Shown piece by piece: positions 1 to 64,000 of a stretch of 64,000 nucleotides of DNA. This stretch comes from Struthio camelus (lineage: Eukaryota; Chordata; Aves; Struthioniformes; Struthionidae), in the NCBI RefSeq assembly GCF_040807025.1, contig NC_090967.1:4152001-4216000 (forward strand), in the 5' to 3' direction. The position numbers and the translations under genes were made by a program. The notes beneath the pieces were generated by a model, which saw only the letters and a program-made list of their open reading frames with translations, made no database searches and was not told the origin of the DNA. Numbering within the stretch: the stretch's first letter is position 1; each line of letters starts with the position of its first letter.

Positions 1-1494
1 GGAGCCCCTCTCCCCCTAGCTGGGAGCGTGGGCAGAGTGAGCCCAGCCTGAGACTCTAACCAGCCGTGCTGAGGCACGGACACCATGTCAGAAGTCCTTC
101 CAGATGGGCCAAGCAGGGTCACTCAACTATGAACCTGGGGCTGCCAAAGCACCCTGCACTACAAATAAAGACTGCACCCATGGGTGAGGCCTGCAGAATC
201 AGCAGTGCACCGTTTCTGATGAACCTTGGCTGCTGCTTCTTGGTAGAAAGGTTCTCACGGACATCAGATCCCACTGCTGCTGCCTGCACTCTCCTCCCAT
301 CACCCATGACAGCTCTCTCTGCTTTCTTATCCTGAGAACATATGCTACTGACCCGGGGCTGGCAGGAGGCAGAGCTTGAGAGGCATAAGGTCCCATTTGT
401 CCCAGTCCTGTTCACGGGAAGCGAGGACAGCGGCAGGCAGGGAAGACGAGCCAGGCCAGCTCAAAATAGACTCCTTGTCAGAGTTTTCCATGAGACCTTC
501 GAGACTCCTTATCTCCCTGCTGCTGTTCTTGCACAGGATGAATCGCAGATGGAGCAGCCTCGACAAGCAGTGTTACTTTGGTCAACCCAAAGCTTCCTGT
601 TGTCTGGGTGGCAATTTGAGGCTCTTATCCCAGGGGGCCCTCTCGTTTAGCAGGAGGACTAATTGGGTGGAAGTGAAACCCGCCCAGCGGTAGAAGGGGG
701 GGAAGCAAGAGGCTCGGCTTTCAAGACAGGAGCTTTAGCAGAGAGTTGGCGCATGGCCTCGGTAAGCTGTTTTGAAAAAAAAAAAAAATACAGGCAGCTG
801 GGATGGGGAGGAGGGGTCTTGTACCTCTCGTGCTGTAATATCTGAGCCGCTTTCAGCAATGCATAAGGTGACAAGGGCAGCCTAAGCCACCCTGAGGTCT
901 GTGACCTATCTTCCCTGTCAAAAGAAGTATGTTCCTGCTAGGGACCAGGCAGATTGTCTGCTTTGTTGGTGGAAAGAGTGGCCCTGCTTCCTGGGCTCTT
1001 CCACGCATGTGCCATAGAAACTGGGACCTGTTTCTGCACTCAGAAATCACCAAGCCGTGGGCTTGTTTCTAGCCCAAGGGAAAGTTAGGCAGCATGACCT
1101 CATGATACTTTCCACAAGTCCTTTCCTGACCGGGTAGGATTTTCCTGTGGCCTTAATGAGACATCTGGGGACAATTAGTTTTCTGTTTTATTACATGCCT
1201 GTCTTTTCTTATTGAACATGGCATGGTGGAGCCGTGCTGGTTCTCCAGCCCCATCCTGGGAAGCTGGGAGGGACGGCAGGAGGTGCTGTGCAGAGCTTCG
1301 CTCCCGTCTTTCTCCCTTGATACTCATTGCTGCTCTGTGCCTTGTGCCCAGGGCCAGGCGTAATCTCACCCAAGTCCTGAGGCAGTGGAGGATCAGACCT
1401 GCAGCGCCCAATCCTGCTGTGACCTGTTGCTCTCAGACAAGTCCTGAGATTAAGGTTGAGCCTGCTTTCCACCCGCAGTATCCTGAAGTTTCCT
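1..1494. other. Intergenic or intronic sequence, no gene seen
   Basis: Moderate-GC sequence with short open frames on both strands, none resembling a known protein and none with convincing splice context. A 13-base A run near 777-789 is the only simple repeat. I see no exon, RNA gene or mobile element here. Confidence 0.5.
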
Positions 1495-1740
1495 AGAGTA
1501 AGAGATTACAGAGAGGATTAAATATAAACCTTTGCTGCTGCAGTAAATCATGTTTTTCACAGCTTCAGACTATGCAGAGAGGGGAGACAGCGTAGACGGG
1601 CAGTTCCCGTGGACTACAGTATTGCTGACCCCAATTATTTCCAAGTGATAAATCACCTCCTCTCCCTGATCTATCATAAACTACTGGATTGTGTTAAAAA
1701 CCAAGCAGCTTAGAGAAAAAATAAGTGTCCTTTTTCATTG
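1495..1740. promoter_or_regulatory. Candidate conserved noncoding element
   Basis: This block is more AT-rich than its surroundings and carries clustered developmental motifs: GTAAATCATG near 1543, CCAATTATTTCC near 1633, GTGATAAATCACC near 1647 (a near-palindrome), and CTATCATAAAC. There is no open frame of note. The clustering resembles vertebrate enhancers, but conservation cannot be tested here. Confidence 0.3.
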
Positions 1741-2159
1741 CCTCTTAGTTCTAGGGCTTTTGGGGTGGTGTTTTGAGGTTTTCTCTACAACCACAAGAGT
1801 TTAAAGACTTTGCTTAAAGAGGTGTGTGATCACTAGGAACTGAGGCTTTGAGATAGGTGCTAAAAATCATGAGACCTTCGGTACATTTGTGAGGGCTTCC
1901 ATCACCAGCAGAGATTAGCTAAAGGAGGCCCTTCCGCAGGGGACCGGAGTGATTACTTTGAACAGGGTTGCCGTTATTTTTATTTTACCGAAGGGGAAAC
2001 TGAGGCACAGAAGAGCGACGTTCCTTGGCCCGTGAGGTCACGCTGCCCTGACCGGTACCTGTACTGGCGGGGATGCTGGTGGATCCTGATGCTGGGGTTG
2101 TAGCAAAGGTGGGCCGATACTTGCCGCTAGGAATGACCAAGTGGAGAAGGTAATGCTGG

Positions 2160-2480
2160 GCAGCTACTTAATCATGATTTCTGAGAACGAAGCTTTTCAT
2201 TTTAGACAAGTTCTGATGATCCATTCCTTTAATTAATCGACCAAGACATGTGGACCTGCAGAAAACACTCTAAGAAATGTATTAGAAAAACTGCAAGGAA
2301 GAAAGAAAAGGCCATTGAACAGTTCCCCTGGGAATGACAGGGCTTTTTTGTCTTTTATTTTCCCCTTGTAGTTCACTTAATCAGCTAATGGTTTTTGCTG
2401 ACAGAAATTTATCAGACTGAACATGCTTTCCCTGGTCTTGGAAAAATAGAAATCTTTACTCCTGGCTCCAATAAAAAATT
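2160..2480. promoter_or_regulatory. Candidate conserved noncoding element
   Basis: AT-rich block containing TTAATCATGATTTC near 2169 (a palindromic homeodomain-like site), CCTTTAATTAATCGACC near 2225 and CACTTAATCAGCTAATGG near 2373. These TAAT cores with almost no coding potential suggest a regulatory element. It could also be ordinary AT-rich intergenic DNA. Confidence 0.3.
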
Positions 2481-3516
2481 CAGCGCAACATCCCTGAACG
2501 AGCTAGTCTGAATATCAATCCTTCTCTTGGCATCTCGGCTCTGGGAGTCGTTAAGAGGAGAATGGCAAAAGCAGAAAGCAAAGCCACCCAAGGTTAGAAG
2601 CAGGCCTGATTATTATTATTCTTTATTTTTTTTCAGCCAGAAATTTCATATGTTTAATGAGCTGGGGGGCATAGCATGCTAACAGCTATCCCCAGGGCTG
2701 GAAGCAAGGCTGCCCCAGCACAGCTCACGGTAATGTGTGAAACAGCCCCGTTCTGACATGGGAGAGGATTTTTGGAGCAAGTACCCAGCAGTGTGCTGTG
2801 ATCCGACATTCCTGTGTCCACATGAGGCTGGGTGGTCGCAGCTGCCACCAGGGGCCGGCTCCAGCATTGTCACTCTGTTGCCCATCAGGAGTAATTTCAC
2901 CGAGGCGAAGGGGGCTCAGCAGCCTCCAGCCTGTTAGTGACTTTCTGCTCTTGCTCCGTGTGCCTCCCTCCCTGTCTCTAGAGCGAACCTTCCTCTCATT
3001 CACACAGTTTGCCACCCTGCTGTTTTGATTTGCTCCTTTCTTACCCCAAATTAGGACGTTGAAAGCTGGCTCCCCAAATCTGGCCTTGGGTCTGGATTCA
3101 ACGCGGATTTCTGCAGCGAGTGAAAATCAACGGAGACATGTCTGGATTAACCATATTTGACCTTACCAAAATATCTATTAAACACGGCTGAGGAAAGCAA
3201 AACATCCAAGGTACGTTCGATCGTGATGTTGGATTTATTATCAAGGAGACAACCCATAACTTGCGAGATGCTGCTCCACACCATGAACGCAGTTAGACGT
3301 TCTTTCCAGGGCTAATGAGAATGAAGATTAATGTGCTCTCCCGTCCTCTCCGGCAGTGCCGGCAAATACTAGAGCCTGCCTTTTTTTCTTCTTTGAGGGC
3401 TTCATGGTTCTGAAAATTACTCAAGTGAAATTTTACAATGAGTGCCTGCTGCTTTGTGATTTTTGTACATCTAGGGAGTCCAAAGAGGTTTACATAAGCT
3501 CTCTCTTGCTCTGTGC
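2481..3516. other. No gene recognised
   Basis: A good acceptor-like signal (pyrimidine tract ending TTTTTTTTCAG near 2635) and a donor-like CACGGTAATG near 2730 could frame a small exon on the plus strand. The sequence between them encodes nothing recognisable and has stops, so no exon is called. The rest shows no feature. Confidence 0.4.
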
Positions 3517-3578
3517 ATATATAAGTATATATATAAACACACATATATATTTATATATTTTATAGGTGTGTGTGTATA
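3517..3578. repeat. AT/GT dinucleotide microsatellite
   Basis: Alternating TATA, TATATTT and GTGTGTGT runs form an imperfect compound dinucleotide repeat of about 60 bp. Confidence 0.85.
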
Positions 3579-3599
3579 GACTAAAAGGGAATCAACCCC

Positions 3600-3770
3600 T
3601 ATTCTGTTGCTCAGGGCTGGGATCTGCAAATTCACTTTGAATCTTTCTTGCCAGACATTAGCTGTGAATTATATTTGGAATAAAATGTTTAATTAAATTG
3701 GTCTTTGTGAGCTGCTGGGGGGCTTTGGCCACTGTCTTGCTGAGGAAATAAAAATGACCTCATTTGTGAG
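3600..3770. promoter_or_regulatory. Candidate conserved noncoding element
   Basis: Contains GTGAATTATATTTGG, TGTTTAATTAAATTGG and an AATAAAA motif in a short AT-rich island. The paired TTAATTAA-type sites suggest homeodomain binding. The evidence is motif density only. Confidence 0.25.
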
Positions 3771-6700
3771 AGCCGCAGGATGAAGGAAACCAGTTTCCAT
3801 CCCGGTTGGGTTGTGAGGAATCCGCAAAGGAACTCAGCATTCCCAAAGGAGAGGGAGCTTCAGTCTGTTTAGCCAGGGAGAAGTTGTCCTGGTGGTTTGG
3901 TTGGTGGGACAAGAACATCTCTTAGACAGCCCCAGCACAGCAGTAGGGCTTTTTTTTCATGGCTGATAAATCGTAATGAAGCCAACAGAGGAAGAGAGCT
4001 GCGTTCTCAGCCTGTTCAGATGCGTTTGCCAGGTGCTGGGCTGAGCCTGGCTATTGCGCAGGCTGTGCAACGCTTTCCAGCCCTTTGGCTTTTCACAGAG
4101 CCGTCTGCTTCTCCTCATGGATTCTCATTGCCCACTGCCTGAGATATAACATGCTTCATTTGTTTCTGTCCAGGCACAAGCTCTCGGGGTGCGAGGAGAT
4201 TTGAGGAAAGATTTATCCCTACTGATTGGCAGCGGGAGAAAGCTTTCCACTCCCAGATCTCCCTGCTGTTGCCAGAACCTGGCTGAGGGGTACATTGCGG
4301 TCACAGCGCCGCTGGCAGTCATCTCTCACACCATGCGTAAATGGGCAAAAACATTGATCTAGGACGACAACCCTGTGGCTCTGGTTTGGGAACAGGTAGG
4401 AGTGACTGGAACCGAAAAGGACCTCCCTTGACATGGGATTAGTCCTGCAGTAATAACCTAGGTGTAACAGCACTGTGCTGTTGAGGATGGCCAATTGCAG
4501 CTGGACAGCTAGCTGTAAGGCGGACATTTCTGGCCTAGCAGTGAAACTGGATCCTCAGCGTGGGATAAATCAGAGCATCTCCACCGAAACTAACTGAGCT
4601 CTGGTGATTTACACCTGCTGAGGATCTGTGCTGTTGTCCTAGGAGATGATAAAAATGATCCAGGCCCTTCCAGCCCTGCTTTGCAGTGATTGCTGCCTGG
4701 CTTTAAATAAGAAACAGGCCCAGCAGCACTTCCCACTTACCCAGCATTTCTCTCTCACAGACCTCTGAGCATTTTGCTCTGACTCGGGAGTGTTACGAAT
4801 TGGCAAATCTGTAGCAGTGCGTTATTCAAAACACGCTGGCTCCCTCTGCAAAATTGCAATTGTGGTTCGTAGGTTTGGGCTGAGACTATTGTGTTTAAAC
4901 TCAGGGCAGATTTTATTCACTCTTGGGGAACAAATGCTAGATCGTTACCTCCCTGCTAGGAAGTAAGCCCTGGCTGCACAAACCTGCACAGAGGCCCTGG
5001 CCCCAGGTCAGCTGGCTGCTCCTGCGCTGCTCAGATAACAGCTCTGCCCCATGCTCCAGAAACCTGCTGAGATGTTGACATGTTGCATTCATACTAGCTT
5101 CTGGACGGGTGGGGAGGACAAAGGAGTGGTGAGGGGACCCAGGGCTAAGGAGAGGTTTATCCTCCCTTTGTGCAAGTAGCCTCTGACTTTGGCAGGTTAA
5201 TGAAGGTCCAACCGTCAACAGAGGAAACCACCATGAAGTTTGCTCTGTGTCCCCAGTGGTTCATGACCAGCACGGGCCCTGCAGAGGCTGCCTCGGATAA
5301 ACACCTGGCGCTCGCCATGGAATCTAACCCTAATCTTGGTGAATTGTGTAAACCGGTGCAATCTCTATGGTTGAGGCTGAGGAAAACCTCAGTTGTTGTT
5401 TCAACCAAAACGGGAGTCTCTGCACAGCCATCAGCACCAGATGGACTCAGCTGCATTGAAATCCAGGTGGTTGGGGAAAAGTAGTGTACAATTTGTCATG
5501 TAGCAGCACGCCGGAGAGTCCCTGGGTAGGACTTGCCCTTGCTTCTGTGGAAAATGACAGTAAATCAGTTCAAAAGGGAGGGATAGGGGCTGCTGTTTGG
5601 AGACTACAGGAGTCGGTGATCCATGCAGGACTGGGGCAGCCCTCTCTGCCAGAGTGGGCACCGATGAAGAGGTCTCTGGGATGTGGTGCTGGCCACAAGC
5701 CCATCACCGCAGGGCCGCGAGGCAGGACCGGGGAAACAGCCCAGGGGCTGGAGGTGGCAATGCACCGACGCCAGGTCGCGTGGCTGACCCTGCGGCCTCC
5801 GTCTGATCCCTCTGAGCGGCAGCCCAAGGCGAAAGCAGGTCCAGAAACCCCAGCAGATGCCGTTTGTGACACAGATTAGCAGGGCTCTGAGCTGCCTTAA
5901 TAGGACCGATCCCTTGCCTGCAAGCCTCGGTGGTGATTTCTGCTTTGGTTTCTATTAACAAATCTCTGCGGTTATGTGCTCATGCTGTGCAGCGAGGGGC
6001 GGAGGGTTCAAAGCCAAGATAAATAGTCTTGGGGTCTGGCTGGGGCGCTAGGAAAACAGAGAGCGCAGCAAGTAATTTGGTTAATACGTTCAGACATGAC
6101 CATTATCCCATCAGTGCTTCCTGCGAGTGAGGTTCAGCCAGAGAAGGCTTGGACCGCAGCAGGTTAGGCACAACCAGTGGGGCTTTGCGAAGCCGCCGTG
6201 CTGCAGCCTAGGGGCTGTGAAGGCCCCGTACCCCTGTGTGTTGTCCTGGAGCCAGGTGTGGCAGGGTTGGGGGGTGGGAAAGCAAAATCGCTTTCTCGTC
6301 TGTGCTCCGCAGGAGGAAAAAGCTGTGGCTGCTTGTTTTGGGACCTGGAAGCGTCGTGGAGGATGAAGGCTGTGCCTTTGCCTCTCCCTGCTGTGAGCAG
6401 GATGGGAGAGGTCAGTCCCACACAGAGTTGTCCCTGGGTGCCATTTCTCTGCAGTGATTCACATTTGGCCAGGAGGGACGGCAGCCAGACTCCCAAAGGC
6501 ACGGAGTCTGGTCAGGCTGGGTTGGCGCGTTGGTACCTGTGAGGTGTAGGGTGAAGGAGAGCCCGGACCTCCCGCAGCTGGCGTACCAACCATCTGCAGC
6601 CTGGTGGGTTTTGCTTGGTGCTGGATGTCGTTATTCCCACTGTGGCATCAGGCATTCCTCTCTCCTGCTTTATTCCCAGGTTTGCCCAGGTGTATTTACA

Positions 6701-8640
6701 CTGCTCCGGCTACATACGTAGGTGTGAGCAGGATCTACAGCTAAGAGCGTTCAAACCCTTTGGCTGAATGAAGCAGTTCTGGAGATCCTGCATTGCAGCG
6801 CTCAGCTCCGCGTAGAAATCCTGCTTTAGAGACCCCAGGAAAGGGGCTGATTCCCGTGTCCTTGTGCCCAGGCGTTCTGAAAAGCCACGTCTTCTGGTGC
6901 AGGTCCGAGAGAGCAACAGCTCGGTCAGTCCTTGGGGTGGGATCTTGTAATGAGCAAAAAAGCCGGATAATCCAACATCACCTTGAGAAAGTGCTGAGGT
7001 GTTCAGCTCCCTTGATTCTCAGAGGAGAGGGAATAATCCCAGAAACAAGGGGCCTCTCTGAGAATCTAAATTAGATCCCCTCCTTTAGAGCACCTCTTTG
7101 TTATTTATTTATGCTTCTTCCTTTAGCAAATGTCTTCAGCGGCCCTGGTCTCTCCTGATGCCGCCACAGGAATGAGAGAGAGAGAAACCTCAGCAGCAGA
7201 AGGCCCTCCTGCCTGCTGGCTCCCTTCTCCACCCTTTGCTGGCTTCAGGAAGCAAGAGTGGGTGGGTGCCAGCCAGCAAATAGCATGGCAAGATTGGGTT
7301 CTTCAGTGTCTCTTGCCAGTGCAACTGATTTTGAGCATGCCAAGACCATCCCCTCTGCCCTGAGTCCATACTAACAGCTGGCTTTGGCAAAGAAACAACT
7401 GCAGCTAATGGGAAGAGCAGCTTGTCCTGCACGCATCATAATGGTTCAGATCCAAATCTCCTAACCCTCGGTGTGCTGTCACTTCCCTATCCATCAGCAG
7501 TTCCAAAATTTATGTTCTGTGCTGCATCGCTCCACCCAGCGAGGTTTAGCACATGCCAGAGGATGCCTTTTGCTTGTAGGGTGCTGTGCCAGCTACAGCT
7601 AGATGGAACGCAGCCTCGGCACATCGCCTTGTATAAGGGCCCTGTCCCATGTGCAGATGCCTTTCTGCAATGACACGGGCCACCGCTGCTCAATGGGCCA
7701 CACATTGGGGAGCTCTACTGTGTGTGACAGAGGCCTGCTGAGCTACAGATAACACCGAGTCCAGCTTCAAAACATGCAGAGGGAAGTCTCCAGCTGGGAA
7801 AAGACAAATTTACTCTTTTGAATGTTTTAGATCCAATTCCTCAGCTAGTGCAAGCAAACAAGCGTCTGCTCGCTTTAATCCCCATCTGCACTGAGCAAGG
7901 ATGTTGCCATTCATTGTCCAAAGAATGTTTTTGCAAAGGAAGGAAAGTAAAAACCAAGATAAATCTACTGCTAATGGTGAATCCTTTGAGAAAGCCAAAC
8001 ATCGCTCTGGGAGCTGCACTGGCAGTGAGATGCTGGCGGTGTCTGTACGGCTCTCAGCGGCCGGCTCCCGAGCGCCCTGGCCCTTTCCACGCAAGGCGTC
8101 TCTGAGCTGGCCGAATACTGACTGCCGCGGATGTGCGAGCGGCCAGGTCCTGCCCGCTCTGCGGGCTTCCCCCAGCTGCACCCGGGGCTTCGCTTCTGCC
8201 CTTGCTGTCTGCACAGACCGGGGCAGCTCCGAAAGCGCACGCGCTCCCCAGAACCCTGCTGCATCCAGCCCGTCCAGGCGTCTGGACCGCCACGCTCCAG
8301 GATGGCTGCCAAAAGACATGGGGAACAGAAGTAAAAAGGTACTCTGGCTCATCAGTTAGGGTAAGTAGCCAATTCACCACCTGGGGTGGATCATGGACTT
8401 GTATTAGGCCCATCTCCATGGAGATTAAACCCTGCCGCCACTCCGGCGGATCAGTTGGAGAGCTCTGCTGGCAGCGGGGCACACGAGGATAAGAGGAAGT
8501 TTCGTTCGTGCTGCCTGCCAAGCCTAATCAGGATCTTTCCACACCAGCTCCTATCTGTTGGCGTCTCTCAAGAGAGGACAGACCTGTTCTTCCTCCGGCG
8601 GTCCAGGGAGGAATAAACATTGTACGAGTCTCTTGCGCTG
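3771..8640. other. No gene recognised
   Basis: About 4.9 kb of moderate-GC sequence. Open frames are short and unlike known proteins. A consensus-like donor (TTAGGGTAAGTAG near 8360) has no identifiable matching exon. I see no repeats longer than simple runs. Confidence 0.45.
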
Positions 8641-11600
8641 ATTTAAGAGTGGAAAGAAAAACCGGGACGGTGAGTTGCAGTCACTTGGAAAGACGACGAC
8701 GACAACGACTCTGGGAGCAGCCCAGTGCCCACGTGGAGGCCGCGGAAGGGCCGTCGCACCATTCGGCCCTTGCCGAGGGCTCGCGAAAACTCGGCTGCGC
8801 CCAAAGGCGCGGGATGCAGCGACCTTCACGTCCTCGGCCCGTCGTGGTGGTCTCTCCGCCGGGGCAGGGCTGCTGCGTTTCTAGCTCGGGTGGTTTCCCC
8901 TGCGTTTCCCCAGGCGCGAGGGCAGAGGGCTTCCCTTAGGTCTGGCCCGCAGAGCTTGACGGGCGCCGCGCTGGGTTTTCAAATCGCAAAGCGCGGTCGC
9001 GCGCAGCCTGAGCGCGGCTGCCTGCAGCTGCCCGGAGAGGGATCCGAGTCCGCAGTCACTTAGCTGCTGCACGGTAGCTCCAGAGAAGTGATGTGTGGAT
9101 TAAGTTTCCAGGAATTGGCGGGGCCCGACTCAGTTTTGAGCCACCAATTCACCCGATTAAAAATAAACACACACAATTACGGGCGGGCTGTGCTCGGTCA
9201 CAGCTGATTTTTATCGACCCCGGCTGGGTGTTGGGATGGAAAGAGCGCTCGGCTGGAGTCACTCTCTTTCCATTCCCGATCGGCGCTGCCTCGGGAGGAT
9301 TTGGGAAGCAGAAAGTTCGAGTCGGGGCCTCTGTGAAATTCTGGCTGCTCAGAGATTTTCCCACCCGTTCATTAAACATACAGCGCATTCAAGTTTATTT
9401 CCAGAGATTTTAAGGGCTGAAAGGCTCATTGTATCTATCTGCTGCCATAATCCAGTTTCTGCGGGAGCTTGTCTGCCTCGCGCGCAGCACGTCGGAGGTC
9501 CAAACGCTAACCACCGTGCTACTGCAGGGCTGGTTGCTGGCCGAGGGGGCTCTGCCACGCTCCCGTTTTCTGTCCCAAACCAGCAGACGTTCAGCCGGAG
9601 TCTAGATACGCCGTCGTTGAAGCTAAACGGTGGGACCTCTTTGCCGCGCGAGGCAGGACGACCGCCGTGTGCTGGGTTTGCAAGACGCTGCCTCTTGCGG
9701 GTGCTAGGTACCGAGGTGCCCAGCTGCTAGAGCAACGTTTAAGAGAGACCGATTCGGTTCCCGCGCTCGGTCCTGCCCTCCGCCGCCGGGCAGCAGGTCG
9801 ACACCACCTCTGGGAGCAGGAACCCGTCCGAGCAGCGATAGCCGGGAGATGCTGCGGGGAACGAGCCGGGTCGCGCTTTGCCGGCTCCTGGGGGGTGGAG
9901 GGGGGGGGAAAGGATGGGGTTATCGAAACGGGGTGGCTCCTCTCTAAGATGGAAATTTCTGCCGCGGCCAGAAGCAGCGGTCTTGGCTCGCGTCCCTGCT
10001 CCCTGTCACTGAGCCTCGCCACCTTCCAGGGTTCACTTTGTTCACAAAGAGCCTCAGATAAGCTTCTTGGCAGGGGCGCTCTGCTCTTGCCGCGGCACTG
10101 AGCGAGACTCGAGGCAAGTTGGGTTGGTTTTTTTTTTTTTTTTTTTCCATGTTCGTATTAACCTCTTGTTTTGGAGCATCTCCTGGCTGAGCTGGTCTCG
10201 CCGCGGTGGCGAGCCCGGGTTTGGTGCTGAGGAACGCTAGCAGCTTGGCGGGGGCTTTTTTTATTTTTATTTCTAAAGTTGCTTCTCCGTGAACGCCGGG
10301 GTTTTTTGTTGGGTTTTTTGGGTTTTTTTTTTTTTTTCTGGGCCGGTCTCATCAGCCACCTGGAAGGCGCTGCCTGGGCTCAGCGATTCGGGGGCGCCGG
10401 CGGGGTGAAGGATGCTGCTGCAGCCCCGTAAGGCGCCCGCGGTGGCGCGCGGCCGGGCCGGCCGCCCTCGCCTGCCGCCTAGCCCCGCTCGTTCGTCTTC
10501 GTGACTCGGGTTGTTTACGCGAGCGAGAGTTGGCCGGAGGCGCCGCGGGAGGGAGGAAGGAGGCACGGGCGCGAGCTCTCGCGCCTGGCGCCCGCTGCCT
10601 CGCTTAAAAAGCCTCGCTTCGTCCTTTGCGGCGGGGGAGCCGCTGTCGAGCGCGCGGTGGAAGCGAGACGCCTTCCTCGGGTGCCTCTGCCGGGGGGGGG
10701 GGGGTGTCAGAAAAAATAAAATAAGGAAGCAAGCCAGCGAGCATCCCCGCCGATGGCTGCTCGAGCGCGGCCTCGGGTGCCTCCCCCGGCCTCCCTTCTG
10801 CGTGCTCGAGTCGCTCCTAGGGGAGCATCCCCGCGGGGCGGGAGGGAGCCCGAGCGCCCCATCCCGGCTGCGCCTCCCCCCCCCTCGGGCCGTTCGCTGG
10901 CCTTGGGGGGTGAGTTTGCTGGGAAACTGCCTACAGCAAAACCGCTGGGCAGCAAGGAGCGACTCGAGCGATCCGAAAGCTCTGCCAGCCAGCAGCCGTT
11001 CGCAGCGCGGAGGGAGGTGGGGGGAAAGCCTGGCACTGGCGAAATCCCGTTGGCTCCTGCCTCGACGTAGCCAAGAGCCCCCGGCGGCGGGTGCCTGTGC
11101 CAGCGCGTGCCCGGCGCCAAGAGGATGCGCTAGACAGAGCGCGCTTTGTGTCGCGCCCGGCCCGGGCTTGCCTGGCGAGCGGCAAGGCGGGAGAAACCCG
11201 CCGAGGTCCGGATCCGCCGCGCTGTCCCATCCGGGGGGGCAGCCGAGATGTCCCGAGGAGGCGAGCGGCTGCCCGAAAGGATGGAAGGTGGAAAAAGCCC
11301 GGGCGGACGCGGGGCTGGAAGGGGCCCGCGGAGCGCGCGCGGGCTCGGCGACGCAGGGCGAGCGGCGCCGCGGAGGGCACGGCGTCTTCGGGCAGACGGA
11401 GCCGAAGAGGAGATGTTGCGGCTGGGGCTGGGGGCACGGACCCCCGGAGCCGGCGGCCGTCGCGGCAAGGTCCCACGCGGAGTCACTTGGGGACAGCGGC
11501 TTTTCTCGCACCTGCTTGCCAGGTGCCGGGAAACAAAAGAAACCCGAGCTATTTAAAAGCAGGAAGCCAGATTCTGTAAACTGTCAAAAAAAATGTATCC

Positions 11601-12825
11601 TCCGGAGACGAGATCGGAGCCTGGCTCCGAGCCCGAAGGAGCGAGCTGCGCAGAGAGGGAGCAAAGGACGGCGGCGGTGGAGGGAGAGCAGGTCGTCCCG
11701 CCGCTGCGTCCCCCCAGCCCGGGCCGGGGCCGGCCGACGGACGTGGCAGCGAACGCGCCCGGCGTGAAATCGGTTTCATTTGCACCCGGCGCGTTTTTTG
11801 GCTTGCGGTCGCCGAGAGCCTGTAGGTGCTGGTTGCGGGGGAGCCAAATCCGCGGGAGAGACACCGCTCGCCGCGGCTTTCGAGATGCCGGCGGGCGACG
11901 GGGAGGCGGGTGCCGCCGGGTGGTTTGTAGCATCGCGATAACCTGGACGGCTCGTGGGGGGAAAAAACCAGCAACGTTCTTCCGACTGATTTGCCGTTTC
12001 TTGCGTCGAGAAGCAACGTTTTCGCTGGAAAACCTCGGCTTCGGCCATCGCAGCGGGAGAGGGCTTGGAGCAGCAGCGGGCGCTGTGCGGAAGCGCCCGC
12101 TTGCGAACGCCCTTTGGGGCTCCCGGCCGCGCTCTCGCCCGCTGAGTCCTGCGAGACAGCGCTTGGCTTTTGGCTTTTCTCCCCAAGCAACACCAAGCAG
12201 CCGCTTCCCCAGATGAAAATGCTGCTGCTTTTCCTTTTTTTCTCCACCTCCAACCAAGGCTCGAAAGCCCAGGAAGAAAACGCCAACGTGTCCATCCGTT
12301 TTTTTTGTTTGTTTGTTTGTTTTTTGCGGGAACTGGTTTTGCCTTGCAGGTGCCTTTGCCACGTGCTGAGCTCGCTTGAAAGCCTGGGCCCGGTTTAAAA
12401 GCTCGGATGGGAAAATCAGCCTAGTACGGAGCAGGCTTTAATTTCTCAGCCGCTAAAGGCCTGCTGCCGGGACCGAGGAAAACCTGGGATGAGGCAGGAG
12501 AGGAGGAGCGCGCGCGGGGATTTACGCCCAGCCGCTTTGTGCCTCTTTGCGCTAGCGCCAACGCTAGTTCTCTCCAGACGCCGCTGCGGGCTGGGAGGAG
12601 GCAGGAGGCGGCGGCGAGCTGAGCCCCGGCGCCTTCGTCACACCCCGGCTCGTGGTGGTCCTGTCCTTCGAGGGGCTTTTCCCCCTCCCTCTCCAGCTCC
12701 GCCGTTGGGGAGACGATAATCGCTCCGCGCTTCAGCGGCTTTCCGTTCCCCTCTTGTCGAACGCAAATCCCACCTCCTCCTCCTCCTCCTCCTTCCTTTC
12801 CTTTTTGTTTTCCCCTTTTTCCCCT
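8641..12825. other. GC-rich CpG-dense region without a recognised gene
   Basis: Very GC-rich and CpG-rich, especially about 10,370-12,180. Open frames of several hundred codons occur on both strands in overlapping frames (for example 10,273-11,511 minus and 10,511-11,767 plus). Their translations are low-complexity Arg/Ala/Pro/Gly with no domain, as expected from a stop-poor GC-rich composition. Long T runs lie at 10,129-10,146 and 10,321-10,338. A CpG-island promoter for an unseen transcript is possible. Confidence 0.45.
12299..12326. repeat. (GTTT)n simple repeat with flanking T runs
   Basis: T-rich tract with four GTTT repeats in tandem. Confidence 0.85.
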
Positions 12826-12935
12826 CCTGGAAATTAAATTAGCATGCCATTTAATTAGCCGGGCCACTTCTCTAATTGCCGAGGGGGCCCGCGGATGTTG
12901 TCCTCGTTTAATTAATCGAGACCTGCAGTGTTTCA
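12826..12935. promoter_or_regulatory. Candidate homeodomain-rich conserved element
   Basis: A 110-bp AT-rich island inside extremely GC-rich DNA. It contains at least five TAAT/ATTA cores in order: AAATTAAATTAGCATGCC, ATTTAATTAGCC, CTCTAATTGCC and TTTAATTAATCGAG. Retention of such sequence against a strongly GC-rich background is typical of constrained enhancers. No coding potential. This and the block at 35.05-35.33 kb are the most persuasive regulatory candidates upstream of NRTN. Confidence 0.45.
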
Positions 12936-13394
12936 TGCAGAAAGGGGGGTTTATAGGCTGCGGAGAGGGTGGCGATGAGTGTGGCCCAGCTCGGGGACCG
13001 AGGAAGATCTGGTCTCAAATCCCTCCATTTAATCTAGCGTAAAGCCGGAGCCAGTAGCTTTCCCTGCCCGTGCAGCCACCTTTCTGGGTGCATCCTTCTT
13101 GATGGGGAAGGATTTTAAAAGGCTTTTCTATCCGGAGAGCATCTACAGGCAGCACGTCGCTCTTTGGAGACGTGCTTGGCCCCGCGATGCCGGCGATGCC
13201 CGGGCGCTGCCGGCTGTCGGGCTGGGTGACGGCGTTAGCATGGCCGTGGCCTCGCTGGGGCCAGGCTGCCTTTGGCGCTTGGGAGCAGCCTGCTGCCGCG
13301 TCTCGACTAAGGGTAGGTGGGATCTCCCAGCGTCACCTTCGCTCTCGGAGCTTCTCAACCTTGGCAAGTCGCCCGCCGGAGACTGGCTTCGAGT

Positions 13395-14047
13395 CACAGA
13401 ATCACAGAATGGTTGAGGTTGGAAGGGACCTCTGTGGCTGGTTGCGGTTGGAAGGGACCTCTGTGGCTGGTTGCGGTTGGGAGGGACCTCTGTGGCTGGT
13501 TGAAGCTGGAAGGGACCTCTGGAGATCATCTAGTCCAACCCCCCGCTCAAGCATGGTCCTCTAGAGCATATTGCCCAGGATCGCGTCCAGGCACGTTTTG
13601 AATATCTCCAGCGAAGGAGACTCCACAGCCTCTCTGGGCAACCTGTGCCCGTCCTCTGTCACCCTCACAGCCAAGAAGTTTTTCCTCATGTTCAGATGGA
13701 CCTTCCTGTGTTCCAGTTTGTGCCCGTTGCCTCTTGTCCTGTTGCTGGGCACCACGGAGAAGAGACTGGCCTCATACTCTCGACACCCCCCCTTCAGATA
13801 CTTGTAGACATTGATGAGATCGCCTCTCAGTCTTCTCTTCTCCAGGCTCAACAGGCCCAGCTCCCTCAGCCTTTCTTCAGAGGAGAGGTGCTCCAGTCCC
13901 TTCATCATCTTAGTAGCCCTTCACTGGGCTCGCTCCAGGAGCTCCATGTCTCTCTTGCACTGGGGAGCCCAGAATTGCACACAGGACTCCAGATGTGGCC
14001 TCCCCAGGGCTGAGCAGAGGAGGCGGATCACCTCCCTCCACCTGCTT
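13395..14047 (-). mobile_element. CR1 LINE, 5'-truncated, minus strand
   Basis: Read on the minus strand, this is the last ~650 bp of an avian-type CR1 non-LTR retrotransposon. It holds the C-terminal part of the reverse-transcriptase ORF (from about [17 protein letters not shown] through [20 protein letters not shown] and NLMNMRKNF-like sequence to [14 protein letters not shown]), then a short 3' tail ending in ATTCTGTGATTCTGTG. It is severely 5' truncated, as is usual for CR1. The coding part is interrupted by one in-frame TGA after ELLERAQ, the same stop as in the copy at 33-34.6 kb. The 3' end carries four tandem 29-bp units. The copy looks young because it remains very similar to the second copy. 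Confidence 0.95.
13403..13518 (-). repeat. 29-bp tandem array in the CR1 3' end (4 units)
   Basis: Four head-to-tail 29-bp units (4 x 29 = 116 bp, no indels) of the CR1 3' sequence, minus-strand consensus beginning AGGTCCCTTCCAAC and ending CAGCCACAG. The terminal unit runs into the normal CR1 tail. An ordinary CR1 has one such segment. The same site is expanded to 13 units in the CR1 at 33.2-34.6 kb. Confidence 0.95.
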
Positions 14048-16039
14048 AAAAAAAAACAAAACGAAATAACCAGCCAGGTGCTCTGGACAGTTGACACCAC
14101 GGTGCCACCATGGCCTAGTGCCAGCCAGTGGCAGTGGCCGTCGGCCCGCGGCGGCTGGGGCGACGGGGCTGAGAGCATCCGTTGGACATGCGCGGCAGGA
14201 CGGGCTGGAAGCAGAGGCCGATGCTGCCCGCGGGGACGTTACTCGAGGTTGCTCCTCCTGGCCGGATGCGCCCGAGAGGCCCCACACCCGTCCGCTCGCT
14301 TAAACCCGGTGCAAAACATCCGCGTTTGGGACCGCTGGCAGGGAACCGAGGAGGTGCGAAACGGCGGGTGGCAGCGAGCGCGATGCTTCTCGGGGGCGAA
14401 TTATCACCGCGGGGATGGCTGGGGGCTGAACCATCCCGCTCCCCCTAAAAAAAAAAAAAAGGGATGCGGGCACAGGGAAAAGCAAAACGACGGCGCTCCC
14501 GCCGCGCAGCCCGCGCGGGAGGATAAAGGGCGTCATAAAAACCACGATTAGATTTATTCTGCCGCGTTTCCAGGCAGACCCCGCTCATAACTCACGGGCT
14601 GCAGGTGGGGCTTTGCCAAGCAGAGACCCGACCGATAGGAGGCCCCTCGGGAACTACTTCCCACCAGGAATTTCTTGGCAAGGTCCCAATTTTGCATCAA
14701 AACTCCTCCGGGCTGGCGTTTCGGCCGGGTCGGCAGCGCGCGTGCAGTCGAGTCCCTGCCGGGCGGTGGGAAGGTGGAGAACGGCCGGTGGCAGGAGGAG
14801 CAGGGCTGGGGCGTTTACACCCCCTTTTTGAAAAATGCCTTCTAGCTACTATTTTTGGTTTTTTTTTTTTTTTTAAAAAAAGGAGGGCTGGGAGCGCGGG
14901 GCAGCCCCGTGCCGGCGGCTGCCGAGCCTCTTGCTCACCCGCGGTGGGGGGGGTTAGCTCTGCTTTGGCTCCCGCGGAAAAACTTTTAAGCCTGTTTTAT
15001 GGCAGGCAGATCTGGCCCGAAGCCTTTTCCCCTCCCCAGAGACTTGATGAGAAAGTCATTATTTTGCTAATTTTGTTGATGCTTTGTGTAAGAGTTGCCA
15101 TGACTCTCTCACCGCTCCTCCCCCCCCCCACCAAAAACCCCGGGATGCTTCTCCCGGCCTGGAAACCGGGGCGCTGGGGCAGCCAACGGCGCCCACCCCG
15201 GTGGGGGACGCGGCTGCTCCCGGGGACCTGCCGGGGCCCCGCAGCCCATGCCGGCCCCCCGCGCCCCTGTCGCCCCTCTCTGCTGACGCTCGCGGCGCTT
15301 CCCATCGTTTTGCCGCCGGCCCCGTGTTTTTCCCACGGGGGACGACTCCGGGTATCCGAAGTTTCTCGGCCCCTTAGGATACGGGGACGAGGTTCCCGTC
15401 GGCCCGGCTGGGCGGCCCCCAGGCTCCCCGCGGCCGCTGGCATCGCTCCGCTCCCTCCCTAAGCGGTTCGGCAGACTGCACAGCTGCTCTTGATGAAAAG
15501 CATCCCGCAAAAAGCCAACGAGCAGCCACCAGGCTGAGCCGCGGCCTCTTTTAATGCCGTTTTCCCTGCGGTTTGGAATATCCTTTTTCTGAAAGGAAGC
15601 AAGAACTCCCCCCCCCCCCATCACCCGCCCCCCGGATTGAAATGATTTGATTTGATCCCGTCATTTTCTTACATTCCCGAGCGCTCGGCTCTGGCATCCC
15701 GGGGCGTTTCGACGGGCGGGAACGGGGCCCCCGCGAGCCGGGAGGCTGCCAAGAGAGTCAGAGCCGGGCAGGCGACACCGTCTGTCCCCGCCGCCGCCTG
15801 GCTCGTGCCGCGTCCTCGACGCCTGCGGCCCGCGGGGGCTGACGCCCGCCTCGTCCCGCCGGCGGCTCAGCGGGAACCGCGGCAAAAGCCGTCCCGTCCG
15901 TCGGGCCGCGGCGTTCGCCCTCGCTCGCGCTTTTGCCAGCCGTAATCTCGCAGTCGCCTCCTCCGGGGAGGGCGTTTTAGCCGGCGCGGCCGGCCGGAGC
16001 CAGCCCGAGGCTCGCGCCCGCCCTGGACCGCTCCAGCTC
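14048..16039. other. GC-rich region, no gene recognised
   Basis: High-GC sequence with homopolymer runs (A run near 14,447, T run near 14,860, C runs near 15,120 and 15,608). Overlapping open frames are compositional. No domain, splice pattern or RNA gene was recognised. Confidence 0.45.
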
Positions 16040-16280
16040 CTTCCAGGATGGTTGTATTTTATCTGTGGCGCTCTGTAAGGATTTTGTTCCGTCATCCTGG
16101 AATTTTTATGACTCCTTTGTGTGTATATAATGCGATTGCCCTGGAACGGGGGGGAGATTAATCATCGTTGCCTTGTTAGTTTTCAGGAATTTTTAATGTC
16201 CATGTTTTTGTTCATCTGTCATGCCCGAATGTGGGGTCCGTGGGCTCTTTGATGTTTCAAATGACTTAATGGCTTAGGTT
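16040..16280. promoter_or_regulatory. Candidate conserved noncoding element
   Basis: AT-rich island in GC-rich DNA with GTGTATATAATGCGATTG, GAGATTAATCATCG (paired homeodomain-like cores), GGAATTTTTAATGTCC and ATGACTTAATGGC. No open frame of interest. Reads like an enhancer core; conservation is untested. Confidence 0.35.
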
Positions 16281-17934
16281 TCTCGCCCTCAGCGCTTACG
16301 GACACTTGTTCATAGCGGATTCGGAGCGCGACGTTACGGACCATGCGTTATTCCGGGCCGGTTTTCGCCCCGGTCCGGCGCGTCGCAGCATCTCATCTCG
16401 CTGCAGCCCGCGCGCCCGACCTCGGCAGCTGCCGCGGGGCCGACGGAGCGAGCGAGGCTGGGAGAGGCAACGCTAACCCGCGAGGTGCCCTGCGATTTCG
16501 GGGCTCTTTGAAGAAGACGTCCGAGAGGTCGGGGCGCAAGCGGACGGCCGCGTCCCCGGGGGGCAAAACCGGCTCGGCGGCTTCCCTCGGCCAAATGTCT
16601 TATTTTTTGGAGGGGGGGGAACCGCCGCCGCCGCTTGCTGCATGCTCCCACCTGGGGCAGGAGTTGATGCTCTGGCAGTCGTACGGGTGATTTTAGGCGG
16701 AAGATGCTGAGAATCAGCCGTGGGGGATGCGGGGGACGGACGGGGCGCAGGCGGGCTGCGGCGGAGGCCGGACCGGCGGACCGAGGTGTTTGCTGGGTGA
16801 CTTCAAACACATCAGACAGGTCCCCAGGAAAACGACAGGTCGGGTAAACGCTGCAAACGGGCCGGGTGGCCCCGCGAAGGCCCGGCGCCGTCGTGCGCTT
16901 GAGTCGCTGCTCTGGATGGCTTTCGCGGGCGCCTTTCCTCCCTCCGGGTTTTGCATTGAGACGTTTGCCGAGCAGCTGCCGGCGTTTTCGCGCGGACGGA
17001 CGGGAAGTTGCACGCCCCTTCCCGCAGCCCCCTCACAGGGACCGGGGGCACCCGTGGGTGCCGCCAGCCGGGCTCCCTGGACCGCTCCCGGGAAACGCTC
17101 CCAGCCCAGCAAGGTCGCCGGGATCCCAGAGCCCCGGCGAACCCCTCGGGCCCCGGCATAGGGCTAAAGCAAACACTCCCAGCGTATTAATACTTGCAAA
17201 AACAAACGCTGGGGAGGCGGGAGAGGGAACGAGCCAGTCGTTATGGGAGCGCTAAGCCTCTCCCGGCCTCGGATCGCGCCCTCCCCGATGGGCATCTCTC
17301 CCCGTGAACCTCCCCACCGCTGCCGGGAAGCGCCGGGAGAGGCGACACGCCGTCTCTGGGCCTGCTCGCCGGCTTGTTTTTAAGGGCAGCTACTCACCTG
17401 CCTCATGGGGAGTGAAAGGAGGGAGGGAGCGCTCACGCAGGATGCTCCGCTGCGGAGCAAAAGGCCCCAGCACCGCCGTGGGGCGGGCGGCACGGCGTTT
17501 CGGCGAGGGCTCTTTTTTTGGATATTCCTGGCTTCCCACTGGAAAGCTTCGCCCAGCTCCAAATCTGGTACGGCGGCGTCTTCCTGAGTTTGTAGAGGGG
17601 CTGCAAGGAAAGCACAGAGAGAGGTGGGTGCTGTCCGTACCCACAGGCTGGCCGTTAACTCTGAAGAGTAATGATGTCAGGGCAAACAGCAGCAACAACC
17701 GCCTTCTTTCTAACGCAACCCACGAGAAGGAGAAGCAGTGATACCTCCCGCTTTGCTTTGTAAACCAGAGGGAATTATCTTTCCGTAGCCATTGCCCAAG
17801 CAGGTGACTGCAGTTACGTAGCTGCAGGGAGCCAGGCGCGGTTGCGGCCACTGCCTACAGCCCGTCCCACCGAAGCTCGGTGGCACCTCTGGAGCAGGGC
17901 CACCACTTAGCATTTCAAGGGTCCAGAGGCGCAG
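16281..17934. other. GC-rich region, no gene recognised
   Basis: High CpG content. Open frames on both strands are low-complexity and mutually overlapping. No recognisable feature. Confidence 0.45.
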
Positions 17935-18060
17935 ATTTGCCTTAAATTACAAATCGTTTCTTGTAGGATTTACATTCCTCGACGTTGGCCTTTCCGTAGT
18001 TGACCTGGATTTATTTATTGTTAGAAATAACTTCTCCCGACAGCGCGCCTTTGTCATGTT
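17935..18060. promoter_or_regulatory. Candidate conserved noncoding element
   Basis: Short AT-rich island with TTAAATTACAAATCG, GGATTTACATTCC and TTTATTTATTGTTAG (forkhead-like) motifs. The call rests only on motif clustering and composition contrast. Confidence 0.25.
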
Positions 18061-18705
18061 AGAGCATCGCTGCAGCTGAGTCTGGGGGGCAGGAGCGGGT
18101 AGCCAGGATGTGCGTCGCCCCGGTCCTCCACCGTCCCCCAGCCTTCGAGCCCCGCGCGGCCGGGGTGAGTTACAGGTGTGTTTGTGTGCGGATGCTGAAA
18201 AGGACCCTCAGCTTTGGGCTGCTCCAAACCATTTCCTAATTTTCCTGAAATCAAGAAGTTGCAAAAGAAAATAACCCTTTGGGAACAGACAGGATGGCAC
18301 AACTCCAGAATACAACTTTGCACATGAAAAGCATTTGTTTTTTCTCTTAAACTGGCAAAACAGGCATTTAATACAAATCTTTGGGGGAATGTGATGCACT
18401 TCTGGGATTTTTAGCCCCTGCACTGCCTGTCCTGCGTGCAAATCCTGATCCTGCTCTTGGTGCATCCTCGGTGTGCAGATCCTGTACAGGGAAAGCCCTG
18501 GTGCTGTGCTCGGGTTTGCTGTGCCTGCGAATTCATTGAACAGCCACAGCATAGCCTCGCTGAGAACTGTTTGAGACGTGACCTACTGAAATCCTGCCCT
18601 GGACTAACACCGGAGTGGTTTAAAGCTTCCAGGTCGAGACTCTGCAGATGCCAGGGCAAGTCTGCAAACACACATAACACTGGGCACAGGCGATGCTGTG
18701 CTGTG
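18061..18705. other. No gene recognised
   Basis: Sequence leading into the minisatellite cluster. A long open frame crosses it on the plus strand (from 18,436), but it owes its length to the downstream arrays and contains no recognised domain. Confidence 0.4.
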
Positions 18706-19167
18706 GGGAGGGATGCGGGAGGTTTGGGTACTGCTGCAGGGAGGGATGCGGGAGGTTCAGGTACTGCTGCAGGGAGGGATGCGGGAGGTTTGGCTACTGC
18801 CATGGGGAGGGATGCGGGAGGTTTGGGTACTGCTGCAGGGAGGGATGCGGGAGGTTCAGGTACTGCTGCAGGGAGGGATGCGGGAGGTTTGGCTACTGCC
18901 ATGGGGAGGGATGCGGGAGGTTCAGGTACTGCTGCAGGGAGGGATGCGGGAGGTTTGGCTACTGCCATGGGGAGGGATGCGGGAGGTTCAGGTACTGCCA
19001 CAGGGAGGGATGCAGGAGGTTCAGGTGCTGCCGTGGGGAGGGATGCGGGAGGTTTGGGTACCACTGCGGGCAGGGATGCGGGAGGTTTGGGTACCACTGC
19101 GGGCAGGGATGTGGGAGGTTTGGGTACCACTGCGGGGAGGGATGCGGGAGGTTTGGGTACTGCCGTG
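18706..19167. repeat. Minisatellite A: 14 x 33 bp
   Basis: Exactly fourteen 33-bp units with no indels, consensus beginning GGGAGGGATGCGGGAGG. The unit length is a multiple of three, so both strands stay open: GRDAGGLGTAA repeats on plus, PASLPxAVPxPP repeats on minus. Variant units occur in a repeating order (types A-B-C-A-B-C-B-C), so a 99-bp higher-order period was copied. Most likely noncoding; a proline-rich minus-strand protein is an unsupported alternative. Confidence 0.9.
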
Positions 19168-19334
19168 GGGAGAGATGTGTCCTGCAGCTCCGGTGAGCCT
19201 GGTGCCCGTTGTGCAGCCTCTCTGGCTGGGACTTGGGCACTGGGCTTCAGGGGCAGGATCGGGGAATCTAGAGTGGGGATCGGGGGAATCTGGGATCTGT
19301 ACAGGCAATCCAGGGGCCGGAGTAGGGGATTCAG

Positions 19335-20205
19335 GGAGGCAGGACCAGGGAATCCAAGGAGGCAGGACCGGGAGATCGGGGAGGCAGGACTGGGAGATCG
19401 GGGAGGCGGGACCAGGGGATCCAGGGGGGAAAGATTGGGGGATCCGGGGGGAGGCAGGACCGGGAGATCTGGGGGGGCAGGACCAGGGGATCGGCGGGGG
19501 CAGGAATGGGGGATCTGGGTAGGGGCAGGACCGAGGGATCCGGGGTGGGGGGCAGAAGTGGGAGATATGGGGAGGGGCAGGACCGAGGGGATCCGGGGGG
19601 GGCAGGACCGGGGGATCCGAGGGGAGGCAGGACGAGGGGATCCGGGGGAGGGCAGGACGAGGGGATCCGGGGCGGGGGGCAGGACCGGGGGATCCGGGGG
19701 GGCAGGACCAGGGATCCGAGGGGAGGCAGGACCGGGGGATCCGGGGGGGCAGGACCAGGGATCCGAGGGGAGGCAGGACCGGGGGATCCGGGGGGGCAGG
19801 ACCAGGGATCCGAGGGGAGGCAGGACCGGGGGATCCGGGGGGAGGCAGGACGAGGGGATCCGGGGGGGCAGGACCAGGGATCCGAGGGGAGGCAGGACCG
19901 GGGGATCCGGGGGGGCAGGACCAGGGATCCGAGGGGAGGCAGGACCGGGGGATCCGGGGGGCAGGACCAGGGATCCGAGGGGAGGCAGGACCGGGGGATC
20001 CGGGGGGGCAGGACCGGGGGATCCGGGGGGGCAGGACCAGGGATCCGAGGGGAGGCAGGACCGGGGGATCCGGGGGGCAGGACCGGGGCTCCGGGGGGGC
20101 AGGACCAGGGATCCGAGGGGAGGCAGGACCGGGGGATCCGGGGGGCAGGACCGGGGCTCCGGGGGGGCAGGACCAGGGATCCGAGGGGAGGCAGGACCGG
20201 GGCTC
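19335..20205. repeat. Minisatellite B: GC-rich 23/24-bp units, ~47-bp dimer
   Basis: About 870 bp built from GGCAGGACCGGGGGATCCGG-type units. In the distal half they alternate with a CAGGACCAGGGATCCGAGG variant, giving a dimeric period of about 47 bp. Every unit carries a BamHI-type GGATCC. The purine-rich plus strand has few stops. G runs in every unit predict G-quadruplex formation. Confidence 0.9.
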
Positions 20206-20870
20206 CGGCTGCGGCTGCGGCCCGGCGGGGCGGGCGGGGGCCGCTCCGCGGCTGGAGGCGGCCACCGTCCCCTGCGAGGCAGCCGCGGACGCGCCTGGCC
20301 GCGGGCGCGCACGGACGGGAGCGGCACCAGCCCCGGCACCGGCACCGGAGCGGCACACGGCGGCTCGGCGGCACCGGACCGGTCCGGACCGGACCGGGAG
20401 AAGGGGAGGCGGGTAGAGAGGGGTGTTTGCGGGCAGCAGCAACGCGGGCGGCCGCTCGGGGCAGCTCTCCGGCGGCACCGGCCGCGGCACCGGAGCGCAG
20501 CCCGGCTCGGGACCGGGCGGAGGCGGGGCCCGGCCCGCTCCAAACCCGCCCCCCGCCGCGGGCAGGAGGCGGCGGCCGGGCTCCCCCCCCCCCCCCCGCC
20601 CGCTCCCTCCGCCGCCGCCGCCGCGCCGAGCGGTGCCGGACCGAACCGCTCTGCCTCTGGCTCATGGCGGCCCCCGGCCCCACGCGTGTCCCCGGCCCGG
20701 TGCCGGTACGGAGTCGCCGCTGAGCGCTGCGCTTCGGCTCGGCGCCCAGGTAAGCCCCGCGGGTAGCCCCGGCTCGGCCCGACCCGGAGCGGCAGCGCCG
20801 AGCACCTGCCCGGCTCGGGGGACGGCTGCTGCCCCTCTCCCGGAGCCGCCGCGGCGCCGGGGGGAGCCCC
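20206..20870 (+). promoter_or_regulatory. CpG island with candidate first exon and splice donor
   Basis: Dense CpG sequence with GGACCGGTCCGGACCGG-type GC-box context, lying between two minisatellites. On the plus strand a near-perfect donor, CCCAG|GTAAGCCCC, places an exon end at 20,749. A short frame opens upstream at an ATG at 20,664 (MAAPGPTRV...) and stops before the donor, so an exon here would be mostly untranslated. It could start a noncoding RNA or a distal NRTN leader; no downstream acceptor can be assigned. Confidence 0.4.
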
Positions 20871-21114
20871 CGGGAGGGGCGGCCGGAGACCCCCGGGAGG
20901 GGCGGCCGGAGTCCGCGGGGAGGGACGGCCGGAGCCCCGGGGAGGGGGGGCCGGAGACCCCCGGGGAGGGGCGGCCGGAGTCCGCGGGGAGGGGCGGCCA
21001 GAGACCCCGGGGAGGGACGGCCGGAGACCCCCGGGAAGGGCGGCCGGAGACCCCCGGGAGGGGCGGCCGGAGTCCGCGGGGAGGGGCGGCCGGAGACCCC
21101 CGGGAGGGACCCCC
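20871..21114. repeat. Minisatellite C: ~24-bp GC-rich units
   Basis: About ten units of GGGAGGGGCGGCCGGAGACC type, mostly 24 bp, some shortened. Each unit holds a GGGGCGG GC-box-like core, so the array could act as a run of SP/KLF sites beside the CpG island. Confidence 0.9.
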
Positions 21115-21639
21115 CTGAGTCCCGCCAGGAGGGACCACTTGGCCGCTTTGCGTTTCCAGCGCCGCGGGGCTGATGCGGGGAGGAGACGCTGCAGAGGTTT
21201 GGGGGGCCCCCCGGGAAGCGGGGAGCAGAAGCAGCCGCCGCAGAGGCAGGAGCTGGCCCCCGGCCGCCCACCTCCCGCTCGGTGGCGGCGAGGCCTTCGC
21301 GGCTGCCCGCGGAGTTTGCTTCATACTTGGAGACCGTCCCGCCGCGCCAGGAACGCCAACCCGGCGAGGACGGCTCCGGGTGCAGCGTGGGCACGCGAAG
21401 GGGGAAAAGAGGCGTCCTGTCTAAATATTAGTTTAAGAAACGGAAGGATCTGCGGCTGCTCTGTGCCTGCGGCTGCAACCCTGTCACCTTCGCGCGGCTC
21501 GAGCACGCAGCTTTCAGCTGCCTCCGAAGTTGTAGCAATTATCTCCAGAGTTTAGCAGGAACCGGGAGGCAAATTTCACCCCGGTATTGAGGGAGGGAAT
21601 TTCCCACCCTTGCTGCGGGCTCTATGAAAGGTTTAAAAA
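21115..21639. other. No gene recognised
   Basis: GC-rich flank of the CpG island. No recognisable exon or repeat. Confidence 0.4.
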
Positions 21640-21790
21640 AAACAGCCTAGACCTCAGATGTCTTTATTGCACATATATGGTAGCTTGTAGCCAGCACTGA
21701 TTTAAATCCTATCATTGCTCCGGGAGCCAATCCGCAATTAGGCGCTGGGTCGAGGGCATGCTTTATCGCGGCGGGAGAGGCGGCTGATGG
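21640..21790. promoter_or_regulatory. Candidate conserved noncoding element
   Basis: Lower-GC block with GTCTTTATTGCACATATATGG, TGATTTAAATCC and CCGCAATTAGGCGC, including a CATATATGG serum-response-like core. Regulatory role inferred only from motif clustering. Confidence 0.3.
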
Positions 21791-24379
21791 CGGTCGGAAG
21801 CGGCGCGGGAGCGTTGGGCGCGTGCCGAGGCCGCGGGGCCGAAGCGCAGCTCACCTGCGGCTCCTGCATTCGGGCACCGAGGTTGGCGCGTGCTGCTAAG
21901 GGCAGACGTAGGGATCCTCGTACAAGGTTTTAGGCAGCTTGAGCTCTTTTTTTTTTTTTTTTTTTTTTTCCTTTAAACCTACTTGTTTTAACTGGACTTC
22001 GAGGTCCTCAAAGCCCTTCGCACCGGACCGCTGCGCTTTGCGGCACCGACTCCGGGGCTGCAAGCAGAGCGAGCGCTGCCTCGCTGCACCGGAGACGTCT
22101 TTCGCTCCGGCATGCCGAGGTGCCCCGGCACGAGCATCCTCGGTGGCCTGACCCTGCCGCCCGCCCAGCGGCCGGAAGGAGGCTCCCGGCTCCTTGGGTG
22201 CCGCGGTCGCCAGCAGGTCCAGGGGTGCGGGAGGAAACGCGAGACGTTCCTATTTAACGCAGAGCTTTAAATAGCACCGGATCCCGACGTGCTTGCTCGG
22301 TTCTGGTCCGGCTCGTGCCTTGCCTTGAGGAAGGGGTAGAGGAGGTGCAACGCGGCCCGCGCTGCCGCCGCGTGGGGCACCCAGCCGCACGGAGGGTGCC
22401 GGGCTCTCGCTTTGCCATCGGTCCCGGTTTTGTGGCAGCTCCGGGACGCGGAGCGGCGAAGGAGGCCGGGGTACCTGGAAAAGCAGCAGCCCAGCTTTGG
22501 GGCAGCTCTTGGTTTCCAGCGAAGGTGACTTGGGGAGAGCCCAGCACCTTTCAGACCTTGCAGGATGCAGCCCCTGAGCTGGGCTGTGGACGGAGACAAC
22601 CGGTCCAGTCTGCTGTAATGCAGCCGGGGGTAAACGCGGGTCCTGGCTCTGCTCCGGCGTCGCATCTCCCACCCCGGGCAATGCAGCTGAGCGGGCAGAC
22701 GGGGTGCTGGGTGCCCCGGGACGCGGGTCCCCTGGGTGTCCGCTGTGCCTGGGAAGCGCCGCGGTGCTGGGTGGCGGAGCAGGCCCGGCTCTGGCTGCAC
22801 TGGGTGCCCTCCCACGGTGCAGACGCGAATCACAGCTCGCCGCTCGGCTCTTTCCCTGCTCTCCAAGTAAAACACCCCTCCTAGGGCTGCCGTGGTGCTG
22901 CTCTCCCACGGACGTGTTGGACTCGGGGATTTCACAGCATGCTTTTACAGGTGGTTTCTGGCTTTGGGGGACTGCAAGGCAGGATCTAACATTTGCAATG
23001 CTCCCTCTTGCCTAAGCGAATCTCCGTCCTGCCAGAGTGCCTGCATTGCTTTTGCCGTGCAGGTCTGCGCTGGTGCGGTTGCATTTTTTTCCCCCCCGCA
23101 GCGCTGCAGGCGCTTTCATCGCTGGTCTGAGCTAAAGCACATGTGCAAAACCGCGCTTCCAGGAACCGGCTCCTTGCTAAGCCCAGCGAGTGGCACGGCT
23201 CCCGGAGGAGAGCGGCGAGGACCAGGGCACCGGCCAGCCCCTTCTCTTCCCTCTGCTTCGGGGCTGCCGTGGGATCGTTCGACCAAAGGCGCTCGCGCGG
23301 CCGGCCCGTCGGCGCTGCCGTGTGCCGGGGCGAGCAGCCGCTCTGACGTTAGCCCTGCTCCAGGCAGGCGGGTGGATCGGAGACCGGAGGTCCCATCCGA
23401 CCTTGCTTTTCCTCTCATCTTGGAGGGGTCTCTCCCTGTTCAATTTGGAAGAAACAGAGAGAAACCCGAAGTTATTTCTCTGGGGGTCGGTTGTAGAGCG
23501 TCACCTCGGATTCACACCAGCTGCCGGGGTGCAAAATAACTCTACTGACTTCCTTCTGGTTGCGCTGGCGGTGGTGCAGAGATGCTCACGCGAACTCTCG
23601 TGTAGAGAAGCATCCCGAGGGCGACAGGATGAACCAACCCCCTTCCCCGTTGCCCCGGGGAGAGAAGTGTCGCAAGCGGTTTCATTTCCATTGCTGCCGC
23701 CAGGCAAAATCCAAAGCGGTCTCGCTTTATCGCTTAGCAGCCAACGATCTAAACCGAAACAAATCGCCCTGCAAGCGCCCCGTTCTCAAACGATGGCTTA
23801 GAGCACGACCTCCGTTAGCGCTGATGCTGCAGGCAGCATCGCTCGCTAACTCCTGCGTGGGCACGTGGGGTTTGCCGGAGAGGGGCTCCGGGTTTTTGGA
23901 GAGCCCCTTGGCTTTGCCTCGTCCCGTTGTCGTTTTGGGCAGCGGCTGCGGCTGCGTCAGGCGGAGGTGCGCGAGGCCGAAGCGGTCCCCGAGCCCGGCC
24001 CTCCTGACGGAGGAAAAGCTCGAGCGTGTCCTGCGAGGAGCTGAACGAATGCCAACGCTCGTAGTTTATTTAAAGCAAGCAGACGCTCCTTGGGATTTTG
24101 GGGAGGGAGCGAGCAAACCGATAAACGCGTTTTCAGAGTCCGAGGAGGTGGGAGCCGCTTACGGGGCCCCCTCCATCCTGCCGGCACCCACGGGTGCTGC
24201 AGCCCCGCTCCCGACACCTGCGCCGCGGAGCACCTCCGCTTTTACCCGCTCCGCATCCGGGCCCGGAAACGGAGCAAAACTCGGCGGGTTGGGAAAACGA
24301 GCAACGGGCGCTCGAATCCCGGGGCAGGAAATGAGCTTCTGCACGGCTTTTGGTGGCTTCCTCGCCTTTAATAATGTTG
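21791..24379. other. GC-rich region, no gene recognised
   Basis: High-GC sequence with a ~23-base T run near 21,947. Several open frames of 150-220 codons on both strands overlap one another and have no recognisable domain. I see no gene. Confidence 0.45.
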
Positions 24380-24500
24380 TTCTTGGCCGGGACCTGACGG
24401 CGCTGGCTGGGAACATATGGCGTATTTATTGCCGGCTGTTGGTGCTCCCTGACCCTCCCCTATAAAACATCGGGGCCGCTTCGCTCGGCGAGGACGGCCG
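24380..24500 (+). promoter_or_regulatory. TATA-type promoter candidate
   Basis: A canonical TATAAAA lies at 24,461-24,467, flanked by CCCTCCCC upstream and GC-rich sequence with CpGs downstream, as in a TATA promoter firing near 24,490 on the plus strand. An upstream AT-rich GGCGTATTTATTGCCGG is a palindrome-like element. No gene product can be assigned. Confidence 0.3.
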
Positions 24501-25889
24501 GTGGCAGGGGGCCCGCGCCGCCCCTCGGCCCCGCGACCCGCCGCCTCTCCCCGCCTGCCGCCGCGGGCAGCGGGCGGAGGGACGGCTTGGCGCCCCGGGG
24601 GGATGCAGCCCTCTCCCCAGCGCCGCGCATCCCTCGGCAGGACCGCGGAGCCGCTCCGCTCTACCAGGGCAGCTGTCGTCTTCGTTAAGTGGCGCCGGCT
24701 TATTAAGAGCACATTTTTGAGGCTTAGCAGCTCCCAAGAGCCATCTGGGAGAGCTGGTGGTGGCGGAGGAGCCGCCGCACGCGGCGGGGAGGCGGCGGGC
24801 GCGAAGGGGTCCTCCCTGCCGGAGGGGAAGGACCCGCTTGGGTTTGCGCCCACCCGAATCCGAGGGCGACTGCGGGTGTTGAAGGAGAGGCTTAAAGGAA
24901 GATGGAGAAAGCAGCTGGCACGGTCGGGTCCCTGCTCCTACGGGTGGCGATTGCAGGATTCGGGTGGCGTGAGACCCCCGCAGCGTTTCGGGCAGGCTGC
25001 TCTCCGGGCACGGAGGTCTCCGGGTACCGCGGCGCCACGTCGGGATGCTCCCACCACCCGGCCCCTCCGGGCACGGCCGACGCGGGTGCCGGGATGGAGG
25101 GCGCATCTCGGCACAGCGGCGGTGGGGAGGACGCACGTTTTCGGTCCTCCTCTGCCGTTCCCTCCTCCATCGCTACGCGGAGGCGGGCGTCCCACCCCGG
25201 CGGCGGGCACCGATGCCTCTGCTGCGCCTCGGCCGGGCCCGAGAGGCGCGGGGCAGACGTGCAGCCGTTCGCCCGGGCGCCTTCTGCAGCTCCTCTTCCG
25301 CACGCCCCAGCCGCTTTCCCTTCCCCGCGGTGCTTGCTTTAATTTCCTGTCGCTCGGAGCAGCGCTGGCGGGTCCTGCTGCAACATCTGCCCCCGCATCC
25401 CCGTCCCTGTCCCCGGCATGGGGCTGCGGGTCTGGGCTGCTGCAGATAGGTACGGCAGAGGGAATCGGTCCCTAGGAGGTACGCGAGGAGATGCATGGCT
25501 GCAGCGGCGGTTGGGAAGCGGTGGTGCTCGGGGACCGTGCAGGAAGGGGCTCGGGGCAGGTGACGTGGGCTTTGGATAGAGGGGAACAGAAAAACTGCAT
25601 TGCGCTCGGAGGGGATATAGTGCGCAAGGGAGAGAGAGACACGTGCGAGGCGATGGGGAGGGGTTTTCCGGCCGCGCCGACGGCCCCGCTGCCGTCCTGC
25701 CCTCGGCTCCCGGCTCCGTCCCTCTCGCCGGCGCCGGCCGAAGCTGCAGCAGATCCTCCGCGGGAACTGCCCGGCCGTCCCTCCGCTTGCAAGCAGCCCT
25801 CTTCATCGCCAGCTCCTCCGTGTTTTAACTTCCTCTCGCTCGCTCGGGGCTGCCGAAATCTCCGTTCCCAGCACGCTGCCGTCACTGTC
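24501..25889. other. GC-rich region with a small AT-richer block, no gene recognised
   Basis: Mostly very GC-rich. Around 24,685-24,760 an AT-richer stretch (GGCTTATTAAGAGCAC, ATTTTTGAGGC) may be a small regulatory island. Overlapping open frames are compositional. Confidence 0.4.
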
Positions 25890-26110
25890 TGGGGAGGCAT
25901 TTCTCATTTGTTCACTCCGGAGCAGCCCTAAGTGGTTCAATATGTCGGCAGTTGCTGCTGGAGTCGGACGGTAAAGGCTAACGTGATGTTAGCCTGTGCA
26001 CCGTCCAAAACCCGCTGGAAGGGTTTAGTGCAAATTGGATTTGCAAACCTCTATCAGGTCTCTCTGCCCTTAGCAAAGCGCTATAATCCCTGGCGGGCGC
26101 CTTGACAAGG
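25890..26110. promoter_or_regulatory. Candidate conserved element with embedded hairpin
   Basis: Lower-GC block with AAATTGGATTTGCAAACC and motif-like spacing. It contains a nested inverted repeat at 25,966-26,006: GGACGGT with ACCGTCC outside, and GGCTAAC with GTTAGCC inside, around a GTGAT loop. Both arm pairs match perfectly. Could be paired transcription-factor sites or a small structured RNA; too short to be a typical pre-miRNA. Confidence 0.35.
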
Positions 26111-28196
26111 CAATTCCTTCTGTGCAAAAGAAGAAGAAAAAAAAAGGATATAGCGGGAGAAGGGCAAAAAAGCTGCGGGGGCTTCCCAAGCTGGAAGCGG
26201 CATCGCGTCCTACCTGCGTTTCTCCCTCCGGCTGCCCTCTTTATGGGCGCCGTTGGCTCTTTCCTCCTTTGCAGCGCAGGCTTTCCCACCGCGGCCTCGC
26301 TGCGGGCTGCCGTCCCAGCACGCCGGGCATCTTGGCCGAGCTCCTGGGCGCCTGCTCGGCGTCGTGGCACGTCCTTCTCGCTGCCAGCGCGGGCAGCTGC
26401 GCGGCGGGGCAGACCTGCGGCTCGGGAAGATGCCGGAGGAGCGTCCCCGCGCCAGCGGCCGGAAGGTGCAATCGGCATGGCAGGTTCAGGCCCACGTCCC
26501 TCCGGGGAGGTTTAAGCTGGGGGATGAACCGGGTCGTTTTAGGGTGGGGTTTTTTTTGTTTTTTTTTTTTAAGTGAAATTTGGAAAGGGTTTTTGCGGTT
26601 CCCAGGAGAGCTCGTGCAGCGGGTGACGTTGCGGGGCGAGGGGGGGGTTAAAGGGGCCGCGGCGCGGTAGCATCGTGCGCAGCTCAGCGGCACGGCGCAC
26701 GCAACGGGGAAAACGCTGGTCCCGCCGGAGCCGAGCCGGGTGAAGCGGGGGGCTGCGATGCCCGTTCGGGGCGATATTGAGTCCTGCTGCAGGTGAGGGC
26801 CGCTTTGACATCCGGCAGCCCGCGGGGAGCTTCCCGGCTTCAGCATCACGCGGCGTTGGCAGACGGGGGTCCTGTCCGCAGCGGGGAAACCGAGGCACGG
26901 CACGGCGACGGTCCCGACCGGGAGGGCACCGGCTGCCTCGCTCGGGAGCTGCCGGCCCTTAATGGGATTAAGGGGAACGGATTTTCCCGGGCGCCCTGGG
27001 GCGGATCAGGGCAGGCGGCATGGGGACAGGGCCGTTTTGGGGGGAGCGAAGAGGAGCCGGCTGCTTTCCCGCCGTCTCACCCCGGCATTTCGAAGCGAGC
27101 CTCGAAACGCGTTTCGGTTTTGCTCCGCGAAAAGCAACACTTCCTCTAGAAGAGGAATAGCGATTAAAAAAAATAAAATAAATCAGAGCGGCTGCCCGGC
27201 TGGCATGACGGAGCTCGACGCCGCGCCAGCCCGCCCCGGCGCAGCGAAACTCCGCGACGATGGACAAGCTGACGGAGCATCGCGGTGCCCGTCCCGCCGA
27301 GGAGCCCCAGCCAGCGATGTTCGTGCCGAAGGGGGGGTGTTTTTTCCCTTGCTCCGGGGCAGGGGTGGGAAAAACCAAATTTCCAGCCCGCCGGCAGCTC
27401 CCGACATGGCCTCGACCGGGGGACGACACGCGGCGTCGAAACCGGCTCGGCGAAAAGCACATCTGGGGGCCCGGGCTCAGCGTCGCTGCCAAAATTTGAG
27501 CTTTTAACCCTGTCTCCCGAGGCGCTGGGATCGTTCAAACGAGCCGCGGTAATTAGCTTTCCTTCAGCCAACCGTCCCCCCCCCCTTTTTTGTTTTTTTA
27601 TTTTTGGCATTGCGGCGTTATTTAGTGGCAGGGAGAGGGGGGAAGTGATTTGTCACTCCGAAAGTGATGACGTCCAGCCATGGGGTTTCGGCTCGAGGGC
27701 CGTCGGCCCACTGGAAACGGGGGGCTCGAGGGAGGTGGGTTGGGTAGCGGCAGCGGGACGAAGATGCCAGGGGCAAAAATTCTCGCAAGACACGAGATTG
27801 CGAATGATGGTTTCGGTTCCCTCCCCCCCGCCAGAAAAGAGCCGCTTGCATAGTTTTTGCTGTTGCGGAAGCGTTTTGTGTTGCAACCTTTGCGGACCTC
27901 CCCCCCGCCGCCGCCACCCCAACCCGATTCCTTGGAAGCGCCGTTTCGCCATGCCGCCTGCACACCCGTCCTCACCACCCTATGGCTTTTGCACCCTTTG
28001 GCACGCGAGGGCGGAGGTTCGGATTTACACTGCAGCTCTGGCAGCCGCCCCGGATGCCCCAGCGCTACATGGTGCCGGTGCGGGAGCCCAGTGGGAGCAG
28101 ATGAGCAGCGCTTGAGGGGAATTGCCCCGTCGGTCGAGCGATGACCGGTTCAGTGGTGAGCGAGGCCAGGAGGAGCTGAGCGCAGAGGAAGTGGCT
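26111..28196. other. GC-rich region, no gene recognised
   Basis: High-GC sequence with A/T runs (26,135-26,146; 26,549-26,572; 27,584-27,603). Open frames overlap on both strands without recognisable domains. Confidence 0.45.
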
Positions 28197-29143
28197 TTCC
28201 ACCTCGCTGGAAGAGGTTGGGTTCCGCCTCGCTGGAAGAGGTTGGGTTCCGCCTCGCTGGAAGAGGTTGGGTTCCGCCTCGCTGGAAGAGGTTGGGTTCC
28301 GCCTCGCTGGAAGAGGTTGGGTTCCACCTCGCTGGAAGAGGTTGGGTTCCGCCTCACTGGAAGAGGTTGGTTGGGTTCCACCTCGCTGGAAGAGGTTGGT
28401 TGGGTTCTGCCTCACTGGAAGAGGTTGGGTTCCGCCTCGCTGGAAGAGGTTGGGTTCCGCCTCGCTGGAAGTTGGTTGGGTACCGCCTCGCTGGAAGAGG
28501 TTGGGTTCCACCTCGCTGGAAGAGGTTGGGTACTGCGTCACTGGGAGAGGTTGGGTACCGCCTCGCTGGAAGAGGTTTGGTTCCACCTCGCTGGAAGAGG
28601 TTGGGTACCGCCTCGCTGGAAGAGGTTGGGTACCGCCTCGCTGGAAGAGGTTGGGTTCCACCTCACTGGAAGAGGTTGGTTGGGTACCGCCTCGCTGGAA
28701 GAGGTTGGGTTCCGCCTCGCTGGAAGAGGTTGGTTGGGTACTGCCTCGCTGGAAGAGGTTGGTTGGGTAGCGCGTCGCTGGGAGAGGTTGGGTACTGCCT
28801 CGCTGGAAGAGGTTGGTTGGGTTCTGCCTCGCTGGAAGAGGTTGGGTTCCACCTCACTGGAAGAGGTTGGTTGGGTTCCGCCTCGCTGGAAGAGGTTGGT
28901 TGGGTTCCGCCTCGCTGGAAGAGGTTGGGTACCGCCTCGCTGGAAGAGGTTGGTTGGGTACCGCCTCGCTGGAAGAGGTTGGTTGGGTACCGCCTTGCTG
29001 GAAGAGGTTGGTTGGGTACCGCCTCGCTGGAAGAGGTTGGGTTCCGCCTCGCTGGAAGAGGTTGGTTGGGTACCGCCTTGCTGGAAGAGGTTGGTTGGGT
29101 ACCGCCTCGCTGGAAGAGGTTGGGTACCGCCTCGCTGGGAGAG
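28197..29143. repeat. Minisatellite D: 25/29-bp units, ~35 copies
   Basis: Tandem 25-bp unit GGTTGGGTTCCGCCTCGCTG plus GAAGA, with a frequent 29-bp variant carrying an extra GGTT. The unit is not a multiple of three, yet all frames stay open, giving long spurious frames with a cycling 25-residue peptide (SASLEEVGFRLAGRGWVPPR type on plus; NPTSSSEAEPNLFQRGG type on minus). The variant GGTTGGTTGGGT resembles two-tetrad G-quadruplex sequences. Not a gene. Confidence 0.92.
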
Positions 29144-30814
29144 GGCGGCCAAGTGATGGGGAGGAGAGGAGGATGATGAGAGTGGGAGTCAGAGGGAAGA
29201 GGATGCTGCGGAGAAAGCAGTGTTTCCGCTTGCCCTGCTCGGCACGGCCCCAGCTCAGCTCCCGAGCAGAAATCACTGCGCTGCGGATGGCGCGCCGCGG
29301 ACTGCGTCTGCAGGGAGCGAGGCGGATTCCTCTCCGGCTCCCATCTGCTGCCTGTTTTGTGTAATTTGGGACAGAAAAGCCGGCCCGGGACCTCCTGGGA
29401 AGGCATCGACGGCACCCACTCGGCCTCCCGGGGCGCAGAGCGAGGCTCCCCGGCACCCCAAAAGCGGAGGGCTAAAGCCGGCATCTCCGGGGAGGACAGA
29501 GGAATGGCCGGGCCTCTCGATGCGGCCAAGCTGCCGTCCTGCCCCAGCCAAATCCGTCCTGCGCTTTGGCCCGCGCAGAGCGAAAAAGGCTCCTGGAGAG
29601 AGCGCGTGGCCGGGTCGCACATCAAGCGCCGGTGGTTTAACGCATCCGACTCGGAGCATCCTCAGTGCCATCGCCAAAACTCGCCTGATCCCATGCGGGG
29701 TCCTTGCAGGGGTTTTTTTTTGTGCCGCTTTCACCCTCTTTTTTTTCCCCACCCCGAAGGCTCGAAAACCTCCGTCCGCCTCCGCGGCACTGCGAGGGCA
29801 TCGGCTCGGCGAGTGGGCAGAGCCCCGGGACGCTGCCGCTGGCGGAGCCGTCGGGCGCGCGGGAGCGAAATGTGCTCCGACGTCGCCCGGGCTTCATCGC
29901 GGTTTTCTTCCTTTTTCTTTTTTCCTTTCCTTTCCCCCCCCCCCCCTTTCCGCAGCTGTTGGGAGAGACCTAAGCCAATCCTGCCGAAACTCGGGCCGAA
30001 CGTTAAGTGCCGTGCGAGCGTGGGAACGGCACAGGTTGGCGCCCAGGGCTGCCGGCCACCCCGTGCCACCCCGTGCTCACCAGCAAATCCGGCGTCCGGT
30101 TAGCGTTTCCCCGCCACCCCAAAGCGACGAGCGGCTTTTGCCGCTGCTCCGAAAGGTTTTTTTGTTTTTTTCCCCCCCCCAAGAAGAGCAGCGGGAGCCG
30201 AGGGATGCGGCTTGGCTCCGTCGGCCGGCCGCCTCCGGGGAGGAGGAGCAGGCAGAGCGGGGCCGAGCGCAGAGCTTGGGAGTTTCCCCGCGGCGGGATG
30301 GTTTTCACTTAGGGAAAAGCAGCACCGTGCGTAACGCGCCCAATTTCTGCTTCGACTTCCTGGCGTGCAGGGACGGATATTCCGGCGATTAAATAATGAG
30401 CAAATCAAACAAGAGCATAATACGATACAAGAGCATAGTAAGATATCAAGTAAGAGCAGGGCTTGGGGCTTTTCTTTTTTTTTTTTTTTTCTCTTTCAAA
30501 GCTCCCCGTTTTGGGGGCAGCCTTGTCATTCTGGCGCTGTTGTGCACCAACTGGGGCAAAACGCACCCGTTTTGGACCAGAACCGAGCCACTAATTGGAG
30601 ATTGGAGGATGACTTTGTTTTCTTCCTCCCGTGGCGTGCCGTGGTTCCCCGGGGCGAGCCGGGTCGCCTCGACCCGATCCTCCTCCCTGTCCGGGAGCCG
30701 GTGATCCAGGCTTGGGCGGCTCCGTTCTCCAGGAGGGACGTGGTTGCCCGCGCCGAGCCCGGGTTTCATTCAGAGGCGGCCGTTGGAGGAGCCGCTTTTC
30801 AGCAGACCTTGGAG
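29144..30814. other. GC-rich region, no gene recognised
   Basis: High GC with C and T runs (29,934-29,947; 30,169-30,180; 30,475-30,491). No recognisable protein or RNA gene. Confidence 0.45.
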
Positions 30815-31165
30815 TAGCTTTACCCTGACGTTGCTCCTGGATGGAAATTGTTTAATTCCTGCGGGGTGAGTCATGCGGAGCCGGGATTTCAAAGCCGCTT
30901 GGCTCCCATTTAAGGCACTAAAATAAACAGGGTGGCAGGTGGAAGCTCTCTCTGATGTCCCGTCAAGGCCTTGATCTTTCCAAGCGTTTCTTGGTGCCAA
31001 AACGTTGGCCACTCCGTGTCCTCATCAATTCTCGCCGAGCGGCCAAGGCCAAGCAGTCGAAAATAATGAATCAATGCCCGGAAGCATGAATCAACTTAAA
31101 ATTTATGACATACTTAAAATATAACGCCTTTGGGGTTCCCTGATTGCTGGGCTTGGAAGTGTTGG
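30815..31165. promoter_or_regulatory. Candidate conserved noncoding element
   Basis: About 350 bp of balanced composition in GC-rich DNA, with GGAAATTGTTTAATTCC, GTGAGTCATGCGG (AP-1/MAF-like), GAAAATAATGAATCAATGCC, AGCATGAATCAAC and AAAATTTATGACATAC. Repeated TGAATCAA cores and the AT-rich end suggest an enhancer. No coding potential. Confidence 0.4.
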
Positions 31166-33171
31166 CACCGAAGGTTTTCAGGTCTCCTCCTTCCCCCTCC
31201 GTCTCCGCCGCGAGGAGGATTTCGGGCGAGAAGAAACCGATGCTTGTGGCCTCCGTCTCATGACGCCGGGAGGGACGTGGGGCTTTGAGACGGCGGCGGA
31301 TCTCCTGAAACGCGTCCTCAAGAGTCGGCCTGGGAAGTTAGAGGCGGGTTAGGAAAGAAGAGCTAGGAGAGAAAGGGAAAGCACGCAGAACGGCGACGTC
31401 CGAGAGGCCCGACGCGTTCGGTCCCCGCGGGCGACGGCGGCGCGGGCTGGGGCGGGGGGGTCCGCGGGGAAAGCGTTGCTGCTCTTTGGTCTGGCAGGAG
31501 AGCGGCCACGAAGAAGAACCAGCCTAGAAACCAGGCTCGGTTCCTTTTATTTTATCGCAATTTTTAGTTTTTTTCTGGCTCACAAGGGTAATTAAGCATT
31601 GGAAAAGTTTACTTAGGGCGGCCGGGTGGATTGGTTGCTTTTACGCTGAAACCGGATCCCTTCGGAAAGGAAAAGGGAGCTGCGCGGGGAGCTGGCCCGA
31701 TGCTTCCCGGGGAAGGATCCGCCAGAGCGCAGCCAAGGAAAGTCAAGCTGTTCTGCCCCGGCGGCCGTTCGGGCCAGTTTGCCAGCACTGCTATTCGTTT
31801 TGCCGGCGATTCGAGGTGCTCGGGAGCCCGAGCGTCTTTCCCTCGGCCCGGAAAGCCGTGAAGGGCAGCGGGAGGCGGTTGGGGCACGCGGGAAGCGAGC
31901 CGGGCGGCTTCCCGTGGGATGGAGTTTCGCCCTCGGCGGCAGCAGCGCGGTTGGACTTTGCTGCTCGCGTTCTCGGAAAAACGCGGGGAAATACCGAGGT
32001 CCGGCCCTTGGCTGGGAATAACGCTGCGGAAAAAGGACCTTGGCCTTTTTCGCGGCCGGGCGAATCCTGCCTCGGCTGCAGGGCGGGGGAAACGCGTGGG
32101 TTTTCCTACCCGCGTGCGCGCAGGCTGCTGCCGCTCCAGGCAGGGCAACGCGTGGCGTCGAGGTCGCTGCGCTGCCTCCTTCCAGCCGCTTCCTTTTTTT
32201 ATGCCCACGGCTCCTCGCCTCCTGCAGAGCTCTCTGGGCTCCGGTCTTGCCGCAAACCGTCTCCGGCTGCAACCCCAGAGCTAGTTTTGCTGGATTCCTC
32301 TGTCCCTTCCAGCAAAGTCGGAGGCGGCCTTGGCATCCCCAAGCCGGCGTCTCCTGCTCCCGGCCTCGGAGCCGAACGCGCGGGCGCTGCGCCCGCCTCC
32401 CCGTGCCGTCCGGCGCACCACGCTCGCACCTTTCTCTGCAAATTGCTTTAGGCCAGGTGAAGGATGAGGCAAAAGTATGGATTTAATGGGCGGTTTTCCA
32501 GGTACCTGCTGCACCAGGGGACACCCGGTGCTTTCCAGGACCCCGCTCCGGGCAGCTGGAGAGCTCAGCATCGCTCCCGCGGCACGGGGAGCCCAGGCAT
32601 GGGCACCTTCGGGTGCTGGCACCCTTCCCGGTGAGGTTTCGGGGATGAAGGCCAGGGTGCTGGGCCCCGGGGACGGCATGGCCCTCGTGGCCGCTGTTCC
32701 GGGGGCTGCCAGTGTGGGTGCCCTCCGGCCGTGGTTTCGCTGCCAAGCCCCTAAGCCCGTGCGATTCTTTATCGTTGCTCGGAGCAGGTTTGAAAACTCG
32801 CACGTGGAAACGAGGGAGACGGGAGGGAGCAGTCTGCACGGCGGCCCGGTGAGTCCCGGGCTGTGATTTGTGCGTGCGCGTCTTCCCTTTCCCCCTCTGC
32901 ACGTCAGCTCTCCCTGCAGGTCGGCACACGTGGGCTGCGGCTTTTTAGGGTGAGAGGAACCGACAGCAAAGCTTGGAAGAATTATTGCAATTGTTTTGCC
33001 CGCCAGAGCAGGGATTTAGTTTTTCGAAAGGTCACCAGCATGTGATTTGGGCCAAAAATACCGGCTTCTGAAATAGGAGGGTTTTTTTTTCCCCCAGCGA
33101 TGCGGAAGTAGGTGGCCGCGCATCGCTGGGGGACGCCGAGCCCACCCACCGGCGCCTGGGCTGCACCTCGG
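31166..33171. other. GC-rich region, no gene recognised
   Basis: High-GC sequence with compositional open frames on both strands. No feature recognised up to the CR1 boundary. Confidence 0.45.
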
Positions 33172-34643
33172 CTTTTGACACTGTCTCCCATCACATCCTC
33201 TTAGGCAAGCTCAGGAAGTGTGGGTTGGGTGAGTGGACAGTGAGGTGGGTTGAGAACTGGCTGGATGGCCGAGCTCAGAGGGTTGTGGTCAGTGGTGCAG
33301 AGTCTAGTTGGAGGCCTGTAGCTAGTGGTGTCCCCCAGGGGTCAGTCCTGGGTCCAGTCTTGTTCAATGTATTCATCGATGACCTGGAGGAAGGGACAGA
33401 GTGCACCCTCAGCAAGTTTGCTGATGATCCTAAACTGGGGGGAGTGGCTGACCCACCAGAAGACTGTGCTGCCATTCAGAGGGACCTGGACAGGCTGGAG
33501 AGCTGGGCGGAGAGGAACCTCATGAAGTTCAACAAAGGCAAGTGCAGGGTCCTGCACCTAGGCGGGAATAATCCCATGCAGCAGTACAGGCTGGGGGCTG
33601 ACCTACTGGAAAGCAGCTCTGCAGAGAAGGACCTGGGAGTCCTGGTGGACAAGTTAAGCATGAGGCAGCAATGTGGGCTTGTGGCCAAGAAGGGCAATGG
33701 TCTCCTGGGGTGCATGAGGCAGAGTGTTGCCAGCAGGTCGAGGGAGATGCTCCTGCCCCTCTCCTCAGCCCTGGGGAGGCCTCACCTGGAGTACTGTGTG
33801 CAATTCTGGGCTCTCCAGTGCAAGAGAGACATGGAGCTCCTGGAGCGAGCCCAGTGAAGGGCTACTAAGATGATGAAGGGACTGGAGCACCTCTCCTCTG
33901 AAGAAAGGCTGAGGGAGCTGGGCCTGTTGAGCCTGGAGAAGAGAAGACTGAGAGGCGATCTCATCAATGTGTACAAGTATCTGAAGGGAGGGTGTCGAGA
34001 GGATGGGGCCAGGCTCTTCTCCGTGGTGCCCAGCAACAGGACAAGAGGCAACGGGCACAAACTGGAACACAGGAAGGTCCATCTGAACATGAGGAAAAAC
34101 TTCTTGGCTGTGAGGGTGACAGAGGACGGGCATAGGTTGCCCAGAGAGGCTGTGGAGTCTCCTTCACTGGAGATATTCAAAACGCGCCTGGACGCGATCC
34201 TGGGCAATGTGCTGTAGATGACCATGCTTGAGCAGGGGGGTTGGACTAGATGATCTCCAGAGGTCCCTCCCAACCGCAACCAGCCACAGAGGTCCCTCCC
34301 AACCGCAACCAGCCACAGAGGTCCCTCCCAACCGCAACCAGCCACAGAGGTCCCTCCCAACTGCAACCAGCCACAGAGGTCCCTCCCAACCGCAACCAGC
34401 CACAGAGGTCCCTCCCAACCGCAACCAGCCACAGAGGTCCCTTCCAACCTCAACCAGCCACAGAGGTCCCTTCCAACCTCAACCAACCTCAGAGGTCCCT
34501 TCCAACCTCAACCAACCTCAGAGGTCCCTTCCAACCTCAACCAGCCACAGAGGTCCCTTCCAACCTCAACCAACCACAGAGGTCCCTTCCAACCTCAACC
34601 AACCACAGAGGTCCCTTCCAACCTCAACCATTCTGTGATTCTG
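33172..34643 (+). mobile_element. CR1 LINE, 5'-truncated, plus strand
   Basis: The insertion starts inside the reverse-transcriptase domain at FDTVSHHIL and continues through [20 protein letters not shown], the catalytic region (FADDPKLGG here; FADDTKLGG is the usual CR1 form), [27 protein letters not shown], then a TGA at 33,855-33,857. The same frame continues to LEIFKTRLDAILGNVL and a stop at 34,215-34,217. A one-codon deletion in VDNKLSM is also apparent. The 3' tail contains a 13-unit 29-bp array and ends ATTCTGTGATTCTG. The 5' truncation makes it immobile. High similarity to the 13.4-kb copy argues for recent insertion. Confidence 0.96.
34261..34637 (+). repeat. 29-bp tandem array in the CR1 3' end (13 units)
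   Basis: Thirteen exact-length 29-bp units (13 x 29 = 377 bp). The first six are CCCAACCGCAACCAGCCACAG type, the later ones CCTTCCAACCTCAACC type, so subtypes are grouped. The last unit merges into the normal CR1 tail. Confidence 0.96.
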
Positions 34644-35049
34644 CAGAATGGGGCTCTCCCAGCGCCCAGCCTCGACCGAGCAGCACCGCCAGTGTTTTTC
34701 CCAGCGCCTAGGGCACGCCGCGGCACCCCGGCCTCCGCATCAGTGAGAAAACACCCGTTTGAGCCATGCGTTCGAATCCCCAGCGGGTGACGAACGGTCT
34801 CCTCTCCACCAGCCGGGCGAAGAGAGCCGCATCCGGTTTTGTTTCCCTCCCCTCGGCTCTCCGAGGCAGGAGGCATCGCGCCGGCACCCAGCTTTGCTCC
34901 ACCTGCCCGCTGCGGCTTCCCTCGAGCCGCTCGCGACCGCTGCGCCGGATGCCGTTTGCCGGGGACGGGGAGGGGTGCGAATTCTGCTGCTGGTCGCGCC
35001 GGGGTCTCGGCCAGCTCTGCCGCTTTTGTGCCGCCGCCGTGTTTCGCCA
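34644..35049. other. GC-rich spacer, no gene recognised
   Basis: High-GC sequence between the CR1 insertion and the NRTN upstream block. A GTTCGAATCC at 34,770 resembles a tRNA B box but has no matching cloverleaf. Confidence 0.4.
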
Positions 35050-35330
35050 GCTCTCGCCTCCTTATATGGCTAAACTATTCTTTTTCTCACTTGGCGTTGT
35101 TTATAGGCCTCTTTAAAGTATTTAGGCTCTGGCTGGGCTCTGCAATTATCTCGTGACCTATGGGGCGTGTAATTAGCATGCTAGTTAATGTGCAATTATT
35201 CGCGGCCTGCAAAGCGGAGCGGCGCAGGTGACGGCGCAGCCATCGGCCGCCGTCGGCAACTTCCTCCGGGAGCGGTAAAAGCGAATCTGTCAAATTCCCT
35301 TTTTCTGCTAAACTCTTCCAAATAAACATT
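35050..35330. promoter_or_regulatory. Candidate NRTN-proximal enhancer or promoter block
   Basis: Sequence 0.6-0.9 kb upstream of the NRTN start. It contains CCTTATATGGC (CArG-like), GTTTATAGGCC, TTTAAAGTATTTAGG, GTGTAATTAGCATGC, TAGTTAATGTGCAATTATTC and GGGAGCGGTAAAAGCG. The dense TAAT/ATTA and CArG-like sites in an otherwise GC-rich locus, next to a developmental ligand gene, suggest a tissue-specific control element. Confidence 0.45.
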
Positions 35331-35600
35331 CCCCCCCCGCTAGTAAATCCCCCCCCCCCTCGCTAGTAAATTCGAGTGGCAAATATTGCTAAACTGTTTG
35401 GGTTTTTTTTTTTTTCCCCTTTCCCCCCTTTTTTTTAATTATTCCCCCCACCGTGGAGAATTTATTTGAAAAGGAGAAACGTTTGGCGTTTGCAAGGAGC
35501 TGAAACGGAAGAAGAAATTGGGGGGGGGGGGGGAGGAGGGGGGGGGCAAGAAAGTTATTGCGAGTCAGCCCCGCTTTCGGCAACTTGTCTTTAACGGGGG
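35331..35600. other. Homopolymer-rich spacer
   Basis: Alternating C, T and G runs (C runs near 35,330 and 35,350; T/C tract 35,402-35,440; G run 35,520-35,549). No gene feature. Confidence 0.6.
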
Positions 35601-35724
35601 CTTTAATGGTTGGCAGCTCGTTGCCAGCCCCGCGGACTCCGCTGCCCGTGGCCCGGCGGCATGGTCGACCCTAAAATCCCGCCAGATCCCACCTGCTTTG
35701 GACCGAGAGAATTAACCGCTTGAG
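35601..35724 (+). other. NRTN: Candidate noncoding leader exon of NRTN
   Basis: A strong donor, TTGAG|GTAAGG, ends a possible exon at 35,724. A strong acceptor, CTGTTTTGCCTGTTTTCCAG, ends at 35,930, 28 bases before the neurturin ATG. That would make a 206-bp intron within the 5' UTR. The exon's 5' edge is not determined and 35,601 is only nominal. Confidence 0.45.
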
Positions 35725-35957
35725 GTAAGGGCATCCCGAGCGCCACCCCGGCCAGGTGCCCGGCGCCGCGGCCGCCGCTGGCGTCCCGTCTCGGCGCTGC
35801 GGGGCGCCCCGAACCTCCGTGCCTCGGTTTCCCTCTCGCGGCGCCCGTCGGCGGCGGGGGGTAGGGGGGGTAGGGAGGGGTGGGGGGGGGGCCCGTGTAC
35901 TAAAGGCTGTCTGTTTTGCCTGTTTTCCAGACTTCCCATGCTCTGACTTGCCCTAAG

Positions 35958-36777
35958 ATGAAGGTATGGAAGTCGGCAGCCGTCGCGTCGATGCTCCTCA
36001 GTTCCATGTTGTCCATTTTGGTTTGTAGAGACATGCTCGGCGGAAGCCGGAAAGCCAGCCCGTCGCCTTCCTCGCCGTCCTCGCGGCCATCCTCGTCCTC
36101 CTCCTCGTCCTGGCCGCCGGCGCCTCGGCGCAGATCGCCCCGGGCCCTGGAGCGCCCCGGCTCGCTGCTCTCGCGCTGTAAGCGCCCGGCGGGCGACCGG
36201 GCTTGGGGGGGGGGGGGGGGGGGTTGGTTTTTTTTCCCCGCCGCGCGTGGGTTTTTTCCCCCGGTTTGGCAGCACCTCGGGCTGACGGCGCCGTGTCCCC
36301 CCCCCCCCCCCAAACCCCCCGACCCCGGCTCTTTGTCTTGCAGACGGCGCCTTGCTGGAGAGCTACACGGAGGGCGAGCTGCGGCGGCTGCTGGGCGCCC
36401 TGGCCGAGCGCGCGGGCTCGGCCGAGCTGGCGGCGGCGGCGGGCGGCAGCGGCGGCAGGGCCAAGCGGGCGCGCGCCCGCCACAAGCCCTGCGGCCTGCG
36501 CGAGCTGCAGGTGAGCGTCAGCGAGCTGGGCCTGGGCTACGAGTCGGACGAGACGGTGCTGTTCCGCTACTGCAGCGGCACGTGCGCCGCCGCCGTGCGC
36601 AGCTACGACCTGTCGCTGCGCAGCATGCGCAGCAGCCGGCGCATCCGGCAGGAGAAGGTGCGGGCTCGGCCCTGCTGCCGGCCGCTCGCCTACGACGACG
36701 ACGTCTCCTTCCTGGACGCCTACAACCGCTACTACACCGTCAACGAGCTGTCGGCCAAGGAGTGCGGCTGCGTGTGA
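35958..36777 (+). CDS. NRTN: Neurturin (GDNF-family ligand), two coding exons
   Basis: Coding exons 35,958-36,177 and 36,344-36,777 join in phase 1 (CGCT|gtaag ... ttgcag|ACGGC) to encode 217 residues; human neurturin has 197. The protein is a secreted TGF-beta-superfamily ligand that binds GFRA2 and activates RET for neuron survival. Residues 1-22 form a signal peptide (MKVWKSAAVASMLLSSMLSI, like human MQRWKAAALASVLCSSVLSI). Residues 34-62 are a Ser/Pro/Arg-rich propeptide stretch longer than in human. A furin-type site (RAKR and KRAR, 112-117) precedes the mature domain. The mature part has the seven cystine-knot cysteines (123, 150, 154, 184, 185, 214, 216) and family blocks SELGLGYESDETVLFRYCSG and VSFLDAYNRYYTVNELSAKE. 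The start matches the human N-terminus and follows a good acceptor. It converges on the FUT genes as in human. It looks intact. Confidence 0.97.
36178..36343 (+). other. NRTN: NRTN intron with poly-G and poly-C tracts
   Basis: A 166-bp intron (GTAAGC...TTGCAG). It contains a run of 19 G (36,205-36,223) and a run of 15 C (36,297-36,311) on the same strand. In the transcript these could pair into a very stable stem. The G run could instead form a quadruplex. Confidence 0.85.
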
Positions 36778-36939
36778 AGGGCGGCCGGAGGTTGGGGGGT
36801 TTTTTTGGGGCGGGGGGGGACCCCTCTCGCCGGCCCCCTCGGGGAGAGACCGAGGCTGCTCGTCCGGCGCGGGTGCGCGCCTGCGCTACGGCGCTGGGCG
36901 GGGGAGAGCTGCGAGCGCGGACGTGCGTGGTGCACGCGC

Positions 36940-37945
36940 GGGGCTCTGTGGCAACACGTGCCGGGTGCGTTGCACGCGCGCGGCTCTCGCAGCACGCACA
37001 AGTGCATTGCACACGCGCAGGGCGTGTTGCACACGCATGACTTGCAACATGCATGGGTGCATTGCGCATACTCGGGGTGTGTTGCACACACGCAGGGTGT
37101 GTTGCACACGCATGACTTGCAGCATGCATGGGTGCATTGCACCTGCGCAGGGTGCGTGGCACATGTGTGGGGTGTCTTGCGCATGCACGGCTCTGTTGCC
37201 ACACGTACGGGTGTGTTGCACGCGTGCGAGGTGTGTTTCACACCCACAGCTCTGTTGCAACACGCACGGGTGCATTGCACACACACAAGGTGTGTTGCAC
37301 ACGTGTGGGGTGCGTTGCACACACGGCTCTGCTGCAACACGCACAGGTGCATTGCACACACACAAGGTGTGTTGCACACGTGTGGGGTGCGTTGCACACA
37401 CGGCTCTGCTGCAACACGCACGGGTGCATTGCACACACACAGGGTGTGTTGCACACACATGGAGGTGTGTTGCACATGCACAGCTATGTTGCAGCACGTA
37501 CGGATGTGTTGCACCCATGCAGGGTGTGTTGCACAAGCACGGCTATGTTGCAACACGCACGGGTGTGTTGCAGCCGTACAGCGTGTGTTGCTCACTTGTG
37601 GGCGTGTTGCACACGCACAGCTATGTTGCAACACGCATGGGTGTGTTGCAGCCGTGCAGGGTGTGTCGCACACTTGTGGGTGTCTTGCACAGGCACGGCT
37701 CTGTTGCAACACGAACAGGTGTGTTGCACCCGTGCAGGGTGTACTGCACCTGCGCGGGTTGTGTTGCACACGTGGAGGTGTGTTGCACACTCCCAGCTAT
37801 GTTGCAACACGCGCCGGCATCTTGCAGCCGCGCAGGGTGTGTTACACACTCGTGGGTGCGTTGCGCACACACAGAGCTCTGCTGCAACATGCACTGGCGT
37901 GCTGCAGCCACGCAGGGTGTGTTGCACCCACACAGGTGTGTCACC
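36940..37945. repeat. Minisatellite E: TG/CA-rich array in NRTN 3' region
   Basis: About 1 kb of degenerate GTGTTGCACACGCAGG-type units (roughly 20 bp). Near-perfect 77-bp higher-order copies start at 37,271 and 37,348 and a third begins at 37,425. Rich in TGTTGCAA/TTGCAC and alternating purine-pyrimidine steps. Long open frames through it (Cys/His/Thr-rich) are repeat artefacts. It begins about 160 bp after the NRTN stop and so probably lies in the 3' UTR. Confidence 0.9.
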
Positions 37946-39230
37946 CCCCCCGCAGCCGTGCGAGCCCCGCTGGGGACACGTGTCTTTTTTCGGCGGCCGA
38001 GGGAGCGCGGGAGTTTTTTGGGTTTTTTTCCCGGCAGGGAAGCAGCGCGCGGCACCCGGCCGAGCGGGGCCGCGGGGTGCCGGGACGCCGAACCGGCTTC
38101 GGGACGACCCCGGCCTCCCGGCTGCTGAAAAAATGGGATGCGGAGTCAATCGCGTCGGTGACCTCGCGGCTTTTTTTGGTTTTCCTCCTTTGCTTTTGAT
38201 GCAAAAGCGACTGGCGGCGGAGCGGGTTCAGAGCGGCGTCAACGGCGCCCGCCGCCCTCCCGGCCACTGAGAACGGACAAAGTCGGTGCACATCCCCCTC
38301 TTTGCACCGAGCCGGGCGCCATTGCCCGGCCCTTGCTCCGAATTAGGGGGTCGCACGCGGATGGTTTGCACCGAGCCGGATGAAGCGCCGGAGCATCCCA
38401 GCTCGGCCGGCGCCCGATGGCGAGAAGCGTATTTAGTCTTCTGCAATTTTTTTTTTTATTCCTTTTGAATACACGCTGGCGAGAGCGGGTTTGCCGCGTT
38501 TCGCCGTGGGGAAGTTGGTCTGTCGGTGCCGGCGGGAGAGCGGCGGCTCGCTCTTGCTTTGAGGGAGAATTAAAAAAAAAAAAGAAAAAAAAATCCAAAA
38601 TTTAAGAGTAATAATAGCTGTGCTCTCAAGGGCTTGGGTCCATTCCAGTTTCGACTACTATAAAAACTAAAATTAGTTTTGTTGCAGAAGCCTCCAGGAA
38701 AGAAAAAAAAAAAAAAACACCCTACACGCACACGCGCGCTCAAGCGGCGCGGGAGCGAGGAGGAGGAGGAGGCCGAAGGCTTTGGGAGCCGCCACCTCGC
38801 CCCGAGCAGCTCTTCGGGCCCCGTTCGTGGATGCAGCCGGGGATTTGGGCCTTTTTTTTTTTCCCCCCCCCGTCCCTTCCCTGTTTATCAAGACCAAATA
38901 TTATTATGATTTTTTTTTTCCCCCCACCTCCTCCCAGGATGAAAACATCGCTGCGCTCTGCCCTTAATAAAGAGGGGTGCCACGTGTTTCCATTCGGGGG
39001 GGGGGGGTGTAGCAAGGTGTAGCCTTAAACTTGAGGCCCGACGTGCAAAAAAAAAAAATAAAATAAAATAAAAAGGAGGTTAAAAAAAAAAGTCTATAAA
39101 TAAAGAAAAAAGGCGAATCGTCTCGGAGACGCCGGCGGGAGCGGGGCCGGCTGCGGGAAACCACGTCCCTCCCGGCGTCGTCGGCTCTGCCCGGCCGACT
39201 GCAGAAATGGATGCAATGCATCTGTATTTT
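37946..39230 (+). other. NRTN: Probable NRTN 3' UTR continuation
   Basis: No coding sequence. Contains several A/T and C/G homopolymers and an 8-bp-arm palindrome AAAACTAA-AA-TTAGTTTT at 38,663-38,680. Assigned to the NRTN 3' UTR only because the first AU-rich, poly(A)-signal-bearing sequence downstream of the stop lies at 39.2-39.5 kb. A shorter 3' UTR with a nearer end is possible. Confidence 0.4.
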
Positions 39231-39540
39231 AGATACTCTCTATTTATTCAAAGTAACTTATGTTATTTATTTAGATACCATAGTGTGCCGTCTACGTAAC
39301 GCGTTCTTCCTCTCTCTCTCTCTTCTTTCTTTTTTTTTTATTTATTGAGCCAAATGGTGCCAAGTGCAGTTTACATTTATTATCTGTTACCATTTATTCT
39401 GAACAGTTGGGTTTTTTTGGGGGGGGGGAAGAGGGGGATGCAGTATGATATTATTTTTTTTAAACAAACGTAAACTCGGGAATGATGCTGTTACATAGTC
39501 ACGACAAAATGGAAATAAAAGGAGGGTTATATTGACTTCT
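39231..39540 (+). terminator. NRTN: Probable NRTN 3' end: AU-rich elements and poly(A) signal
   Basis: AU-rich stretch with repeated ATTTA (TATTTATTCAAAG, TTATTTATTTAGATACC, TTTATTTATTGAGCC, ACATTTATTATC), followed by AATAAA at 39,514-39,519. This is the typical look of an unstable cytokine-like mRNA end. Cleavage would fall around 39,535. Confidence 0.5.
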
Positions 39541-40016
39541 GGCCTCTTCTCTTCTTTCACTGCTGGTAAGAGGCGTCGGGGATGGACGTTACAGCTCCCC
39601 ATTTATGCAGAAACCCCCCTGCACAGCTGCAAAAGGCCCAAACGCGTTCATTTGCTGCTGCAAAATGCCTTTTTTGTGTGTGAAGCCGCTGGATTGAGCT
39701 GTTCCTGGGAATGGGGCATCCCCAGCGCAGGGCTGGGCAAAAATTTGGGACCAGCCCGCAGCTGGCTGCTGCAGGTCGGAGAGAGCCAGGCGCATCCTAG
39801 GATGGGGCCGGGGCGATGGAGCTCCTGCTCCGGTGCCTTTAGCGGGAGCCTGAGCCGCCCTTGCATTAAATATATCCCAGCCAGAGGGGTAAAAATCTGG
39901 GAATTTTTTTTTTTCCCCCTCTCTGCTCCATCACCCAGCCCGGACGGGGCTCCGGTTGGCCGGCCCTGAGCCAGCGCGTTGACCCCCTTGCACATGCCGT
40001 GTCCCCGTTGCGTGCA
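39541..40016. other. NRTN-FUT intergenic spacer, no gene seen
   Basis: Moderate-GC spacer between the inferred NRTN end and minisatellite F. No recognisable feature. Confidence 0.5.
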
Positions 40017-40556
40017 CGTTTGCCCCATTTCGCACACCTTAGCCCCACTTAGCAGATATTAGCCCCATTTAGCACGTGTTATCCCCATTTAACATGTGTT
40101 ATCCCCATTTAATGTGCATTATCCCCATTTAACATACATTATCCCCGTATAACATGTTATCGCCACATAACATGCATTAGCCCCCATTTAACATGCATTA
40201 TCCCCATATAACCCGTGTTATCCCCATTTAACATGCGTTATCCCCACTTGACATGCGTTATCCCCATGTAGCACGCATTATTCGCATATAACACGTTATC
40301 CCCATGTAACACGTGTTATCGCCATGTACCGTGCATTAGCCCCCGTAAAACATGTATTATCCCCATTTAACATGCACTAGCTCCATGTAACATGCAATGT
40401 CCCCATATGATCTGCGCTATCCCTATATAATATGTGTCATCCTCATATAATATGTGCTAGCCCCGTATGATATGTGTTATCCCCATTCATTGTGTGTTAT
40501 CCCCCTATAACGCGTTAGCCCCATGCTAACACCCGTTAGCCCTGTTTAGCACACCG
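40017..40556. repeat. Minisatellite F: ~20-bp units with TTATCCCC cores
   Basis: About 26 degenerate units of GTTATCCCCATTTAACATGC type. About fourteen keep an exact TTATC (GATAA on minus), and many have ACATGT/GCATGC-like palindromic ends. It lies between the convergent NRTN and FUT genes. Confidence 0.92.
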
Positions 40557-43500
40557 CCACGTTCCCCCATCGGTAGCAGCGCGAACACCCTGCGTGTCTG
40601 AGCCGGTCGTATCCTTTAAAAGCAGGTTTTCCCACCCTCGAGGTAAAAATATGAATTAAATCCGCGCCAGGCTGAAAGCGCCGCTGCCTCCTCGGTGAGA
40701 ACGGGTGCAAATCACTGCGTTTGTTTGCAAAACCAGCCCGCGTCGAGCAAAGGGAGCGATCGGCCCCGGCCGGGGAAGGACTGAAAAAAAAAAGGCTGAA
40801 AAGTCTCGGGACCGGGAAGGTTTATAGCAGTTTTTTTTTTTCTTTTGGGAATGGAAAAAAAAAAAAAAAAAGGTCTGTTTATATTTCCCCTCCTGCCACC
40901 CAGATTCCTGACAGCCGTGGACGGCTCGTGGCCGAGTCAAGCACCGGCTCGAAGCTCCGCTCTGTAAATATTTTATGAAGCATCTTTTGAGACTCATAAA
41001 TCTTCGTGTGCGTGTGCGTGTGTGCGCGCGCGCGCGCTCCAGAAACCGAGAAAGGCTGCAGTCCCGCTGCCAGCCTGTCCAAAAAAAAAAAAAAAAGGGA
41101 TAAACTGAAGTTTTAATGACCAAATTGGACAAGGCTGCTCGGAAAATCTGACTCGTGCAAGAGCATTAAAAAAAAAAGAGAAGGAAAACAAAGGTTGCGG
41201 GCAGCAGCTTGCAGTCGGGATGCTGAACCCGGGTCGGGCGGTGGAGATGGTTTTGGAGACGTCCCCAAAGCCGGACGGCCCCGGTTGTCCCTCCTGGCCT
41301 TGGACCATGGGAAAATAAACCCATCGTGAGGCTCAGAGTGGAAAGCCCAAAACAAAAGCAAAGCCAAGAGCGTGGAGCTTGCAAGTCTCCAAAAAGAAAA
41401 GACTAAAACTATCCCCTTGGGTGCTGGGACAGTGCCACGTGCCCCTTCCCCTCGCCAACCATGTCGTTTCCAACCCCAAAAATTGGTTCCCTTGCCCTGC
41501 CCACCTCGGTCACGTTCCCATCACGGCTTCTCATTCATCTCACTCTTCCCTAAACCCTCTGCCGCTTTGCTTAATCTCTTTGCTCCAAGTCGTAGCTCTT
41601 TCTGCCCCAATAGCTCTGGCCTGGATGGTGGCACCAAAAATGCGACGCCCCGGAACAACGCTACTCCTCATTGCTTCAGCTGCTGTTTGGGGACTTCCCA
41701 CGTGGGAGAAGGAGGAAACTCAATGGGGCTTGGGCAACGGTGGCGAAATCAAGGTCTTCATCGTTTCATCCTGCCCCTCGTCGGCCGAAACGACGAGCAG
41801 GCTCCAAAGGCTCAGGAAGACGGCGCTCCGTTGAGTTGACCGTGTCGGTTTGGTGCCTTCACCCACCCGGGAGACCAAGCGCAGCTGCCGTGAGGCCCTG
41901 GAGCTTGGAAGGCTCCAGCCGCTGCTTCTCCAGGCTTTTGGTGTATCCAAGCGGTTTCTCTTCCCTTCTGCGAAGGTCTGGCCAGGCTCAGCCTCCACCA
42001 GCTCTGCAGGGCGTCTGCAGCCAGCAGAACCCCTAAAACCCAGTCCCTCCACCCCGTTTCGCATGAGAAAAACCACCTGGGGGTGAGCAAGTCTCCGGGA
42101 GCCGGGGACATCCCTTACCTAAGCCCTGCTGGGACGTTTCTTTCTGTTCTCAACCCGGCGGCGCGGGCAGAGGACGGCGAGCGGGACGTTTCGTCCCACT
42201 GTCCCCGGGCGGACGCCGGCCGTCCCCGCGTCCCGCCTGGCGCGGCTTGAGCCCACCGGCCTGCGAGGGTCTCTTCTAGCCTCGCGGAGGCTAAACCAAG
42301 GGAGCCCCCTCGAAGGTGCAAGCCGGAGGGGGGGCCGGAAAGCTTCCCCGCGGGACCCCCGCCCGCCGGCTACGCTCGCGCGAAGCCTGAATAACCCCGC
42401 TGCCGCGCGGCGCGACAGGCAAGGGCGGCAAAAAACCACCGTCTTGAAGCGGAAGCTATTTTCCGGAGGGAGGCTGGAGAGCGTCCCGGCAGCCTCTCGT
42501 CTGCGCCGGAGGAGGAAAACAACCCCAAAAATAAAAAAAATTAAAAAAAAATCCAAGGTAGCTGAGCTAACCCTGTTAATATTTGCGCTCTGGCAGATTT
42601 CCCACGGTTCGGAGAGGCGGAGCGGGGAAAAAGCGGGGGGGGGGGGGGGTTGCGAGTTTTCTGGCTCTGCCGGCAAGGCCGCGGCGCACAGCAAGGGTGG
42701 GAAAAGATTCGAGTGGATTCATCCCCGCGGGCTGCAGCCAGCCCGCCGCAAGGGTTTGCCGCCGGCTGACGGGGAGCCTCGTCCCTGGGAGCGAGCCGGG
42801 ACCGGCGGCGCCTGGGCGCGAAGGCGAATCCGGCTCCGCGGCCGCTCATCCCGCCGAAACAACCCCGGCCGGGGAGCGCCAGTGCACCCGGAGCTGCCGG
42901 TTCCCCTGCGATAACCCGCGGCGTTAAGCGACGCCGGGAGGTGGAAGCGAAGGGAGTTGGGCTTGGCACGTTTCCGGGAGAAAAAGCGAGTTTTTTTTTT
43001 TTTTTTTCTCTCTCGTCTTGCAGAGCGGATGCTCTGCAAACGCCGGAGCCGGCGGGGCGGCAGCGGCCGGGACGGGGTTGGAAAGCGGGTGGAAAAGGTG
43101 GTTTGCACCCCGGGGAAATAACCCAAGGTGCGAAGCGGTGCGCACGTCGGCGCGGGGGGGACGGCGGCCGTTTCCCACCGCTGGCTCCGGGGAAAAAAAA
43201 CTCCCGCGCCCGAGGCTCCGCTGCGGCGTTTCCAGCCGGGGAGATTTTTCTAGTCTGCAAAAGCACGTCTTTGCACTTAAAAAAAAAAAAAAAAAAAACG
43301 AGCCTGGTTTTAAACAGGCTCTTCCCTGCCGCCGCTTCTCCCCCCACCACCACCGCCCCAACCGGGCGATTTACGTGCTTTGGGTTGACCTCAAGTGAAA
43401 ATTTCCAAATTCAATTTTTCCGGGCTTCCGCGACGAGCCCTCAGCATTTGTTTCGAATCGGCTCCCTCGCCTCGCCGCAGACCTCCGGCGCGGCCAGCCC

Positions 43501-44174
43501 CTTCCCTCGCCCCCCCCCTTCCCCACGGGGGCTTTCGCCAGCCGGCTTCCTCCCAGCGGCACACAACAAAAACCCGCTGCCTTTCCCCCCTCCCTGAGCA
43601 TCCTCCTTGCACAGCCGCTTTTTTTTTTAATGCAATGGGTTTTGCAACTCTGGGACTCGCTAAGCCAGCGGGTTGGGGGGCTATTTTCCCCTCCGGGTGA
43701 CTTTTTCCCCTCCGTGCCGGTGCCCGTTGCAGCGATGCAAACCCCCGCGCGCTCCGGCGTGGAGCGCCAGGACCGAACGCCCCACGGCGGGACGAGCCGT
43801 CCGGCTGGCGAATCGCTCCGTGCAACGGCGCTAGCTGCCGCGGAAAGAGCGACAGCAGCTTTGCAAAGACCCCCCCCCGGGCCCGCGCGCGCACCCTCCT
43901 CCGTGGCCGACCAGCCCCTCTAATGCTCCCCCTAATCCCCGGCGCCTCCGAAACGCAGGGCAGGTTGGCCGGGCGGCCGGGGTGCCTTCCCGCTGCGCTC
44001 GCCCCGGCCGGCGTTGCGTTTCGGGACGAAGGAGACTAACGGTGAAGGGTTTTTCATCCTATCCGAGACTCGTAGCTTCGTGTTGAAGGAGAAGCTGTAA
44101 CGGGATATTTTGCAAGGTTGCGGCTTGGGGCCTCGCGGCAGCACCGAAGACAGCGCGCGGGGCTGCAGGCAGAG
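40557..44174. other. Intergenic region, no gene recognised
   Basis: Contains A/T and G runs (40,781; 40,829; 40,857-40,871; 41,081; 42,636-42,649; 42,989; 43,279) and an alternating purine-pyrimidine tract at 41,005. Open frames up to 270 codons are compositional. No exon recognised. Confidence 0.45.
41005..41038. repeat. (GT)n(GC)n alternating purine-pyrimidine tract
   Basis: GTGTGCGTGTGCGTGTGTGC followed by a pure GC-dinucleotide run. A classic Z-DNA-prone sequence. Confidence 0.85.
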
Positions 44175-44300
44175 CCGAGCTAATTAAATCTCTCTTAATT
44201 GCGCCGCAGCGCGGCGATTTGTCACTCGATTTACTTTGCTGGGCGATAACGTTCATTCATTGCCAACGCTCGATGAGTTTATTGAGGGGGATTTAAGCGA
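44175..44300. promoter_or_regulatory. Candidate conserved noncoding element
   Basis: Short AT-rich island with GCTAATTAAATCTCTC, CTTAATTGCG, ACTCGATTTACTTTGC and GTTCATTCATTGCC. Lies 3' of the FUT pair. Evidence is motif density and composition contrast only. Confidence 0.3.
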
Positions 44301-44764
44301 GCCCGGGGAGCTTCCGTGTCTGTCCGGGCTCTCCCACGGCGCTACCGTTTCGGACCAGTTTCCCCAGTTGGAGATGCTCCGGGGCCCAGGACTTTCCAGT
44401 TGGTTTTCCAAGGTGGCCCTGGCCTTTGCCTGCGGCAGGCAGCCTCCGCACCGCAGCACCCAGCACCCTGCGCGAGAAATGGGCCCAAGACACAGAAAGT
44501 AGGGGCGCAACAGCCAAAAAACCAAAAAAAAAGGCCAAAAAAAAAAAGGGTAAAACATTGCAGGCGGCAAGAGATGAAGAAAGAAAGGTGGCAAAGGGGC
44601 GAAAAGGTAAAAGCAAAGCCACCGCGAGGGCCACCACCCAGCAGCCCCAGCCCAGCTTCCCCCGCGGCTCCCGAAGGCGCCCGAGGAAGGAGGACATGGC
44701 CAGAGCCGAGACGAGAGCACGGCAGAGCGGGTCTTGGAGGCGATGGGCTGAAGCTCCCTGAGCT

Positions 44765-44840
44765 TTTATTTCCCGAATGCGAGCCCACGAGTGGGTCAAA
44801 GGAAGGACGAACATGGCTGGAACCGAATTGCCTGTTTATT
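44765..44840 (-). terminator. FUT copy 1 polyadenylation signals
   Basis: On the minus strand, AATAAA occurs at 44,840-44,835 and again at 44,770-44,765, 160-230 bases beyond the stop codon. Both are suitable signals for a short 3' UTR. Confidence 0.6.
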
Positions 44841-44997
44841 AGGCGCTTTAATGCACAGGGCAAACTCCAGAAACAGCATCACCAAGCCAAAGCCAAACGA
44901 AAGCAGACGCAACACAGCAAAGGGCTCATCTCACCGTAAACCAGAGCTCGAGGCCGGCCCCGGCGGTGGCCACCAACACCAACCCAACAGGGTAGGG

Positions 44998-46056
44998 CTA
45001 CACGAACCACGCGGACAAGTCCCGCACCACCTGGTACCGGGCCTCCGTCGTCTGCAGGACCCGGCAGGCCCGGCAGAGGTGGACGGCCCAGCCGGGCGCA
45101 TTCACGGGCTTCAGCCACCGCCGCCACTGGAAGTAGCGCTGGTATCTCTCAGCGTCCTCGCTCAGCTCCTGCAGGTACCGCGCCAGGTCCCGGGCGCTGG
45201 CAAAGTCATCAACGTGGATGAAGGCGTCGGGGGGCAGAAAGCGCTCGTAGTTGTCCCGGGGCGGCCCGAGGACGACGGGGACGGTGCCAGCCGACAAGGC
45301 GTTCCTCCAGACCTTCTCGGTGATGTAGTCCTCGTGCTGCGAGTTCTCAAAGGCCAGGTAGAACTTGTACTGGGCCATGGTGGGCAGGAGCTGGTCTTGG
45401 GCCAGGGGCCGGTGCTGCTGCCCGTAGACGTCCACGGCGATGTGCTGCCTCAGCTGCTCGTAGTACTTCACCCGGTGGGAGTCTGCCCGCCAGTTGCTGA
45501 CCACCCAGGCCACGAGCTTGGCCTTGGGCGGGATGCTGAAGGGCTGGGGCTGGCTAAGGAGCTGCAGCTCCCCGTAGGGGCTGAAGATGTCCGAGTCCCT
45601 CCGGTAGGACATGGTCAGGTTGAAGAGGTTGTCCATGGCGCCCAGGTTGGCCGAGTGACTGGGCGACTCCAGGTTGAACCAGATCCAGCGCTGCGAAGGC
45701 ACCCGCGGGCCCTGGGGCAGCCGCTCGGGGCCGGCGTAGATGCCGTCGTGGTGCATGATGATGGCATTGGCCGCCGCGTACCGGCTCCGGTTGGCGGTGA
45801 AGCGGCAGTCGGGGACGCCGTAGAGCGCCGAGCACTTCTGCGGCGTGAAGCGCTGCCCGAAGGGCCAGGTCCACAGCAGGACCAGCAACGGGGGCCGTGC
45901 CCGCCCGGGCCGCGCCGCCGCGGCCCGACACGCCGCCGACCTCAGCCCGCCGGGCCGCGCGTAGGCCAGGAGGCAGAGGGCCGCGGCCAGGCCGGCCAGC
46001 AGGCCGGCGAGGCAGCAGCGGCCGCAGCCGGGCGCCTTCCCTCGGGCGGGCTCCAT
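44998..46056 (-). CDS. FUT3/5/6-like: Alpha-1,3-fucosyltransferase (GT10), copy 1
   Basis: Single coding exon of 352 residues (human FUT3 has 361). It transfers fucose from GDP-fucose to GlcNAc of lactosamine-type glycans in the Golgi. Type II membrane layout: short basic/Cys cytoplasmic end, transmembrane segment about residues 14-33, short Ala/Arg-rich stem, then the catalytic domain. Motifs: LLWTWPFGQRF (60-70), N-glycosylation site NRS (89), QRWIWFNLESPSHS, SYRRDSDIFSPYG, and the GT10 signature FENSQHEDYITEKVWRNAL. The acceptor-specificity segment reads HHDGIY (102-107) and lacks the W or R seen in human HHWD/HHRE. The ATG at 46,056 is the first in frame before a typical membrane anchor. 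From P120 to nearly the C-terminus it is identical in DNA to copy 2. It appears intact; activity is uncertain because of the altered HH motif. Confidence 0.95.
   Translation of the reverse strand: MEPARGKAPGCGRCCLAGLLAGLAAALCLLAYARPGGLRSAACRAAAARPGRARPPLLVLLWTWPFGQRFTPQKCSALYGVPDCRFTANRSRYAAANAIIMHHDGIYAGPERLPQGPRVPSQRWIWFNLESPSHSANLGAMDNLFNLTMSYRRDSDIFSPYGELQLLSQPQPFSIPPKAKLVAWVVSNWRADSHRVKYYEQLRQHIAVDVYGQQHRPLAQDQLLPTMAQYKFYLAFENSQHEDYITEKVWRNALSAGTVPVVLGPPRDNYERFLPPDAFIHVDDFASARDLARYLQELSEDAERYQRYFQWRRWLKPVNAPGWAVHLCRACRVLQTTEARYQVVRDLSAWFV
45024..45699 (-). repeat. 676-bp tract identical to FUT copy 2
   Basis: Matches 48,258-48,933 base for base by eye, with equal length and no indel. 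It covers the catalytic domain from SQRWIWFNL to RYQVV. Outside both edges similarity falls abruptly. Confidence 0.92.
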
Positions 46057-46190
46057 GCGGGGCCGCCGACAGGCTCCAGGGCGGCGCGGGGCCCGGCCTG
46101 CAGGGCCCGAATATGGCCCTGTCACCCCCCGGGGGCCGCCTGCCCGCCCCAGCCGCTGCCACCTCACGCCCCTTCCCGACAGCTTAAAAA

Positions 46191-46205
46191 TATATATCTA
46201 TATAT
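46191..46205 (-). promoter_or_regulatory. TATA-like element upstream of FUT copy 1
   Basis: Minus-strand ATATATAGATATATA lies 135-150 bases upstream of the copy 1 ATG in otherwise GC-rich DNA. This spacing would allow transcription to begin near 46,160 with a short unspliced leader. No good splice acceptor is evident between it and the ATG. Confidence 0.4.
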
Positions 46206-46876
46206 GCTGTCTGTCTATCTCGCAGCCCACACGACGGGCCGGTGGCGGGGCGTTAGTCCTGTGTCCCCCCCCCGCTTTCCGTGACGCCGAGGGTAAGCGG
46301 CAGCTCTCGGCGGTGGCGCCGTCTCGGCCCGTGCCCCTTTGCTCTTCCCCGGGGGGATCCTGCCTTTTGGCGGCCGGCGGCCCCCGCTGGGCTTGGGGAT
46401 GGGTTCGGGGGTGCCGGAGGCGCTGGGAGCCGGCGTTGGCCGCCGCAGCCGGCCCGACGGTCCCTCCGAGGCTCCTCGAGGACCCGAGCGGCCTCAGGAA
46501 GGGGTCGACTGGCCGCGCAGCAGCGGGAAGACGGGGAAGAGAGGGGCGGCGTCGGCGTTCGGATTTCAGAGCGAAGGAGCTGGCCTTCGGCTTGCCCAGA
46601 TCCCCGCGTTCAAGCCATCTGCAAAGCAGAGCGGGGAGGAAAAAAGCAGGTAACGGAGGTTGCTGGTGACCGGGGCTCACAGCGGTACAGTCTTGCAGAG
46701 GGACCTTCTGCTACCAAGCGACTGCAGGCAGAAACGCAGAGGGAATTCATGGCCGATGGCGACAGAATAAGCAATTGGGCACCTGAACACATCGGTGGTC
46801 TTGGAGCTGATTTACCACGCAGGACGTGTGGGAACGTGGGGTTAGAATAAATCTATGAAGACCTCAACACGGGGCT
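46206..46876. other. FUT intergenic spacer, no gene seen
   Basis: GC-rich upstream flank of FUT copy 1. Open frames here are unrecognisable and overlap on both strands. Confidence 0.45.
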
Positions 46877-47057
46877 CACAGAATGACAGCATGGTTGAGG
46901 TTGGAAGGGACCTCTGGAGAGCGTCTCGTCCAATCCCTCCAGCAGGGCCACCGAGAGCAAGTTGCCAAGCTCTGGGTCCAGATGGTTTCTGAATATGTCC
47001 AAGGAAGGACACGCCACAACCTCTCTGGGCAACCTGGGCCAGTGCAAGGATATCCAG
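46877..47057 (-). mobile_element. Older CR1 3' fragment, minus strand
   Basis: Minus-strand reading shows a diverged CR1 tail: the plus strand starts CACAGAATGACAGCATGG, then GTTGGAAGGGACCTCTGGAG, then CAACCTCTCTGGGCAACCTG. There is only one copy of the 29-bp segment. Divergence from the two younger copies suggests a different, older subfamily. Sequence at 47,160-47,250 (CTCCTCAACCTGGAGAAGAA) may be a further CR1 scrap. Confidence 0.85.
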
Positions 47058-47873
47058 AGCTGTAGGAAGGGACCCCAGGAGGGCACCGCTGCCCCATGGT
47101 TCCTGCGGGCCCCCCAGCCCCAGCCAGCCAGAGCAGAGGGGAGTGGGAGGTGCGGAAAAGCTGCATGGGGGAAACAACTCAGTGCGATGGGGCTCCTCAA
47201 CCTGGAGAAGAAACAGCTTACAGGCATACAGGAGAAAGTTGACTAAGGGCTACTCCTTCAGCCTGTTTTTGCAACGCGAGGCCCAGAGGGCGTCCACTGA
47301 AGTCGGACGTCGAGAGGTTCAGATGCTGCGGGACGCCTTGCCGCAAGGCACTGCATGCGCTAAAACTTCACGTGCTGCAAGGGGCGGCTAGGCAAACGGA
47401 CGAAAAACATCCGCAAAAGGCAATTAAAAGGCAAAGACACCACCTCAGGTTTCTGTAAGTCACTGGAGAAGCCGAGGGAAAGTCCGCATAGTTGGCCGAG
47501 CCAACTGTTTCCAGAACGGGGGCTCGCTCCTTCCCCTTCCCTCCCTGCTCTCGCTCCCATCGGCTGCTCTCACACTCTTTCCTGAACCAATCGTGTCTTG
47601 CCAATCTGGCCAAAAACTAGCCTTGCAAAACAAAAAGTGAAGAGTTGCCTGCCTGTTCAGCACCCTGCCGCAGCACCTCGAAGACAGTCAGGGAGGGCTG
47701 GAGGCAGAGCAAGGGCAGAAGTGGGGTGGTGGGCTGGGAGGTGAAGAAGGAAGGGGTGAGACCGCACCTTCCAGCAGCAGCTGGTTGCATCATGGCCCGG
47801 CCACTCCTTCCACCACAGCCTTGCAGAGTACAAAGTCCCTGAAGCAGGTTTATGATACATATTTTTATTCCAC
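47058..47873. other. FUT intergenic spacer, no gene seen
   Basis: Moderate-GC sequence between the CR1 fragment and the 3' end of FUT copy 2. Nothing recognised apart from the possible CR1 scrap already noted. Confidence 0.5.
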
Positions 47874-47879
47874 CTACCC
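47874..47879 (-). terminator. FUT copy 2 polyadenylation signal
   Basis: AATAAA on the minus strand, about 353 bases past the copy 2 stop, in an AT-rich 3' flank. Confidence 0.55.
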
Positions 47880-48231
47880 CTCCCAGCCATTTGTTTCTAC
47901 TCTCCAACATATGGAGTGACCCAGAGCTGTTAGCAGATTGGTGGTTTAAAAAAAAAAAAAAAAAAGCATTTTGCACTGAATTTCTCCATAGGCAAGGCTG
48001 CAGCCTGCATTAACTCAAACACCAACAGAAAAAAAACCCAATGTACTACTCTATCGGGTAGTCTATTATCTCGTAAAACAAAGACATGAACACTGATTGT
48101 TTCCTTGTTCCTGTTGGTTTCAAAGCTCTTATTGTCCCTCCATTTTTAACAAGTTCAATCCTCCTGTGAAATTGCACCCAATCGCAAGTTCAACAAGATC
48201 AAAATACAGTCAGGAGCCGAGAAAATAGCAG

Positions 48232-49317
48232 TTACACAAACCACTCAGATAGCTTGGGCACCACCTGGTACCGGGCCTCCGTCGTCTGCAGGACCCGGCA
48301 GGCCCGGCAGAGGTGGACGGCCCAGCCGGGCGCATTCACGGGCTTCAGCCACCGCCGCCACTGGAAGTAGCGCTGGTATCTCTCAGCGTCCTCGCTCAGC
48401 TCCTGCAGGTACCGCGCCAGGTCCCGGGCGCTGGCAAAGTCATCAACGTGGATGAAGGCGTCGGGGGGCAGAAAGCGCTCGTAGTTGTCCCGGGGCGGCC
48501 CGAGGACGACGGGGACGGTGCCAGCCGACAAGGCGTTCCTCCAGACCTTCTCGGTGATGTAGTCCTCGTGCTGCGAGTTCTCAAAGGCCAGGTAGAACTT
48601 GTACTGGGCCATGGTGGGCAGGAGCTGGTCTTGGGCCAGGGGCCGGTGCTGCTGCCCGTAGACGTCCACGGCGATGTGCTGCCTCAGCTGCTCGTAGTAC
48701 TTCACCCGGTGGGAGTCTGCCCGCCAGTTGCTGACCACCCAGGCCACGAGCTTGGCCTTGGGCGGGATGCTGAAGGGCTGGGGCTGGCTAAGGAGCTGCA
48801 GCTCCCCGTAGGGGCTGAAGATGTCCGAGTCCCTCCGGTAGGACATGGTCAGGTTGAAGAGGTTGTCCATGGCGCCCAGGTTGGCCGAGTGACTGGGCGA
48901 CTCCAGGTTGAACCAGATCCAGCGCTGCGAAGGGATTCTGGTGACCTGGGACAGTCCCTTTACGTTCCAAGACACATCCCTATGATGCACAATCACAGCA
49001 CTGGCCTTGTGGTACCAGCTCCGGTTGGCAGTGAAGTGGCATTCTGGCGTGCTGTAGAGCTCCGAGCAGCTGCTGAATTTAAAGCGCTGCCCAAAGGGCC
49101 AGGTCCACAGCAAAATGGTCAGCTCATGCTTGCTTTTTGGTGGGGTGCCGGAATCAGTGAGGGCTGTTTGTGCAGAGGGATGGGTATTATTATGCTCTGG
49201 CTCAGGAGTCCTGAACTGATGAAAAGAAGCAAAGAGACAGAAGCTGAATATGAAGCTGAAGAGCATAAAGGTGAGGAGATTCTTGCAGAAGGTCTTCTTC
49301 CCTTCCATGAGCTCCAT
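48232..49317 (-). CDS. FUT3/5/6-like: Alpha-1,3-fucosyltransferase (GT10), copy 2
   Basis: Single coding exon of 361 residues starting MELMEGKKTF, the same length as human FUT3. The ATG at 49,317 is chosen because a splice acceptor (TGGTGTTTGCAG) ends at 49,326, eight bases upstream, as in mammalian FUT3/5/6 whose coding exon follows noncoding leader exons. An ATG at 49,344 lies in the presumed intron; one at 49,308 is also usable. Features: basic N-terminus, strongly hydrophobic transmembrane segment about 14-32, Thr/Pro/Ser stem, LLWTWPFGQRF (69-79), NRS glycosylation site (98), HHRD (111-114), then the GT10 catalytic domain with the FENSQHEDYITEKVWRNAL signature. The Arg in HHRD is the residue family knowledge links to alpha-1,3 activity on type 2 chains (Lewis x, sialyl Lewis x). 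It looks fully functional. Confidence 0.96.
   Translation of the reverse strand: MELMEGKKTFCKNLLTFMLFSFIFSFCLFASFHQFRTPEPEHNNTHPSAQTALTDSGTPPKSKHELTILLWTWPFGQRFKFSSCSELYSTPECHFTANRSWYHKASAVIVHHRDVSWNVKGLSQVTRIPSQRWIWFNLESPSHSANLGAMDNLFNLTMSYRRDSDIFSPYGELQLLSQPQPFSIPPKAKLVAWVVSNWRADSHRVKYYEQLRQHIAVDVYGQQHRPLAQDQLLPTMAQYKFYLAFENSQHEDYITEKVWRNALSAGTVPVVLGPPRDNYERFLPPDAFIHVDDFASARDLARYLQELSEDAERYQRYFQWRRWLKPVNAPGWAVHLCRACRVLQTTEARYQVVPKLSEWFV
48258..48933 (-). repeat. 676-bp tract identical to FUT copy 1
   Basis: Partner of 45,024-45,699. The tract is GC-rich, while both flanks of this copy (N-terminal coding part and 3' UTR) are far more AT-rich, so it looks imported here. Confidence 0.92.
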
Positions 49318-52300
49318 GAGTGAATCTGCAAACACCACAGACATGGGCGCACACTGGACACAGCAGGGACGCGGCTCTTGGTATATAGCTTGGTAGGGAG
49401 GTATGCACAGGGGTTCAGGGGACGTTGGGAAGAGCTGAAGTACATTTACCACCAGCCTCCTCCCACTTTGTGAGAGGAAAGTGCCCCCGCAGTAGCTCCA
49501 TACACAAGGTGCTTATAACAGGCACTCACAGGGCACAACATCTCATCCAAAGACCCCAGACTTTCCTCCATCATCACCCACTACCTTTTTTCATCAGCTC
49601 CTTTTTGCCTATCTGATTTTGAGAACAGCCACCACTCATTTCCCCATAGAAAAGCTGTAAACAGCCACTTTGGAGTCCTCACAGCCATGCAATAACGTAT
49701 TTAAGTTATTTGGCGATTTAAGCAAACAGCAGACAGATGTGATATGAAAACATAGAATGAAGCAATGCCTGCCCGTGCTCAGAAGTGGAAACAGAAGCCT
49801 GTGTGCCCTTCCTGCTGTGCCCAGTGCCTCCATCCCACAACCCCCAAGTAAGGTTCTTCATCCAATAGCTATCGAAAAAGAAAGGACTGTTGCAACCCAC
49901 CTCAGGTTTGGTGCCGATGAGAAAGCACGCTGTGGAGGGCACCACTGAAGTGGCTGGCAAAAAATGGAAAAGAGAAAGGAGGAGAGCACAGATAGGGGGA
50001 GGGATTGGTGGTGAGTTCCAAGTCTTCTTCCGTATCCAGAGCCATGCGTGCCAATCAGCTACTGCCATAAACATGTCATCTGATAAGAAAGGCTGTAATA
50101 CACGTACCTACTCCTCTTTGACAAATTGAGTCAACTAAAAGGAGCCATGGGCACACCTTTGCATTTGCTTGTGGCTGTTGAGAGGCCAGCTGCATACGTA
50201 TCAGTTGGCTCCCTTTGCGAGTCTCAGCCCATGGATTTGTTTGTGACATGCTTTCTTCTCCACTTTGCTTTGCTCTGTTCAGGAAGGGCGGGCAAAGCTG
50301 GCAGGGAGCAGAGGTGTAGGCACCAGGTTCAAGAGCACCCCATCCGGCTAATGGAGTTAACAGCACAGCTCCCTCCATCCTTGGGTGAGGCCAAGTCTTC
50401 TAGGTGCCTTTTCAAGACTTTGGACTATAACACAACATGAGACTGCTGACTTCAGAGATCACCTTGAATTTCAGAGTAGATAAAAGGCTAAACAAGCAGA
50501 TAAGAGCCTGAGCTGGGTGACCCCCACCTCCATCCAATGCCTGCAGACCTTGCTTTGGAGTGTCTCCAGCCCAGCTGAATAGGCATTGTACATCACGGTC
50601 TGTGGGCATAGCAAGGCTGTTTGTTTGCTATGACCAGAGCAAATTGATCTTGCATTGAGCTTGGCTGCACTTGGCCGGGAGTAAAAAAAAGCCATTATGT
50701 GTTATTATCAGGCTTGAATATGTTTGACTGTAAACGTGAGTTGTTGGTGTGGAATTAAAATTCACAGAGTTTCAGCATAGGTCTTTGGAGGGTCTTCTGA
50801 GTTGGCGGGGGGATTGCAAATGGGCAAGAGGATGTGGAAGAATTTGTATTTCCAGTCACTCTGCCAGGAGGTACGTGTTTCCTGGGACAGAACCGGAGGT
50901 CCCCTGAAGTGTGTCCAGTTGCCTCCTGCAGACTTGGTAGCACTCCAACACAGGTGAGAGCAAAAAATATACTGGGGCATGAGGGATGGGTGCCGTAACT
51001 CATGGTTCACTACCCAGGGTGATCCGGGCAGCCCAAGGTCTCACAGCTCCTCACCAGAGAAGAGGCGTCAGCCGTTTAACTGCTCTGCCTAGAAACTCCA
51101 CACATGAGACGCCGTGACGTCTTGCCCTTTCCCCACAACACGGGCTACATCTGTACTAGTAAATTAAACAGCACTAGAGTTAATTCATCTAGATGCTCAA
51201 ACAACTGGAATGGTTGCTGGCCCGGCTTTGACCTCAGCCAGCTAACGCTATACCAGACAAGACCCAGGCGTGGTTTGGGAGTTACCACGGGCAAGCAACC
51301 ATTCCGTACAGGTAGCTGGCATGTGGCCACCCCATTTTGGTGGCTAAGGGATTTCTAATAGCATGAACACGGCCCAGCAATGCTGGTTAGCCTCAGGGTC
51401 GGAGAACAGACTCCAGCACTGTTATCCTCCAAGGACAGGCATAGTTGTGAAGTCCAGGCACTACCTGGATTCTTGCTTTAAGGGCCATCCACTCTGCAGC
51501 CAGAGGCACAAATGAAGCCCTCTGCATCCCCAGGTGTCCCCAGCATGAGTACCAGAGCAGCCTCTGGATGTAATTTTACTCACAGCTGCTGGATGCAATT
51601 TTACTTGAGCCTGAGGACGAGAAAGAGGATTTAGGTTTCTTAGCACCATGGGCAGCCCCAGAGCTCAAGGATCCTGTAGAGCCAGATCAGAGACTTCAGG
51701 CAGGTGGAACATCCCAAGACTTCTGTACCCTTGAAAAACAGGGCCACAAGGAACTTAAGCGCAGTAGGGGGTAATTAATGTCAATTTAAACATATAAGCA
51801 ATGCTGGGGAAGTCATGGAAAAGAGTCATGGAGCTGTGAACTGAGAATTGTTCCAAGCTGCGCACGTGACGCGAGGTGACAGATCTCTAGAAACTCTAGA
51901 AACTGATGTAAGATTGTAACACGGACAGAACAAAGAGGCCGTTTAGGTAATGGACTTGGCAGGACCAAATGCAGTTGACAAGTATATTTATTGCCATAAG
52001 ATGAATAGTCTCAGTAATCCCTACATCTGAAGACAAATAACGCTGTGTTTTGGAGCAACTTCCTGGTTACTGCCCTTGCTGACCCAGCGAGCGAGCTGCT
52101 GCAGAGCTGCGGGTGCTTGGCACTCACTCAGGTGAGCGCAGGAAAACACATAGACTGTGCTGGCAGACAAACGTGGCACTCGCTCAGAAACGCTGGTAGC
52201 TGAACACCTGAGCTCATTTGCCTTCAAAGAGGTCACTAAGCAGAGTTAATCTACAACAGATACTTGACAGATCTGCAAGCACGCTGGATTCATCTGCGCT

Positions 52301-55300
52301 AGTAAATAAAGACGCCAGAGACTGTTTTTCATCCCTGAGGCCAAGTGACCCAGCATGGCTCCCATCTATGCTGCTTCATCCCAGGTCACTGCAGCCACAT
52401 CCAGCCTGTTTCCTGGGAATGGTACCTGCCCCAGGCTATCCCTGGACCATGCCCAGACATTGTTTGAGGAGCGCTAGCTGCCATGGGCCACAATTGTGCC
52501 AAGGAACGTGCAGTATGGACGATAAAGGGACAGCGTTTAGATCCGTGCCCGGGCTCAGTTTAGTTTCCCATCACATATTTAGCTTCTGAGGATAAGCCCT
52601 TGCCCAGGGCTACAGCTAAGGGTTCAATTCTTGGAGGCATTTCTCTGAACTCTTGCCCCAAGGACTGGTCCAGGCAGAAACTCCCGACAGGACAGGACAC
52701 GTGTCTTGCAGCCCCATTAAAAATATGCCTGTGCTAGAACAAGGTATTTAGGACCTCTCTGTTTGCATCAAAATTAACTGGAAAGTGAACTCCATGTACC
52801 TCCACTGCCTTTGAAAAGCTTCTGCAGACTCTACAAGGGAATGCCACTACATTTCCCTGCTCCGGATAGTTTGGGGCAGACTGCAAAGCATAACAGCAGG
52901 GCAAAGTAGTGAGAGGAATGGAGAATTCCTTTGGGAATACTCACCAGGAAGCTCTGCCAAGGGCACTGAGCGTTGCTGTATCCAGTCTCTCCCTGCTCAT
53001 CTCTTGCAGAACATTTCATTGAGGCTTTCCAGGAACAGAGCTGTTTCAGGAGCTGATCATCTACTGGCGAGTAGCAGTATGGCTCCAGCGGCTGTCCCAA
53101 ACATGCAGCTGAGCCTTGGCTGGTAGGATGGGTAGGTCCTGTCCAAACATGATGACTGCAGATGCTCCCCTCCGTCATCCTCAGCCCTTTTGCCTGCACA
53201 GACATGAGAGACGCTTCATTCAATAAAGGCTCTGACCCTGCTGAATTTTTCACTCGGGTTTCCAGTGCAAGGGAGGAGGATTAGGGAGATTTGAGGCCTC
53301 CAATCCCAAACGTACAACAGGTCTAAAGATGTTAAGCCTGTTGTTCGTGCCTCGCTGTATAACCACATACCCTGGTTGGGATCCAGAAATGGGTTTCTGA
53401 ACTTCTAGGCTAGATGCAGCTCATGACCACAGCCCGGAAACAGCAGAGAGGAAAGATGCAGACATTGGGAGAACAAATTTAGCAAGGCTTGATCCAGAGC
53501 CCTTTCATGTCAGCAGAAGACTGCGATGGGAGCTCAAGGTTGGCTGGGAGCCCGAGACACTAGTAAACCTCCAAACCCTGCATCTCCTTGGCCATCTGCC
53601 TCCCTGGGTGGACCAAACCACTTTACCATCATCTCTCCCCAGACTGCCCCACATTTTAGCTGTATCTATATTAAATCACCAATTCTGTGTGTTTGCCAGG
53701 ACCACGGGTCTTCCTGGAGAGCATCAAGACCCTTTGGCATGGGTTCGACTCCCCATGGGGAAGCCCAGCGCCAGGCAGCCTCACCGCTCACGGACTCCAG
53801 CCTCCAGGAGAATGGCAGGGAGTGGTGCAGGAGGGTTGTGAAATGTTTGTATTGCCAAGGACTTGCTGTTTCCTTCGGGAAGAAACAGAACAATTGCTGG
53901 TGCTGCACCCAGAGCTGAACCACACCGCAGAGCAACATCAGCACCGATAGTCTCACTCGCCCGGGCCGTGTTCGTATGGGGGCCAAAAGACACCAGCATC
54001 CTTCTGGGGTGGGAAATGTTTTTTTTTTCCCCCCGGTCAGCATTAGGAAGCAGAGCTGTTGAGCGTTTCTGGGATCGGCTGATGCCTAGGTGCAGGCAGA
54101 TGGGTTTAAGGCTCAAGACACCAAGGAAGAAGTTTATAGATGGAGGGAGGGCTCCTATCTCCTAGATCAGGGGACCCGCGAGCAGCTGGGGCTGAGCAGG
54201 ACGGATGAGAGCAGTGGCAAAGGGAAGCAGATCCAGTTGACATGAAGGTCGTGCCCCCATCCAGCTACTGTGGGCCAGACCCTTTCCCGGTTGCACCTAT
54301 AGAGTCCCCAATTTCACACAGCACTGAGCTGGTCTTTGACCTGGCCCAGCTAGCATGGGAACATCTGTAAATTAGGTGAAAACCTGCATTTTTGCTGACA
54401 ATTTACACTCCCTTCCCTGACTTGGTAGCAGCCCAAGAGGCACTGGCTCAGGCGGTGTGGTTCGCTCCCTCCCTGCTGTCCGTGGCCTGCCTACTCCTTG
54501 AAATCACCAGGTATCTTTTCCAGGTCAAGAGCCAACAGCCTATGTTTCTAAGCATTTAGTAATCAGCACATGATGGCATCAGGGTAGACGTTCAGCAGCC
54601 ATGAACGGTAACACCTTAGAAACCCATCTTGGTACAAATAATCCAAAACTGACAGACTCGAATACTTAAGTAGAACCAAAGCTACAGAGCAACATAAAAA
54701 TTTCATAAAGATTTTTTTTAAGAGTAAACGTTCCTAATGCGCATGTAATAAGAATGCTGCCAAAAGGCAGCTTTCTCATGGAGAAGCCAGATTTCTTCTG
54801 TCCCACGCACACCCATCCCATGCTGGGCTTGGAGGCAGGAGAGGGAAGAGAGAGCAACCATATTCTTGGCTCTAGGACTTTGCTTTTCTCCAACTTGCAG
54901 GACTAGATGGTGGGTCAATATTTCCCCCCTGCTTGCAGAGCCTTCTGGCCTGCGCACAGATGTCCCCCATGGCTTTGGACCTTGGGGACAACCTCTGGGA
55001 AACTGGCTTTGGTCCAAGCAGTCCAAGCAGCTGCCTCAGCCCTCTTGTCTTTAGTCAATGCCCAGCTGAGCAGGGGGGATGACAGAGCACTCAGGAGCTG
55101 CATGCTGAAAGCTGCCAAGGATGACTTGGGTAGAGCTAACTCATGGCCAACAACCTTGCTGTTTCCAATGAGTTTTGTTACTTCTATATTTCTGTTCCCA
55201 TTCCCAGTGCTACCTGGGCTCCCAGCCGCTGCCACGTGAGGGTAGTCAAGGAAAGAGAGTGCTCTGAAGTTATCTCTGCAGCAGCCCTGAAGTGGGGGGC

Positions 55301-56584
55301 TCTTTCTGCTGAAGATATTACAAATAAGTCAGTGGGGAAGTTGGAGTCTTTCCCTCCAATGTTGAGTCTAACAACCCCACTGCCTTGGTTTTTGGTTTGC
55401 TCCTGGTTGGCTTCTTGCCTGGTTTCCCAAGGAAATTACTTATGTTTCGGGGCAGATTTGGCTTTAAAATTCAACAATTGGGGATCAAAACTCTTTTTTT
55501 TCTTCCTCTGAGAAGTCCTTCTGCACCCACTGTTCTCATCCCATGACGATATATACATATATGTATATCCCTTCAGCTCTGTATAGCTAGGGACTTGCTA
55601 TAACCCAGCCGCAAGCACCGATGGCAAAATGGAGCATGTCAGGGGCATTTCAGAGGCAACTCCAGCATGACCCGCGCTCCTGCCATCGCGCCCAGCCTCC
55701 GCTTCCAAACAGGAGGCAGATAAGATATTGCCTGCTAATGGCTTCCCATCTAAATATTAGGACCTTCCCTCTCAACCAGTTTACTCTGAGCAACGACCCC
55801 CTCGCCAGGGTCATGGGGAATGGGAAACTGTGGGAGGTCCCCAGATTTTATAAATGAGAGGGTTTCCCTGTGTAGACACGGCCCAGGAGGCACCCAGGAG
55901 CCAAAGGCACTGATTGATGGCCTCACGCAGGCCTGTTGCAGGGGAATGGTGTCGAAGCGGTGGCGGGGAGGGATTATCCAGAGATTTAGCAGTTTTGGTG
56001 GATTAAGGGTGATTTGTCAGTTGTCTGCAACGGATCTCCACCGAAAAGGCCAAGAGCCAAGAGCCCAAAGTTGTGTGGCATGTGAGTGGGAGGAAAAAAA
56101 ATGCAGCCAGTTGGGTTTGATCCACTCGTGGTTCAGATGCAGGTCCAGGTGGCTCATATGGGCTGATGCATCAACGTAGGGTTAGTCCGAGGGGTGATGA
56201 GACAGGGGCTGCCTCTAGCCACTGAACTAGTAATCGCCACCAGGCGTGCGGTTCCTGCAAGCATGCATGGTGGCTTGGCTCTAGGCATGGACGGGGCAGG
56301 ATCCCGGCGTTTTGGGTGTTGGCAACGACAAGTCAGGGCTCCCCACGTGTGAGATAGCGGCCGGGAAAGAGAAGAGGGAGATCAGGTCTTATCATGCGGC
56401 CGTGGCACCCTTACGAAGCATCCTCGGGAAAGGCTCAGCGGCACCCGGAGATGGCCAGCTCGCAGCTGAGCCCCATCTCCAGCCACGCAATTCGGCTGCC
56501 AGAGGAAAGCAGATTTGGGCAGTGACCCCCATGTGCATGGCCTCTTGCTTTTTTTTTCTCTGAGAAAAGGCAAAGGGAGGGTCT
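49318..56584. other. No gene recognised; may hold FUT leader exons
   Basis: About 7.3 kb of moderate GC. Leader exons of FUT copy 2 may lie here on the minus strand, but noncoding exons cannot be picked by eye. A short imperfect tandem pair lies at 51,560-51,610 (CTGGATGTAATTTTACT and CTGGATGCAATTTTACT). A palindromic ATATATACATATATGTATAT lies near 55,549. No protein was recognised. Confidence 0.4.
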
Positions 56585-56710
56585 GGAAGGGGAAAATGTA
56601 ATAGGCAATTATCTGGAAATGTAACTAATCGAATTATAATGAAGACCATGCTCGCAAGGCATCTCTGGTTTCAGGGGAAATCTAGATAAACAGTTAAAGG
56701 AGCACTGAAG
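56585..56710. promoter_or_regulatory. Candidate conserved noncoding element
   Basis: AT-rich block with GTAATAGGCAATTATCTGG, AACTAATCGAATTATAATG and TCTAGATAAACAG, combining homeodomain-like and GATA-like cores. Confidence 0.35.
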
Positions 56711-58899
56711 GCCCGCTGGTCTGGGCTTGCAAAGGGCAACCCGGGACCCAGTGCCCCATAATCTGGGTCGTGCGGAGGGGGACACGGACACCCTTGTCTA
56801 AAGCCTTCCCCAATGATGGGGGAGACGTGGAAGAGATGGGACGGCAGAGAGCCACCCTCGCCGGCTAATGGAAACCATCATCCTGGCCAAAGCTTGCTGG
56901 GAAAGCGCAGAGCAAACCCCGGAGCGGTGGAAGTGAGATGGGGTCCTGGGAAGGCTTCAGCGGAGCTGAGGATCAGCCAAGGTGTCCAGAGCCCTCCGCG
57001 ACGTCTCCGTTCGGGTCGGTCGGGATGCTCCATCTCAGTCGATCTGAAACGCTGCAGTTTGGCCTGCAGGGAGGTGGCTTGTTTTGCTGTTTATGTTCAC
57101 GTCGTGCCACGCTCTTCTCAAGTTTCTAAACAGAAGTCACTTCCAATCCCCAAATGGAAAATATTTCCTCTTGAAAATGTAAAACGCAAACTTTTCCATT
57201 GCGGCCCTGCTTCCTCCCAACCTCCAAATCTTTCTGAGTTGAGAAATCCACCCACAAAGCCCCCTCGCTGCAAAAAGTGCTCAAATCGGCCTCGCTAATA
57301 ACTTCCCAAAGCCAAAAAGAAAAAAAAAATCTGCTTCGCTCAAGCTTGCCTCCGGGGAGCTTTCGGCAGGGCTCGATCCCATCCCGGATGCATCAGGCCG
57401 GACAGGATGCGTCCGGCTGGCTCTGCTCTCGCGGTGGCACCCCAAAAGCCGCGACACCCTCTGAGTCGCATCTGGAGACTTTTTCCAGGGAGGAAAACGC
57501 AGCTGGGACCTGCTCCGAGCCAGCGGAGCGGAGGGGACACGTTGCCCATCGATCCCGCGGCCGAGGCGCCGGGGTCCAGCCGGAGCCGGCGCGGTTGGCA
57601 GAGCGATGGCAATGTCTCCGTCTCTCCAGCCTCGTCTCCGCAAGGCACAGCCTCTCCTTCGCGCCTTGGGAAGCGGCAGGGATGGCGGCAGCCGTGCAGA
57701 GGTGCTGGAGGGGCGCGCGCCCACCCGCGGCGGGGTCGGTGGCAGGCTGCACTCCCCCCCCTGCCACCGCAACCCCTCCAGTCCCACGTGTGCAACAGCA
57801 TCCTTGCTCCCTGCGGCTCCCCGGCCGCCTCCTCCCGGCCCAGCCTTGGCGCCTGCCCAAACCCGCACTGACATGTTTGGGATGTTTTCCTCCTTCATCA
57901 GCTCCAACCGGCCACGCTGGCCGGCTGCTGCCGTCCCACGCCGCGGCGTGCTCCCAGCCAGCACCCCCACTCCATCCTAAAGCTGCGTCTGGCCGGGATC
58001 ATCCCCGCTTTCCGCCGCTCAGGGTTTCACTGCGGGCCGGGGAGCTCCCCGATGTGCCCCGGCTCTGGCCGCTGGGGATGCTCCGCCGCGCTGCCCGATG
58101 GGTCACCCCGGCAAAGCGGCCGCCGGTCCCGGGGCAGCGGCTTGGCGCCAGCTCCGCGGCCGTTCCGGTCCCTCGGCCTCCCCGCGGCTGCCAGAGCCGG
58201 CGCGGCCGAGCTGCGGGAACGCCATCCCGCCAGAGGCGCGGGAGCCGAGCGGCCGCTTCCCAGCGCCCAGAAACGCCGCGTGGGGCCCTCCTCTTCCGAG
58301 AGGGGTTTTTTTCCCCCCTTCGTTTCATCCATCCAAACATTGAAATGATTTCTTTTTTTTTCCCACCCCCCCCCAGACCCCCAGTTCAGCTGCAAGCCGC
58401 TTGCTGGGGCGGCAGGCTCTGATTTAAGCGTATCTGTTTGGAGAGAGATTAAGGGGAAGCCAGCAGCTGTTTTGCAGAAGGGCAGCACGCGCGCGGGATC
58501 CGTGCCCTGCTCGGCTCAGCGAGAGCTGCCCGAGCCCTAAATCACGGCACGAGGCGCCCGTCCCGCGGGAAATCCCACCGCCGGCGCTGCCGGGGGACCT
58601 AGGCGGCCGCATTTTAATGGCTTTGTTGAGGTTGGGTTCTCCTGCGTGGTTTTCAGTGGAAGTATTTTGCAACCCTGAAAAGAGAAAAAAAGAAAAGAAA
58701 AAAGTAAAAAAAAAAAGGCGGGGGGAAGAAACCCCGCAGAGCCACCGCAAAAGCGTGAGGTTTGGCGCGGGGACAAGGAGCGTCTCTCCCCGGAGCTGCC
58801 TGGGGACGCCGCGGGAACGGCTCTCCGGGTCCTAGCTGGCCTTTCCGTTACTCAAAAAAGGGACAGGAAAAAAAGAGGAAAAAGGGGCCTGGACGTTAC
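56711..58899. other. No gene recognised
   Basis: GC-rich from about 57.3 kb. A long plus-strand frame (57,277-58,422) and overlapping minus-strand frames are low-complexity and unrecognised. C, T and A runs occur near 58,346, 58,363 and 58,705. Confidence 0.4.
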
Positions 58900-59013
58900 C
58901 TGAGGGGCAGTAAGTACCGGGAGGCACTGGGTGAGGGGGGTGTTGACGCCGCCGTCCAGATTTAAAGCGGTTGCAATGCGGTTGCTCATCCTGGGTTTGA
59001 AGAGGCACCAAAA
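58900..59013 (-). other. Weak candidate coding exon
   Basis: On the minus strand an acceptor (TTCTTCGCTTTGCAG) ends at 59,014 and a donor (CCTCAG|GTAACG) follows at 58,899, framing 114 bp. An ATG at 58,989 opens MSNRIATALNLDGGVNTPLT and stays open to the donor. The peptide matches no family I know. A chance pairing of splice-like signals is quite possible. Confidence 0.2.
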
Positions 59014-59779
59014 CTGCAAAGCGAAGAAATCATTATTGCTAAAGCTGGAAAACGCCGCTGCCCTCCCCGCCGAGCAGGGACGAGCACAGAGGCGAGCAGC
59101 GGAAAACCTGCCTCTCTCCTTAAATAAGTGCTGCGGAGAGCCAGGCCCTCTGGGAGCCCAGTTCACCCTGCTGTAAAAACGCGGGCCATTTGGAGCACAA
59201 AGTATCGCTCCTTTTCTTTCTTTCTCTCTTTCTTTGTTTTTTCTCCTCCCAAAATGGCAAAAGTGAGTAGCTGCAAATCTGCTTTGCCAAATGCACCACC
59301 AGCATTTTTGCAAAACGCACCAGCAGCCCAGGGATGAGGAGGCTCTTTTGCCTTTTCGAAACACCTTCTGGTTCCCAGCGAGCGTGAAACAGCGCCGCAG
59401 GACGCTCCAGCGGTCCCGGCAGCTGCAAAAGGCACCCCGGTTGACCTGGGGAACAAAATAATAATAATAAAAAAATAAAAATCGAGGGATGCTGAAACAC
59501 TTCCCCCTCTCCTGGACTCATCAGCCAGCACCTCCCCAAAACGCGCCCGCTCGCGTGTCATCGGGAAGGAATTTCTGCTTCTTGCGAGGCTCCGGCGACA
59601 GATCGGTTCGGGCGGTGAGATCCTCAGCCCGCGAAGCGTTTTGGCGGGTCTTGGCTCCCGAGCGTCTTGCACCGAGCCTGGCCGAGGGCCGGCTCCTTCC
59701 CCGGGCATTGCCGGCCCCGCGAAGAAATCCAAGCATCGCACTCCCGGCTCCCTCCGCGCGCCCACGACCGCTCACAGAG
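59014..59779. other. No gene recognised
   Basis: Moderate to high GC, with a T/C-rich tract near 59,210-59,245 and an A/T run near 59,457-59,480. No recognisable feature. Confidence 0.4.
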
Positions 59780-59960
59780 GCTTCTTCTTCGTCGAACTTA
59801 ATCTGGGCAATCGTTCAAAAATGCTGCAATTACCTGCTCCTTTTATGATAGAACGACAGCCTGTGGCGGCGTAATTTAGCCCAGACCTGAAGACAGCTGT
59901 TTTGGAGAGCCCTTAAAGTTGAAAAGTCCTCCCAGCCCAAGCTCGTCCAGCAGCAGCAAT
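59780..59960. promoter_or_regulatory. Candidate conserved noncoding element
   Basis: Contains CGAACTTAATCTGGGC (Bicoid/OTX-like TAATC), GCTGCAATTACCTGC, CCTTTTATGATAG (caudal/HOX-like), GGCGTAATTTAGCCC and GACAGCTGTTTTGG (E-box). Motif-dense and noncoding. Confidence 0.4.
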
Positions 59961-61735
59961 GAAAAACCAACGTGCCCAGTGTTAATCTCCGTCCCTCCCG
60001 TTAGCCATCCCGCGCGGGATTGCAGCAGGGATTTTCTGTATTTTTTTTCCCCCCTCCTGTATAATTCCTAATTTTACCACTTCAGCATGCGATTTAATTC
60101 TTTTCGTGTCCCTGGAGCCTGACCGGGATTAAAGGCAATTGCTAGCCTAAGCCGGGTGCACGGAGGCCCCTTGGCCGCACTCGAGCGGCCCCGGGAGCGG
60201 CGTCCTCGCGTGCCAGCACCTGGGGCCGGCCGGCCCGGCGTTCCCGGGGAACCGGGGGCTGGAATAGGACGCTGCCTGGAAACACATGCACCAGGGAGCA
60301 TTTTTTTCCTGCTAAAGCTAAAGAGTGGGGGGAAAAAAATGCTATTAATTCCCTGCAGGGGGATGGGGACAGGCCCTGCTAGACGCGCCAGTGCCGGCAG
60401 CGCAGAGCACCGATGGGTTTTGCAGAGCCGCCGTATCCCCAGTGCAGGTCCCAAAGCCCCAACCCACCCTGCAAAACGCTCCCGCCGCGCGGGAAAACCT
60501 GCCGGGAGGCTGTTTCGCACTTTCCTACTGTATCAGATCAGACACAGGCTGCCTCCCGAGCTGCTAGAGAAGCGGCAAGAGGCAGGAAAATTACCCTCTA
60601 GTTATCACTTGCCCTTCGATTGGCTTCGCTCTGCGTCCCGGCTGCGCGGGAACGCTTGGCAAACGCCTGCTCCGGATCCCATCTCTGCTCCGGCCGGCGC
60701 CGGCGAAGAAGCCCGGCCGCAGGAAGCGATCCCGAACCAGCGTCCGTCTCCCGCGGCCGATCCGCGGCGCTCTTTCTCCCAGGCTGCTGATTCGGTAAAG
60801 CTGCAGGCAGAAGACGGGGAGGGCAGATTAGCGTCGCTTCCTTTCCCGCTACAGACGGCAGTTACCCAAAACGACGGATTTGCGGCAAAAAGGAGCCGTC
60901 GCTCTTTGCCACCCGTCCCAAGTCGCCCACTCTGGCCGGGCGACCAAAGGCGACACCGGACCGCGATGCCCCAGCACCGCCACCACCTCCCCTCGCCACC
61001 CCTTTTTACCCAAAAGGCCCGGAAACGGCCCCATCGGGAGGCGCAGTGCTTCGTGGCATCTCCCCGCGCCGCGTCCACGTGGCCGCCAGCCGCCCCGAGC
61101 TCTAAGTGCTTCCAGGTTGCAGAAGCGCCGGCTGCGTCACACGGGGAAAGGGGGGACGGCGGGGAGCAGATGGGAGCCAGCGGCTCCCTAGCGCCTGCGC
61201 CAGCACAAGGCAAGCATCCCGGAGGGAATATTATAGGCTTTGCTTTACCTAATTAAAAACGTGTTGGAAGGGATTTGATTACCCAGTTTGACAAAGGGAA
61301 GAAAACCCTGCAGGCCCTGGCAGCGGCGAGGATTTATGAGCTGGGGCTTTGCTTTGGGTCTTTCCGCCCGCTCGCAATATATAGGGGAGGCGCGAAACAC
61401 GCCGCCGGCAGCGCCGGTGTCTGCATTCCCGCTGCTTGAATCAGCCGGCGTTCGCTGGCAGCTCCAGCCGCCCCGGCCCCCTGCGGCGGGCGCAGAGGTG
61501 GGCAGGACGCGCTGGAGCAGGTCGGTACTGCCCGGCTGCCGCCCGGCCCCAGAGGGCTGCTCCGGAGCGGAGCTCCCGAGGGCCAGATGCGGACGGAGGC
61601 GTAAATGCTTCCCCAGCGCCTGTGCGCGTCTGCCAAGGACACGGCCCTCAGCCCCGGGACGACGCGATGTCCGGCCGTGTCTGTGGGTGGGGTGCTGCCG
61701 TGGGAAAGCCACTCCGGGGTAGGACGCCGGTGGTC
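59961..61735. other. GC-rich region, no gene recognised
   Basis: Compositional open frames on both strands. A small AT-rich patch at 61,240-61,290 (CCTAATTAAAAACGTG, TTTGATTACCC) may be regulatory. No gene recognised. Confidence 0.4.
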
Positions 61736-61803
61736 GGGGCTCACCACCGACGGCAGGACAACCTAGGCAGGGGCTCACCACCGACGGCAGGACAACCTAG
61801 GCA
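61736..61803. repeat. 34-bp perfect direct duplication
   Basis: Two head-to-tail copies of a 34-bp sequence beginning GGGGCTCACCACCGACGGCA and ending CCTAGGCA. Identical copies indicate a recent tandem duplication or an assembly slip. Confidence 0.9.
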
Positions 61804-62199
61804 GCATCCGCCTTCTTTCCGCTCCAGGGTGAACGCAAGCCTGCAATGCCATGCGGCGGGGCTGCCTGCTCGCCGGGTGCCCCCAGCCTCCCTCCCCTCT
61901 GCCTCTCGGCCACCGCTGCGAGAGCATCACCTGGGCCGGGAGATGAGGGACGATGAACTTCACGGCCACTTGCCCGGCGGCAGCGCGCGCGAGGGGGAGA
62001 CGCGGGACTCGCGCGGCAAAGAGCAGCCGCTCCTTTTCTCTGCGGACTTGCCATTTCTAAAAACCGTTGCCCAGAGCAGCGCAGCCCTGGCTCCATGGCC
62101 TCGCCTCGCCGCTGAGCTCAGCCCTCTCCTGCCTCGGGCCTCGCTCGAGCCCGGCTGGCATTTCTCTTTAAGGCAGCAGAACTTTCTCCTCTCCTTTTA
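61804..62199. other. No gene recognised
   Basis: GC-rich sequence with no recognisable feature. Confidence 0.4.
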
Positions 62200-62640
62200 A
62201 TAAGTTATTTCAAAGGCCTGCGCTTCAAAAACATTCGAACCAAATTTACACACCAAAGCCATAAATGTTCCTTTTATTGCCTGAGCAATATAACCCTCGG
62301 CGATGTGATTCTTGTAAATTTACTAGTCTTCCAGAGCCATTAACTCAGGCCAGGTCTTTTCTTCTTTTCTTTTCCATGCTAAGTCGAATAATTCATAAAT
62401 ACTTCACACCAGAGCCTACTTTATGAGCGTTATGATGATCGCTTGGGCATGGAAAGGCCTGCAAAGTTATTACAACAGCTTTAATACCCCACAGACTCCC
62501 CAGCAGCTTGGAGAGCGAGGTACAAAGCAGCTCTGTCACCCTCTGGGTGGAAGAGTCCTCTAGAGCAACCATTTCCTTGGCCAAATAATACGGCTCTTGC
62601 AGCTCATAAACGTCTTTGTGAATTGAGTCAATGTCTGGGG
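62200..62640. promoter_or_regulatory. Candidate conserved noncoding element
   Basis: A 440-bp AT-rich block flanked by GC-rich DNA, with CTTTTAATAAGTTATTTC, CCATAAATGTTCC, TTCTTGTAAATTTACTAG, GTCGAATAATTCATAAATAC and CTTTATGAGCGTTATGATG (HOX/caudal-like). On the minus strand a frame is open from about 62,637 to 62,393 (HKDVYELQEPYYLAKEMVAL...), preceded by an acceptor-like CACCCCAG, so a coding exon is an alternative. The peptide is not recognised. Confidence 0.4.
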
Positions 62641-63489
62641 TGAGTTTTCAGTGCTGCAGCCCTGCAGGGCTACTCGCATCGCTGGCCACCACAGCCAGCC
62701 ACGGTTGGAGCCCGCAGGTCGCCGGTGCGATTTTCAGGCCAACGCTCAGCCAACAGACATCGCAAACGGTCAGATGGGTGACAGCGGGGCTGTCCCAGGC
62801 ACGTTTAGAAAGGTGACTTACTTACTTGGAGTCCCCGACACGCAGCAAGACGTGGGCGAGCTGGCTTGCCCGGCTCAGGAGGCGGCAAACGCTGTCTAGC
62901 TCTGCTCGTCCTTGCGTGCATCGCGGGACGGACCCTGCTGACCACCAGAAATTAGAAGAGTCGGTCATGGGGCTGTATCCCCCCAAGGCTATAGCTGAAA
63001 ACCATTGGTTTCTTCAAAGGAAAGAGGCAGGAAGCTACGGTTGTTGGACTACACCTAGATGGAAACGGGAAGTCACCACGCTTTGACATTATTTTCCTGG
63101 AGCACAGAGCCACCCCGGGACTTCCTGTGGAGCATCTCAATGATGGGCTTTGCCCACACGTCTGGATTCCCCTCCCCATTCTGCCACGGGAAATGGCTCA
63201 CAGCAGGGAACCAAGGCCCAGAAAACATAAACCCAAAAACCAGCAGGAGTGTGTCTTAGCTCCCCAAGAGGTACTGTAGGACTCCAACCCCTCCGGCACC
63301 CACCTGCCCTGTGACCCTCCCCGAGACCACCCAGAAGGAGCTGCAAGGAGAGCCCGCGAGTCCTGCCCATCTCTGAGCCACCGCCGCTCCCAGGGAAATC
63401 CATCTTGTTGTCTTGGAAAGAACTCCTCCGGTAATTGCCCTCATATCTCAAAGGTGTCCTACCGCCACGGAGGTGCAAATATTTATCCA
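62641..63489. other. No gene recognised
   Basis: Moderate-GC sequence with short unrecognised frames and no repeat. Confidence 0.4.
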
Positions 63490-63960
63490 TACTTGGAATT
63501 GCAGAGTGAAGCCTAACTAAGTGTTCCCAGACACTCCAGCAATTGTTGTTTTAAGACCTGGACTGTGGACACCTGGCTGGAATTAATCAGCAGATGTGAA
63601 CGCCGAAGCAGAGCGAAGCCCTTATTAACCCTTCGCACGGGAATGTCAAGGTCAGGGGGGTTCGCTGGGGTGGCCCGTACCCAGATTGCTGCTGTCAACG
63701 GCTTGGGAATCCCAAAGTGAGAGATGGTCTCCAGTGAGCAGGGCAGGAACCAGTAGCAAAATTTATCATATTCCCGTCCCCGCTTGAAGATCTGCCGTGC
63801 CAAGGCACTCACTCGCAAATAGGAGTAATAAATGTTTATAACTAGATAATAAAACACAAGAGCAAACCACCTTTATATGGGCTCTGCCTAAATCAATAGG
63901 GGTTGAAGCAGCTTTTTAAAGGAAAGCGTTTGCTTTTCTCCCAGGTGGTTTCAAGTAGGG
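63490..63960. promoter_or_regulatory. Candidate conserved noncoding element
   Basis: Contains CTGGAATTAATCAGCAG, CCTTATTAACCC, TGTCAAGGTCAGG (nuclear-receptor-like AAGGTCA), AAATTTATCATATTCC, GAGTAATAAATGTTTATAAC and CCTTTATATGGGC (CArG-like). Minus-strand open frames through it are unrecognised. Confidence 0.3.
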
Positions 63961-64000
63961 CACATCAGCAAGGGCTTCCCCATACCATCAGAAATCCAAG

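Follow-up and report, generated by a model that had tools for sequence, protein, structure and literature searches.

Two fucosyltransferase (FUT) genes, here termed copy 1 and copy 2, lie one behind the other in a 64,000-nucleotide stretch of the Struthio camelus genome (C26:4,152,001-4,216,000, hereafter the window). They are identical over one half and clearly diverged outside it, which raises the question of how such a pair came about. The scenario preferred here, with a probability of about 0.8, is that of old tandem FUT paralogues which underwent a recent interlocus conversion of 676 bp, with copy 1 as the likely donor.

The two genes and the tract they share

Both copies belong to the GT10 alpha1,3/4-fucosyltransferases, each having an intact frame with both Pfam GT10 domains above cut-off (Table 1), and for both the top solved-structure match is FUT9 (325.1 bits for copy 2 and 301.5 bits for copy 1). 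The ATG of copy 1 lies 2,175 bp from the stop codon of copy 2. AATAAA is found downstream of copy 1 at 44,840 and 44,770 and downstream of copy 2 at 47,869. In alignments and trees the reference used for copy 2 starts two residues ahead of ATG 49,317.

Table 1. Features of the FUT locus (positions in the window)
Feature	Position	Strand	Evidence or remark
Neurturin-like exon, syntenic marker	36286..36774	+	TGF_beta 5.2e-12; neurturin chain 1.5e-45
FUT copy 1, one ORF, 352 codons + stop, ATG 46,056	44998..46056	-	Pfam Glyco_transf_10 8.5e-70, Glyco_tran_10_N 2.5e-39; human FUT9 6.3e-89
Diverged 3′ end + stop codon, copy 1	44998..45023	-	16/26 identical to copy 2
Identical tract, copy 1 (probable donor)	45024..45699	-	Exact match; 100% place in assembly
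Diverged, unconverted 5′ catalytic part, copy 1 (acceptor side)	45700..45879	-	116/180 nt as in copy 2; dS 0.92, dN 0.39
Motif II position, copy 1	45742..45756	-	MHHDG, outside rule (alignment vs published rule)
FUT copy 2, one ORF, 361 codons + stop from ATG 49,317 (or 370, ATG 49,344)	48232..49317	-	Pfam Glyco_transf_10 1.5e-69, Glyco_tran_10_N 1.7e-42; human FUT9 5.1e-96
Diverged 3′ end + stop codon, copy 2	48232..48257	-	16/26 identical to copy 1
Identical tract, copy 2 (probable recipient)	48258..48933	-	Exact match; GC3 and CpG unlike own flanks
Diverged, unconverted 5′ catalytic part, copy 2 (acceptor side)	48934..49113	-	116/180 nt as in copy 1; dS 0.92, dN 0.39
Motif II, copy 2	48976..48990	-	VHHRD, within rule (alignment vs published rule)

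The tract is identical at 676 of 676 bases with no indel, in the same orientation and frame, at an offset of 3,234 bp, and cannot be extended by even one base at either end. A reading made from the sequence alone had reported this tract and an abrupt switch at both of its ends, and the coordinates and length it gave, together with the full identity free of indels, all proved exact. The tract encodes 225 codons plus one base, from PSQRWIWFNLESP to YQVV, and its identity takes in 108 four-fold and 106 two-fold codon sites, with no synonymous change over 155.7 synonymous sites (dS 0). The two genes can be aligned from LLWTWPFGQRF to the stop codon over 882 bp without gaps, and given the 74 differences in this alignment, an identical run of at least 676 bases has a probability of ~1e-50. 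Searching the whole assembly (1.45 Gb, 262 contigs) with the tract gave four places, namely the two described here at 100% and one each on C1 (74%) and C20 (77%), with no third place at 100% in the 1.45 Gb. On neither strand of the window does any 18-mer of the tract recur outside the two copies.

With regard to protein anatomy, the C-terminal GT10 Pfam match of both copies starts 56 residues into the tract and ends 6 residues past its last full codon, while the final 43 residues of the N-terminal match (copy 1) fall inside it. The tract takes in nearly the whole donor-binding domain, whereas the acceptor part lies mostly outside it. Glu137, which we take to be the catalytic base of FUT9, would fall in NLESP, within the tract. 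A residue deciding between type 1 and type 2 transfer is placed in a 'hypervariable stem domain' by the title of a reference in PMC8433944. Structure prediction for both copies from two-row alignments gave mean pLDDT values of 34.0 and 36.8 and was unusable.

Diverged flanks and the origin of the tract

The sequence on either side of the tract is homologous and old. In the 5′ catalytic part 32 of 60 residues are identical without gaps, with a pS of 0.53 over 41.2 synonymous sites; the dS given in Table 1 is rough because the base composition of the copies differs. Identity per 30-base block in this part runs 28, 18, 22, 20, 12 and 16, with no rise toward the tract. On the other side, the similarity of the last 26 bases, stop codon included, has a P of 2e-4, the proteins ending in ...VVRDLSAWFV and ...VVPKLSEWFV. 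Further out, the stem and transmembrane region is near chance (its score was reached by 5 of 100 shuffles), and between the outer flanks no similarity above that of shuffles was seen, either 3′ past the stop (29/100 reaching the score) or 5′ (45/100). The sequence-only reading had described the N-terminal halves as similar at the level of motifs only and the 3′ flanks as unrelated. The former holds for the stem and transmembrane region but not from LLWTWPFGQRF onward, and the latter holds past the stop codon but not for the last 26 bases of the genes.

Recent gene conversion between two diverged FUT genes is supported as the best explanation of the tract, because its identity extends to synonymous sites, its flanks are homologous and diverged on both sides, and the two copies share orientation and frame. 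A tract has been replaced in place between tandem, directly repeated paralogues. The earlier reading, which had also favoured conversion, had named a single FUT gene at this position in other species as one of the findings that would count against it; in this assembly there are two, with different flanks.

That purifying selection held the C-terminal half since an old duplication, with no conversion at all, might be suggested by the comparison of five FUT genes of this genome, in which every one of the ten pairs shows stronger conservation in the tract than in the 5′ part. In the nine pairs other than copy 1-copy 2 the tract identity is 0.47-0.54 and that of the 5′ part 0.31-0.45, the values for copy 1-copy 2 being 1.00 and 0.53. 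However, at the pS of the flank ~82 changes would be expected over the 155.7 synonymous sites and none is seen (P ~1e-51), and with synonymous sites unchanged this reading was rejected, its probability being next to nil. A second gene built from a 3′ fragment of the first and an unrelated 5′ part, by partial duplication or fragment insertion, would agree with the little or no similarity of the stem and transmembrane part and of the outer flanks. This reading was also rejected and is very improbable, given that the tract is flanked by homologous, old sequence in the 5′ catalytic part and the 3′ end alike; each gene must thus have existed in full when the event took place.

An artefact of assembly or polishing, in which the consensus of one similar copy was written over the other, has to be considered since the tract is a local repeat prone to consensus errors and its identity rests on one assembly as the only witness. 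Against this, there is no N in the window or within 30 kb past each end, and the copies have different flanks and are the only two 100% places in the assembly. The 967-bp 5′ flank of copy 2 is found at full length just once, its sole other match being one of 101 bp (81%) in the 5′ part of copy 1. Overwriting would, moreover, still need two very similar tracts amid diverged flanks, so that conversion would be implied anyway; an artefact is therefore given a low probability, although a higher one than partial duplication.

The starting state in the conversion scenario would be two alpha1,3-fucosyltransferase paralogues in tandem that had diverged long before. A meiotic break repaired from the neighbouring gene may then have led to the overwriting of 676 bp, comprising the final portion of the N-terminal domain as well as the GDP-fucose-binding domain minus its last few residues. 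The flanks, being 64% identical, are a poor substrate for pairing, and therefore the C-terminal halves were probably similar beforehand and earlier conversions are likely. The recent event would thus probably be the latest of several, during which the donor-binding half stayed similar while the acceptor half drifted and escaped; this repetition is something we infer, and the 5′ part gives no sign of it, as its identity does not grow with nearness to the tract. Tract bounds kept by selection would give an abrupt edge too. The outcome would be two enzymes with one common donor-binding half and two distinct acceptor halves.

Probable direction and age of the transfer

Given conversion, the transfer quite probably ran from copy 1 into copy 2, as judged from base composition. 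In copy 1 the third codon positions are GC-rich both before the tract (59/60) and in it (211/225), while in copy 2 GC3 rises from 44/60 to 211/225 (P 3.4e-5). Among the five FUT genes this rise at the tract boundary is seen in copy 2 only; the three genes outside the pair fall slightly (FUT4-like, 63/63 to 204/225; FUT9-like, 30/60 to 91/225; FUT7-like, 48/61 to 160/225). The GC content of the tract is 0.66, compared with 0.49 (5′) and 0.44 (3′) in the 500 bp outside it in copy 2, and 0.73 (5′) and 0.57 (3′) in copy 1. The sequence-only reading had likewise noted a tract richer in GC than both flanks of copy 2 and in keeping with the context of copy 1, and its choice of donor gains a control in that 0 of the 4 other FUT genes show a GC3 rise at the homologous boundary. 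Codon choice points the same way: with models made from the 5′ coding parts of copy 1 (119 codons) and copy 2 (130 codons), five of five tract blocks fit copy 1 better, by 5.6 to 15.6 log units. The tract as a whole has a CpG o/e of 0.71, compared with 1.04 in the 5′ catalytic part of copy 1, 0.37 in that of copy 2 and 0.00 over the last 26 bases of copy 2.

The opposite direction, from copy 2 to copy 1 with the GC content of the tract lifted by biased repair, is unlikely but has some points in its favour. By thirds, the CpG o/e of the tract is 0.48, 0.73 and 0.86, and its 5′ third (0.48) is nearer to the 5′ part of copy 2 than to that of copy 1. GC-biased repair could also raise tract GC regardless of the donor. 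In the repair of a break it is usually the broken copy that receives sequence. According to PMC10781513, CpG islands and start sites are preferred places of recombination in birds, so the break may have been at copy 1; with breaks near CpG-rich copy 1 and the broken copy as recipient, copy 1 would therefore be the recipient. However, the GC3 of the tract matches that of copy 1 (0.98 before, 0.94 in) and breaks with that of copy 2 (0.73 to 0.94), and the three other FUT genes drop slightly at this boundary. No special GC enrichment is needed with copy 1 as donor, since the tract is less GC-rich than the 5′ part of that copy.

As for age, the absence of changes in 155.7 synonymous sites places the divergence of the tract below 0.019 per site (95%). 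With bird substitution rates taken as 1.2e-9 to 4.6e-9 per site per year, the last conversion would have happened less than about 8 to 2 million years ago.

Acceptor side, locus and related systems

Tandem paralogues commonly undergo gene conversion, and the process is well known. What is notable here is that the ends of the tract come close to the divide between the donor and acceptor halves and that copy 1, the probable donor, has an unusual motif II. The alpha1,3/4-FUTs acting on lactosamine acceptors follow the rule [F/I/V]HH[R/W][E/D] at motif II (PMC11949838), which copy 2 obeys and copy 1 does not. Elsewhere in the genome, the FUT4-like (FHHRD) and FUT9-like (IHHRD) genes obey it and the FUT7-like gene (FHHDV) does not. 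The idea that the change in copy 1 is unique was dropped, the FUT7-like gene also being without the Arg. Copy 1 is a GT10 protein with an intact frame, for which fucosylation of lactosamine should not be assumed; it may be a weak enzyme or act on a different acceptor. A faster rate for the acceptor part of copy 1 (branch 0.87 vs 0.24) did not hold up, as the outgroup is matched by copy 1 only at 5 sites and by copy 2 only at 7 (P 0.77).

It is possible, if on balance doubtful, that the pair is under domain-selective concerted evolution, in which repeated conversion would unify the GDP-fucose half, selection would purge conversions of the acceptor half, and copy 1, having departed from the usual HH[R/W][E/D], would have a new acceptor. 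If so, the locus would amount to a series of natural domain swaps bearing on acceptor specificity. An identical donor-binding half together with a differing acceptor half makes a clean natural experiment on the acceptor choice of alpha1,3-fucosyltransferases, one of the two copies having an altered motif II. A warning is also due on trees and short-read expression counts, which would mislead in this genome if they were based on the 3′ half of these genes.

A protein search of the assembly gave seven FUT matches, these being the two genes described here, one each on C1, C3 and C20, and a weaker match each on C41 and C7. The genes on C1, C3 and C20 are taken, from similarity, to be FUT4-, FUT9- and FUT7-like respectively, and their loci are separate from that of the pair. 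In a tree of the 60-residue 5′ part the two copies pair with a support of 72, with most alternative trees not rejected. No additional FUT was found in the window (from its ORF listing) or within 30 kb past each end. A neurturin-like gene lies ~8 kb from the pair, as expected of a neighbour if the locus is orthologous to that of FUT3/5/6; neurturin is part of the human neighbourhood as well.

Human FUT3-FUT5-FUT6 form the Lewis fucosyltransferase cluster at 19p13.3. Like this pair, they are tandem GT10 alpha1,3/4-fucosyltransferases with a single coding exon and neurturin nearby. The human triplet is, though, a primate expansion, and the pair here is therefore probably an independent duplication. 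A single coding exon is stated for FUT3, 4, 5, 6 and 9 in an excerpt of PMC3479001, and a reference title describes a single bovine gene as homologous to the putative ancestor of the human triplet. The sequence-only reading had mentioned homogenisation of the human genes as known and as perhaps a recurrent property of the locus; none of the literature matches listed states homogenisation, either of human FUT3/5/6 or of this locus in further birds.

Abrantes et al. reportedly described, in 2009, gene conversion between FUT2 and SEC1 in mammals. This too is interlocus conversion between adjacent fucosyltransferase genes, but those are alpha1,2-fucosyltransferases of CAZy family GT11 and not GT10. 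Conversion between the bacterial release factors RF1 and RF2 is said to leave the specificity domain untouched. Gene conversion between these two (PMC4530459, excerpt) appears similar to the present case in involving old paralogues which differ in specificity, although the system is bacterial and the proteins are unrelated to FUTs. For alpha1,3-FUT genes of birds, no gene conversion was mentioned in the titles and abstract openings of the matches listed, subscription papers lying mostly outside this search.

Scans of the window for Rfam families and for tRNAs were negative, and a search of viral contigs gave two stretches that fit a pattern and no relatives. Ten frames chosen out of the 633 of at least 60 residues in the window were scanned against Pfam; TGF-beta and reverse transcriptase were above cut-off, SYCE1 was below it (0.086) and seven of the ten were unmatched. 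The reverse transcriptase domain lies at 33,072-33,854, and the window presumably carries CR1-type elements.

Motif II of a FUT7-like gene

The same ostrich assembly carries, on another contig (C20), a fucosyltransferase gene named FUT7-like by similarity, in which the acceptor-side motif II reads FHHDV. This differs from the HHRE reported for the FUT7 motif in PMC3479001, where the FUT motifs are described as strictly conserved across other vertebrates. FHHDV may represent either a lineage-specific change or an indication that the gene on C20 is not FUT7.

CR1-like elements

The window has an inverted pair of copies with 95% identity, resembling the 3′ part of a CR1 element, and the arrays at both copies have a common 29-bp repeat unit.

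CR1-like copies and reverse transcriptase match (window positions)
Feature	Position	Orientation	Adjoining array
CR1-like copy	13,410-14,046	inverted vs 33,732-34,369	leads into 29-bp-unit array, 3.9 copies
CR1-like copy	33,732-34,369	inverted vs 13,410-14,046	leads into 29-bp-unit array, 12.9 copies
Reverse transcriptase match	33,072-33,854		

An older remnant resembling these elements lies between the two FUT genes (46,876-47,040), with 77-78% identity over ~150 bp and 95% over 41 bp.

Minisatellites

Long minisatellite arrays are present in the window at 18,699-21,110, 28,197-29,144, 37,002-37,941, and 40,022-40,524.
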